Positions 1-64,000 of a stretch of DNA of 64,000 nt are shown piece by piece. This stretch comes from Volvariella volvacea V23. Its lineage: Eukaryota; Basidiomycota; Agaricomycetes; Agaricales; Pluteaceae. Numbering within the stretch: the first letter of the stretch is position 1; each line of letters opens with the position of its first letter. The translations under genes were made by a program, and so were the position numbers. Below the pieces are notes generated by a model. That model saw only the letters and a program-made list of their open reading frames with translations. It was not told where the DNA came from and searched no databases. The stretch spans positions 895,392 to 959,391 of the forward strand of contig KB722741.1 of the NCBI GenBank assembly GCA_000349905.1. The letters are read 5' to 3'.

Positions 1-501
1 GGCAAGCCCAGCCACACGATTATAATTCTCGAACTCTGGCCTCACGTTCTCGCATACAAATCGACGCTATCCCACAGACATCGCTTCCACTTCAAGGATC
101 TATATTCGCTTTTCAGATAGATAGGAACAAATTAATGGCCACAACCTCTTACAACACTGACTCTCAGTTCCGCCAAAGGGCTGATGCGCTTCATCCTCCG
201 AAGGCTTACCTCGGTCTTTGCAGAAAGGTGAGGCTGCACAACCCCCATAAAATATACTACGCCACATGCCTTTCCACCATTGTGACATTATTTAACTCCA
301 TACCTGCAGGTGATCAGCAGCAACGTGGAAGGTTTTAACACGCGTACATTGTTTAGGAGTGCAGTTCTATCCTTTGGCCTTCCAACAGGGCAAAAAGAAG
401 CACGCCTCTGTATACCATTCTCACCTGCGGTTTATCACCCGTCTGGCATACTGCCCATTAAACCGAATCAACCTCTCCCCTCTCCCTTCTACTACCTTCA
501 C
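1..501. other. Left edge, no gene supported
   Basis: Reading frames here are short and lack family resemblance. The stretch probably holds the 5' flank of the gene that begins near 502, but a further upstream exon or the end of a neighbour cut by the window edge cannot be excluded. Confidence 0.4.
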
Positions 502-1944
502 ATGCCCGAGATGGATCTAGAGCTCAGTGTGGATACAGAATGGAGGGAATTAGGCACGGACTTGATTGGTGGCCGTGATCGTGTTCATCACCGTGAAGGA
601 AGAGACGACAAAAAAGTTTGGCTAATCAGCAGGGATGAGCAGAGTTACTTGATACATACGATGGAGGATATTGCGCAGGAACTTTACAAAGAACAGCTAA
701 AGCTGAGCAGGAATAGTAAGTCCTACCAATTTATTTGATATTTGTTTCAAGTTACGCATATTTATATCAGTCATTCCTTCCCTTTCATCGACTGTCGCGA
801 CCATATCCCACTCTGAGAGCAATGGTTCACCTGATGAGAGTCAAGGTATTGCCATCAACCGGAGCCCGTCAAGCCTTTCTTCGCATGACCCACACTCGGC
901 CCAGTGCGAATCAGCGAGCTCACCACAGCCTGCACCCACCAACGGCTCACCAGATGTCACGGACCCTAATGCTACTTACTTATATTACCTTTCTGGCCAA
1001 CCAGGTGATTCTTCCGTCTACACACCAATCTGTGATCCACGTCAGCCCTGGGTAAAGCGATATGAACGTGCCGTCCTTGAGTTGGCATCAATACACCTGT
1101 CTGGAGAGCCGAAGCAGAGATGTAGCATTCCTATCAAGATTGAATACAATCTTGGTCAAGTTGGAAATAGCAAATTGTCCAATCTTCCCTTTGCAAATTG
1201 TGCATGGGGTGGATATGAAGAGTTTTTGGAAGAACTAAGGGGTCTGCAAGAGTGCGTATACTTACTCTCAAGTGATGTAGCATTTGACATAAACCTCTTG
1301 ACAAAAACGGTAGGTATATATCCGAAGTAAGGCGGCTAAACTGGATTGAAGGTCTTCAAGGATACGCGCAATTGTACAATGGGGTCTATGATGTGCAATA
1401 TATGTGGAGAAATAGCTTGTATTATGGGTGGCAAGATAGCCCGAATGCGATTGTGGGAGGGAGGGCTGATGGCAAAAGGATTATTAGGAACAGACAGAGT
1501 GGAAGTAGCCATTTGGGTGACCGAGATGAAGACGCCAGGCCACAAAATGTCCTTTCTTCTGGATCGCAAACGCAGTCACTTGGTATTGATTCAGGAGCGA
1601 ATACTGGTCAAGGTGACTGCCCCAATGGGTGCAAACAATGTAAAAACCTCTCGCAGTCGCCATTGTCAACTGCTCCACCAATGGAAGTTTCTGGGGTGTT
1701 CCCCTCATTTTCCTTCAGGCAGGCATATACGACGATGCAAAATACAGAGTTCAAGGAGCTTGCCCTTTCAGGTCATCCAGCAATTGCCATTCGGAGCGTT
1801 TTGAATACTGTACGGCATATTCCATTGGGGCTGTCAACAAAGCTTATCAATGCCCGATCCTTCCCCAACGACAAGACTAATACCACCGTTATCCAGCACT
1901 ATTCAGGGTACCTATGGAAGCTGCTCTTCCGTAAACTTAAATAG
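502..1944 (+). CDS. Unrecognised multi-exon protein
   Basis: I do not recognise this protein. Exon 1 (502-715, starting MPEMDLELSV) and exon 2 (771-1309) are joined by a clean GTAAGT...CAG intron with matching phase. Exon 2 is open throughout: a Ser/Pro-rich first part, then a more conserved-looking segment with PWVKRYERAVLELA and NLPFANCAWGGYEEFLEELRG. Downstream a further open frame (about 1327-1944, stop TAG) has natural composition (LNWIEGLQGYAQLYNGVYDV) and contains a CPNGCKQCK motif. It would join exon 2 in phase only across a 17-nt gap at 1310-1326, too short for a spliceosomal intron, so the third part may be reached by another splice or by a frameshift. The start is the first ATG of the exon 1 frame that leads directly into acidic coding-like sequence. 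The gene could be broken. Confidence 0.45.
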
Positions 1945-2339
1945 GGTAGAGTCGTGCTACAGCTTCATGGTTTGTACAGTGTGATCGAACGTTCTTCATC
2001 CTGCGAATCGCAAATGATTGTGATAGGCAAATGTGTGCAATCTCTAGCCTTACTTCCATAAAGCTTGACCTGAAGACCCTGGAAGAATATCTAAACATTA
2101 CTCGCGGACGGTCCGGAATAGCGTAATTGTATTGTCAGGCGTGCGATGGAGTGAACCTAGGGGGACTGTTAAGGGGGGTGACGATAGGGGCTCTCTTCGA
2201 GCCCGAAACGCCCGGGGTGCAGGGAGCCGTTGCCAAGCGCTAGTCGCAGCACGAGCACATATTCCGAACACGATGAAGGTTGCTGTTCGCTTCAAGCTCA
2301 CGACGTCTCCTCAACAGCTCCAGCTATCGCACTACATCC

Positions 2340-3640
2340 ATGTCCAGCGCCGACTGTGTCCTGCCTATTGAGCTAGTCGAAACTATTTTCGACTACCTCC
2401 TAGACCCAGACTGTAGAGATGCCTTAAAGGCATGCAGCCTCGCCTCTCGTTCATTATCTCTTCCCTCACACCGTCGACTATTCCGACATCTATCCATTGT
2501 TATCCACATCCTGCCCCCATTGTTCATCAATCAGCGTCTCACGAGCCTTAATTCTATTTCGCCTATTCGTCTATCACTCGTCCAAGCCTTTTCCATCAGG
2601 CTCATCAGCTGCAACGTCAACTTTGATCGCAACCTCTTATTGCAGGTCCTCAGATCCATGGTCAACCTTACTCAAATCACCTTTGACTGTCGCTGGACAT
2701 CGGAACCATTGGTTTCAAAACGCAATACAGGAGTCACGAATGCAGATATATTGCAGGAGTGTTGCCGCCCGAGTATCACACACCTCAACTTGGGAGATTG
2801 CCATGACTTCCCCTCTGACGACTTCTATCGATGTACTTCCCTTACTCATCTAACCCTCCGGAATTGCGCATTTCTACCCCCGAAGGGGAGGTTGATAGCC
2901 TTGCCACGGATTCCAATCAAATCGCTGTTCCTGCACACGTACTGGTTACCTTCTGAAGAAGGGCGTGGTTCTACGGCTGTGCACTTCCTCAGGCACCCGT
3001 TGTGTCCCTGGGATATCAGCTGCCTCGATTCGTTTGGATTCTTTGCATCGAAGAATCAGCAATTCGTGGAGCTGATGGAGTTTATGAAGTACCTTCCGGA
3101 TTCTGTTACTTCCTTCTCAGCCGAGATACCTGCGGAGTGTAAGCTCGATGCCTTCTTATCAACTGCCTTCGCTCAATGACTTTTCTAGACGAGGACTTTT
3201 CATCCAAGGAGATAACGATCCCGAATCTCGACATTTCTATGTTTCCTCGATTGAGCTTTCTCAAGCTCAAGCTCGGGTCGCGCGATCCCAAACAAAATGG
3301 GTGCATTCGTTGGATAGCAAGTCAACTTGCAAATATTCCGAACCATATCCGTATCAATAAACTTCACATTACAGTTACGATGGGTAAAGGGGGAGACATT
3401 GATACGATCCTTAGGGACTGCGATTGGAGCTCGGTCGATTGCGCTCTTGCAGGAACGCAATTCAGCAACTTAAGGGCAATTCGTATTAGGTTCAAGCTGT
3501 GTGAGTGCTTTCAGGAGACTTGTGCGGTGAATGAGGTCGAAAGGGTGATGAGAGAGGCGCTTCCGATGGCAGGTACACGGAATTTGGATTTATGTATCCG
3601 CACGGCAAAGACGGCCCAATGTTACCACGAACGTAGTTAA
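2340..3640 (+). CDS. F-box/leucine-rich-repeat-like protein
   Basis: The predicted protein has 416 aa. It starts MSSADCVLPIELVETIFDYL, a typical basidiomycete F-box in which LP-EL-E-IFDYL is followed by a Cys-Ser-Leu helix (ACSLASRSLSLPSHRRLFRHL). The rest is a series of Leu-rich strands (LTQITFDCRW, ITHLNLGDC, LTHLTLRNC). F-box proteins of this type are substrate adaptors of SCF ubiquitin ligases; the target is unknown. The apparent frame break near 3177 is explained by an intron at 3139-3188 (GTAAGC...TTTCTAG, 50 bp), giving exons 2340-3138 and 3189-3640 with continuous phase. The ATG at 2340 is chosen because it lies just before the F-box; the frame is open further upstream but only from a TTG. 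It is not obviously a close paralog of the F-box cluster at 34.8-45.7 kb. Confidence 0.75.
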
Positions 3641-5030
3641 TCCTGTGATTCTCTAGCTGGGCAGCATAGCCATTATTTCTAACGAGTTCTAATGCAAGAT
3701 GTGAACCATAATACCAAGCGGCGGACTTGTGCAGGCACAAGTCATTAGCGTCCGAGATCCCCAGTAACAAAGACTCCATTTATTTTAGCCCTCCACTTTA
3801 TCTATTCACTGTCTCCATTCTACTGGAGTGCTTTCCCTAAAATTTGTGAGAATCCTCAGATCATGAGGCGAAGTTGATGGGGAGGTTTGGGCGTCTAGGT
3901 GGCGTTCTCGGCTGCCCTTGGCAAATTGGTTTGGTTGTGTGAGCTTTACAAGCCACAACGAAATATGTACAAACAAGGTGCTTCTCGTCATCGGCCCCAA
4001 CATCGCCGTAAAGTTCTACCTCCTGCAACTCCTGTCCTGCTGAATTTGCGAGAAAGATCCTTTTTCTGCTTTCTGAACCGGATCACAGCTCTTGGCGCTG
4101 CTCAAAATACTGCAGCTTAGCTCATTTCCTCGGCGTTGTTACGTCCATGGGATAAATTGTGGGGAAAGTGGTATGGTCTGGTATGTATTGCGGGGTCAGG
4201 TTGTGTCCACCATCTGCTATCAACTCAGCAGAATGTCGTCGGCTCGTGTGTCCACAGGTGGCACCGGAAATACTACTAAGATCTGAATGGGTCACTAGAC
4301 AGGCGATCCGTTTCGTTCCATTGAATACCGACTATATACAGCCAGCACAGTTGGACATGTGGCCCTCAGATGGAGAAACACCTGCCTTCTTCCTTGATTT
4401 ATCCATGGTTCCGTTCCATCCGATAGCAAAAGTGAGTGCTAAAAATATTGTCTATCGAGCTTCAGGAGGATATTTATGTCGACGCGTCTTTATGAACTTA
4501 TTTTTGGGTGACCCGAACGACCAAGTGCTTTTACCCCACATTCCAAGCATATCTTGTCTAGCCCAGCGCCTTGTCCTCTCTGTTCTGCTCTTTGGTCTTG
4601 GCGTTCACCCACCCACAAGCCGGAACTGCCCCATCTGGTAAAGACCCTACAGCCAAGACAATGAGATCAGGAACCCAATTCAATCCATCCTACCTGCTCA
4701 CGGCGATGGCTGGGTCATGTCCGCTACTTCCTGCCATCTCTCATAGCCGTGATGTCCATCATGTGCTGTCTGGGCACCTGAAAACACAAATGAATTTCAA
4801 AGTTGATGGATCTTCTCGTGTTGCCAGTTGTCGATTCGGTGAGTTGTAGGCAGTTTCCCGGTTCATGAAATGTAATTCACTACACTGCACGATCTAGACT
4901 GCTGAATACTATGAAGGACCTCCCGATCAGGTTTCACCGACAGGCTGAGAAGACCACCCGTGCAAATTTTGCGACCTCCATGCAGAAAATTCCTCCACCG
5001 GGTATTATCCGTCTCGCCTCGTTCAAGGAC
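3641..5030. other. Intergenic, no gene supported
   Basis: About 1.4 kb with only short, composition-poor frames on both strands. It contains the 3' flank of the F-box gene and the upstream region of the cellobiohydrolase. I see no RNA gene or repeat here. Confidence 0.5.
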
Positions 5031-5038
5031 GTATATAA
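5031..5038 (+). promoter_or_regulatory. TATA box of the cellobiohydrolase gene
   Basis: GTATATAA lies about 70 bp before the start codon of the GH7 gene, a normal distance for a strongly expressed fungal secreted-enzyme gene. Confidence 0.6.
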
Positions 5039-5106
5039 CCTCAGATTTTTGAGAGGTTCACCATCCAACAGCTCACTCGTCTGTCAGATACTTCACCAGC
5101 TTCGAT

Positions 5107-6765
5107 ATGTTCCCCAAAGCCGCTCTCATCTCATTCTCTCTCTTCGCTATTGCCTACGGTCAGCAGGTTGGGACGGCAAAGACTGAGGTCCACCCCAAGC
5201 TCTCCTGGCAGAAGTGTACCACCTCTGGTGGTTGCGTCACCCAATCCACCGGTGAAGTCACCCTCGACTCTAACTGGCGCTGGGTTCACGACAAGAACGG
5301 TTACACCAACTGCTACACCGGCAACGCGTGGAATAGTACCATCTGTCCAGATGGTGTTACCTGCGCCAACAACTGTGCCGTCGATGGTGCTGACTACCAA
5401 GCCACATACGGTATCACCACTAGCGGTAACTCCCTCACCCTCAAGTTTGTCACTCAGAGCAGCCAGAAGAACGTCGGCAGTCGTGTCTACCTCATGAACA
5501 GCGAAAGCCGCTACGAGATGTTCAACCTTCTTAACAAGGAATTCACTTTTGATGTCGACGTCTCCCAACTCCCTTGCGGACTTAACGGCGCCCTTTACTT
5601 CGTCGAGATGGACGCTGATGGAGGCATGAGCCGATTCTCTGGTAACAAGGCTGGTGCCAAATACGGTACCGGATACTGTGATTCTCAGTGTCCTCGTGAC
5701 ATCAAGTTCATCAATGGAGAGGTATGGACTTCCATTTCTACATACTGATATGTGCCAAAATTTACCCCTCTTTGTGTAGGCCAATGTCGCTGGTTGGTCG
5801 GCCTCACCGACTGATCCCAACGCGGGAACCGGCAACTATGGTACCTGCTGTGGTGAGATGGACATTTGGGAGGCGAACTCCATCTCCACTGCCTATACAC
5901 CCCACCCTTGTACCTCTACCGGCCAGGTCCGCTGCACAGGCAATGCTTGTGGTGGTTCTAGCAACCGTTATGGTTCAGTTTGTGACCCAGACGGGTGCGA
6001 TTTCAACTCCTACCGTCAAGGTGTATACAACTTCTATGGCCCTGGATCGTCCAACACTATCGATACCAACAAGAAGGTCACGGTCGTCACACAATTCTTC
6101 ACCAACAACAACAGCTCTACCGGCACTCTCACCGAAATTCGCCGTCTCTATGTGCAGGACGGTCGGGTCATCCAGAACTCCAAGACCTCCTTCAGCGGTA
6201 TCTCACCTTATGACTCCATCACCAGCCAATACTGCGCTGATCAGAAGTCCTTCTTCGGAGACCACGAGTCCTTCGCTAGCAAGGGCGGTTTGGCCCGCAT
6301 GGGAGCTGCCATCGCTAGGGGCGTGGTCTTAGTCATGTCCATCTGGGACGACCACTACGCCCACATGTTGTGGTTGGACAGCACCTACCCCACTGATGCC
6401 GACCCATCCGTCCCAGGCAAGAAGCGCGGTACTTGCCCAACAACCTCTGGAGATCCCAAGGACGTCGAAGCAAACTCTGCCAACGCCCAAGTTGTCTTCT
6501 CCAACATCCGCTTCGGTGATATCGGCTCCACCTACTCCGGCGGTTCTACCTCCAACCCACCCACTTCTACTACTACTTCTACTGCACCTGGACCCACTCA
6601 AACTCAATGGGGACAATGGTAAGCCCTATTCTGGCATATCTTATGATGCTTCGGTGACTGATCGTACTTCCTTCTAGTGGTGGCCAAGGCTGGACTGGTC
6701 CTACTGTCTGCCAGACGGGCACTCGCTGCGTCGTCGTCAACCAATGGTACCACCAGTGCCAGTAA
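5107..6765 (+). CDS. cel7A: GH7 cellobiohydrolase with CBM1
   Basis: Secreted exo-cellulase that releases cellobiose processively from reducing ends of cellulose chains. The predicted protein has 513 aa: signal peptide ([18 protein letters not shown], mature from QQVG), GH7 catalytic domain to about residue 450, a Ser/Thr/Pro linker, and a C-terminal fungal cellulose-binding module ([13 protein letters not shown], ending WYHQCQ). The active-site motif GEMDIWEAN puts the nucleophile at E231, with D233 and the acid/base E236; after signal removal this is within one residue of Trichoderma Cel7A. Many conserved Cys and loop motifs ([20 protein letters not shown]) are present. Three exons: 5107-5721, 5780-6618 and 6678-6765. 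The second intron splits the CBM1, which is open only after splicing. It lies 2 kb from an AA9 LPMO, its likely partner on crystalline cellulose. Nothing is missing. Confidence 0.97.
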
Positions 6766-7524
6766 ACATATACACGGTTATATTTGGGAATTCGGCGTTG
6801 TATTTTCTGTACTTCTGTTGTACAAAGGTTCCGGGCTTTCAAATAGACTTCTTGTTTGACGTCTCCAATTTTTTCCCCTTGTGCTTTTCCCTTGGAACCA
6901 CGGCCCTACTCTAACGAATTCCCCCCCCCCCCCCCCCCCCGAACCGGTGGGGTATTGGCAAATGCGTTCTACCTGAAGGTGAGGCATCTTCCGATCAATG
7001 TTATGGGAAGTAGCTTGTTGATTTGATAGGTACACAGCCCATTACTCATTGGTTCGGTCAACCCCGGTCAAGAGCTAGAATCCGAACTCGAAGCTTGAAG
7101 GGCTGGACGAACAGCAGTGAGACAATATGCTACGGCACCACAAATCGGGCGCTCTGTCTACCGAATGCAGTAGCGACTCATTGTGTTACTAGCCCCACAG
7201 TCGGCCTGTATCTGTGGCTATTCTCGTGCGGATCTATTGTGATTATTGCTTGTTTGATCACCATCACCCCACCCCTAGACCTAACTGCCCCGGGCTCCAA
7301 CGGCACAACAGGGTACGCTGCTCCAAAGGTTAGTGGAGTTTATCAATGCCTCAGGCTTGGTGGGGCACAGAGCTGGGGTATATCTAGAAGCCCACATACG
7401 TCTAAACACCCTGGTTGATCCCATTCCTCCGCTTCAACGGTGCTACTTTAGCTTTCCCAATTTCCTTTCCTTCCCTTTGTTCACCTTTTTTCTTTTTCTT
7501 CCCCCACTGTCTTTCACGTTCACC
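6766..7524. other. Intergenic with poly-C tract
   Basis: About 760 bp between the cellobiohydrolase and the next gene. Apart from the C20 run at 6921-6940 and a T/C-rich stretch just before 7525 (a common promoter feature in fungi) I see no feature. Confidence 0.5.
6921..6940. repeat. C20 homopolymer
   Basis: Twenty consecutive C residues in the 3' flank of the cellobiohydrolase gene. It may be a real hypervariable tract or an imprecisely sized homopolymer from sequencing. Confidence 0.9.
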
Positions 7525-8425
7525 ATGGGCGGATTCCTTCCCTCATCCCTTATTTTCCTGTTCACCCTTTCTTCCATCTTTGCATGTCTTATTTTTGGCA
7601 TCTCGTTCTCCCTGCTCGAGATATTGGCCCTCACCCTCAACTCGCTCGCCGCCGGTTTCACGCTGCTTTATCACATAACGACGGTGACACTCGTGTGGCA
7701 CCGCAAACGAGCCAAGCTCACCTATTCCGGATCTCACAAGCCATTCCACTTCACCATCTCCCACGTGGGCTGGTTAATCTGGCTTTCCTTCGTCTGGTTC
7801 TTCGCCTTCATCGTCACTGTGGAAGATGCGGTTAATCCCGAAACGCCATTCAAGGAGGGGTGGGCAGATATGGCCCAGCTGGCTGTTATATGCCTCACGG
7901 CGCTTGAGATGTCTGTGTTAGGTATTACTACCACCCACTGTATCGCCAAGAGGGATAGGCTTGTAACGGGGAGCCAAAGGCGAACGGAGAGCATGGGAGA
8001 AGATGGGATTATGGTGAGCATTTGAACAACACGGAAGACTTCATGGCTCATACCTGTACTCCCAGTCCGTTCTCTTGAACAGAGAGACAATCGTACATGT
8101 TTCTGATCCGGATACATCCAGACAACGATTCGCGAAGTCTAGAGTGTGAGCTTTTGACACCTACGGCTGGTGGTTCTTGCGTCTAATCAGTCTTAGGCCT
8201 GTGTCCGCTTTCGGATTTGGAAGAGGGTTTGATATAATGGTACCCCAACACGTGCCCATTGTCTCTTCAGAGCGTAGATCCCTCGCAGACACCATATCTA
8301 CGTTTGGGCAATCGCGGGAAGCGGTTCATGGTTCTGTAAGCGAGAGAGATAGTGCATCGCGTCGTTCGTACAGTATGCCTGTGAGACCCCCGGAGAGGCC
8401 GCTTATTGACCCAGATTCACCTTAA
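7525..8425 (+). CDS. Four-helix membrane protein, unrecognised
   Basis: The predicted protein has 267 aa in three exons (7525-8013, 8066-8145, 8191-8425), with short GTGAGC...CAG introns and matching phases. The first 150 residues hold four hydrophobic segments: about 7-27 (SLIFLFTLSSIFACLIFGIS), about 33-57, about 84-105 (VGWLIWLSFVWFFAFIVTV) and about 120-142 (MAQLAVICLTALEMSVLGIT). This four-helix layout resembles fungal MARVEL-like or tetraspan proteins. The C-terminal half is a Ser/Arg-rich hydrophilic tail, probably cytosolic, ending RPPERPLIDPDSP. The ATG at 7525 is chosen because a T/C-rich untranslated stretch precedes it and the first helix follows directly. The function is unknown to me. 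Confidence 0.7.
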
Positions 8426-8717
8426 TTTATTATTTGTTGCCTGTCGTTGGGTTCTCCTCCCTTCCTCTCACTATGATCTGGTGAGCATGCCTAATGAATT
8501 GAAAAGGCGGAGAAGGACATGAATATTGAAATATCCGCGTCTCTCCCTCTTGATCCAGGAACTTCTTACAACGTACCTGCTGTCATTGTTCATCCAATCG
8601 TCGTTATGAGATCCAAAGTTGACGTGTTTCTGAATAATTATATTGAATTGTGTACAATGAGTTTTAGTCTTGAACAAAAAGTCATAGCAACAAATGTCAT
8701 GAGAGGGGATAACACTG
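8426..8717. other. Shared 3' flank of convergent genes
   Basis: About 290 bp between the stop codons of the membrane protein (forward) and the LPMO (reverse). It is AT-richer than the coding sequence and shows no gene. Confidence 0.5.
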
Positions 8718-10055
8718 TTACGGCTGGCATTGGTAGTACCACTGTGGGAAAAATCAATAATAAGCTCAATCGTACCTCAGTTAACACTGGCGCAATACAC
8801 TTACCTCATTGACTTGTACGCATGTATAGGGTGAAGCACACACAGTAGGACCAGTCCAACCACTTCCACCACATTGCTGCCATGGCGATGCCACAGGACC
8901 AGTTGCAGTCGTGGAGCTAGTAACTGGAGGAGGCGTAGATATGGTGGTAGAGGCAGTGCTTGTAGGAGGGGCAGGAGGGGCTCCACCACCGTAGACAGGG
9001 GGTCCAGGGACTAAAAACGTGTCTAAATAGGTCAGAAGACCCTCGATGAGTGATGGTACGCACTGGTATAGCTAGTGTATTGGCCGTAAAGATTGAAAAG
9101 AATGCCAGGATCGCTTGAGATGGGTGAGCGTCGAGGTTGCTTACTGTTGGCATTGGAGACTCACTTTGCGGAATAAGCGCCAGGTAAGCGGACGGTCGCG
9201 GGCGCAGCATTGCCATTTCCAGCGATCCTGAGCTGGTAGCAGGACATGTAGAACTGTAACACGGTAGGAATATGTCATGAGCACTCTAATTGGTCTTGGA
9301 GTAACATACCTGTGCGCCACCAGGACTTCCAGCGACGTGGAGTGCAATGACTTCTGCACGAAGGAGATAATCGCCTGGGGCAATATCGCTCGGGATTGTA
9401 ACCTCCATTCTCCCGCAATTATCGTTCAGAACATCAGTTCCCCAGTAGTCTGTTATGGAAGACTTGAGTGACACTTCTTGGGAATGGTGGACAGTGCATT
9501 ACCGTATCGTACAAGACCGAGTTCGTGGATCTTGAACCAGTTGGCTTGGGCACCAACAGCAGTTGTCGCATCATCAACGCGGGCCCTGGGGACTAGTCAA
9601 TACGGCCTCTCGATCAAGTCGTTCAGAAGACGTACAGGTAGACGATGACGGGACCATCGTGGTTGCCGCCAATGGCTTCAATAGCGCAATTACGGTCACC
9701 TGGCTGTTGATGCATCTCAATGGTAACCTTTCCTCCGGCTGTACTATGATCTCAGTATTATTCTGCATCTGGAATATGCCGTACTCACCATTCACCGTGC
9801 AAATTCCAGAAGTGGCTCGAGAACCAGCGTTGCAGGCAAGATCCTATAGACAATTATTATAACACCCAATGGTTGACCATCAGCTTGGGGACTCACGGCG
9901 CTAGTTACACTGGTAACAGGGGAATTACTTTGAGGTGCACGGACGCAAACACCACCCTGGTCGACGCCGTTGACCCATAATTGTTGGAAAGTAGCATGAG
10001 CACTAGCAGTGATTGCAGAAGACAGGAGAAGCGCAGCAGCACTTGTGAGCTTCAT
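8718..10055 (-). CDS. AA9 lytic polysaccharide monooxygenase with CBM1
   Basis: Secreted copper enzyme that oxidatively cleaves crystalline cellulose. The predicted protein has 302 aa in nine exons with all phases matching: 9897-10055, 9789-9843, 9636-9738, 9503-9585, 9310-9449, 9165-9253, 9064-9113, 8805-9010 and 8718-8741. The signal peptide is 19 aa, so the mature protein starts with His20 ([15 protein letters not shown]), the first ligand of the copper histidine brace. The second His lies in [11 protein letters not shown], and the axial Tyr region reads [12 protein letters not shown]. Other AA9 signatures are [23 protein letters not shown] and [11 protein letters not shown]. The domain ends IPGPPVY, followed by a Ser/Thr/Pro linker and a CBM1 ([14 protein letters not shown]) ending WYYQCQP. 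As in the nearby cellobiohydrolase, an intron splits the CBM1 and leaves the last eight codons in their own 24-nt exon. Confidence 0.95.
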
Positions 10056-10091
10056 CTTGTGTGGAGAATGATCATCCCGGGGGCAGTTGAG

Positions 10092-10099
10092 TATTTATA
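10092..10099 (-). promoter_or_regulatory. TATA box of the AA9 LPMO gene
   Basis: On the reverse strand TATAAATA lies 37 bp before the LPMO start codon. Confidence 0.65.
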
Positions 10100-11239
10100 C
10101 ATCGAAAGACCAAGTGCTAAGCCTCGTCGTTGCTATCTGGTGGGTCAAGTCTGGGCGGTATTTATTCCGAGGATGCAAGGCCGAGCATCTCAGTGTCTGT
10201 GCATACCGAGTTATAACCGAGAGTGGAGGTGGGCGCGCGCAGGCGGAGAACCATCTGGCAAGTTTAATAAAGCTAAATTGTCGGATAAATACGCTGATAG
10301 GTCGTAACAAACCTCGCTAGGGATAATCCTGGACAACGACAAGAGAATTTCTGCACGAGACGACTGCTAATCTTTGCCCGGAGTCTTTAACAATCGGCTT
10401 TTGAAGAGCCACATGGGGTAAAATACGTATGCTAAGGGAAAGACGGTCAAATCAGTCAATAGCACTCAATGCAGCTTAACGACTGTGAACGAGCTTTTTG
10501 TACTTCACTCACAAAAGTAACTCAAGTCCTCCGTCGTCATCCTGATAATCATAAACCATTGACGTAGAGAGTCAAAAATAAGGTTAGTTCCCTCCGAGAA
10601 TGCATCGACTAAAGAGTCCCACCATTATAAGGAGATAACCGATCTCGGTGGCAATTCTACACTCCGTCCATCGCACAAGGCAGATTGACGCAACAGCAGA
10701 TAGAGCTATTCAGGATAAGCTGTGTCGTTGACTCAGGCAAGTTGTTGGACAGTCAGTTCCTAGTAATTGATGGGGGGGGGACGTATCGATGCTGAAGATG
10801 AACCTATTTACAAAATGCCTCAGAAATAAGACAAAAGAGCCCGTTTTTGGCTAGCGAAGAGACCAATTTTTTGTGATCCGACCCTCGGCAGTTCTACTGG
10901 GGGTCTCCATGGGGCGGGTTGTGCGGGGCAGTCACGTGAATAACGCCCCGAATGGCCATTCCCATCTGCAATAATTCTGCTGCAGACCATGCAATAGCAC
11001 GTACGGCCAGAGCATGTCCAATCTTTATACAGCGCCTCAATTTCGAGTCATTTTCATCTAATGACGACCTCCGTGGTGTGGAGATCTGCTCGGTCCCATT
11101 ATGTCGCAAAGATGATCGTCACCTTCCATAGGATATAGCGTCCGTTGATTCAACACCCCCCTTCACGGACGCATGTCCTTGGTGTAGGGGAAGAATAGAA
11201 AATATCTTCCGCTAGACACACCAACCCTCTTCAGCCCAA
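10100..11239. other. Intergenic, LPMO upstream region
   Basis: About 1.1 kb without a coding-like frame, holding the upstream region of the LPMO gene. A G9 run occurs at 10772-10780. No RNA gene or repeat was recognised. Confidence 0.45.
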
Positions 11240-11580
11240 GATGCAAAACGATCGTGGTCAACGTGGACGTAGTCGGAGCATCAAATGGTCTCGGCCACGC
11301 CATCATCACCGTCCTCCTCTCTCCTTCCTACAACCTCAAGCAACCTGTAACCATCTTCTTCGCTCTCCCAAACTTCACTACGTATCTATCAGCGCTAAAG
11401 TCACCATCATCACCGACTACACCCCAGATTCCACTGCCAGAGTAACCACCTCCTTCGCACAGGCAGGAATCCACGCTCTCATCTCCATGGTTCTCACCCC
11501 CGAAACGCCCTCGACAATGCATCATCCTCCGGGCCTCCAAAGCTGCGGGAGTTGAGAGGTTCCCTCCGAGCGAGTCAAGT
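11240..11580 (+). pseudogene. NmrA-like oxidoreductase relic
   Basis: Fragments in different frames line up with the N-terminal part of an NmrA/isoflavone-reductase-like NAD(P)-binding protein. DVVGASNGLGHAIITVLLS resembles the Rossmann glycine loop, then come a PNFTTYLSALKS segment, FAQAGIHALISMVLTPE, and ASKAAGVERFPPSES, which matches the family's ASKAAGVKRFAPSEWG-type motif. No single frame or plausible splice joins them and the C-terminal half is missing, so this is a truncated, frameshifted remnant. Reading: seen in sequence; family assignment is from memory of conserved motifs. Confidence 0.6.
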
Positions 11581-11747
11581 TGAAGACGACGACTGTGAAG
11601 GAGTTTTTGGAGAAATATTGGGGAAATAAGGGGTGTTGAAGGACTCGATGTTGCTGCTGTGTAAGGCTCTGCTGTACTCATACACATGGTCTCTTCCAAT
11701 ACACCGTTGTTCTAGAAGAAAGCCTTATCTTCATATGAGCCTAGGTA

Positions 11748-14700
11748 TCACAGGTCCTGACTATCCGTACACATCAAAGGCGGCACGACATCCCTAATCC
11801 TCTTCCCACTCTCCACATCCCTCCTAATCTTCTCTCTCAACTCCTTGCTCCTCCCCCAATCAGCGACTCTATTCCAAACCGACTCTGGTACAGTCTCAAA
11901 GAGCACCGTATCTTCCCTCTCTAAACCGGCTGTCGGTGAGCTGCCTGCACAAGGGGCGGCGGAAGACCTTCGGGACCCCACAGCACCGACACTGGCCTGA
12001 GCCTCAAAGTATTCGGACTTGACCTCGTACCTAACCTTCCTCTTGACGAGTTTCTTCCTCTCCTCCTCCCACGTAGGAGAAACAAGATCAGGCCTTGCTC
12101 TGGACAGCTGATCAGCTATCTGAAGACACTGAGACGCATTCTTGGCACGTTGAGAGTAAATGTGGTGGCGCTGGCTGGGGCTTTGGTCGTGATCACAGCC
12201 GGCGTCGGGAGAGGATTGCGAGGGTGATGAATGTAGGGATGGCACACGCGAGAGTGACTGGGCTGGCGGTACTCCTGGTGCTTTCACAATTGAAGACGAC
12301 AAGCTCAATGTCCGTGGTTCTCGCAATGTCGAGGATGGCACCAACTTCCGTGTCCCAGTCGGAGATGCCATTACGCCTTCTTCCTCTCCCATCGAGAACG
12401 ACGCTATATCCGACATCGTCGACATAGGCGTCAAAGGCGGCAGCAATGGCTGCGTACATTCCTCATCCCCATCCTTCTCGTCCCTGCCGTCGTCACCTCT
12501 CCCGTTTTCATTCAAGTCGTCACCACACTTTCGATTATGACTTGGTAAGGATTTGGTTGGACCATCCCGGTCCCCATCTCCATCTCTATCCTTCCTCATA
12601 ACTACCACCTCACCCTCGACAAAGCTCCCCTCCCGACTTCCCCTAGAACCAACTACGCTCAGCCTCCGTTTCCCCTTCTGACACTCTTCCCCAGATGATA
12701 TCTCAATTCCTTCAGGCTCAGCCTGGAGCTGAGACTGAAGCTGCGGATGAAGTTGTGATCGAAAAAGCAGCTGGGGTGTCATGGGTACATTATCAACCGG
12801 GACCAAAGGGCGTTTTCTGGCTTCAACGACACTCAATTCACCCTTACCAGCCTCCAAGAACCGCGGTGTACCAAGCTGTTGTCGTCGCCGCACCCGTTCG
12901 GCTACCTGTACCATCTCCTTCACCGCCTTGTATTTTCCTTTCACTTGCGGTGTCGCCATCTGCATGGGCTTTTGTACTTCCACTGATAAAGGATGTAGTG
13001 GCGACGACAACATCTGAATAGGCGACTCTCGACTTCCTTCTCCATGAGTCGACGCTCGCTCTACCCTCCGTCGTTTCCGGCTGGGCGTCAGCGCCTCATC
13101 CTGAGCTACGGTTTGGGCCTGGCCTAGTGTATGCGACAGAGGTACGGGTATAGGCCTGACACCTTCCCTCCCCACCGCATGTTTAGACCCCGCTGAGGTC
13201 TGAGCCTGAGCGCAAGGTGAACGCAAGGGTGAGGGAGACGCGGGACGGACATATATACGCTTGTTTGGCGAACTTCCTTGCACAGGTTGAGGCTGCAGTT
13301 GCGGTTGCAGTGGTTGAGGTGGACGCGAAGGACCAGGAGCGCTACTTCCAACCTTTCGCTTCTCTTGTTCAGTAACATCCCCTTCCTGACCACCCGCAGG
13401 AGCCGTCGACGAAGACGGCGTCCACCACTCTCCCTTCTGATCCTTGTCCTCAATCCCCGCCAACTTTGCAAACAGTAAATGCGCCGTCCTTCCCTTATCG
13501 TCCTCCTCTTCCCCCGCCGTGCTCTCATCGCTATCCCCCACAAACATCCTCCTCTTCCCCTTCCTTCTGTCTTTCCATTGATACTCAAAGTTTCTTCCAA
13601 TCCGCGTGGACGACGACTTGGTAACACCCAGTCCTTTGTCCCGATCCCGATCCTGGCTCTCGTCCCAATCCGGACCTGACTGAATCACGCCATCAGACTT
13701 GTTCCCCAATACCCGGTCCACAACGCCCTGATCCCTCAGACTCAAAAAGCCCTTTACGATCTCCAGCTTCTTCCTCATCTTCCCATCGTCCGACCACTCC
13801 GCCGCAGCCTCCGCTGCTCCCTCCCCTACCAAGTTCTGTATCGCCGAGTCTTGCACCGTGTCAATCGACGGGACGTCTCTGTTGTCGTTTTTGTCTCGTG
13901 CTTCGTCTGGAGGCAGAAACGGAACGGTGGTGCTAACCCCCCATGCGTTAGGACCTGCACCGGAAACGCCGGCGTCTAAACCCGGCTCTGATAAGCAATC
14001 TTTGAACATCTCGGGCATGCATCTCCAGTCTAGTCCTCTCAACTCCGGTATAAGTGTATTAGGCACGACTCTCTTCGGTCTAAACAGCGACACGAATTCA
14101 CGAAGTTCTGGAAGAGTCGAGTGGCGCGCCAGGGGGACGAGCTGCGGAGCACTTTAGTTAGTCGTTGAATGCCATATAGACACACACGGGCTTGATTCAC
14201 CAGATTGTTAATCTCCTCGCCGTATGCAAGGCGAGACTTGACGTCATTCGCATACGCCTTCCAACTCGCCACACCCACCGACACCGGGTTGACGTAAACC
14301 ACTCTGTGGCCCATCCGACTTGTCGAGCCAAACGAGCCTTCCTTTCTATTTGGCACTTCGTCAACCGCTACGTGATCGCATCTGTCAAACCTCTCGCAGG
14401 CATGGAACCGTGTCGAGCTTGGATCAGAGGTGAGGATTCTGCGGAGGAACGGGTCTGAGATGTGGTTGTATACTCCTAGTTTGTATCGGTCGACGTGGAT
14501 CTAGAGAGTGGGAGGTGAGAACGGTGCACTTGACGCGCATATATGGTATGTAGCGGGACATACTTGACATTGAAAAGCCGTCGCGATGCCTTTAAGGATA
14601 TCCTCATACCCCCACGTCCAAGCGTTGATGAAAAAATACGTTGTGGGCGGGTACATCTGCATCATTTCAATCAGTCCTGAGACTGCAGCTTCCTGTAACA

Positions 14701-15573
14701 CGTGTCAGCCCAAGTTCCAACCTCGGTGAATTGACGGAACTTTTGTCGGGATACCAATGTTTGACAATAACGAGGCTGTGTCGAGGTAAATGGCTTCCAA
14801 GGTCAGGTTTGGCGTAATCCGCTTTGTGGTATTCGCCTTTTCATCTGCGGCGCTGGCGGTAGCGCTGCCGCCGACACCAGTCCCAGAACGCATGTGGTTA
14901 GGCCGCTTCGGCGCCAAATAAGGCTGTAGATGTGGATTCCTCTTGAGCGACTCCAAGAACCAAGGCTCCGCGCGAAAGTCGCCCGTGTGGAGAATTGAGC
15001 CTTTGGCACCTTCGATGAGAAACCTAGAAGGAAGGCTTGTTGGGCTTGGGGGCGTCTGGGGGAATGAGAGGCACGCACATGACAGCACCGGGACAGTGGT
15101 TTGCGTCTACGAGAGTTATAGTGACCCACTCGTCGTTGGATAGTTCATAGCGATACGGCATGTTAAGTGGGACAGCTCTCTGCGCACGCATATAATCAGC
15201 ATCCGTGTGCCATTCACAAAATATAGACGCCTACGAGCAAATCCCTCGAGCCAGCATACACCAACTCGCCCTGCTCCACTCCGACTCGCAAATGGCCAAA
15301 CGTCCTAACCCTCTCAGCTCGCACCTCCTCCTCAAAAAGTCGTCTCTCTCTAAACACTTCGTGGCGCAGCAGCATCTCCTTTGCATCGGGGGAACAGATG
15401 ACCGTGGACCCGAACCCTTTGGATGCCAGGCCATTGATATGGTCCGAGTGCGTGTGCGTAAGGAGATGCAGAGCGGCTCCACCACGTTCATGCGACGACG
15501 ACGGAGAAGCAAAATCGTCCACCCGGATATTGTAGGGCAACACAAACGAGCGATACGGCGTCCCCGTTGGCAT
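11748..15573 (-). CDS. SNM1/Artemis-type metallo-beta-lactamase nuclease
   Basis: Predicted DNA-repair nuclease of the SNM1/Pso2/Artemis family, acting on cross-links or hairpin ends in the nucleus. The protein has 1181 aa in six exons with consistent phases: 15235-15573, 15079-15179, 15023 down to 14741, 14692 down to 14564, 14500 down to 14201, and 14141 down to 11748. The metal-binding motif THTHSDH is at residues 39-45, DANHCPG at about 138-144, HTGDFR near 160 and the beta-CASP segment LEAIYLDTA after that. FFINAWTWGYEDI, FHACERFDRC and VPLARHSTLPELREF are typical of the fungal Artemis-like branch, and SLFRPKRVVPNTL ends the core near residue 410. The remaining 750 or so residues, encoded by one 2.4-kb exon, are low-complexity, Ser/Pro/Arg-rich and probably disordered. 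Which branch (Pso2 or Artemis) it belongs to is inferred from the short N-terminus before the lactamase fold, which favours Artemis. Confidence 0.9.
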
Positions 15574-16465
15574 TGCTTTTAATCTTGTCTTATCTCTGAA
15601 GCTCTAGCGTTTGTGATCTCGGCTAAGTGGCGATCTAGCAAGACTCGGACGCGTGCAGATCAGGGTCGACGGCGAACTCGAGTCAAGCGCGCGGTTTTAT
15701 TGTCCATGTGACGTGACGGGTCGCCGTGTGATCGTGACAGTCGCGTGTCCAACAATTAAATGAAGGGATGAATCAGAGATATTATGCGGGGACGTCGACT
15801 TTTGCATCGCATCATTGCAAAGATGTGCCTCTTTGACAACTATAGAGTAGGCTGTGTACAGCACCGCGGGACAGAGCGTGCGGCGCTTGTTTTGGCGTCG
15901 ACTCTTGCCGACGATGATTTGCCATATCCCCCTTTGGCTAGGGAGTTGGGCGAGCCACTGGAGAGGTATAAGGAGATTATGGGTACTGATGCTAATCCCA
16001 GGTGGTACAAGGCTTTATATGTGCGTTGCTTTTGAAGTCCCAATCGCCCATGCAACGCTCACGCATGCTTTTGATTCGTAGTGATTGGAGACTCTTCCCC
16101 CTGTGCTCACTGCAACAATCGCAATTTCCGCTGTTGTGCCGTTCCCATTCGTTGTACGGTTGCAAGCATCCACCAGATCAGGTTATATTCGGACTATTTG
16201 TATGCAACTTTACATGTAAATAAGCTAGCGACTCATATATGTCATGTATACCGCGCGTCTGCCATCAGGACACACGCTCGTCAAAGGCTGTGTTCTCCAC
16301 TATCCTCCAACCTCTCAAGGGTACGCGATTTCCAGCCACGCCGCTCGCCTCAACTCAGCCAACAGGAGGACAGAGGCGGAAAGGACTCGGACGCCCATAC
16401 GATAGGGTGGACGGTACGATGCTCGATCGATTCAAACGGCGGCAAAGCCTGCCAATTGCTGTCGG
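15574..16465. other. Upstream of SNM1-like gene; doubtful small frame
   Basis: A forward frame starts at the ATG at 15784 (71 aa counted from an internal MCLFDNYRVGC) and could be spliced to a Cys-rich stretch near 16081 (SPCAHCNNRNFRCC). The splice is weak, there is no family match, and the downstream frame has a composition unlike coding sequence. I do not call a gene here. Confidence 0.3.
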
Positions 16466-16804
16466 TCACGAGGTGCTGGTGGCTCCGTGTCTGCTGAAGA
16501 CGGTACGCCCGACCCCTTCTCTGTCGCCGTCGGGTTCATCGTCACTGTGGTATAGTGCTTCGCTATCCTCGTCGCTTGCATCCATCGAAGTTTCGCCGGG
16601 GAGTGCGTGCAAGGCCACATCGGAGGGGGAGATGGAAACGTGGGGGGGTATATGGACATTCGGGATACCAGAAGCTACACGATTATGCTCCAAGCCGTAA
16701 GAACCATAATGCTCGACTTCGGTATTCCGCCGGTTGGTCCGTTGTTGTGAAGCGAATGTCATCGCGAAAACTCGTTTCATTATGTCACAGAGGGCTTGCA
16801 GCAT
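16466..16804 (-). CDS. Possible short acidic protein
   Basis: A 112-codon frame beginning MLQALCDIMKRVFAMTF. Its C-terminal part is acidic (TSMDASDEDSEALYHSDDEP), which looks more like real protein than random sequence. There is no family resemblance, no clear splice partner and no recognisable promoter. It could be a fragment of an older gene or a chance frame. Confidence 0.25.
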   Translation of the reverse strand: MLQALCDIMKRVFAMTFASQQRTNRRNTEVEHYGSYGLEHNRVASGIPNVHIPPHVSISPSDVALHALPGETSMDASDEDSEALYHSDDEPDGDREGVGRTVFSRHGATSTS

Positions 16805-17671
16805 CCTGGCCAAAGGAATTGGAATACGATGAGAAGTGTGGTGTTATAGTCTGTATGCAATCGGTCAACAATCGCAGGAATCACAGAACGCAGGGGTAGC
16901 AGAATGCGGGTTGGCAATAACCCCAGCCACCAGGGGAGAGCAACTTGAACCGTAAAATACCCCTCTCACCGCCAACAAGCCTGGACCGTCATCTGTAGCG
17001 CTGAGCAAATCCCCCAAAGCAAGCACCACATGGCTTCTAGGCCTTCAAGATCCACAATATGTATGATATTCCAAGTTTAAACATCACCAGTTCGTTGGAG
17101 CATAGGAAAATGCGAGCTCCCAACTTGAAGCCCGCCCAAAGATACAAATCCCGACCTCTACTGCTTCCTTCCGACAACCCCTAGCATCACCAACAACACC
17201 TAGCGTCTACATGTTCCCTCTCCTCCAAAGCAATGCCAGGCTGAGTGCTAACGCTGGCGGAGGCCCCGGCCCGGCCCGGCTGTGGGCATCCGAGTCTTCC
17301 CTCCCGCAGGACCAGACTTTCGTTTCGCATTTACTGCATTATTAGCGTCAATAAAAATAAAAAAAAAAACCCGAAAGCATAGGATTAATACCCTAGCAAT
17401 CTCATTATATTGCTTGCTCTCCAGTCCATCCAAGGAACTCTTCATAACCGCATACTTAGATCGAGAATCGTTCACGCCCAAGGTAGGACAATCGAGAGCA
17501 TTATCTCCCGGCAGGCAGCCCAACCGACCGCCAACCATCGTTTCGATCACCACCATGGACTGTCTCCTCTCCACGCGTGCGTGTTACACGAGCCCAAGAA
17601 TCTAACCGTCAAATTAAGGTATATCTATAACAATAATCCCACAAAAAGCCAAAGCGCAAAAAAAGAGTTTA
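16805..17671. other. Intergenic, no gene supported
   Basis: About 870 bp, including the 3' flank of the squalene epoxidase gene. It has an A-rich tract near 17350 and a short GGCCC-type GC-rich tract near 17263. No coding frame or RNA gene was recognised. Confidence 0.45.
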
Positions 17672-19550
17672 TCACGACGACCCTCTCAGCAACTCCAACC
17701 CAAACCTAACCCCGGGCACATCCACCACGCTCCCCCCCACGCCCATCCCCACCAGCCCGCCCACGAGCACCGCCAACACGCCCACCCCAATCGCCACCAC
17801 CACCACCCCCCAAACCAGCCCTCCGAGACCGACGCCGTCCTCCCCCACCCTCGGCTTCCACCACCGAACCTCCGTCCACATCAACGGCCCAAACACGACG
17901 CACGCCTTCCAAAACACGCACGCCGCCCTGGCCGCGACCGCGGGCCACTCCCACGCTCTCCACCACCACCCTGCGTTGCCCTCGGTGAGGAGGATCCAGA
18001 TCGAGTAGAACGCGACGGTGAAAAAGTGCGTGAAGAGCTTCGAGGGGGATTGGAGCCGCCCGGAGAGGAGGGAGACGGGCTCGGAGACGCATGTGCCCCC
18101 GAGCTCAAAGTACTTGAAGCAGCCTGTGCGGAGGATCTCGAGGAGGTCGTCTGGACGAGGCGGTGGTCAGCATATAGTCTAGGGAGAACAGAGAAACACC
18201 AACCCTCGGCGCCAAACAGATCGTACAGCGCAACACTCAAAATGTTGATCGTCGCAGCATAGTTCTTTCTCTCCCACCACCAAGGCCTCAGCACCCTCCT
18301 CTCCACCACGCTCCACTCTCGCACGCCCTCGTCCGTCCACCGGCCCTCCTTGACGAGTTCCCCAATGTACCGCGTGACGAGCACCACGTCGTTCAGCGCG
18401 ACCGTCATCCCGCCCCCCGTAAGCGGATGGCGCATGTTCCACGCATCACCGATCAGAAAGACGCCCTTCTTTGAAGAAAAGGGCGTGGAGAAGGGGTTGA
18501 GGACGGAGGAAAGCGGGGTTTGCGGGAGAGGAGGGAGGAAGGTGTTGGGCATCCGCCGGAGACGGTCTTTGGCGAGCGAGGTGCGGACGGGGGCTTGCAG
18601 CTGTGCGGGGAGCTGGGGGACGATGTTCGTTAGGATGTGTGCCTATTAGCGTGATATCAGTGAATGGGTAGGTGGAACAGAGAACGTGTGAGACTGCTGA
18701 CCTTGAGATCGGCGGGCAAAGGCGCTCGAGCGTCAATGAGGATCCTCGTGTCCTTCTGTCCGATTTGGTAAAGTAGCACGGGGCCAGATCCTTTGACCAG
18801 GCACACGGTTCCGGTGTTTGGGATGGGCAGCTCTGCATCTTCCAGCACCGCGCCGATGAAGTGCGATTTGAGGTTTGCAGCCGAGGCGGTGTTGGGCTTG
18901 CCCAAGACGGCGGTACGGAAGTTTGAAAAGCACCCATCCGCAATAATCGTCAGCGTAGCGCGGAACGTCAACTTGTCTTCCCCAGACGACGACGCGTCCC
19001 TATTCGAAACGTGTTCATTTCCATTCTCTTCCACCAGCCCACCCTCGTTCTTCTTGACAACTCTGACACCAACAACCCGCCCCTCCGCATCCTCCACCAG
19101 CTCCGTCACGCTCCCCTCCACAACATCCACGTTCGCGCTCCTCCCCCTCCCCCCAACGCCCTTGATCACCGCCTCCCGCAGCTTCATCACGAACCGCCCG
19201 TGGTGGAAGCTCCGCCCCTCCTCCTGCTCCGGGTACGGTATGTGCACCGACCGGCCCCTGGTGCTGTCGACGACGCAGTACCCCCGCGCGGGAATCGCAT
19301 CGATGCCCTCCAGACACCCTTCCAAGCCGAGCTGCTGCAGAGCGTGGACGCCTCCCGGTTGGAGCAGCTCTCCGACGATGCGGTCCGGCTCCGAGAGGGA
19401 TCTCTCGAGGAGGAGGACGTTGAGGTGTCTGGACTTGCCGTTGGATGTGGAGGGGAGGGGAGGGAGAAGGGTGGAGAGGGAGTGGGCGAGGGCCGAGCCT
19501 GCGATGCCAGCGCCGACGACGACGATGTCGTAGTGCTTTTGGTGTGACAT
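17672..19550 (-). CDS. ERG1: Squalene monooxygenase (squalene epoxidase)
   Basis: FAD enzyme of the ER or lipid droplet that turns squalene into 2,3-oxidosqualene, an early step of ergosterol synthesis and the target of allylamine antifungals. The predicted protein has 588 aa in three exons (18702-19550, 18204-18642, 17672-18150) with matching phases. The dinucleotide-binding motif VVGAGIAGSALAHSL is at residues 11-25, with GELLQPGGVHALQQLGLEGCLEGID after it. The second FAD motif is IIADGCFSNFR, and the GD motif GDAWNMRHPLTGGGMT starts near residue 348. The C-terminus is strongly hydrophobic, as expected for membrane attachment (the last 100 residues include long Val/Gly/Leu runs). It is longer than yeast Erg1 (496 aa), mainly because of inserts in the N-terminal half (for example KNEGGLVEENGNEHVSNRD). 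The ATG at 19550 directly precedes the FAD motif. Confidence 0.96.
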
Positions 19551-20196
19551 TCGGGTTATGGTGTTGGTATTGCGAGGTACAATCCAAGGCGGGTATCAGC
19601 CCCTTCCAACGATGCCAACGCCCGTGATTTTGAGCTCTCAGAGTTTATTTCACGCGGAGGGCGGAGTGGTGTCATTTTTTCGTTTCCCGGATGTGGTCTG
19701 ATTGCCACGGCTCGGCTATTTCCGTTCCTGTCCAGATCTTCCAGCAGACTCTGGACGTCGACTTGTGTGTTCGAGTCGAGGCTGGCAGAATCTAGTCTCT
19801 GAGGCGCGTGGTTGATATTGGCAATTATACTCCCGCCCCGCATGTCATCGCCGCACACCAATTCAGTGTGAATAGTAATGTATATCTATAGTAATGTTTT
19901 GACTAGTCTGTACATGCACCCAAATCAAAAAGCCATAGATCCACTACGACCCCCGATCCGAACGCCAACGCATCAACCCCTCCACCAACAAAGCAATACC
20001 CATACACCAAAAAAGAAAAAAGAGGGAAGACCAAAAAAACGTAACAACTCGTAACAGATCATGACAACATCGTAAAAGCGAAGCGGAGAAGGGGGGGAAT
20101 CATTTGCGCATGCACCGCACACACACACTGCACCACAGGAGAGAGGGGGGCACACCAGGTGCTATGCAATCTTGCACTTGACGCTCGTCCTTTCGT
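19551..20196. other. Between ERG1 and the PR-1 gene
   Basis: About 650 bp holding the upstream region of ERG1 and the 3' flank of the PR-1 gene (both on the reverse strand). I could not point to a convincing sterol-regulatory element, and no gene is seen. Confidence 0.45.
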
Positions 20197-21408
20197 CTAC
20201 TGTACTCTTCTGCCGACGTTTGTTCTGTGCAACGAACAGCGTCAGCCGCCAGCTCGAACGCAAGGCAAGGGAGAATAAGGGGGGAGGAAGAGGAAAGACC
20301 ACCCACCCAAACTGCCCTTGGACGTTCCCCGGGGGAGTATACCGACAGACGACGTAATTCGCCGGGTAGCCCTGGAATATCGTTCCGGCTGGGCACTGGA
20401 TGAGCGCACATGCTTGAGCCGTTGTGCTCTTCCATACGACTTGAGTAAAGTGTCCCGTTGCGGTCGAGAAGCCTGGGTTGTTGTCTGGGGGGGGAGAGCA
20501 AGTTAGTCATTGGGATGCCAAGAGAGGGAGGGATGTGCATGACACTTACAGTTATATTGACCTGGAGGATCGCCAAGTCAGCCCCTGAACACTGTCAAGA
20601 GGATAGGAAAGGCTACGTACTCGCTTCGTTCATCCACAACGCCAAAGCATCAGGGATCCCAAACGGTGGTGTCCCGGCCGCCTACCCAACAACACACGGG
20701 AGACGCGAGATAACAGCCAAAAAAAAAAAGGACACAACACCGTCAGCCACAATTCCACCAAGACGAAGCAGAAGCAGCAGAGAAGAACAAGAACCAAAAG
20801 CTCACCAGATTCTCGCCATACTGCCCCTGCGGATTACTATGCTGAAACCTACACGCCTGCGCCCACTGCAACACCCCCGGATACAGCGCATTGCTAAAAG
20901 CAACATCCCCAGCGCCGTATTGCGCGCGATAGTAGTTGTGGTACGCCGTCGCCTGGTCTTGGTACGTGTATTCTGCCGTGACTGTGGCGTTTGCCGTTCC
21001 TCCTGTTCCTGTTCCATCGGAGGAGGAGGAGGACGAGCTGGAGGACGACGAAGACGAGGAGGAGGACGTGTCGAGGTTGTTCGTTGCAGACGAGTCGCTC
21101 GGTAATCCGACTGACGAGGGGGAGGGGGGAGGGTCCGGAGTAGTAGCAGACGATGACGAATTGGACGAGGAAGAAGACGACGACGACGACGCGGGATCAG
21201 ACGGAGACGAAGGAGAAGACGAATCCTGCCTCCGCTGCAGATCCCCGGGAAGCCTTTCAGCCGCCGAGCCGACAGAGTCCATCACGCCCGCCACTGCGCC
21301 GCCGACCGTCTCCGCACCGGGCAGACCCTGTGCGCGGACGCGCATCGTGGACGACGAGGAGAGGCTTTTGAACGCGAAGAGGGTGAGGAGGAGGATACCA
21401 GATCGCAT
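20197..21408 (-). CDS. Secreted PR-1/CAP-domain protein
   Basis: CAP superfamily proteins are secreted; yeast Pry proteins of this family bind sterols and fatty acids. The predicted protein has 293 aa: an N-terminal signal-like segment (RSGILLLTLFAFKSLSS), a long Ser-rich spacer (about residues 60-130), then a C-terminal CAP domain. Its signatures are AYHNYYRAQYGA, YGENL, ALALWMNEASQYNYNNPGF, GHFTQVVWK, and YVVCRYTPPGNVQGQFG. Five exons: 20806-21408, 20621-20681, 20550-20561, 20307-20484 and 20197-20224. The third is a 12-nt microexon, needed to build SQYNYNN in phase. The last exon is only 28 nt. The Ser tract is encoded by degenerate trinucleotide repeats and may vary in length. It lies next to ERG1; a sterol link would be speculation. 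Confidence 0.9.
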
Positions 21409-21814
21409 AGCGGTGAATTAAATATTTAAAAAAATAATAGAGGTGTGCGTGGTTTTGTGCAAAGCAAATGACGATGAAAGTGGTGGATAGAAAGCAAGAG
21501 GGGTGGAGAGGAGGGGAGAGAGGGAGCGGGGATTTATAGTGATTTGCGCCTCCTTTTCGGTGGAGGACAGGAAGGAGGATGGATGAGACATCTGGAGCGA
21601 GGGAGGTTAACGTGGAGGCAAAGGTGGCTGAGATGAACGACGAACATCGCGATGACATGAAAGGACATGCAAACAAAAGATCAAGATGAAAGCAACGACA
21701 TGCACAAGAGTCCTTCATGTCCACACACAGAGCACGAAAGTAAACCACCTTTCGCCTCAAAAGCACCAAAAAGCAGAAAGACGGGGAAACGATCACGAAA
21801 ACGGGAAGCACAAT
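21409..21814. other. Upstream of PR-1 gene
   Basis: About 400 bp between the F-box stop codon and the PR-1 start codon. It contains an AT-rich stretch at 21418-21440 (ATTAAATATTTAAAAAAATA) that may serve as the core promoter of the PR-1 gene, although it is very close to the start codon. Confidence 0.4.
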
Positions 21815-22681
21815 CTACCACCAAGTATACCCCGTCAACCTCTCCAGCCACGCCTCCCTCGCAGCCACCGGCCCCGCAGGCTGATACTTGTGTCTCTCCG
21901 GCAACAGCTTCAGCCACTCCCTCTCCCTCGTCAACCTCCTCACCGCACCCGTCACCTCCCTCCACCTCCTCTCCGGCTCCCTCGGGCTGCTCAGCCACAC
22001 CGTCGAGCCCGCCCCGAGCGGATTCGTCTTCTCCGCCATCCCGTCCATCAGGTTCAGACACCCTTGGATCCACGTGGCAGAGATGCGGAGGTTCACGATC
22101 GACTGGGGGTACGCCGCGAGATGCTTCGGGAGCTGCGTCGTCGGGTTGACGAGGTGGACGTGCTGGAGCCGCGGCAGATCGGGGAACTGGGCCGGGTGCG
22201 GCGGCGCGCCCATCTTGGGCCCATCAAAGATGGTCAGCTCCCTCAAGACCGGGAGAGGCGATTGCGGCGGGATGAGGTAGAACGGGAGCGCGTAGTCCAT
22301 GCACGCGTGGAGGATCTCGAGCGTGGGCGCGATGAGCCGGAGGAGCTCTTGGTACTCGATCGCAAAGGCGTCGCGCCGGTGGTACTCGAACTTGATGGCG
22401 GCCATTTTGGACTGCTCTTGGATCATGGAGATGAAGAGGAACTTGACTCGCCGGCGTTCGGGCGGGAGATGGCGCATGACGGCGACGAAGGAGGAGAGCT
22501 GGGTGTAGCCGCGGATGGCGACGGATTGGACTTGGAATGGCGAGGAGAGGACGCGGACGATGCGGGATACGGCGGATAGGCTGCGGCCTGTGGAGCCATC
22601 GTCAATACAGGCGAATGCGAATATTTCTTGCCATAATTCTGGGGGAAGCTTGTCCAGGATGAGCTGAGGGTCAAGAGACAT
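21815..22681 (-). CDS. Intronless F-box protein
   Basis: The predicted protein has 288 aa and starts MSLDPQLILDKLPPELWQEI. LPPELWQEIFAFACIDDG is a typical Agaricomycete F-box, followed by SAVSRIVRVLSSPFQVQSVAI. The remainder resembles the uncharacterised receptor-like part of these families: VMRHLPPERRRVKFLFIS, APTLEILHACM, LPVLRELTIFDG, LPRLQHVHLVNP and a C-terminal EREWLKLLPE helix. The likely role is a substrate adaptor of an SCF ubiquitin ligase, target unknown. The frame extends 12 codons further upstream but only from a GTG; the ATG at 22681 is the first and places the F-box near residue 12. There is no intron. It differs in sequence from the F-box cluster on the right. Confidence 0.75.
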   Translation of the reverse strand: MSLDPQLILDKLPPELWQEIFAFACIDDGSTGRSLSAVSRIVRVLSSPFQVQSVAIRGYTQLSSFVAVMRHLPPERRRVKFLFISMIQEQSKMAAIKFEYHRRDAFAIEYQELLRLIAPTLEILHACMDYALPFYLIPPQSPLPVLRELTIFDGPKMGAPPHPAQFPDLPRLQHVHLVNPTTQLPKHLAAYPQSIVNLRISATWIQGCLNLMDGMAEKTNPLGAGSTVWLSSPREPERRWREVTGAVRRLTREREWLKLLPERHKYQPAGPVAAREAWLERLTGYTWW

Positions 22682-23805
22682 CTGATTCAGGAGGGGGGAG
22701 AAGGGGAAGAGGCCCACGGGAGAGGAATGATGCTTTTCTTTTCGGGTGCGGTGTCGAGGTTAAGGTGAGACTCTGAGATAAAGGTATCTGGCGCTTGTCT
22801 CTGCTTATTCAAAAGATAGAGATAGCAAGGTCGGGGATGAAGGAAGGACCGGAAGTATCCGTTCGACACACCGTTATAATTCACAAGTTCAACTTTCCTT
22901 TCGTAAATCCCACGGAAAATCAACATACGTCAGATTTACGGCCACTTGCTTGGCGCAGGGCGTTCGGGACGGTGATGCTGCCCGTGTGCGACTGAATTCG
23001 TGTGGTGTGGACCACAGTGTCCTGTAGCAGAGACCTCAACCAGGTCTTTGGACATCAGTTGGCTGTATTTTTTGGAGAGGTCGCATGACCTGGGGCCAGC
23101 TTCTGCAACTCGGAGTGGACGCGGAGGGTGAAGATGATGGAGTCCGTCTCCCTGCATGGATTATGCAAATGACGTCAAGATCAGGCGTGTTCCTGATGGT
23201 CTGATGGCGCTGGATCCACAACGCCTGCCATATTGGGCGGCGCCGTCTTCGACTTTTCTCCAACTCTACAATCCACCATTGCATTGGCAAGACCCTCAGC
23301 GATGCTCACGGGTACAGATTACAACAAGTGGAGCGTGTTCGTCTCGAGGTGATAAAGTGGAGGCGGTGCACGAAAATGATCATCTCGGCCGTTATATCTC
23401 ACGTCCTGATAAACGTACAACCTTTTGCGCTAAACCCCATTTGCGTCTCCCTAAATGAAAGGAGGAGCCAGAGAATGAGCACCCCTTGCGATGTCCTCCC
23501 AACTCGCTGCGATTGATTTCTACATCTCAGCTGTCACTCCCAAGTATCGCACCCCTGAAGCTATATTTTTATCCCCCGGTCGTCCTCCGGACCTCCGGCA
23601 CAGGATCTGGAACCTCCAGACCGTCGCAGACTGCTCCAGATCATGTGATACCTGCCGAACGGCGGCGGGGAATGGAGGAGCCTCGTCGCCAATAAGTAAT
23701 GGTCCTCCATACCGTTCCCAACATCCCCCAGCTCTTTTTCGACCACACCAAACGCCCAAACTTCAGAGGGCTGAAGTCCTAAAATACCGGTGTATAGGCA
23801 GCTAG
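22682..23805. other. Divergent intergenic region
   Basis: About 1.1 kb between the divergent F-box and DUF6818-type genes. Several short frames exist but none has natural composition or a family match. Upstream regions of both genes lie here. Confidence 0.45.
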
Positions 23806-25395
23806 ATGAGCTATCACCCCCACCCAGTCGCCCACGCTCCTCATTCCTATTCTCATTCATTCCCAACCCTACATCCCGTTCAAGCTCCAGGTCATTCCCA
23901 AACCCGGCACGTTTCGACACACGGTGCTTCCCATGGATCCAAGGAGAAGCGAAGCAGGCGGGGAGGACGGACTGTCGGGTCACAGAATTTCGGGATGGAG
24001 GAAATAAAAGAGTTGCTGAGGGTCGTGCGGGCGGTTCTCCCCATCGGCCCGAGTGGATGGTTGAAGGTCGGGAATGACTACGAGGCGTGGGTGAGGACGC
24101 AGTCGAATGTCAGTTCACGGGATGTGAAAACGTTGAAGGACAAGTATAACCGAGTATGCCACACCTTGCCGTGCGTTGAATGTATCGAACTCATTGCGGT
24201 GCTGTAGCTTGTAAGGGAAGCGAGAGAAAAGCCAGAGGCAGCTGGACCTCGAAGTGAAATTCTAAAGAATGCGCTGGGTATTGATGAGCTTATTGAGGCT
24301 AAGCTGGCCTCGCCTGATGCCCGCGACGCTCTCAACGAGACGCCAACACCGGCTCAAGAAGCTGTTGGCCCAGAAGACGCCGAACCTGACACCGAGGAAG
24401 ATCCCATTGAAGAGCGTCAAGAAAGGGGAGTCGTTCCTGGCGTCACAGGTGGGCAACCAATAACGTCGAGGTCGCCAAGTAAGTATTCTACACGCTTGTG
24501 GAATTGCTAATTAAGCGACGCAAAACTAGTTGTCGACGATGCTCGAAGTTCGGCGTCAGCTTCACCGCCACCACGGCTGCCACCGCTTCAACATATGGCC
24601 CATCCTCCACCTCTTTCGTCAGGCCCACAGGCCTTCCCACCATTTATGACTTACTATAACCCAAGTCCCTACTGGGACCCCCATACTGCACAACCACCCT
24701 ACACACCCAGCTTCAACCAAGGCCACATACCACCTCCACCTCCAACCACAGCACCCCCGCCTCCACCCCCACCACACTTCTCAACAGGCTTCTCATCAGC
24801 CCAAATCACCACCCTCCAGAACGAGAACCGCGAGCTACGCGCGCGGATAGACCACCTCACCGCCTCCCTGATGCACGAGATGCAGCGGGTGCACGCGGTC
24901 GAGCGCGCAAAGGACAAGATGGAGTCCAAGGCGACGATGTACCGGACGTTGTATGAGTCTCAGCTTGCGACGCGGTGTCGTGGGTGTTGTCATTGCCACC
25001 ATTATAGCTACGACCGCGATCAGGACCAGGACCAGGAGAGGGACCAGGACCACGGCCATGGACATGGACATGGACACGGGCATAGGCATAGGCACAAATA
25101 CGACCGGGGTCATGACCACGATCGCGATCGTGGACATCGACGGTGTACATCGCGGGCTAGTTCAGCAGAGCCGGCTCCTAAGCGGCAAAAGTCTCGCCAC
25201 AGCCCTGGTCATGGGCTGCGGAGCGAGGAAGGTGAAGGAGAGGGTGAACACGTGCAGGCGAAAGAGCAAGAGCGAGAGCAAGGCCAGAGCGGTGCTCCTC
25301 CAAGTCAGGAAGGACAGCGGCATAGTGAGGGGCATAGTGGAGATTCCGCGGATGTGGATGGTCCGTCCTCGAATACGTTGTTGGAGTATCCTTGA
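23806..25395 (+). CDS. Myb-like (DUF6818-type) coiled-coil protein
   Basis: The predicted protein has 494 aa in three exons (23806-24153, 24208-24478, 24530-25395) with matching phases. Residues about 60-130 (SQNFGMEEIKELLRVVRAVL, GPSGWLKVGNDYEAWV, SSRDVKTLKDKYNRLVREAR) resemble the Myb/SANT-like domain that Pfam, from memory, calls DUF6818 and that is abundant in Agaricomycetes. Then come an acidic/Pro-rich region and a coiled coil (ITTLQNENRELRARIDHLTA, HEMQRVHAVERAKDKMESKA). After it are a Cys/His cluster (CRGCCHCHH), an Asp/Gln then Gly-His repeat (DQDQDQ, HGHGHGHGHGHRHRHK), an Arg/Asp-His stretch, a possible basic nuclear signal (PAPKRQKSRH) and the end LLEYP. It may be a DNA-binding or chromatin protein; function unknown. 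A diverged copy of its coiled-coil-to-end part is fused to the HSP70 gene directly downstream. Confidence 0.8.
25010..25140 (+). repeat. Coding microsatellite, Asp/Gln and Gly-His tract
   Basis: Degenerate hexanucleotide repeats (GACCAG-type, then GGACAT-type) inside the last exon of the Myb-like gene encode the Asp-Gln and Gly-His runs. Length variation between strains is likely. The downstream chimera has a shorter version at about 28380-28480. Confidence 0.7.
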
Positions 25396-25871
25396 TGTTT
25401 GTCCACCTCATGGACTAGAGATTGTATATTATAATTAGTAATTCATGTTATGAGTCCCATTTTAACTTGATAGGCGAAAACAGGCGCGCAATGTGGGCAT
25501 AAATAGGCTGATCTATTTTCCAAAGCATCACTGCGTCAACAACAAAGTCAGTACACGGCCTTGAACACCCAATGAGAGCAGTTTAGATATATGTATTTAA
25601 CAAAAACCATACTATTCGAGATATAGGGTGCACGCGGTGCAGCCATCTACGCTGCGGTCCTGAGCGCTAGTTTGAGCGCCAGCGTATTGGTTCCGCGCGC
25701 TTGTTCCCGCGCTAGCGCCCACCGATTAGTCATCACTCCGCCCAGGCATGAAGCACGCTGACCCGGTCACGCACTGACCGCGCCAGACAGGTCAGACCGT
25801 CAGCGCGCCAATTCGCTAAAAACACCACTGCTCCCGTCACATCCCCCGAAAGCCCCATTCAAAACGACCTC
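25396..25871. other. Upstream of HSP70 chimera
   Basis: About 480 bp after the Myb-like gene. The last 200 bp are GC-rich with several GCGC/AGCGC motifs. I found no clear array of alternating nGAAn heat-shock elements. Confidence 0.4.
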
Positions 25872-28629
25872 ATGCCCCCCGCAAAGCCTATCGGAATTGG
25901 CATCGACCTCGGCACGACCTACTCGTGAGTCTCACACATGCAACCGAAATATATTGTCCAACTGAGCTGATCTTCCTCTAGATGCGTCGGCGCCTGGCGC
26001 AACGGCCGTGTGGAGATCATCCCCAACGATCACGGCAATCGAACGATCGCCCTNNNNNNNNNNNNNNNNNNNNNNNNNNNNNNNNNNNNNNNNNNNNNNN
26101 NNNNNNNNNNNNNNNNNNNNNNNNNNNNNNNNNNNNNNNNNNNNNNNNNNNNNTGCCGCGACAAAGCCTATTTCTCGGTCCGGACCCTCAAGAACATGTG
26201 GTGGGTATTTTTTTGCTTTTTGTTGTTTTTCATGGCTCACCCGGCGCTTTTAGGCTATACGGCGTCAAGCGCCTTGTTGGGCGACAATTCGACGATGTGG
26301 AGGTGCAGGCTGATATTAGACGCCTCCCGTTCCGGGTCTTTGATAAGGCCGGCAAGCCATACATCCACGTGGAGTACGGCGGCGCAACTAAAGAACTCGT
26401 GAGCAATCCCCTGCATTATAGCTGGATAGAGAACAAACACTCATTGCGAGCCCATAGTCTCCGGAAGAGGTCTCGTCCATGATTCTGTCAAAAATGAAGG
26501 AGAACGCCGAGGCACATCTCGGTGGTGCAGTTGACTGTGCCGTCATATCGGTCCCTGCACATTTCAACCAGTCTCAACGCCAGGCAACTATGAAAGCTGG
26601 AGAGATGGCTGGTTTTCGCGAGCTCCGTGTTATAAACGAGCCTAGCGCCGCTGCTATTGCATATAGTCTTGAGAAAGGGGTGAGAGATGAACGAAACGTT
26701 CTCATTTTTGATCTTGGTGGTGGTACTTTGGATGTATCCCTTGTCACCATTGAGGACGGTATTATTGAGGTCAAGGCTACTGCCGGTGACGGACACCTTG
26801 GCGGTGTGGATTTCGATAACCGCCTTGTCGACCACTTTATTCGTGAATTCTATTCCAAGCACCAGAAAGGTATGTCACTCCTTTTAGTATAACTCAATCA
26901 CGCTCAACTCTATTTAGATTTATCTTCCAGCCCCCGTGCCGTCCGTCGCCTCCGTACGGTATGCGAGCGCGCTAAGCGCGCGCTATCTTCAGCCACTCAA
27001 GCGTCCCTCGAAATCGACACACTGCTTGACTCTATCGATTTCTACACCTCCCTCACTCGAGAAAAGTTTGAAGAACTATGTTCGGACCTCTTCAATCGAG
27101 CGCTTGAACCGGTGAAAAAGGTCATCCACGACTCGCGCGTCAAAAAGGACGACGTATGTAAAGTCATATTCGTCGGCGGTGCAACTCGGATGCCTCGCAT
27201 CGCCACGCTTGTATCCAGCTTCTTTGGATATAATCCCGATGACAGCGTGCCGCTGGCCAATCAGAGCATTAATCCAGATGAAGCCGTTGCATATGGTACC
27301 GCGATACAGGCTGCTATGCTTTGTGGCGACGACTCCGAGAAGATACAAGATCTGCTCTTACTCGATGTTACCCCCTTGTCGCTTGGTATCACGACGGAGG
27401 GCACCTCAACTACGATAATTAAGCATAATTCTGGTATTCCCACAAAGAGGTCTGAAAGCGTCTATACTTCGGACAACCTCATAAATATCTTTGAGGGCGA
27501 GCATTTGCACCATGGGAGTAATCACTCGTTTGGGGAGATAAATCTTTCCGGCCTCCCTCCTGGTCTTCGTACTATCGAAGTTACGTTCGACATTGACGTC
27601 AATGGCGTCGTGGCCATTTCTGCCTGCGACAAAGCTACTGGCGAGACAGGCGGTATTACGGTCACGATGAATAAAGATCATCTGACTAGAGATGATGAGA
27701 ATGGGCGCGTAAACCAAGAGTCAGAGGGTGAAAATGGTACGTTGAGTATTTTATTAGCATATATGCGATTCCGTTAACAACATTCTGGTGACAAGATGGG
27801 TCTGCTACTCTTTGCAGCATATCTGAAGACGACTCTGAATCCCACGAACCCCGCGACACTCCTACCGACACCAGGCTGACGAGTCAACCAGGTGCGTATA
27901 AATGCCGAAAAGCTGTGGATTTCTGTTTATGTGACTGCTCCAGAGCTCGACAGTTCAGTAGAGGCGCTGAAAAGAGAGTATGATTCCAATCCAAAGGGCC
28001 TAGAGGGTGTTGCAGGGTAGGTCTCTTGGGCCGAATCTCCTTGAAGGGTATATAATGATGTGCTCCACAGTCCTAGCACGCATAGATCACCTGAGCCAAC
28101 ACCAGTATCAGCCTCAACATCAGCACTAGTACCAGCACCAGCACCAGCAGCGCTGCACCACACCACAGACTCCTCAGCTCAATTCAACGCTCTCCAAAAC
28201 GATATCCGTGAACTCCGAACCCGAGTCGATCATCTCACCAACCACCTCATGCACAGCATGCACCAAGTAAACACCCTCGAACGCGAAAGGGACAAGGCAG
28301 AACTAACAATGTACCGTACGATATACGAGCCCCATCTCGCGATGCGGTGCCACGGCTGCTATCGCTGTCAGCCCCACACCCACGACCAAGATCACTACCA
28401 AGATCACTATCAAGACCAGGACCAGGACCACGGCCATGGCCGCGGGTACAAGCACAAGTACGACCGCGGGCGCGAGCACGATCGTGAGCTTGGACGGCGG
28501 CGCAGTGCGTCTCGGCCCAGCTCTGCGGAACCGGCGACTAAGCGGCAGAAGTCGCATTATGATTACGGCTGTGGGCAGAGTAGAGATCCTGTGGAGCAGG
28601 ACTCGAATATGCTGCTCGAGTACCCGTGA
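25872..28629 (+). CDS. HSP70 chimera with coiled-coil/His-Asp tail
   Basis: HSP70 ATPase and substrate-binding beta domain joined to a foreign C-terminus. HSP70 signatures: [33 protein letters not shown] and [21 protein letters not shown], then [13 protein letters not shown] and [19 protein letters not shown]. The helical lid is nearly absent; only [18 protein letters not shown], recalling the last lid helix, remains. The protein then continues [30 protein letters not shown], a [17 protein letters not shown] run, PATKRQKSH and LLEYP, a diverged copy of the end of the gene upstream. Exons seen: 25872-25924, 25982 to the gap, about 26252-26398, 26458-26869, 26918-27736, 27796-27891, 27944-28016 and 28071-28629; all phases fit. 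Around 26154-26251 the frame right after the gap does not fit the HSP70 family cleanly (an [13 protein letters not shown] reading), so a lesion or poor sequence there is possible. Confidence 0.8.
26054..26153. other. Assembly gap (100 N)
   Basis: Exactly 100 N, a placeholder of unknown true length, inside the second exon of the HSP70 chimera. It removes part of the first ATPase subdomain. Confidence 0.98.
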
Positions 28630-29396
28630 TTATTTGTTGTTTCTTTTTTTCGACCGTACAGGTTGTATATTATAATCTGTAGTTTATATTAGAATTCCGT
28701 ATTTGTGATGGGCGCTCATGCGTTGATCTGCGATACGGGGGTTTTAGTCGAGCAAAATCGATAGACTACGGAATAGGTGACGGTGGGCAGGAAGGGAGAA
28801 TGAGTGGCAGATGAGGGTGCAAGCATTCAAGGCATTTCTATCGTCCCTAAGGTGTTCAGAAATGGTTTCAAGGAGTCCAGGTAACCAAATGGGTTCGTGT
28901 GACATGGGCTGAAGCAAATCTGACGAAGCGCGCCCTGATGTGGTGCAGACAACTCGTTACGAACGTTTGAGCACCAACCAAATGTCCCATCATTTGCTGA
29001 TTGAGACTATTAACAGGCAGAAAGCTCCGGGCTCTTTTGACACTATAGCTACGTTGTAAATACATATGATCTAGTAAAGTATCTCGACAAAATTTACTGA
29101 GACGCACAGAGACTCTGCAGGTAACATGGTAGTCCAGATGGTATCAAGATCAAGACAGGGTAATAGTAATGGTCCTCGAGGGAAGGTATAAATATACCAG
29201 ACACGAGAAGAGAGACGCGTCAACGAACGACAAGGGTAGGGTGGTATGCATGAGAGTCCGTTTGATGTGTCGTAAGAGTTCGTTAAAATGGAGAGCAGGG
29301 AAAGGAGAAAAGGATCGGAAAGGATAGTACGATTCGAGGAGAAACGAGAAGGGAGAGATTGTCCGAGGATAAGTCCGGTATGAAACCAAAGTCTCT
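28630..29396. other. Shared 3' flank, no gene supported
   Basis: About 770 bp between the convergent HSP70 chimera and GMC oxidoreductase. The reading frames present look like chance frames. Confidence 0.45.
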
Positions 29397-32143
<2,747 letters not shown>

Positions 32144-33004
32144 CTAAAGGGAGCTAGTTAGGGAGCGGCGAAGGTTGAACTTGAGGAGAGGGTGATTTCG
32201 TTAAAATCGAGAAAGCACGGAAAATTTTGACGTTCGCCCACAAAGGCACCCCAGTTTTTATAACTCTTTTGCATTACGAATGATTTCATAGCGGAACTAG
32301 ATGAGCAAGCGCATGAGCACAAAAACAGAACCCAAGAAGAAAGTCCCGGCTCTTGGGATGACAACGAGGAGCAGTCAAGCCGCGGCACATTTGGCATGCC
32401 ATTGCAGTAAGGAGAAAGCCGGGTGCACAAGCGGATGTTCGAGGTTCCAATGCAGGGAGACTTCTGGCCGAGTTCTCGCCCTCATATAGAGCACCGAGAC
32501 TCTTGGCCAGCACCCTATGGTAATAGATGTCGTACCACCGACTTGTAGGGCAGAAAGCGTGGTGCTTGTGACTAGGTGATCAGAATGAATTAGCAATAAA
32601 AGCCACAACACAGCATAGCCTCTTCTGGTTAGTGGACCCTCTCACCATATGCCGGCCGCCGCTGCTTTCGATGTTTTCCATCATCTTCAGGGCTACGAAT
32701 CCCCGAAGTTTTCGTCGAAAGTCGGGTGGCGAGCGAAGTGAAAGACGCGACGATTCCAGTATTCTCAAGGCTGTGCTCCAAGTTGGTCGGGGCCCAACTG
32801 GGCGCTAATCAGGCACCAGGGGAGAGCGCCCCGATAATCTCATATCTAATCATCGTCGAACACGTTCCGTTCATCAACATCAACAATGAATGCCGCCGTG
32901 GCACGCCTCCCAAAAAAATCGGGACACGAATAACGCCTACACAGCATCTATGACTATCGCCCTCTACCTCCCCAGTCCCTCAATCTCGAGCTCTTCAACC
33001 TCAA
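32144..33004. other. Divergent promoter region
   Basis: About 860 bp between the divergent GMC and Chs7-like genes, holding both upstream regions. No gene, RNA or repeat recognised. Confidence 0.45.
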
Positions 33005-34261
33005 ATGGTGGAATTCGGGTACTTCAACTACTTTTGTGAAAATACCCCATCTTATCCGTGGTGCAATCTCTTCTATCGTCAGGTGAGTTTGGCTCCGTTG
33101 TGTTTTGCGTGCTGCATAGGGTGTTTTCGGAAGCTGACGCTGCGCACTCCACGCCGCTTGCCTTGGCAGTTGCAACGCAGGGCTCCTTCACTCTTACTTG
33201 GTGTCTCTGCGGACCCAGACTCTGCACCTGTCGGCATCAACCCGGAATGCGGAATCCCTCGAGCAGGTCACAACAACTCTCCGTCAAATGTCGTCAACAA
33301 CGTTTTTTGCTTCCTATGCACGGTGTGGGTTGGAGTTTTGATGTACAAGGCTGTTCGGCGGAAGATCGCTTTTGGTGAGTCGTTGATGCTGTTCAACGTC
33401 GTGTCCATGCGTCTCATGATGCCATCCGTGACCTTCGCACACACGAAGCCCGGATTGAATTCCGAGTACTCCTAGCGCTGTATGGACTGTCACTACTACT
33501 CCAACTTCTAACAATCGGCTCGTTCTTGAAACAAGGCTCTACCTCGCTAGTAGTAATCACCGCCGTCCACCTTGGGATCCTGTCAACCACGTTCTGGGCC
33601 CTCTTCGCCTTCGCGCTCGTGATCTTCCTGGAAGTTCTACAACTTGAAGAGAGATCGCTCAATTTTCCGTTCATTGCGCTCAGTTCAGGATTCCTTGGGT
33701 TTTTCGTGTTCGCTGCGTCCGGATATGTCGGGTTAGACATCGGATTTGGGTTTTCGGAGCAAAATCAACCAGGCACGCCCTGGGAGAAGTTGAGAAGTGT
33801 ACCCTTGTTTATTTTCGCGGTTTTATGGCCTCTCACGTACGTCAATCACCTCTCGCGGCTGCTAAGCGACGTAATTGACTTGATTTCTCTTGGCACAAGT
33901 GCTATTGCCTTTTACCTTGCCGTGGTGGGATATCTTTTGATCTGGCGTCTTCGGGACTTCGCCTCGCTTCGATACCTTGTTTTGTCTTTCACCCTTTTCG
34001 CGGTTGCTCAAGTGGATTATTTCATTTTGAGTGGTCCCATTTGTGATGTAAGGCCTTCTTCCCACCCCATGTGTGCTCTCGTGTTGCTGACCACCTCTTT
34101 AGATCACTTCCGCGCGACTGGATGGGTCATTTATCGCGACATTCCTCAACACAGCGAGCTTGACTACTTTGTACCTCTCTTGGAAGGTTATGACAGAAGG
34201 TACGCTGACCTCACCATCCTTCATTGCCCGAGACTCCTGATACTTTCGCCCCTCAGATTAA
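33005..34261 (+). CDS. Chs7-like chitin synthase export chaperone
   Basis: Chs7 is an ER membrane protein needed for exit of chitin synthase Chs3 from the ER. The predicted protein has 327 aa. It starts MVEFGYFNYFCENTPSYPWCNLF, close to the family start (F-x-FIC-x-A-LPLCSL), then GINPECGIPRAGHNN and at least six hydrophobic helices (FCFLCTVWVGVLMY, LLALYGLSLLLQLLTIGSF, TTFWALFAFALVIFLEVLQL, SLVALIFFAV-like segments). QVDYFILSGPICD-ITSARLDGSFIATFLNTASL is the conserved C-terminal part. Exons: 33005-33082, 33170-33374, 33449-34047, 34103-34199 and a 5-nt end exon 34257-34261, giving KVMTED and a stop. If the last intron is not spliced, translation would instead run 14 codons on to a stop at 34240. 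Basidiomycetes often have several Chs7 paralogs, and this may be a diverged one. Confidence 0.8.
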
Positions 34262-34784
34262 AGGCAAACCTCGCCATTCTCCCCTTACGATCTTAACGAC
34301 CGCCATATGTTGATATTAATTTATTGCATCGTACGCTTTGGATGCTCGTGATATTCTTGTTCCACCCAGCTGCTAACTTTCTGTACATTCGGACACTCGC
34401 ATTAGACCTTCGATCATCCCGTCACAGATGTGTATGACTCTGGATTGTAACTGGTTTGAGTTTCCTGTACATCTGCATTTTCTACCATTTGTAACAATGT
34501 ATACAGTTCTTCACGACACTGCTATCGGAATTCTGATTGAATTTAAGGACTTGCACCTATGTTCCCTTTACACGACGCAGCCCTGCAGGCGGGTACACAG
34601 GAGAAATTGCTAATGAGCTTTGGTGTATTCAAATAGCCTGACCGACTATTTACAGCAGTAGCTGCTAGTACCCCTTGCACGTGCAAGCCTGTCAGTGGCG
34701 GAAGAGCCGAAAGCGCCTCACCGTCAAAGACCCTTTTTATCCCTCTGTTTCTTTGTACCACGACCACTTGTCCTACGCTTGTAA
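34262..34784. other. Intergenic, no gene supported
   Basis: About 520 bp between the Chs7-like gene and the first F-box paralog. One CCTGCAGG octamer occurs near 34583. Nothing else noted. Confidence 0.45.
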
Positions 34785-36398
34785 ATGCTTTTATCCTTGT
34801 CTGACGCCAACTCATTTCGATCCGTTGACGCTCTCGCCAAATTGCGGCTATATAATGCCTCCAAACCGATTTCCAAACTTCCTGCAGAGCTCATCATCGA
34901 GATCCTGACCATCCTCGTCGACGAAGCGCAAGGTAACGTGGCGGGTACTCACGACAGAGTTACCGGATGGATTCCCGCCACTCAATTCTGTGCACAGTGG
35001 AGAAAGGTGGCGCTCAGGAGTCGAGGACTGTGGACACGGGTCTGGATGAAGAAATTAGACTTATTTAAGGTCTTCTTGGAGCGATCGGTGGATCAACCAT
35101 TGCACATTGACACTTGGCGTGGTCGAGTAAATGATACCGAGTACGATGAAATGTTTAGGCACCTGGTCGCCAACATGTTCCGAATCCGAACGCTATACCT
35201 TTGGCAGGACCTCACCGGACACAGGCTTTCGTGGCTACAAGGCCGGCGCGCTCGGCAACTAGAATCCCTAAGGCTTCATCGTATTGGCCTTGTCTTAGCC
35301 CCGAACAATAGGCGCTTTGCTACTAGTAGTATCGCTCCTGATCCCAGCATCATGCCAAAGCTTCGCCGACTGGAGGTCATGTCCTGCGTGCAAGAAGACT
35401 GGACACCCCTCCTCCCTTCCCATCTCCCGGCAGTCACACACCTCACCATTGAATGCTTTACCCAAGCCGACCAACTTGATCTGCTTAAGCGCTGCTACAA
35501 TGTCCGTCGCCTATCGATAAGACTGATCAATAATAGGCCCGACTCTGGTTTCCAACCTCCACGCATGATGCTCAGACATCTTACGCACTTGTATTTGGAC
35601 AGCTTGTCATGGGCGACGCTTAAACAAGCAACTATCCCATCAATACGGCACGTTCGTCTTACCCCCCGTTTTGGCTTTGCGACGCGCGAATCGGTGTTTG
35701 AAGCTTGCCGTGCTATTAAAGAAATAATGGGGCGCATCGTAAATCAGGTCCCTATCTCACGACTCGATCATTTTAATCTGGTCTGGGGTTTCCATGGTAT
35801 ACTATTTGTAAAGGCGGTCACCAGGATGGGACAACAGCGGATATTCTTGTATGATAATCTTCCCACCTATTCAATGAGCGATCTGAGTGCTACAGCCCTC
35901 GATGCGCTCCAAGACTCGACTTTTGGACTTGGGAGTATCATCCGAGCAATGGATCTTGGTCACATTAAACAGCGGGATATAGCGGCTCTTCGTCGGATTA
36001 CTAGTACAAGGGCCGCTCAAGGATGTGCAATCTACCTTCTCCGTAACTACGACGCGTTCATTGGCTTTCTTTCATTCGACAGCCGACCAACGAACTCTCC
36101 TGATCTCCCTCATCAATCACCCACCGGAGTTTGTGGGTGCGACGAATGCCACGAAATGCGTATCCGAGCTTATCCCAACCTGAAGGATTTAGGCTTGTGT
36201 GTAGAGGAGCGGTATTTCAGGGATCACAGTTCATCAAATATAGATATATTCTTGGGTTGGCTCGAAGAACGACAGAGAAGGGGACGGGAACTGAAGGTAT
36301 TGAGGCTGAGATTCGGTGGAGGAGGTCGAGAGGGGGCAGAGTCATTGCAGACCCGGATCAGTCCTTTTGTTACGAAAGTAGTTTTAATGGAAGAGTGA
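34785..36398 (+). CDS. F-box/LRR-like protein, cluster copy 1
   Basis: The predicted protein has 537 aa and no intron. The F-box region reads KPISKLPAELIIEILTILVDEA, followed by the family block TGWIPATQFCAQWRKVALRSRGLWTRVWM and FLERSVDQPLHIDTW. The middle part has repeated Leu-rich strands with MPKLRRLEVMSCVQEDWTPLLPSHLP and THLTIECF. The C-terminal part has a CGCDECHEM motif and ends IDIFLGWLEERQRRGRELKVL, then a last beta-like segment. This is the F-box architecture of Agaricomycete expansions. It is one of three intact paralogs (with 36942-38633 and 43914-45653), all on the forward strand. ATG 34785 is the first in frame. Confidence 0.75.
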   Translation: MLLSLSDANSFRSVDALAKLRLYNASKPISKLPAELIIEILTILVDEAQGNVAGTHDRVTGWIPATQFCAQWRKVALRSRGLWTRVWMKKLDLFKVFLERSVDQPLHIDTWRGRVNDTEYDEMFRHLVANMFRIRTLYLWQDLTGHRLSWLQGRRARQLESLRLHRIGLVLAPNNRRFATSSIAPDPSIMPKLRRLEVMSCVQEDWTPLLPSHLPAVTHLTIECFTQADQLDLLKRCYNVRRLSIRLINNRPDSGFQPPRMMLRHLTHLYLDSLSWATLKQATIPSIRHVRLTPRFGFATRESVFEACRAIKEIMGRIVNQVPISRLDHFNLVWGFHGILFVKAVTRMGQQRIFLYDNLPTYSMSDLSATALDALQDSTFGLGSIIRAMDLGHIKQRDIAALRRITSTRAAQGCAIYLLRNYDAFIGFLSFDSRPTNSPDLPHQSPTGVCGCDECHEMRIRAYPNLKDLGLCVEERYFRDHSSSNIDIFLGWLEERQRRGRELKVLRLRFGGGGREGAESLQTRISPFVTKVVLMEE

Positions 36399-36941
36399 GG
36401 GCGAGCATGATGGGCTGTAGCTCTTCTCCCTTCCCCGCTTATCTTGAGCAAACTTTGTGCGTGCGCGCTGTGGATACATTCTATATATCTTGGTGTATTT
36501 ATCATAAATGGAGTGAATTCCTTAAGGATGGAAATGGTGTTGATATTAGCTAGACTAGGGTTCGATGGACAGACGCGTCTGCACACACATACTGTGGATC
36601 AAAGGCATGAGTGGCCAATGGAGAGGAAAGCCACGGCTTGTGTATGCTTGTATGTTGAGGAGTCTCTTTCCTTTAGCGCGCTGTAACCCGCTGTTGTGTC
36701 CTTCGCGTGGCTTCACGTATTGACACCGCCATTGCCCTCGAACGAAATCCTTCACCTAATAACGCCATGCATTGTCAAGCGCAGCGGGGATGCGCCGTCC
36801 GAGAAGGTTAGGGAGTGAGGACATGATGTGGCATCGTAAACCGCAAGCTCACGTGCCATCGTCAGAGCGCCTACACCTGCAGCAAGCTGCAGCACCCTCC
36901 TTACATCCGCTCACCCACGATCCCTGAACACATGCACCCAA
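36399..36941. other. Intergenic between F-box copies
   Basis: About 540 bp with no coding-like frame. It holds the upstream region of F-box copy 2. Confidence 0.45.
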
Positions 36942-38633
36942 ATGTTCTCATCTCTGTTCAAAGCCAACTCGATTCGGCTCAGAGAATTGGTGGATTCAGG
37001 CGCAGTCAGTAAAGCAGATAGGAATGTCGCCGCGTTCGCGACGGCACTAGCCCAGTTACGTCGACACAAAAACTCCCTCCAACCTCTTTCCAAACTCCCT
37101 GCTGAGCTGATTACCGAAATTATAACCATACTCATCGAAAAAGACATTGATGCCGTAGCGGATGCTCTGGATGGGGCCTCCACTCACCACCACAACGCCA
37201 AATTCTTCACGTGGCTCCCTGCCACTCAATTTTGCACGCACTGGAGAGATGTGGCACTTAATAACAAAGGGCTATGGACGCACATCTGGATGACAAACGT
37301 CGAGCTGTTCAAAGCCTTCCTGGAGCGCTCAGGCGATATGCCACTGCATATCGACACCTGGCGTAATCGGGCTAGCGCCTCGGCGTACGACCAAATGTCC
37401 AGCCTATTGGCCGAAAACATGCATCGAGTCCGCTCGCTACGCATCTGGAGAAAATTCGCGGGACACAAAATTTCACGCATACACGGTCGACCTGCCCCCA
37501 AACTGGAGGTGCTTGAGCTCCGTGGCCTTAGATCCCGTCGTGTACGACGAAGCAATAGAGAAATTGAGTTTCGGGCTCCCGATCTCGGTGTGATGCCGAA
37601 GCTTCGTCGATTGGAAATCCAATCGTGCTTGCAGAAAGACTGGGCTCCCCTTCTCCCTTCGAGTCTCCCGACGGTTACCCACCTCTCGATTAAGTGTTTT
37701 TACCGTAATGACCAGCTAGACTTGCTTCGGCGTTGTAAACGCGTTCGTCATCTATCAATGGAGATAATAGGGACGTCGCCGAATATCTCAGAGCAAAATT
37801 CTACCTCGATAGGGCTATCCCATATTACGCACTTGAATATAGACACTCCATCTTGGGACGTGCTCAAGAAGGAAAGTCTCCACTCCATCCAGCAAGCGCA
37901 CATCCTCATCTTTCCCAACTCTCAAAGTTTCCGTGTACAAGATGCCTATCAGGCCTTTCAGGGATTGCTCGAGCACCGAAGGGCCCCTCCTCAAGGATCA
38001 CAGGAACAACATGATCGTTTATCTCTCACGTGGACCCGTGAAGATAGGTTCATCCTGAAGTTGAGAGACGCTACGGGCAAGGATGTCGTAACGTTAGACA
38101 CTCCCATTAAGGGTCCTCACATTCAACAGTTATTCATTGAGGGACTCATCTGGTTCACAAACAAAAGCAACGTCGACATCGAGGAGATAGATATTGGGTA
38201 CATTACAAAACATCGAGTACGATCAGATATCCACCGCCTGTTCTCCGTATTAGCTTACGCGACGCGCAAGACCGTTATCCACCTCCGAACTATGCACGTA
38301 TTTATATCCTTCCTCGGTAGCTGGACGAAGCGTGCACCCACCAGTCGACAAGGACATCGGGATTGCAGTTGCGAGGAATGCGAAGACGTACCACACATAG
38401 GCTACCTCGGCCTGGAGATGCTTATTTTGGATATTGGAGAGCTCTTCTTTCACGAGGACAACGAGGAGATCTTGGAGATATTTTTGGATTGGCTGAAGGA
38501 ACGACAATTAAGGGGATGGGAACTGAAGACATTGAAATTGAGGTATATTGGTAAATTCAAGAAGAAGGCGAGGTTGCTGCAGGCGCAGGCTAGCACTTTT
38601 GTTACTGAAGTGCAGTTGTGGAGGCAGGTATGA
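36942..38633 (+). CDS. F-box/LRR-like protein, cluster copy 2
   Basis: The predicted protein has 563 aa and no intron; it is a tandem paralog of the gene at 34785. The F-box region is SLQPLSKLPAELITEIITIL, followed by FTWLPATQFCTHWRDVALNNKGLWTHIWM and FLERSGDMPLHIDTWR. The middle has MPKLRRLEIQSCLQKDWAPL and THLSIKCF. The C-terminal part carries a Cys/His motif (HRDCSCEECED) like the CGCDECHEM of copy 1, then LEILDWLKERQLRGWELKTLK-like sequence and the end TEVQLWRQV. The family is intronless and well conserved in the F-box-proximal half but diverged in the Leu-rich half, as expected if the target-binding part is under changing selection (inference). Confidence 0.75.
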   Translation: MFSSLFKANSIRLRELVDSGAVSKADRNVAAFATALAQLRRHKNSLQPLSKLPAELITEIITILIEKDIDAVADALDGASTHHHNAKFFTWLPATQFCTHWRDVALNNKGLWTHIWMTNVELFKAFLERSGDMPLHIDTWRNRASASAYDQMSSLLAENMHRVRSLRIWRKFAGHKISRIHGRPAPKLEVLELRGLRSRRVRRSNREIEFRAPDLGVMPKLRRLEIQSCLQKDWAPLLPSSLPTVTHLSIKCFYRNDQLDLLRRCKRVRHLSMEIIGTSPNISEQNSTSIGLSHITHLNIDTPSWDVLKKESLHSIQQAHILIFPNSQSFRVQDAYQAFQGLLEHRRAPPQGSQEQHDRLSLTWTREDRFILKLRDATGKDVVTLDTPIKGPHIQQLFIEGLIWFTNKSNVDIEEIDIGYITKHRVRSDIHRLFSVLAYATRKTVIHLRTMHVFISFLGSWTKRAPTSRQGHRDCSCEECEDVPHIGYLGLEMLILDIGELFFHEDNEEILEIFLDWLKERQLRGWELKTLKLRYIGKFKKKARLLQAQASTFVTEVQLWRQV

Positions 38634-39572
38634 CGGACGTCAAATTTCCTCATTGATGTTTAGGAGAATTGGAGTACATACCAAAGTGTAAACAATTCGC
38701 CCCTGATCATTGAATGGTCGGGATCTTGATGCTGGTACTCTGTCTTGTCGTGTAGGATTGCATGAGAGCAGACCTAAATACGTAAATGTTCAGGGAATTT
38801 CGTCCTGATTTTATGGTCTAGCCATTCAATTTGTAAGTGTTCAACGATTCGCGAGGTTGCTGTCCCTAGGTTAAGTCCCTATAGCAGGTTCGCAACAGTA
38901 AGGGAATTACACCAACCAAGGACAGCGATTTCACTGGACCATTTTTTGCATTGTGCGAGGTGAATTCTACCTGTAGATTTTCAAGAGCAGGTAACAGGTA
39001 GACCGCGTACCGTAGTTTTCTTTGGTGCCGATATCCAAGGGATAATAAGAAGATGGTACAAACAACCAATATAAGTCATAAAGGAGATGGCAATGATACA
39101 GATGCAAGAGACGCGAGGAAAAAAGTAGTCGCACACTTTGACAAAGACATGACAAACTATCAAAGCACAAGACTTCGACTATGTTGGAACGATGTAGAAG
39201 AGGTAGAGTTGAGCGATACGAGGTAATACCCCAATATATACTTGTAATGAGAGAGTAGCGTAAGTATTTACAGCATCTAGCTGCTATAACAAGTAGTCCA
39301 TGATCGTATAGGAATCAAATCCCCTAACATAGCAAGAACGACAGCAAGAATATAACCGATTGCTGTAAGTATCATAGACGCAATAGCAGACTTGAGAGTT
39401 AGCTAGATATGGGGGAATATAGAGAGCCAGCAAATATTATCATATGCAGAGGGGGTAAATCACGAAGACTAGTGAATGCAATGACTAGAAGAGCAAGACG
39501 AACCAAAGCGTATAATACCCCAACAGCGCATAAAATAAAGACTCTATGATCCAGTCTGGTCCTGAAAAGCGT
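38634..39572. other. Intergenic, no gene supported
   Basis: About 940 bp between F-box copy 2 and the reverse-strand membrane-family copy A. It is AT-richer than the left part of the window. It may contain eroded 3' sequence of copy A, but I could not recognise the missing C-terminal codons there. Confidence 0.45.
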
Positions 39573-41017
39573 TTAGAAAGCGGCAAGAAAAATCATGAAA
39601 GAAATAGAAACCAAGATGATAGATGAAATCTTCCAGAGCAAGCGCTCTTTGTCAGTTGGAAACTCGAACACAGATGCCCACCCTGCGCAATGGATCGCTC
39701 CGAGCAATAAAGCCGCAATTGCGGGTCCTAGAAGTTCCCTTAGGGTTCTTTTGCGCCTGGTGCGCCCTCTCTCTCCTTCAGGTAGATCATTGAACCACGT
39801 CGTATAGTATGTGTTAACACTCTGGGCAGTGCACGAGCGACTTCCAGGGCCACGGGCAACTTTCTCTTTAACGCCATAAGGATCGATTCCCATGAAGCTC
39901 TGCAGTATATGTACCAAGGATTGTGAAATCGTCCGGCGGCGTCTTTGTACCGGTCCTGATGCTAAAGGAATTTGGGGTGGGAAATTGACCTCTAGGACTG
40001 GGACCGAATATAAACTAGGGTGGTGGGGAAAAATCTGGTGTAATTGGGTAAACAGATATTCGATCATAAAGTAGACATCACTGACCGCCGACAATACTGA
40101 CCGGCGGGAACCTTGGAAAGTAAGGCAACGACCTCTCGTGCTTTCCCCTGATTTTCTCGAAGTCCGGTCCCGGTAATCTATTGCCACGGAGGTCAAGATA
40201 AATGGGAAGGCGGACATCGCGTGGTTTATGCATCCAGAGGCACCATGCAATGATGTTTAGGATGGCAAACGTGAATGCGATTAGCTCGATCATGGTGACG
40301 TTCAGTCCTGCGATGAACCGAACCAGGCACTGTACGACGAACCAACAAAGCTGGCTCAAAGCAATCATCGTCACCACCCAATCCCCTTGACCTCTGTATT
40401 CAATCTCTTGCATTGAGACATCGAGCCTGAAATCCGTCGCAAGGAACCAAGTATGCCCATCACCTCTCCGAAGTCCTGCAGGCTCATTGAGAAGAAATTT
40501 GAATGCTTCATAGGTGAGCACCTCGTATCTGTCTGCCTGTGTTTGTACCATAAATCCGCCCATTTGCAAGAAATAGGCATGTCTCATTGACCACTGAGGT
40601 ATCTTTTCGCTGTAACCTGAAGCATGGCTATGAATAAAGGTCACTTAGTCTGGTAGAAACCACATACGGGACTGCTTAAATTCTTTATAAATTCTCTTTG
40701 CTGCATTTCTTTGCATCGCCGCCCAGTATCGTCATATCTGGTGCAAAAACTGCGAAGAATGTCATCCACAATCGCTCTCGAAGTACTTCTCTCTTAGTAG
40801 CAGCTGGATTTGGGACATTGGGATGCAGGGCGGAATGCGTGCATGCGATAATGGTGACGACGGAACTCCAGATAATGTTGAATAACTGTCGCCTATACTG
40901 CTGGTCGACTTCGAGAGCTTGAGCCAGTATATTAGACGCCTGGGGTCGATATAAAGTTGTGGGTAGAGCCAGAACTAATGGGAGGCATAGAGAGATGAAC
41001 AAGAAACTAAGAGCCAT
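39573..41017 (-). pseudogene. Membrane-family copy A, frameshifted and truncated
   Basis: First and only reverse-strand copy of the unrecognised membrane family. It starts MALSFLFISLCLPLVLALP (signal peptide), then EVDQQYRRQLFNIIWSSVV, HPNVPNPAAT and RERLWMTFFAVFAPDMTIL. Next to this, near 40725, it lacks two bases compared with the other copies (CTGGGCGGC instead of CTGTGGGCGGC), which destroys the frame of exon 1. Exon 2 is open (KIPQWSMRHAYFLQMGGFM, LPIYLDLRGNRLPGPDFEKI). The last exon (NTYYTTWF, GAIHCAGWASVFEFPT, ERLLWKISS) stops at ISFMIFLAAF, about 60-65 residues short of the usual PHI end. Either a pseudogene or, if the 2-nt loss is an assembly error, a C-terminally shortened protein. 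Confidence 0.75.
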
Positions 41018-42565
41018 GAAGGAGCTGCTGAGGCTGTAAGCGGTGTTGTACTAGGGGATTATATGTTCTACACTAACGTTATGCATCCCATTGATACCGC
41101 AAGTTGTGTAATGGAAGGCAAAGTACCTCGACATTCCCTTCACGCTGTCCATTGATGTGAGTCGAGGCAGTAAGTCAATGGCATTAATTATAACAGCGTC
41201 AGCGTATTCAATACTGACTCCTGTCTCAAGATCGAGCACCGGCAAACGCGGTTATGAAGTGTGTTCTGATGGACAGGACTGTCAGCATTCCAGAGTGCTA
41301 CGCGTTTAAACAATGTATACAAAACCTCTATTCTCGCCATAAACGATCTCCAAGACTGAGGGCTCACTGGTATTTCTATAGGCACCTTATCGTCTTTTAT
41401 TGGCGTTCCACACTCACTACGTCCTCTTTATTAATGCCTGTCGTGCGGGGGGAATGCATCACATATTGTGGCGTACCTTTCATATGTCATCATTGGACGG
41501 AACCGAATTGGCTTATGAGCTAGTGAATAAGTGGATGAATAGAGCGGCTGTAATTACGCACCTAGATATCCTTTTTTCTGTTTGGGGGGAGGTGAGGCGG
41601 CCCTACATTTGGTCCTGAGATCCATTCCCGGATTCGCACTGTGACTTTAGCTGGGCAATAGCTTATGCGTGGCAGCTGAGCTCCAAGTCAGGGTACTCTG
41701 TCAAATCACCTCACCAGCTCATCGTTCGCTTTCAAGAAAATCTTATGCTCATTGGGGTGCACATGGAAGCTGCGTTCGTGATGTATGATCCCAGCGCTCA
41801 GGTTTAACGGACAGCTGTGAGACGTGTGATCAACTCGCACTGAAGACAATAGACGAAAGGACTAATTACCAAACCTGATGCGATCAAACGACCTGCAGGA
41901 CTTCATCTGTGGTGTCAACAGACCGACATTCGGGAAAAGATCGAGCGCCCGTAGTAACCAAGTTTAGCATAAACTCCGAAGGAAAGTTCGGGCTGAATTT
42001 TCCCCCTTCACACTTTTTGCGTGATGCTAGAACTTTGAAAAGGAGTTGCCCGGATAAACGTGCATCCCCAACTGGGACAAGCATGCCTATAGATTCAACT
42101 TTGAGTCAGCCTTGAGGTCGAAAGGCGTTTTGCTCAAGGGCGCCTCACGAGGCTGGCCAGGTCCACGTGCTCCAAGAGCATTACTTCAAATTTGTTAGGC
42201 TCGCTGGCCATATCTGGGGCCAGATTCGTCAATCTACACATATGCAGCACCCTTCATGACCTCCCATACTAGCCAAAACTTAGTTGCATCCTCGAAAATG
42301 TCGCCTTTGTCGCAGTGTAACAATGTCAGAGTGTCTGCCGCACACTATATATAACGCTTTCAACGTTTTATTTAGAGTTCTGCAGCGTCATAACGTGGAC
42401 AGAGCTCGTTTATTGTATTAATTTATTTACAGTGTGCGTCGTAGAACCACGTCATACATAATGTTTAATCTTATAGGTTTATATTACATTTTATGGTAAT
42501 TTTGAGCATAATGGGATATACTTACCTCAAATTAGGTTAATTTGTACGAAATATACTCCTTCATG
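41018..42565. other. Upstream of copy A with repeat blocks
   Basis: About 1.5 kb of AT-rich sequence without a gene. On the reverse strand it carries diverged versions of the blocks found upstream of the forward copies: 41220-41620 resembles parts of 53300-53620 and 58310-58640, and 41892-42030 is an inverted match to 52594-52731. This is the ancestral promoter side of copy A. Confidence 0.5.
41892..42030 (-). repeat. Intergenic repeat block, inverted copy
   Basis: From CCTGCAGG to the segment TTCACACTTTTTGCGTGATG. It aligns, roughly three quarters identical by eye, with the reverse complement of 52594-52731, sharing GGTGTCAACAGA, GAGCGCCCG, GACCAAGTTT/AACCAAGTTT and CCTTCACACTT. Confidence 0.65.
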
Positions 42566-42665
42566 NNNNNNNNNNNNNNNNNNNNNNNNNNNNNNNNNNN
42601 NNNNNNNNNNNNNNNNNNNNNNNNNNNNNNNNNNNNNNNNNNNNNNNNNNNNNNNNNNNNNNNNN
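42566..42665. other. Assembly gap (100 N)
   Basis: Exactly 100 N between AT-rich intergenic sequence and the F-box fragment. The missing N-terminal part of the fragment may lie in it. Confidence 0.98.
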
Positions 42666-43478
42666 TCCCCAAACGGCACTCCGTCGCCTTCTGTACCCTC
42701 CCACTCTGTACCACTTTCAGTTTCTCGTTACCCCCGAACGCCTGCATCTTCCCACCCAAATCCACAGCATCTGGTTCGCAAGGAGTTTGTCAAGTGATCG
42801 AGAGCTGACGTCACATGCTCTCATAAATGCCACCGGCTACGCGCTCAAAATCCATCTTTTGCCTCGAGGATCACCGACATTCATATCCATACGCATTCCC
42901 TTTCATCGAAAGCTCATACTTTAGCAATGGGATTAACAATTAGAAGGGATAGGATCATACTAGACAACACCAGCGCAAAGTATACAATACAGAAACTCCA
43001 TGATACCCGTCTGCACACTCCCCGAAGTCATCACAAACAAATGATATTGAGTATATTCGAACCCTCCACACGACATCTACCATTCCTTGGAGAGGTATTC
43101 AACATATTATCTGTGGCTAGCCACAGAGTGATCATTTATCTTCGGCATATTTACGCTTTCATTTACTTCATCAGCAGCGGGAAATCCTACGATGCAAGTA
43201 CTGCAAGTAGGGGTGGTTATCATACCCAATGCCGTAGCGATGCATCCTCCTCAGCTTACCCTGGGCTTAAGGCCCTGATGGTATGTATAGGAGGGTTTTT
43301 TAGGATAGATAACTCCTTTAACGTCACGGGGTTTATAAGTTTACTGAAGGATCGGCAGACAAAGGGAATGGGATTATAGGCAATAAGGTTGAGGTGCAGC
43401 AAAGAATTGAGGGAGAGGGTACAACAGTTACGGCCCAAATCAGTCCATTTGTCACCGAAGTAACTGTGGAGGACTAAT
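42666..43478 (+). pseudogene. F-box paralog C-terminal fragment
   Basis: The readable part from about 42927 matches the C-terminal third of the F-box cluster proteins: ILSVASHRVIIYLRHIYAFI aligns with the corresponding segments of copies 2 and 3 (VLAYATRKTVIHLRTMHVFI, ELSRATITTVIRLRNIYAFT). YPGLKALMVCIGGFF matches LGLEMLILDIGELFF and SLLKDRQTKGMGL matches the WLKERQLRGWEL segment. An in-frame TAG at 43377 and then frame changes interrupt the end (RPKSVHLSPK would be SPFVTEV in the neighbouring frame). No F-box remains; it may have been lost or lie in the gap. This is a fourth, dead member of the F-box cluster. Confidence 0.7.
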
Positions 43479-43649
43479 AAGTGTATGAACCCACTCTGCT
43501 TTGTAATCACTAAGGGACCCATTACTTGTTATATTTCGCCTTCATATGGTGAAGGCCTTGCCTCTGCTCATACGCATGCCTACAGGTTCCAATGTATTAT
43601 TGTCTATGTGTAGGGGTACATATACTCACGAAGTCAGACTGCTGCCTTG

Positions 43650-43695
43650 GTAATATTTGAGTTCGCGTCTAATTAGACGCGAACTCAAATATTAC
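43650..43695. repeat. Perfect 46-nt palindrome
   Basis: A left arm of 23 nt (GTAATATTTGAGTTCGCGTC then TAA) is followed directly by its exact reverse complement, with no spacer. The first unpaired positions are 43649 and 43696. It lies between the F-box fragment and F-box copy 3, outside any gene. Confidence 0.97.
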
Positions 43696-43913
43696 GCAGT
43701 TGTCTGGCTGGGCTCCCCATCCTTACTTTATCTGTGTATTATGCAAAGCGAAGACCGCAATGACCCTGCTATCCATCATTCAGTCTGACCCATAAAGCTC
43801 CAAACATTCCATACGACGGCCGCCGTGCCGCCTGCACGTGCCGCCACAAGCGCCCATACCATTTATGCGCTTTTCACCCTCTGAACCAAACATGCACCCG
43901 CCGCTCTCGTTCA

Positions 43914-45653
43914 ATGTACTCTCCCCTGTTCGAAGCCCGATTAGCACAAGCCACCGCAACAGTCCGAGGAGAACTCGCATCTGGGTCGCACCAGAACGCA
44001 CTCGCTCAGCTACGACAACACAAAAACTCCCTGACGGCCATCTACGCGCTCCCAGCCGAGCTCATCGCAGAAATCCTCAGCATCCTCGCTGAAGAAGATT
44101 TCACGACCGTGGAGGACTCCATTGACGAAATGCCTTACTATGCACGCACCGTCCGGGCATATACATGGATCACCGCCACCCAGTTTTGTGCGCTGTGGAG
44201 ACGCGTAGCGCTCAACAACAGAAGGCTATGGACGCGCGTGTGGATGACGGATTTGGGGTTATTCAAGGCCTTCGTGGAGCGGTCCGTCGATCAGCCGCTG
44301 TACGTCAACACGTGGCGTAGTCACGCCAGCAATATGGAGTACGACGAGATGTTCATGCACCTGGTCGCCAACATGCATCGAGTGCGCTCTCTATACCTTT
44401 GGCGGTGTGCTGCTGGACATAGGCTGTCGTGGTTATATAACCGGCGTGCTCACCAGCTGGAGGTTTTAAAGCTCCGTAACTTGTGGAATCCCCCGATCCC
44501 GAGTCCGAGTCCGAGTCCTAGCCCGCCCTCTAGTTCCTACCATAGCGATAGCGATTCCGACGACGATGAAGATAGCGTCGAAGCCAAAGCTTTCTACAGT
44601 GCTCTTATGCCAGAACTCCGCCGGTTGGAAGTAAAGTCCTGTGTGCAAGACGACTGGGCCTCCCTTCTCCCCTCTCATCTCCCAACCGTCACCCACCTCT
44701 CCATCGGGTGCTTCTCCTACTCCGATGAGCTAGACTTGATCAAGCGCTGTCAGGGCGTCCGTCATCTAGTGGTGGAGATGACGGAAGATTCGTGGTCACC
44801 GGGTGATGACGAGCCATGGCAAGCACCCTCCGTAACCTTGCCCAACCTTATCTACTTGAGCGTAGACCCACCCTCTTGGGAAATGCTCAAGCAAGGCGCT
44901 ATTCAGCCGATACGGACTGTGAACTTCGTCTGTAACGGTGGATCTATGGACGAGGCACAGGCGTTCAATGCTCTAATGGATTTGTTGGACTGGGAGACAC
45001 TCAAAGACTCGACGCAACTTGCTCTAGCGCGACCGGATCGCTTATTCATGACGTGGTCTGCTGACAACATGTTCTCCCTCAGGGCATGCGATGCTTCGGG
45101 CAAAGACGTCATAACACTCAACAGCCCAGCTTTGGAAGAGCTTTTCTTTCTTCCCTATATCCACCTCACAGGGTCCAGCGACACAAGCTGCGTCACGACA
45201 CAGGAAATCGATGTAGGGTTCATCCCGGCCAGCTCTATCGCTCAGAAATGCTTCAGAGATTTTTTCTTCGAATTATCTCGGGCTACGATTACAACTGTGA
45301 TTCGCCTTCGCAATATCTATGCGTTTACCTTATTTGTTGATAGCTGGAGGTGGTACGACCCTATTTGCAGAAAATGTCCTAGAAGTCATTGTGTCGGCTG
45401 CGGCGCCGAAGGACCACCGCTGGGCTACATTAGCCTCGAAACACTTGTTTTGGATCTGGGAGAAAGGCATTTCATGGACGCTAATTCTTGGGTCTTGATG
45501 TGGTTTGTATACTCGCTGAGGGAAAGAAGAATAAGGGGTCCGGGTCTGAAGAGGTTGAAGCTGAGCTATAGCAAATCGGTCGGTGGTTTGGCAAGGTCTC
45601 TTGAAAACCAGGTCAGTCCGTTTGTGGGAGAGGTGATTGCGGAGGAGACGTAG
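43914..45653 (+). CDS. F-box/LRR-like protein, cluster copy 3
   Basis: The predicted protein has 579 aa and no intron. F-box region: LTAIYALPAELIAEILSILA, then YTWITATQFCALWRRVALNN and FVERSVDQPLYVNTWRSH. Unlike copies 1 and 2, it carries an insert at about residues 195-225: a Pro-Ser repeat (IPSPSPSPSPPSSS) followed by an acidic Ser/Asp run (YHSDSDSDDDEDSVE), which could be a flexible or phosphorylatable linker. After it the family continues with MPELRRLEVKSCVQDDWASL, THLSIGCF and a C-terminal Cys-rich segment (CRKCPRSHCVGCG), then LGYISLETLVLDLGERHF and SPFVGEVIAEET. The Cys pairs are more numerous than in copies 1 and 2 and could bind zinc (inference). ATG 43914 is the start that aligns with copy 2. 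Confidence 0.75.
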   Translation: MYSPLFEARLAQATATVRGELASGSHQNALAQLRQHKNSLTAIYALPAELIAEILSILAEEDFTTVEDSIDEMPYYARTVRAYTWITATQFCALWRRVALNNRRLWTRVWMTDLGLFKAFVERSVDQPLYVNTWRSHASNMEYDEMFMHLVANMHRVRSLYLWRCAAGHRLSWLYNRRAHQLEVLKLRNLWNPPIPSPSPSPSPPSSSYHSDSDSDDDEDSVEAKAFYSALMPELRRLEVKSCVQDDWASLLPSHLPTVTHLSIGCFSYSDELDLIKRCQGVRHLVVEMTEDSWSPGDDEPWQAPSVTLPNLIYLSVDPPSWEMLKQGAIQPIRTVNFVCNGGSMDEAQAFNALMDLLDWETLKDSTQLALARPDRLFMTWSADNMFSLRACDASGKDVITLNSPALEELFFLPYIHLTGSSDTSCVTTQEIDVGFIPASSIAQKCFRDFFFELSRATITTVIRLRNIYAFTLFVDSWRWYDPICRKCPRSHCVGCGAEGPPLGYISLETLVLDLGERHFMDANSWVLMWFVYSLRERRIRGPGLKRLKLSYSKSVGGLARSLENQVSPFVGEVIAEET

Positions 45654-45980
45654 CCAGAAGAGCCGAAGTGATCAGCCTGCTGCTGGCCGGCAGGAATTGT
45701 ATTGTAATTAGATGCGCTTCAGTATGACCGTTTAGGGCCACACGGCCATCTTGTATGAATCTAAATCGATATAAACTGAGGCGTTGACTGATGCTATTGG
45801 GTCTCATACAATTTCTCTCGCGCTCGTCCCGCGCAACCCTTTGGGTCCAGCTCCAGCGAAATGTCACATCGCGACAAGCACTCAACCCAGTCTTATGCTT
45901 TATAGAGCGACACGGATTGCACAACTTTGGCGCAGACAACCAACTGCCAACTGCCAAACTCGCCAAAACTATCTCTTTCC
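45654..45980. other. Shared 3' flank
   Basis: About 330 bp between the convergent F-box copy 3 and the DnaJ-domain gene. No feature seen. Confidence 0.45.
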
Positions 45981-46791
45981 TTAGTCCTCTCCATCTTCCG
46001 CCTGTTCTTGCTGTGCCTTCATCTCATTTACGCGCCTTCTAATCCCCATCCTCTGCTCCTCTCCCACCATCCGCGCATCATCACGGGCTTGACTTAGACT
46101 TGCAGCGGCAGCTTTGTGCGCTTTCTCCACTCTATTGGGCATAACGAATAGACCTGGGGCTAGACCAGCTGCAAGGGTCTAGACAAAAGTCGAAGAATTG
46201 AGCGCCAACAGAAACAGACCAAAGACAGCAAAAAACTCACAAACACGCCGACTACTAAAATCAACTTGTCCTTCCACCTGTCGTCCGCACTAGCACTCCA
46301 ATCGTGTTTTGTATAATGAGCATACTCTGCACGTCTGTTGTGCCGCGCGTAATACGCCCGTTTCCGTCTCTCAACTTCTTCCATATATGGATCCTTCATG
46401 CTCTGAGCGCGAGTCTTTCCACGCAAGACATCGTACGCTGCAGTGATTGATTGAAATCTAGCATGACGGACTTCTGGTGATAACGAGCGACAGTGAGGCG
46501 AATCTGGATGGTGTACCCGGACTAGATCATAGTCTGAACCATTGAAATGACGGTAATATTAAAATCTCGTGATAGGTAGAGAAGAGACTACTCACAGCGA
46601 GCTTTAATTTCCCGTTGAGTCGCGTTATGTGGCAGGTGAAATATTTGATGAGGCGTAGGTCTTGAGTGAGTAGGGTAGGGATAAGCGTGCGTCCCAGCGT
46701 TCAGATTTGCCCCCGTCGTAGCCAGTCGAATCTGAACGAATAACCGGAGGTGGTTTGGTAAATTTGCTAGTCTATGTTCACAGAGCAGCAT
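45981..46791 (-). CDS. DnaJ-domain membrane protein
   Basis: J-domain co-chaperone-like protein of 228 aa in three exons (46596-46791, 46241-46533, 45981-46178) with matching phases. The J-domain spans about residues 45-105: HQIFHLPHNATQREIKARYY, then the HPD tripeptide in RVHHPDSPHC (exon 2), and RHARFQSITAAYDVLRGKTR. The HPD motif, which triggers Hsp70 ATPase, is intact. After it come a basic Arg/Tyr-rich region (RRKRAYYARHNRRAEYAH) and one transmembrane helix formed across the second intron (LILVVGVFTLAAGLAPGLFVM), then a charged C-terminal helix. The N-terminus (MLLCEHRLANLPNHLRLFVQIRLATTGA) is basic and hydroxylated, so mitochondrial targeting is plausible. Similar small fungal J-proteins sit in the inner mitochondrial membrane. 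ATG 46791 is the first in the frame. Confidence 0.85.
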
Positions 46792-46925
46792 GACTTGGTT
46801 TCTAACCAGTGTCGTCAAAACAGTGGGTCTGTGTGAGCGACCATAGGCCTACAGGTGTGGTCGATTAAATCCACAGCGATGGTAGAGAGACTTCGAGAGG
46901 AGTCGGGTTGCCTCAGTATGAGGTA

Positions 46926-47110
46926 ATGCTGACTAATTGAAGCACGTGGATAGTGGCCCGCCTCGTGACATGCCTCTGCGCTCTCACCCAGGCATACCAT
47001 AACTTATGGATCTCAACCTGTCGGTGTCATTACGGGTACCCGATCTTTGGCCAAGTGTTGGCCTGTCGACGCCCTGGATTGAGTCCTGCAGGCCACTTAG
47101 CTGCATCCAG
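46926..47110 (+). repeat. Intergenic repeat block, forward copy
   Basis: Shares AATGCTGACTAATTG-AGCACGTG and CGTGAC-TGCCTC with 52782-52840 and, further on, CCAAGTG(T/A)TGGCCTG, CCTGCAGG and GCATCCAGTT with 52930-53010. Diverged and partly rearranged. Confidence 0.6.
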
Positions 47111-47908
47111 TTAGGTGATTTGTCCTTTCTTGGGCTGTCCTTAACGACGGTCAATTGCAGGCCTTATGACCCACACCCTTGTGGCAAACGCGTCACTAGT
47201 TGACTTCCGTGATGCCTAATCACTGGAATTGCTGGAGCTTTCGTGTCTGCGACACTAAAATATCTACACCGGCAAAAGATTCCTTCGAAGGGGCTAATGA
47301 TGAGCTGGTAACGTAATTTGACCAAATACTGTGGCTTGAAGCTTCATCATCACACGCGGACTTTTACCCGGCTCGAGCCGCATTGCGATTCCGGTCTTAG
47401 ATCTCACGACCAAGAGTAGGGACCCGAGAAATGGGATATCTAGATACGCAATTGCAACTGCTTCCTTCATCTGTTCATTCACTTGGTAAGCCAATTTGTT
47501 CTTGTTCAATAACGAGATATGAAACGCACATCATATATGCATATGAAAGGCATTGATAGGGTTAGGCGGAGCACATGTGGGACGTCAACAAGAAACAATA
47601 TGGCTGCCTACTGGTATACCCATCCTAATTTAATCTCGGAGATTGCTTAGAGTCAGAATGTCGATTTGACGCCCATTCTTTAAACATGTAGCATCATGAT
47701 ATGCTAACACCCCTACTATCAGAACACGCCTCATGATCGTGTTTGCTGGTTCTCGACCTAAAAACAGGAGCCGGTATTGAATATGCTGGCCCTGTAATTA
47801 TTGCCAATAGTGTAAAGGGATACTGAGGCACATTGTCTTCCATCAAAGATAATGTTACAATTTCACGACTTCTCATAACATCGGTGGAATGCATAGCGTT
47901 AAGGTAGG

Positions 47909-47916
47909 ATATATAA
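47909..47916 (+). promoter_or_regulatory. TATA box of copy B
   Basis: GATATATAA lies about 45 bp before the start codon. The same position in copy F carries GATATATAG (58937-58943), and in copy D ACATATAAA near 53730. Confidence 0.55.
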
Positions 47917-47957
47917 TCACCTGATACAACACTGCTTACAGACTCAACAACCCCTTC

Positions 47958-49789
47958 ATGTCGCCTGTCCTCTTATTCACCTCTCTGTGCATCCCATTAG
48001 CGTTCGCCCTACCCATAAGTCCATGTCAGCTCCAGTCATCCACTATATTAGCTCGAGACATAGAAGTCGATCAGCAGTCTAGGCGACAGGTATTCAACAT
48101 AGTCTGGAGTACCCTCATCACCATCGTCGCATGCACACATTCCGCTCTGCATCCGAACATCCCAAACCCAGCCGCTAGTAGCAAAGAAATACTTCGAGAG
48201 CGACTGTGGATGACATTCTTCGCGATTCTGGCGCCAGACATGACAATACTGTGGGCGGCAATGCAAAGAAATGCCGCGAAAAAGATTTACGAGGAATTCC
48301 GACACAATGGTGCGTAGCTATCGTATCTGCAACTTTTTACTGACAATCCGTATTAGAGAAGATTCCTTACTGGTCAATGACGCATGCTCATTTCCTACAA
48401 ATGGGCGGATTTATGATCAAAGACGGCGAAAAGAACTACGACGTACTTACCTATGCACGATTTAAAGTTCTCCTCAAGGGTAAAATAGTTCAGCACGGCA
48501 ACGGACACCCCGAACGCAAGAATTCATGGCCTCGGCAGGACATCAACCAAGCAAATCCTCAAGATCCCCCCAAGGAGTTCGAGCTCAAGGTTTCAGAGCA
48601 GGAGATTGTACATAGAAACAAAGGGGATATAATGGCGATGATAATTGCTTTGCTTCAGCTTTGTTGGTTCATCTTACAGTGTCTAGTTCGATTCATTGCA
48701 GGACTGAATCTCACCTTGATCGAGTTGATCGCGTTCGCATTTGCCATCCTAAACACTATCGCTTGGTGCATCTGGATGAGCAAACCGTACAACGTCCGCC
48801 TTCCAATTTACCTTGATCTCAACGGGGACAGGATACCAGGACCTGACTTCGAGAAAATTAGAAAAAAACGTTATGAATTCTGGAAGACCTCAACGCAGCA
48901 GGCGAGTAAACCCCTCTTTATGACTAGATGCCCACTCATGAAATTGTTTAACAGGGCGTATATCCAGCAAATAATCCATTATCCTCTACATCGACGATTA
49001 AAGTGGACGAGCTGGAGGACGATTCAACATCCGTAAGTATTGATAACTCTGTTGGCTTCTCCAGCCTTATCTTATGAACACAGAAAACTGCAAGCAAAAC
49101 TCAGGGACAGAAAACTTGGCGGAGGTGGATCCCAACATCCTTGATACGCCCACTACTAGACGCCATGGGAGTCAATCCTCGCGGTCTTGAAAACAAAGTC
49201 ATAGAGCACCCGAATAAAAAGACATCCGAACCTTACACTGTGGAGAACGTTGGTACATACTACACTGCCTGGTTTCAGGTGTCTGATCAACAGACGGAGA
49301 AACCTAAAGACACCTCATCAAAGACACCTACTGTGCTCCCTGAACGCAGAGTAACATTTGTAGGCGCTGCAATCGCAGCTTCGTCACTTGGAGCAGTATA
49401 TTGCGCAGGGTGGGCGCCTATGTTTGTGTTTCCATCTTACCAAGAACGCCTGCTGTGGAAGATCTTCTCCGCTGCAACGGTTTCCATTTCTCTGACAATT
49501 TTTCTTGCCATTTTTTTGTACTTCGTGTACAAGCACTTTGACGATTCCAGATCGGATATGGACTACTTTTTGGCTATTTTTTTGGATATTTTTGTACTTC
49601 GTGTACAAGCACTTTGACGATTCCAGATCGGATATGGACTACTTTTTGGCTATTTTTTTGGATATCATTAGTGTGCCATATGCCTTGGCCCGTCTTACCC
49701 TTTTGGCCCTCGCATTTACTAGCCTTCGCGACCTCCCCCCTTCCGCATTTGATAATGTTCGCTGGCTTTCCATGTTTCCTCATATTTAG
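47958..49789 (+). pseudogene. Membrane-family copy B, disrupted by 76-bp duplication
   Basis: Best match of copy F. Exons 47958-48309, 48357-48901, 48955-49032 and 49084-49789; exon lengths 352, 545 and 78 equal those of copy F. The predicted protein has a signal peptide (LLFTSLCIPLAFALP), RERLWMTFFAILAPDMTILW, YWSMTHAHFLQMGGFM, VRLPIYLDLNGDRIPGPDFE, VENVGTYYTAWF and GAVYCAGWAPMFVFPS. Intron 2 starts with GC (CAG|GCGAGT) where copy F has GT. In the last exon a 76-bp direct duplication shifts the frame, so the original frame stops at 49617 (FVLRVQAL) while the family end (LTLLALAFTSL...SMFPHI) follows in another frame to 49789. If the duplication is an assembly artefact the gene would be intact; if real, the protein loses its last hydrophobic segment. 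Confidence 0.8.
49513..49664 (+). repeat. 76-bp tandem duplication
   Basis: Two adjacent identical 76-bp units, 49513-49588 and 49589-49664, each containing GTACTTCGTGTACAAGCAC and GATCGGATATGGACTAC. 76 is not a multiple of three. Copy F has the segment once. Confidence 0.95.
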
Positions 49790-50262
49790 CTGATTTTACG
49801 AACCCACTATCGCATCTAGTATAATACCCGTAATAGCGGCTTAGTGTTTCCACTTTGTTAGGCGACTTTATTTCTATGCGATCATGATCTACTCGATAGA
49901 TATCCGACTTATATACTAATGCTCACTTGGATAGTCATTCCTTTCCGAAGAGGTCTAGCATCAAAAAGAGGAAAACTCAATTGTCAAATCGAACCTTCCC
50001 AACCCAACCCCCGCGGGAGACCCTCTACCCAAGGAGTATTGAAGAACATCAGAGCGGGCCTCGTGTCCGTAGATGCCCACTACCCAGGAACAAGCGCCGG
50101 TACGTAATTTTCTCTAGTGCCCATGCCTATACTGTACAGCATCACTCCTCATTGACAGGCAGCATGTTAATTGATCTGCCACGAGTCGCTTGTGGCATCA
50201 GGACCATGGAGCCAAGCTAGGGTAGACGTATAACACCCACTCTTGCGCTTAGTAGCGTCTTC
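49790..50262. other. Between copies B and C
   Basis: About 470 bp, no gene. 49965-50010 (AGAGGAAAACTCAATTGTCA) weakly resembles the block at 52605-52640. Confidence 0.45.
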
Positions 50263-52090
50263 ATGGGTCCCTTCTTCGTCACCCTATGTCTTCCACTAGC
50301 TCTTGCCTTGCCAATGAGTCCACACCAGCTCTAGCCAACTTTCATGCTGGCCCGTGCCATCGAAGTTGATCAACAGTTTAGGCGATCATTGTCCAATATA
50401 ATCTGGAGCTCTCTCGTGACCATCGCCGCGTGCACCTATTCCGCTCTTCACCCAAATGTTCCGAGTCCAGCTGCCACAGCTGTAGAAGTGCTTCAAGAAC
50501 GACTATGGATGACGTTCTTTGCTATTTTGGCACCAGACATGATGATATTGTGAGCAGCAATGCAGCGGAACGCCGCAAAGAAGATGTACGAACACTTCAG
50601 AGGTATGGGCGTTGGTGTCTTGGGAGCATATTCAACCTCATACTGATAGCCTGCATTTTTTTCAGGTTGCGAGAAGATATCCCATTGGTCAATGAGGCAC
50701 GCATTCTTTCTGCAAATGGGTGAATTTATGATAAGGGTAAATAAGCGGGACTTTGAAGTACTTACCTGTGCAAAATTAGACGAACTTATCAACAGCGGAG
50801 GAGATCAACATACCAAGCACAGTGGAAGGGCATTACGGGATCAAAAAGGCCAACCACAAATTGAATGCTATCACGACACAGACTCCGCAGACGAACGATC
50901 AGAATTTAGGCTCGAGGTGTCGAAGCAAGAGATTGAGCACAGGAGTAAAGGGGATTTGATGGCGATGGTTATCGCCTTTGGCCAGACGTGGTGGTTTGTG
51001 ATCCAATGCGCAGCTCGCTATATCGCAGGGTTGGACCTCACTGTGCTTGAGCTGACGGCTTTTGCGTTCGCAATCCCGAACATGGTTACATGGTTTCTCT
51101 GGATTCACAAGCCACACCATGTCCGCCTTCCTATTTATCTTGACCCGTGCGGGGGTAGGATACCCGGGCCAGATTTTGACAGAATCAGAGAGTTAAATAA
51201 GCAACCGAGCGCAGCACAGCAGGTACGCGAGCTCCTTGACATGGCTCTTGTGGTTTATATATCGACCTTAGTATCTCAAGGGAGACATCTCGTCCTCAGC
51301 ATCAAGTATTCGAGCACATGGATTGGGTGATCATCGGCAGGACGTGAGTTTGTTTACCTCTTCTGTGCCAGACCTCATATATTCTACCTTAGAAGGCTAC
51401 TCACGCTCATGGCAACCAAGAAAGTCAAGACGAGAAGCACTTTCATGATCATGCACACGGAAAGGTCATATCATACCTTATACATCCACTGCTAGACTCC
51501 ATGGGACTTCACCACCAATGCATCGTCAAAAGGCGCGTCATGGTTTCGACAAAAGAGTCACCTAACGGCTTTTGTGTGGAGAATGTTGCTACATACCACA
51601 CAACTTGGTTCAAGGCTTCAGCCGATACTCAATCGCCACCAGAAACCATACGTGGGAACTCCAAAGAGGCAGGGGAACACCGGGCACGTACCTCTCCTGC
51701 CGGGCGCACACGAACATTTTTGGGAATTATAGTCTCCACGATCGTAGCCCTTTTTTTCGGAGGAATCCATTGCATAGGATGGGCATCCACTTTCGAATTT
51801 CCGACCCACCAAGAGCGTTTGTGAGAATTTCATCTGCTGTCATGATCCTCACCTCTTTCACGTTTTTCCTCGCCACCTGCGTGCACTTGTGGTACGAGCA
51901 GTCAGCAATACGTCATGGCAAACCCAAAAACTCCGTTGACACCCTCTTGTTGATCACCTTGTACCTTGCGAGCATTCCGTTTATTGCCGCCCGTCTTGTT
52001 CTTTTGGCTCTTGCATTTACAACCCTTCGTCAACTCCCTCCCTCTGCATATGATACTATACGCTGGGTCTCTATGCTTCCTCCTATTTGA
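50263..52090 (+). pseudogene. Membrane-family copy C, multiple nonsense lesions
   Basis: Begins MGPFFVTLCLPLALALPMSPHQL and then hits TAG where relatives have CAG. A second stop (TGA for the TGG codon of the ILWAAMQRNAAKK motif) lies near 50551. Exon 1 ends near 50602; exon 2 from 50666 is open (HWSMRHAFFLQMGEFMIRVN, DLMAMVIAFGQTWWFVIQCA, HHVRLPIYLDPCGGRIPGPD). In the last exon the sequence GAGCGTTTGTGAGAATTTC lacks a few bases relative to GAGCGCTTGTTGTGGAAG-type relatives, creating a stop, after which the family end continues in another frame (RLVLLALAFTTLRQLPPSAY, ending VSMLPPI). At least three independent lesions make this a pseudogene, although its second half is still well conserved, so decay is recent. 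Confidence 0.85.
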
Positions 52091-53773
52091 TTTGGTGCCA
52101 TTGTAGCTATAGAATCTGTCTGTGAAGAGGAAACCCTCACGCCATGACAATATTTTACATAGGATCTCGTTGTATGGTCATTTGTATTGATTAACACTAT
52201 TTAAAACTCGTGTACCTGAATGCTTGGATTTCATTCGTACCTGTATCCCTCTGTTTGCACCCAGCATCGTTCCCCAACCAACCACATCATACACAGTTGC
52301 CCGAATCGCTTGTCCTGCGATACTACCATTCCCCATCATTGAGACACACCACTCCTTGAGACGCTTCTCAGTATTCTAAAAATATCTCGACACCCACCTG
52401 TAAAATTTGTCTGATTCTTTGCATACTCTGTCGAGTGAACCATTGGAGTATTTTCTGAGTTATTTCAAAGTAAGAAGATGCGGTATTGTCGAGATCGACA
52501 CCTCTGGTGGTGATTGTGCTTTGCTGAGTTAGCCAAGGTCGGAGATTGGGGATGCACATATAGGCAGTTAACGTCCTTGCAAACTTAACACCATGCAATA
52601 AGTGTGAAGGAGGAAAATTCAATACTCAGCCCAAACCTTCCATCGAAATTCATGCCAAACTTGGTCACTGCGGGCGCTCGGTCTTTTTTCCAAGTGTTGA
52701 TCTGTTGACACCATGAATGGAATCCTGCAGGCCGGTTTACTATATTCGGTTTGATAACCCATCCTTCAGGTATGAGGTAATGCTGACTAATTGGAGCACG
52801 TGCATAGTGACCGCCCTCGTGACGCGCCTCCGCCGAAAAATCATCGAGGCCGTGAATTAAACTTTCAGGGAAGCACTGTTTAGTGGCCACTTCCCTTACA
52901 AGATATCAGCATTAGCCAATCCCTGCGGGCGCTCGGTTTTTTGCCAAGTGATGGCCTGCAGGTCGTTTGACCGCATCCAGTTTGGTAATTCGCCCTTTCT
53001 TCTATTGTCTCCAATGTGGGTTAATTACAGGTCCCGTAAGCAACTGCAGGCTTCTTTGACCCATAAGCACCGGGGTCGCACATCATGCATTATGACCAGG
53101 GCTTTTATATCTGCGGCGGTAGAACTTCTAATGAACAACAATTTTCTGCAAGGAACCGGTTCTATGGAGTATTCCATTAGAGCTCAGCTACCGCACAAAC
53201 TGCTACCTATCCCAATCACAGTGTAAATCTGGTCATGAATCTTAGACCTGAAGATAGGAGTCCAGAATACAGGATAAGGGCAGAGGTGTGCAATTGCAGC
53301 CACCCCGTTCATATACTTACTAACGAGTTGGTAGGGAGATTGGGTTCCTTTCAATGGTGCGATATGAAAGGTACGCCGCAATATGAAGAGTACTGAGCAT
53401 ACATAGAATGACAATGGCTGTACAACGAGATATTGACGGTGCCTCAATCTCGGGGATCGCTTATAGCGAGGGTGCCAACTGGGCACGCATTCTTCAAATG
53501 CGTGTAACTGCGCCGCGCAAACACCCTGTCCAATGATGCATACTTCGCAATCACATTACCAGTGCTTGATCTAAACAGCGCCGCTGGTACTGAATACACC
53601 GCCCCTGTAATTGGTGCCATTAACGGCATCGACTCATATCGATGGACAGTGTGAGTGTGACACCCAAGGTACGTTTCCTTCTATCACAGTCGAGGTCTTA
53701 ATTGTGCGATTTCTCATAACCTCAGTAGCACATATAAACTGTCTTTTCCCATGCAGTAGGTGCATCTGGCTCC
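52091..53773. other. Between copies C and D, repeat-bearing
   Basis: About 1.7 kb with no gene. It holds two repeat blocks each containing GGGCGCTCGG and CCTGCAGG (52594-52731 and 52921-53010) and, at 53300-53760, the promoter-side block shared with copies A, B and F. Confidence 0.5.
52594..52731 (+). repeat. Intergenic repeat block
   Basis: Inverted counterpart of 41892-42030. A partial direct relative follows at 52921-53010 (GGGCGCTCGGTTTTTTGCCA, then CCTGCAGG), and another at 56050-56195 (GGGCGCTCGATCCATTGCCA, then CCTGCAGG). Confidence 0.65.
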
Positions 53774-55462
53774 ATGGGTCACATCCTCTTGTTCATTGCT
53801 CTCTACGTCTCACTTGCGCTCGCCCTGCCTGTAATTCCACATCAGCTCGAGCCATCGAAGTTGACCATCAGTTCAAACGAACCTTATTCAACATCATCTG
53901 GAGTCCCCTTGTGACAATCGTCACATGTACCTATTCTGTCCTTCATCCAAACGTCCCCAACCCAGCCGCTACCCCCAACGAAGTCTTCCAAGAATGCCTA
54001 TGGATGGCATTTTTCGCGGTTTTGGCACCAGATATGATGATACCATGGGCAGCGATGCAAAGGAATGCAGCGAAGAGGATTTATAGTGAATTCAACCAAC
54101 GTAGTATGAAAATTTCACAAAATGATGCAGTTCACATTCATATCCCCGCTCCAGATTACAGTGCAAGGATACCTTACTGGACGATGAGGCATGCCCATTT
54201 CTTACAAATGGGCGGGTTCATGATAAAAGAACACAAAAAAGACTATAATGTTCTTACTTACCAAAGACTCAAAAGTCTCATGGCTGGGCCAGACCGAAGC
54301 GCTTTAAGGCATCATGATGATCACGATCACTGTAATTGCGAGTCTGCGTGCCCCATCCACGGAAGAAACGTCCATGAGGGGTTCCGACTTGAAGTCTCCA
54401 AGCGAGAAATTGAACACAGGGCCAAAACGAATTTAATAGCGATGGTAATCGCTTCAGGCCAGACGGGATGGTTCATCATTCAATGTGGAGCGCGATATCA
54501 CGCAGGACTGAATGTTACCTTGCTCGAGTTGACGGCTTTCGCATTTTCCATCTTGAATGTCATCACCTGGTCTCTTTGGGTGCACAAGCCCCACCATGTC
54601 CGTCTTCCTATCCATCTTGATTACAAAGGCGACAGGATACAAGGACCGGACTTTGATAAGATCAGGGACAAGGCGTCGTCTTCTACAACTGTGAGTAAGT
54701 TCTTCCTCGTGATAAGACTCCTGCTCAAGTGATCACCGTACAGCCACAGGGTACAGGTCATGAAGACTCCGAGCTTTCATCCTCTGAACACCAATCAGTT
54801 TCAGAGAGTGAAGCATTCCGCGTGAGTGTTGACGCCTTATAAATGTGGGGTGAAAGTCGAAGCTCTGATATGAAGCTCAGCTATGGATCCCATCGTCCTT
54901 GATACGCCCACTGCTAGATGCCATGGGACTCAACGCTCATGGGCCCAGGAATAAGAGCGTCAAGGGCCTTTACACTGTAGAGAATGTTCGTACATACTAC
55001 ACCACTTCCTTTACAGTGTCGGATAGGCGGACTCCAGGTGGACCAGAAGGCACGAATAAAGCGTCGAAAGGGCATACTCCATCAGCCGAACACCTGATAG
55101 CTATTTCCGGCGCCGCGGTTGCAGCTTTAATATTTGGGGCCATCCACTGCGCAGGGTGGGCCTCAATCTTTGAGTTTCCGACCAACCAAGAGCGCTTGTT
55201 GTGGAAGGTTTCGTCTATCATCATGATATCCACTTCTGTCACAATTTTCCTTGTCACCCTCTTGTATTTCCTGTCTTCCCAGTCACTGAGGATAGGTGAA
55301 AAAGGGCAGGGAATTATTTTAACGGTTTTATTATATGCTGTTAGCATTCCGTATGTCATAGCTCGTCTCGTACTTTTGTTCCTTGCGTTTACAAGCATTC
55401 GCAGTCTCCCCCCTTCAGCGTACGATACCATCCGCTGGATCTCCGCGTTCCCTCATCTTTAA
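53774..55462 (+). pseudogene. Membrane-family copy D, signal peptide out of frame
   Basis: The start MGHILLFIALYVSLALALPV and the mature part (ARAIEVDHQFKRTLFNIIWS) are in different frames, because 22 nt present in copy F (from CTCCAGCC to TTCTGG) are missing between two CTC-starting direct repeats near 53846. No in-frame ATG or obvious rescuing intron exists upstream. The rest is fully open: exon 1 to 54100, exons 54155-54690, 54744-54821 and 54881-55462, with all phases fitting. It has YWTMRHAHFLQMGGFMIKE, a His/Cys-rich insert (HHDDHDHCNCESACPIHGR), VRLPIHLDYKGDRIQGPDF, VENVRTYYTTSF, GAIHCAGWASIFEFPT and the end RWISAFPHL. The single lesion suggests recent inactivation or an unusual start. 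Confidence 0.75.
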
Positions 55463-56824
55463 ATAACTCCCAGTTCCTTTATTGCATCCAGGAAAATAGC
55501 AGGCTAGATTTTGGAACAATACGAAGGGACTTCATTGCTACAAATCATATGCCACTCAATAAGAGTGTAGGTTTAGGTCGTCGCATGTACCAGCATTTGT
55601 TCACGTGCGTTTTTGGGGTGTCTACCTGGTGGCGTATTGGATTCAATTGATAATACAAACCATCAGATTCTCAGTTGACCGCAGGCGTTGCCAAGATGGG
55701 TGCCTCATTTCTGTGGTACGTCCATCACGTTGACTTGCCATCTTTATGTGGGTGTCACAGAGCAATCAGAATCCTCAAACCCAGGTTTCATAAGGCTATT
55801 TTAGACGGATATGACGCTTGACCTAGTATGACCCCTTCTTAATGCAAGAATGTAAGCAAACATAGGCCTCCAGGTGCAGTTGATGAAATCCACGGCGATA
55901 GCATAAGGAATTCTCGACCCAAGCCCATTACCGTGTCTACGACACTCGTAATAACAGTTTAGTCTTCCCACTGTCGAATCATTCCATAGAAATCGGACTA
56001 CGAATTGTTAATATTGGCGCTCGGACAGTCATCCTCTCTGCAAATTTCTAGCATTACAAAGGGGAAAAAACTCAACCCTCAAATCAAACCTTCTGCCCGA
56101 GTTTCTGTGAAACTCAATTCCACGGGCGCTCGATCCATTGCCAATGGTTACGTGACATTATTATATGCAGGGCACGCGCGGCCTCCTGCAGGCCTTAACC
56201 CCATCTAGCTTAGTGATTTCTCCTCTTGTCAATTACTGAGTTGATCTCGATGGCGTCAGAGACGCCTAGAACAGCAAGACCGATGCACGAGCTCTTTCTC
56301 ACATCTCTCCTGTGAGTTGTGCAATTACTCTGCAACAAAGAGAACATTGCCGCCTACTCTGTGCTCAAGTTAATGCTAGCAAATCAAAGCACGTGAATTT
56401 GGTCAGTTGAAATCGAGTTATGATACTTGCCAATACCCACTACACGCCCGATACCGTGTCCTCCGCTTTGCGGCTAGGTCCCGAAGCAGAAGGTGGACGA
56501 AATCAAGTAACAAAATCTGCCAGCATTGCATTTGAACCTGCAGATGAAAAATTTCGCGCCAACGTCGGATCTGTCTAGCAAGATCTGCTGTTAGGCGCTG
56601 TATGCCAACATTGTGGCAGGCACACATGAATTCCTGCAGGCAAGTATACCATGTTCGGCTTGGTTTTTCCTTTCCTTATTAATCATTACTAGCAAGGGTT
56701 ATCGGCATCGCAGTCACCACAACCCTGTACGACGTCCATATCGCCTGCAGCATAGGTGACAAATAGAGCGACCCGTGAATAGGATTGTAATGTGAGGAAC
56801 ATCTCCTTTGAACCTGACAGCATC
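55463..56824. other. Between copies D and E, repeat-bearing
   Basis: About 1.4 kb without a gene. Repeat blocks with CCTGCAGG at 56185 and 56633, and a block at 55862-55900 shared with 46846-46885. Confidence 0.5.
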
Positions 56825-57818
56825 ATGCACGTTGCACTTGTACTTTTCGCCTCGTTTCTCCTTCTCTTATTTGCTTCACCAACCGAGTGCAGCAATCATC
56901 TGCGTTGGCCCGAGCCATTGAAGTGGAAGTCGCTTCAGGCGTCCCTTACGCGTTATCTATAGTCCCATCCTCACTGTAGTATGCACATGCTTTGCTCTCC
57001 ACCCGAACGTCGCAAATCCTTCTGTAACGGCGTGAGAAGTGACGATGGAGTGACTAGAAATGACCCTTTATGCTTTCTGAGGGCCAGATATGAGGATACT
57101 ATGGGCGGCGATGCAGAGGAAGGCGGCAAGGAGTACGTTCGAAGGTGATTTTACCATTTTTGTCGCTCCTAGGAAGACGCTGATGACATTGAAATATCTA
57201 CAAAAAGCGATAGTATTATGCATTGGACGATGACTCACGCTTTCTCCCTGGCGGTTTGATGATCAAAAAGGGGATCAGCTAAATGCTATCCTCACGGTCT
57301 TTGTTCATTACTCGAACCGATAAACGGCCTTCGCAATGCGGCGAAAGACCTTCCTTAGCCATATAGTGGGTCTAGATCTGCCAGAACATATACTTTCAGA
57401 TAATTCTGGACAAATCCCTCGTACCTTGTTTCATTTTTTCAAACATCACCAGTATCAGGCTCCATCCTCGCTGCCGTATTCTTTGGTAGGATTCACTGAG
57501 TGGGATCAGCCTCAATATTTCAGTTTTTGACTAACATTAAGCGTCCGTTATGTGCTATTTCGTTAACTGCAATTACCATCATCCCCATCTCATCGTTTTT
57601 TTTACAATCAACTTACACCGTTTCCATGAATTGTATATGCCGATAACTTCGTTACCACAAATGAATCCAGGTACTGTTCATGGTCGTCTTTTACCTCGGA
57701 TATTTCATTTATCGCTGCTCACATTGTATTCTTGATAGTGGCATTGGCCACCCTACGGATTCTCCCTGAGTCCATGTATGATAATTTTCGGTGGGTATCG
57801 CTCACTGCTCATGTTTAA
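56825..57818 (+). pseudogene. Membrane-family copy E, strongly degraded
   Basis: Recognisable pieces in order: start MHVALVLFASFLLLLFASPT, ALARAIEVEVASG, LHPNVANPSVTA, a GPDMRILWAAMQRKAARS segment, WTMTHAFSL, a shortened middle, AVFFGRIH followed by a stop, ASIFQFLT, and the C-terminal end RILPESMYDNFRWVSLTAHV with stop at 57816-57818. Many stops and frame changes, and most of exon 2 (the VRLPIYLD region) is missing. This is the oldest dead copy. Confidence 0.8.
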
Positions 57819-58697
57819 GTGAATCGCAGATCAATTTACCACTGAGGTGTTATTTCCCGTCATCATTTAGGAGATAACTACTATACAGACAAGTTATTCC
57901 AAGGACGTGTATTATGTACATACCTTTCTCGGATAACGTAAATCGTCGTATCTTTAGCTCTGCAGAATATGGATCCTACTGCGGCCTGAGTAAGTGGATG
58001 CTAAGAAATCGCCGTGGTACCCGAACGTCAAGGTTGTGCGTCATCATGCATTGTGGCCGAAGCCTTCATGCCATCCCCATCAGAAAGTCTGCATTCTAAC
58101 ATGCAACCAGTCCCTCCACTCATGGAGTTAATTACCGACTGGTTAGGTGGTCCAACGGCATGACCCGGTCTAGCGCTCACATACCAAATACAGGCCACAA
58201 TCCACCCGATCTCAGTGTACGTCCGATCACAAATCTCAGGCTTAAGGGTATGAAGCCTTGAACCGGCATATCTACGTGCGTGACTGCAGCCGGTTCATTC
58301 ATTGACTTATTCGCAAGTTGGTAAGCTAATTCAGTTCTGCGCAATAATGTAGTACGATAGGTACGCCGCAGTATGCTGCATGTGATGTGCCTGTTTTAAA
58401 TGGAAGGTATTAGGAAGACGGAGTACGCGTGGAATGCTCATAAAAGGAAATAGGACTGCCCATCTCAACTTTGAATTGAAATGTCCCATTCTCGGAGATC
58501 GTTGGCGGCGGTATGGAGATTGGGCACGCATTCATTGACCTGATGAAATATTCATACTAACAATTACAACCATGTATATCAGCGTTCAATTTATAGGCAA
58601 GCGCTGGCATCGAATAATCTGGTTCTGTAATCAATGGTTTTGACGTACTGCACTGATTCAGGTCAATGGACAACGTGTAGGCCGGGCAAAGGTACTT

Positions 58698-58698
<1 letters not shown>
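57819..58698. other. Between copies E and F
   Basis: About 880 bp, no gene. 58310-58640 is the promoter-side block shared with 53300-53620 and, inverted, with 41220-41620 (common words include GGTACGCCGCA and TTGGGCACGCATTC). Confidence 0.45.
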
Positions 58699-58731
<33 letters not shown>

Positions 58732-58846
58732 NTTTTTTTTTTTTTTNNNNNNNNNNNNNNNNNNNNNNNNNNNNNNNNNNNNNNNNNNNNNNNNNNNNNN
58801 NNNNNNNNNNNNNNNNNNNNNNNNNNNNNNNNNNNNNNNNNNNNNN
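58699..58846. other. Poly-T run and assembly gap
   Basis: A T run (58699-58746, with one N at 58732) leads directly into 100 N (58747-58846). The homopolymer is the likely reason why assembly stopped here. Confidence 0.95.
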
Positions 58847-58936
58847 CCCGTTAACAGTCACAAGAATCCGACTTCTCATAACATTAATAGCACAGTAAAA
58901 ACGCCTGTCTAGGGGCAGCATTTACCTTGAGGTCAG

Positions 58937-58943
58937 ATATATA
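58937..58943 (+). promoter_or_regulatory. TATA box of copy F
   Basis: ATATATA lies just under 50 bp before the start codon of copy F, at the same relative place as in copy B. Confidence 0.55.
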
Positions 58944-58985
58944 GCAACCCAGTATAGCCCCACTCAGAGACTCAACAACCCCTTG

Positions 58986-60756
58986 ATGGCGCCAGGCCTC
59001 TTATTCGTCTCTCTGTGCATCCCATTAGCGTTCGCCTTACCCCTAAGCACCCATCAGCTCCAGCCATCTACTATTCTGGCTCGAGCTCTCGAAGTCGATC
59101 CGCAGTTCAGGCGCCCGCTGTTCAACATCGTCTGGAGCTCCCTCATTACCATTGCCACATGTACCTACTCCGCCCTTCATCCGAACGTCCCGAACCCAGC
59201 CGCTACCACCAGAGAGGTATTTCAAGAGCGACTGTGGATGACATTCTTCGCGATTCTGGCACCAGATATGATGATACTATGTGCGGCAATGCAAAGAAAT
59301 GCCGCGAAAAAGATTTACGAGGAATTCCGACACAATGGTGCGTAGCTATCGTATCTGCAACTTTTTACTGACAATTCGTATTAGACAAGGTTCCTTACTG
59401 GTCAATGACGCATGCTCATTTCCTACAAATGGGCGGATTTATGATCAAAGACGGCGAAAAGAACTACGACGTACTTACCTATGCACGATTTAAAGTCCTC
59501 CTTGAGGGTCAAAAAGCTCAGGACGACAAAGGAAATTCCGAACGCAAGAATTTATGGCCTCGGCAGACCATCAACCAAGAAAATCCTGAAGGTCCCCTCA
59601 AGGAATTCGAGCTCAAGGTCTCAGAGCAGGAGATTGAACACAGAAGCAAAGGGGATTTGATGGCGATGGTGATCGCTTCTGGTCAGACTTGGTGGTTCGT
59701 CATACAATGCCTAGTTCGGTTCATTGCAAGATTGAATGTCACCCTGATCGAGCTAACCGCTTTCGCATTTGCAATCATCAACATCATTTCCTGGTCTCTC
59801 TGGATGCACAAACCACACCATGTTCGCCTTCCCATTTACCTTGATCTCAGCGGCGACAGGATACCAGGACCTGACTTCGAGAAAATTAGAAAAAAAAGTT
59901 ATGAATTCTGGAAGAAGTCAAAGGAGCAGGTAGGTGACACCCGCTTGACGGTTAGATGCCCATTTATTCACTAGTTTAACAGGGCGTATATCCAACAAAT
60001 AGTCCGTTAGCTTCCGCATCGACGATTGCAGTGGGCGAGCTGGAGGACGATTCAACATCCGTGAGTATTGATAACTCTGTTGGCTTCTCCAACCTTATCT
60101 TATGAACACAGAAAACTGCAAGCAAAACTCAGGGACAGACAACTTGGCGGAAATGGATCCCAACATCCTTGATACGCCCACTACTAGACGCCATGGGAGT
60201 CAATCCCCGCGGCCTCGAAGAGAAAGTCATCAATAACCCGAAGAAAAATATTTCCAAAGACCACACATCGGCAAACGCTGATAAAGATACTCCCAAAGAT
60301 TACACTGTGGAGAATGTTGGTACATATTACACCGCTTGGTTTAAGGTGCCTGATGAACAAGCGAAGAGACCTACTGCGTTCCCCAAACGCAAAGTAGCGC
60401 TTATAGGTTCCGCAATTGCGGCTTTATTTTTTGGAGGAATTCACTGTGCAGGTTGGGCACCTGTCTTTGAATTCCCGACAGAAAAAGAACGCTTATTGTG
60501 GAGGATCTCCTCTGCTACAATGGTTTCTCTTTCTCTCGCGATTTTCCTTGCTACGTCCTTGTACCTATTGTACAAGCACTTTGACAAGTCTAGATCGGAT
60601 ATGGACTACTTTTTGGCTATTTTTTTGTATATCATTAGTGTGCCATATGCTTTGGCTCGTCTTACCCTTTTGGCTCTCGCATTTACTAGCCTTCGCGACC
60701 TCCCCCCTTCTGCTTATGATAATATTCGCTGGATTTCTATGTTTCCTCATATATAG
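58986..60756 (+). CDS. Membrane-family copy F, intact
   Basis: Unrecognised function. The predicted protein has 539 aa in four exons (58986-59337, 59385-59929, 59983-60060, 60112-60756), all phases fitting. Layout: signal peptide (LLFVSLCIPLAFALP), then hydrophobic segments at FNIVWSSLITIATCTYSALH, WMTFFAILAPDMMILCAAM, LMAMVIASGQTWWFVIQCLV, LIELTAFAFAIINIISWSLW, ALIGSAIAALFFGGIHCAGW, SATMVSLSLAIFLATSLYLL and LAIFLYIISVPYALARLTLL. So about seven membrane spans follow the signal peptide. Conserved family motifs: NVPNPAAT, RNAAKKIYEE, MTHAHFLQMGGFM, HHVRLPIYLDLSGDRIPGPD, NVGTYYTAWF, FEFPTEKERLLW and PPSAYDNIRWISMFPHI. I know this as a type of uncharacterised Agaricomycete membrane protein but not its role. 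Start ATG 58986 precedes the signal peptide directly. Confidence 0.85.
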
Positions 60757-61638
60757 CTAGCTCTCGACTTTGTGATCGCGTCTATAATACCTGTAATAAC
60801 GATTTAGTGTTCCTGCTACGTTAGGCGACTTCATTACTATACGACTGCGAGCTACCCGACCGAAGTATGACTTCGAATGTTGCTACGTACTATTACTTTA
60901 GTGGCTTATCAGGTTACTTCAACAGCACAAGTCATCAAACTCTCACTTGATCGCAGGGCCTGCCAAGACATTTGTACCTCATTCCTGCAGTGCGCGGTCA
61001 CCCTGAAATTTCTGTCACTCTTAACTCGTGGCATGCAACAACTATTCCCGAATGACGTGACAAATTTTCTAGCACCTATTGCCCTTAGGGCCGTATAATC
61101 TTCGGAGCTTTGTATAGTCAACTATGTCAGTTCATTGTCCACAAATGTCATTCAACGTAAAGGGGTACATTATTATAATAGGACCACGCAAGCACTGGAC
61201 AACGTGGACATCATGAGTTTTTGATTTTCTATCAGAACACGCCACTTAGGGCGCTCGATCTATAAACAAGCGCTGAAACCATTTATGAAGATCCCGTCTG
61301 CTTTTCTCTGTTTAAGGTGTATATTGCCAGTGGTCCCCAAAGGGTGCTTATTGTATAGGTCATAGAAAGTAGAAGCGGAGACTGAGGAGGTTTATGAATC
61401 GGGACAGTTATGTGCGTTGGACGCGAAGACCGTCAGCCATTCCGTTCCTGCTTCGTGTTGATTGACAGGCAGCACCAAGATCGTGTTGTTTTCCTTTGTT
61501 CAGGGTCAGTCCATCAGGTCTAAGGTTATTCGGTTATTCGTAAGCATAGGCCGCCAGCGTACATGCGGGGAATGCGTTGCAGCCGAATAAGAGCAAGATA
61601 AGCAATTTATAACATACATCCTTGACAGAGAACCCATC
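60757..61638. other. Between copies F and G
   Basis: About 880 bp, no gene. GGGCGCTCGATCTATAAACA near 61250 is the same word cluster as in the other intergenic blocks. Confidence 0.45.
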
Positions 61639-63428
61639 ATGGCGGCCATGCTCGTTCTCATCTCTCTATGCTGTCCTCTCGCCGTCGCGTTACCAATCCC
61701 CCAATCCCCTGAATCCTCCATAGCTCTCGAAGTCGACCGACACTTTCGTCGTCCACTATTCAATATCATTTGGAGCGCCCTCATAACTATCGCAGCATGC
61801 ACATATTCCGCCATTCATCCAAATGTGCCTAACCCAGCGGCAACCTTTAGCGAGGTCCTTCGAGAGCGACTCCAGATGACCCTTTTTGCCATTTTGGGAC
61901 CGGATATGATGATACTGTGGGCTGTGACACAAAGGAAGGCGGCACGCAAGATCTGGGTCCATTTTCAGGGTATGTCTTACCAACGAACTAGAGTTAGATG
62001 TTTATGAATATAATTCATCAGGTCCTCAATTCAAGGAAAAGATACCTCAGTGGACGATGACCCACGCGTTTTTCCTCCAAATGGGCGGATTTATGGTAAG
62101 AGATGACAAAGGCGATTATAGAGTACTTACACCCAGCCAACTCGACGAACTTATGGGTCCGAATCAAGGATTTATGCTCAAGGTCTCCGAACAAGAGATA
62201 GACCACCGGAGCAAAGGAGACAAGATGGCCATGGTGATCGCCATCGGACAGACTTCGTGGTTCCTTATCCAGTGCATCGCTCGTTTCGGTGCGAACCTTA
62301 ACGTCACCATGCTCGAGCTGACCGCATTTTCATTTGCCATCTTGAATATGATCACGTGGTTCGTCTGGCTCGACAAACCGCATCACGTCCGCCTGCCAAT
62401 ATACTTGGATACGTTAGGGACAAGAATTCCAGGGCCTGATTTCGATCTCGAGGTAAAGCCTCCAGAAGATGAAGGGAGGCCCGAGGCGGGACCTGCAAAA
62501 GATGAGGGGCTTCCGAAGAACGCGTCCTCGGACGGGACAGAATCAGGAGTCAAGGAACTGGAGGGCAGGGAGATAGAAATCAAGGAAGTGGAGGTCAACA
62601 TCAAAGCCGAAGAGATTACTGAGACACCACCACGGCTCAATGCAAGTTTTTCTTGTTTTTATCCCGTTGAAATTGATGCTGATACCAAATCATCAGCACT
62701 CTTCCGAAGCCGCGAATGCAGAACAAGCCCAGTCTCATGGCACAACAAAATGGGGGTTTTACGAGAAAGAGAAGAGGGTAATATCCTACCTTATACACCC
62801 ACTTTTGTACGCGGTGGGCCTAGGGAATATCAAAGTCGACAGAAAATCGGTCAAATACAAGCACGGCGGCACTGGAATCGTAGAGAACGTCGGCACGTAT
62901 TATACCGCCTGGTTCAAAGTCCGCGACGGGCCAGCCGAAAACGAGGGCGGGAAAGGTAATCCGCCGACGATACCGACTGCGGACAGCTCACCGAACTCCG
63001 AGTCTGAGAAATCGGGCCCAAGTGGCGAGCGTCCCAGAACCCTTGTTGGTATTATTGGTTCCACCATAGCAGCCGTATTCTTCGGAGCAATTCATTGCGT
63101 AGGTTGGGCATCGCTTTTCGAATTCCCAACTAAAGAAGAGCGCTTCTTGTGGACGATTGCCTCCACCTCCATCACCCTCATTCCAATTGCATCCTTTTTC
63201 GCTGCATGCTTACACTGCCTCTATCGACACCTCAGGCACACGTTTAATTGGATGGATCATTTCTACTCCAAAGAGAGGCTTCTCTTCAAGATCGTTTTCT
63301 ACGCTGGTAGTTTACCATTCGTCGCCGCTCGTATCGTATTGATCGTTTTGGCATTTACGACCCTTCGTCATCTCCCGGACTCCGCCTATGACACCATCCG
63401 CTGGGTGTCTATGCTACCCCACATATAA
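61639..63428 (+). CDS. Membrane-family copy G, intact and divergent
   Basis: The predicted protein has 560 aa in three exons (61639-61969, 62022-62641, 62697-63428), phases fitting. It has the same plan as copy F: signal peptide (MLVLISLCCPLAVALP), RPLFNIIWSALITIAACTYS, RERLQMTLFAILGPDMMILW, WTMTHAFFLQMGGFM, HHVRLPIYLDTLGTRIPGPD, NVGTYYTAWFKV, GAIHCVGWASLFEFPT and the end RWVSMLPHI. It lacks the separate 78-nt exon of the others and has instead a long acidic stretch (KPPEDEGRPEAGPAKDEG, EIEIKEVEVNIKAEE) between the fourth and fifth hydrophobic segments. Its second intron starts with GC (AAT|GCAAGT), otherwise a perfect donor, and ends ATCATCAG. It is the most diverged copy, suggesting an older duplication. 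Start ATG 61639 directly precedes the signal peptide. Confidence 0.83.
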
Positions 63429-64000
63429 GTATATTGAACCTCTAACACGGGATTTCAGCACCGTGATTTCGGTTTCGACCTATGTAAATGGTTTCTATGA
63501 GTTATGTTGGAATTAGCCCACCTTTATCCTTGTATTCACGGTCAATCTTTGGTAAATACACATTTAGTCTCTACCTCAATCACTAGCATTTTGAATTGTT
63601 TGCGTTTGTATACGAGCGACGTGGAATTGGACTAATTGTCTAGTACCTAGTGCTCTGTGAGTTGGGCGCAGAGAGAATCCTTGTTTGGACTTGCTTGTCA
63701 AGAGCTTTCTGCTTGCGCATTTTGAACCGGCAACCGCTAGCCACAGCTTCCTCAATAAGTGGGCTCAAAGTTCGCAGGTCGCAGAGTGGCTGGCGCTTGT
63801 CCCTTAATTTGTAGCCATATATGCCACATACGTTGCAACATCCAGAATCCTCACAAAATTGTGGACCACAGTGCTAATATAACCATTATTTTTTTCGAAA
63901 TGAAATTAAAATAGTCTATAAACACATCTTGGGCCATGAAAGGACGAGCGCCTCAACGGAATAAGGGTATAATTCGCTATATGGCCTCGTTGCCACTTTG
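63429..64000. other. Right edge, no gene supported
   Basis: About 570 bp after copy G. AT-rich, no coding-like frame and no repeat recognised. The next gene lies outside the window. Confidence 0.4.

Follow-up and report, generated by a model that had tools for sequence, protein, structure and literature searches.

The HSP70 gene and its exons

The window (the whole stretch of 64,000 nucleotides of DNA analysed here, from the edible straw mushroom Volvariella volvacea) holds a divergent cytosolic SSA-type HSP70 gene whose last ~175 codons share homology with the 3' end of the gene upstream of it, here called copy A. The deposited protein AX16_004062 (P0001, strain WC 439), which has no gap, carries the same fusion, and the last exon of the fusion gene matches it at 100% over 185 residues. 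Differences between the window and the deposited WC 439 protein occur at the edges of the assembly gap and at two other positions (residue 2, and a Tyr/His difference in exon 3), so they are not simply the same sequence record. No publication was found under the locus tag AX16_004062, and none naming the fusion gene was found in the literature search.

Exon 1 (25872-25924, + strand, as are all exons given here) encodes the phosphate loop GIDLGTTYS, with intron position and phase as in L019, the canonical SSA-type cytosolic HSP70 of the same genome (contig C3:1434400-1437100). Exon 2 was located by spliced translation to the left of an assembly gap (25982-26053) and by the spliced model to its right (26154-26197), where it ends at an unusual donor, GTGGTG (at 26198). 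The gap that the first-pass annotation placed at 26054 is real and consists of 100 N (26054-26153). Its flanks lose register with the gap-free protein AX16_004062 (~14 codons within 26054-26197), probably because this is a low-quality contig edge. Exon 3 (26254-26398) has intron positions as in L019, exon 4 (26458-26869) of the spliced model retains the ATP-site residues E175, D199, T204 and D206, and exon 5 (26918-27736; spliced model and homology) carries the NBD end, the linker DLLLLDV, the substrate-binding beta domain (SBD-beta) and the start of lid helix A. A single frame was maintained across seven exons 3' of the gap. The gene structure is SSA-type: all six L019 introns, the last included, were matched in the fusion gene by position and phase, the second of them in the low-quality sequence next to the gap.

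Pfam HSP70 (PF00012) matched model residues 10-517 with E 1.3e-149 (profile 56-544 of 599, NBD and SBD-beta), and the best PDB match covered residues 13-470 with E 5.6e-163, in agreement with the earlier identification of the gene as an HSP70 through the substrate-binding beta domain. Identity to L019 was 66.3% over NBD and SBD-beta, with the same linker. L019 has a whole lid, a Gly-rich tail and EEVD, whereas the fusion has neither lid core nor EEVD and ends in a coiled-coil tail. L019 was used as a yardstick and not as a proven parent, because the identity margin is tiny (0.663, vs. 0.661 for the next agaric HSP70) and the tree did not group the two: the fusion adjoined, on a long branch, a group with Suillus sequences (nodes 0.67 and 0.88). 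The tree took in no plant T1 rows, and the closest identities were agaric HSP70s. The protein branch of the fusion was ~30 times longer than that of L019 (0.607 vs. 0.019). Another divergent HSP70 paralog (L016, G000:C28:281200-284800), by eye like the gene in L015, has an altered interdomain linker region (ACLMF-ITPVALG).

At 35 of 40 checked NBD positions the fusion has the L019 residue, including D10, T13, K71, E175, D199, T204, D206, E268, K271, R272, R342, D366 and the linker DLLLLDV; these residues presumably have their usual roles at the ATP site. The changes are D152 to Gln, S340 to Ala, E231 to Val, I172 to Val, and Asp to Lys at position 160. Columns were compared across 94 full-length HSP70s (93 of the 120 matches listed, length 620-700, plus L019). 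In the NBD 205/266 invariant columns were kept vs. 56/115 variable columns; in SBD-beta the values were 45/83 and 19/39 (others), hardly any preference. Pairwise omega against L019 was best near 0.1 for both the NBD (317 codons, 219 residues identical) and the beta domain (113 codons, 64 identical), estimates that are rough since synonymous sites are near saturation (pS 0.74). To judge from these comparisons, the ATPase domain looks constrained and the client domain strongly changed or relaxed. The weak preference in SBD-beta, the changes at D152 and S340 and the branch length mean that the fusion gene may be decaying. Atypical Hsp70s of Ascomycota are reported to be fast-evolving (PMC3879978), and eight HSP-related genes of V. 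volvacea are reported as down-regulated at 4 C (PMC3602538).

The tail and its donor

Copy A, the donor of the tail, lies at 23806-25395 (+), with exons 23806-24153, 24208-24478 and 24530-25395 and a spliced translation of 494 aa. It corresponds to AX16_004071 (P0002; 100% match), the sole match among 7991 scored candidates in a search that requires shared 5-residue words; copy A thus had no relative beyond itself among those candidates. The tags AX16_004062 and AX16_004071 are nine apart in WC 439, yet the genes are adjacent in the window, so either the tags are out of order or the gene order differs. The longest contig given for both is 43,444 bases.

No recognised domain was found at the copy A N-terminus. 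The label 'Myb-like' that had been attached to this gene was not borne out by Pfam, which gave no SANT/Myb family up to E 1 for the spliced protein or 0.1 for the first exon (HMMER filters drop most matches above 0.1). The best Pfam match of the spliced protein was a coiled-coil family (E 0.015), and the first exon had only an unrelated match (0.082). Structure prediction for the N-terminal region (23806-24478) gave short helices at low confidence (block pLDDT 37-65). A 97-residue piece of this region matched itself alone in the genome.

The tail (28101-28629, +) ends in a stop codon after LLEYP and was assigned to copy A by genome search, blastn and codon comparison. A search of the V. volvacea genome (35.4 Mb) with the tail returned three matches: itself (E 2.4e-131), copy A (E 6.9e-41, 53% identity) and a third with E 0.205, which leaves copy A as the sole significant relative in that genome. 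Outside the species no relative was found; among 1395 candidates, again in a search requiring shared 5-residue words, the tail matched itself alone. At the DNA level, the donor segment is the 3' part of the copy A last exon plus 81 nt of 3'UTR (24687-25476, +), and it resembles 28061-28714 in two blastn blocks (28061-28586 and 28573-28714; 64% and 66% identity). Homology therefore runs 81 nt (copy A) and 85 nt (fusion) beyond the stop codons, and the 3'UTR carried with the duplication (28630-28714, +) was 72% identical over 61 nt in a separate comparison. The protein identity and the extension of homology into the 3'UTR uphold the earlier proposal that the 3' part of the upstream gene was duplicated at the HSP70 end. 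The motifs quoted in that proposal are present in both genes and in the same order. The two products have in common the C-terminal helix, CxxCxxC, the His/Asp run, KRQKS and LLEYP; they differ in a ~260-residue N-terminal part of copy A that is missing from the fusion.

A single 60-residue helix was predicted by AlphaFold at 28171-28350 (+; P0001 residues 617-676), with FLILVLLSVL at the heptad a/d positions and a heptad score that was reached by 1 of 2000 shuffles. Block pLDDT was 70-77 over residues 621-660 and lower at both ends (whole model: mean pLDDT 59, pTM 0.48, 32 rows). The corresponding helix of copy A (residues 296-355; AlphaFold, single sequence) reached a block pLDDT of up to 96. 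The description of the tail as helical and coiled-coil-like is supported by a long helix in both predictions and by the heptad score. The helix is followed by CxxCxxC and a His/Asp-rich stretch (28348-28368, +), conserved in copy A, as is the basic patch KRQKSH (28540-28557, +; AEPA-x-KRQKS), which we take to be a possible motif of nuclear-signal type.

The codon comparison of tail and copy A (176 codons) gave a best grid omega of 0.1 (lnL -1174.4, vs. -1189.9 at 0.5 and -1210.9 at 1). The tail core (126 codons, 78 residues identical) gave the same omega result, and divergence by codon position was 0.25/0.22/0.56. These values suggest that the tail has been constrained on both branches since the duplication, with dN/dS near 0.1, likewise a rough value so close to synonymous saturation. 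As constraint on copy A alone predicts an average omega of ~0.5 or more, the fused copy would have been selected as protein for most of the time since duplication. In simulations of neutral evolution, 185-codon tails stayed stop-free in 356, 48, 7 and 1 of 2000 runs at 0.1, 0.25, 0.5 and 1.0 substitutions per site. There is no in-frame ATG in the last exon 5' of 28249, nor in the open frame 27880-28020, and between SSAQ and the ATG at 28249 18/27 residues are identical in copy A.

The junction and the eroded lid

The closing part of the HSP70 lid is encoded by an exon at 27944-28016 (+). Its product pairs gap-free with LDASQEASKEEYESKQKELESVA of L019 (14/23 identical), its lid-end profile score of 58.8 was reached by none of 20000 resamples, and its DNA score was z 6.5. 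It is followed by the ancestral last intron of an SSA-type HSP70 (28017-28070, +), with the position and phase (2) of the L019 intron and a score reached by 0/500 resamples, and then by a remnant of the ancestral last exon (SPIMQRLYG region; 28071-28100, +), near the end of which lies the junction. In this remnant 20 of 29 aligned nt match L019 (1/500 resamples reached the score); the 30 nt after 28100 showed no resemblance to the L019 last exon. Resamples for the profile score and for the DNA scores of lid, intron and last exon were first-order Markov. Resemblance to L019 covers the first 30 nt of the last exon and is gone in the following 30 nt, which places the changeover from HSP70 to tail near 28100, where the disordered Gly-rich C-terminus should begin. 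The first-pass annotation had the tail replacing the lid; because the lid end, the last intron and ~30 nt of the last exon survive, the tail replaced the Gly-rich/EEVD C-terminus instead, and the protein ends in LLEYP where an SSA-type HSP70 has EEVD. A reading of 27944-28016 as a remnant of the copy A N-terminal region was dropped by eye, the lid match being much better.

Upstream of this exon the lid core (27737-27945, +) is eroded, so that a complete alpha-helical lid is absent: the core is barely recognisable and only the lid end is kept. The DNA of the core compared with L019 gave z 1.4 over 27818-27945 (49/500 resamples) and z 2.2 over 27796-27891 (10/500). Against the 94 HSP70s, 23 of 107 lid columns matched the consensus, and in the AlphaFold model of the fusion the lid remnant is low-confidence. 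The lid core was lost by erosion, separately from the acquisition of the tail. In-register lid resemblance of the stretch before 27946 had P 0.008-0.12 over eight lengths; with a DNA score of z 0.9 (77/500 resamples), this is only suggestive of former lid coding in the predicted 52-nt intron 27892-27943.

In the deposited model, introns 27737-27795 (with an AAG acceptor) and 27892-27943 surround an exon at 27796-27891. A simpler splice is a single 207-nt intron (27737-27943) from the ancestral donor to a CTCCAG acceptor at 27943, which also leaves the tail in frame; splicing to the acceptor at 27817, which looks ancestral, would run into a stop codon near 27880. As a control, GT-AG paths were enumerated (donors 27690-27979, acceptors 27730-27959, introns 40-260 nt), and HSP70 was joined to the tail in frame by 17/107 one-intron and 73/448 two-intron paths (90/555 in total). 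Phase fit within 27737-27943 is therefore little more than chance. The 'fitting phases' previously reported for the exons leading into the tail hold for the last HSP70 intron, which has phase 2 as in L019; those within 27737-27943 are weak evidence. The attachment of the tail accordingly rests on the conserved last intron and exon and not on the lid-core phases.

Explanations for the locus

On balance we think it probable that the 3' end of copy A was duplicated onto an HSP70, that the lid core eroded separately, and that the gene encodes an ATPase with a coiled-coil tail. Judged from the gene structure and the codon comparisons, there is a good case that the fusion is a genuine chimeric gene that is translated, and its predicted product is most likely a real, lid-less HSP70 ATPase with a coiled-coil tail. 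Against this explanation, the deposited model requires an extra intron and an AAG acceptor, the only one of this kind among the 15 introns of the three gene models (6 in L019, 7 in the fusion, 2 in copy A; counted by eye). The acceptor at 27817 is, for its part, a CAG, and 27737-27817 aligns with the corresponding L019 intron (42/57 nt, z 4.1). Its use would give a truncated HSP70 that ends at the TGA near 27880, just 5' of the open frame 27880-28020, after SBD-beta, with the tail untranslated; lid-less HSP70s are described elsewhere (PMC10687569). We regard such a truncation as unlikely, since the tail has an omega near 0.1 and no stop has entered its frame although synonymous sites have come close to saturation. 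Moreover, the lid end is far better conserved than the lid core, as is expected if the lid end stayed coding after the core was lost. Another account, which seems to us quite unlikely, is that an HSP70-tail protein with intact lid was long made and that the lid broke recently, the deposited introns being an artefact of the gene predictor. A predictor would easily find a path when 90/555 keep the frame, and the AAG acceptor, the very long branch and the slight preference of SBD-beta for invariant sites all fit a recently dead gene. However, the sequence on either side of the lid core (SBD end, lid end and tail) is far less eroded than the core itself, so that, measured against the constraint on these flanks, the core was not lost recently, and the window and the deposited protein share the open frame.

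The two remaining explanations would detach the tail from the HSP70. That it resembles the end of another gene could mean that a separate gene starts near 28060 and merely abuts the HSP70; we consider this very improbable, and it is contradicted by the lack of an in-frame ATG in the last exon before 28249, by the conserved coding upstream of that ATG, and by the acceptor at 28070 and the following ~30 nt, which belong to the HSP70 gene. The gap at 26054 and its poor flanking sequence likewise raise the question of an assembly artefact joining two loci. This is scarcely credible: the gap is ~2 kb from the junction, the WC 439 protein, differing at the gap and at two residues, has the same junction, and a DNA identity of only ~64% to the donor shows that the tail is not a copy of it joined by mistake.

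For the chimeric gene that we favour, the starting point would have been copy A closely followed by a divergent SSA-type HSP70. A tandem duplication with breaks in the last exons of copy A and HSP70 would then have fused the copied 3' end and 3'UTR in frame just past the lid. The junction is observed directly; for the mechanism, copy A, HSP70 and tail share a strand and follow each other in this order, only ~475 bp separate the donor from the HSP70 downstream of it, and these facts fit one tandem duplication with breaks in both last exons. Such a duplication predicts a second HSP70 downstream, and none was found (protein search of 28630-40000, DNA search of 28600-31000), nor was copied intergenic DNA found downstream of the fusion. 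The second HSP70 may therefore have been lost, or the fusion may have arisen by deletion between the HSP70 and a second complete copy A. A GMC oxidoreductase gene fragment lies downstream of the fusion (29776-30111, -; Pfam GMC_oxred_C, E 5.6e-13). The lid core, which is plainly eroded, would at some point have stopped coding and then have been removed by splicing or translated into a short acidic linker; the splicing and the order of these events are our reconstruction.

The product would be an ATPase with nucleotide site and linker retained, a substrate domain that evolves fast, no working lid or EEVD, and a coiled coil at its end. From its parts, it would bind ATP and probably meet J-proteins. 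Because lid and EEVD are absent, client binding would be weak, with no handover to Hsp90 or CHIP. The coiled coil would most likely pair with itself or with the homologous helix of the copy A product, and such pairing would link an ATP-dependent HSP70 module to the function of copy A.

Both truncated HSP70s and fusions by duplication are already known kinds; as far as our searches go, an HSP70 ending in the copied end of its neighbour is a new variant. No described HSP70 of this sort was found in the literature searched (titles and abstract openings), which does not prove absence. Ssz1 and STCH are old conserved lineages, and we know of no coiled-coil fusion for either. Like the fusion, they are truncated HSP70s, and Ssz1 is described as without lid and as a partner protein rather than a classical foldase (PMC10687569). 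Ssz1 is also reported to be without ATP hydrolysis, whereas the fusion retains most ATP-site residues. The truncated cytosolic Hsp70s T1 of plants, types II-IV, resemble the fusion in an SSA-like NBD and SBD-beta, a lid that is reduced, absent or atypical, and the lack of EEVD. Those of type IV are extended at the C-terminus, some of them by a sequence with a leucine-rich helix, which is a likeness to the fusion tail. The T1 proteins are reported from green algae and plants only, and the available text on them does not describe the extension as a neighbour-gene copy (PMC10687569).

A functional new kind of HSP70 would go further: a lid-less, EEVD-less ATPase dimerising through a borrowed coiled coil with its neighbour's product, with the old lid codons now an intron; a single duplication would thereby have made an orphan protein subject to HSP70 control that depends on ATP and J-proteins; we hold this full picture to be doubtful. 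As the donor lies about half a kilobase upstream, the duplication event is easy to reconstruct and to test. If translated, the fusion is a natural experiment on the separable parts of HSP70, in which lid core and EEVD were lost, the ATPase was kept and a coiled coil stands where the disordered C-terminus began. It indicates that a gene copy can be recast by the 3' exon of a neighbour that brings its 3'UTR along, and it may possibly show coding sequence turning into intron.
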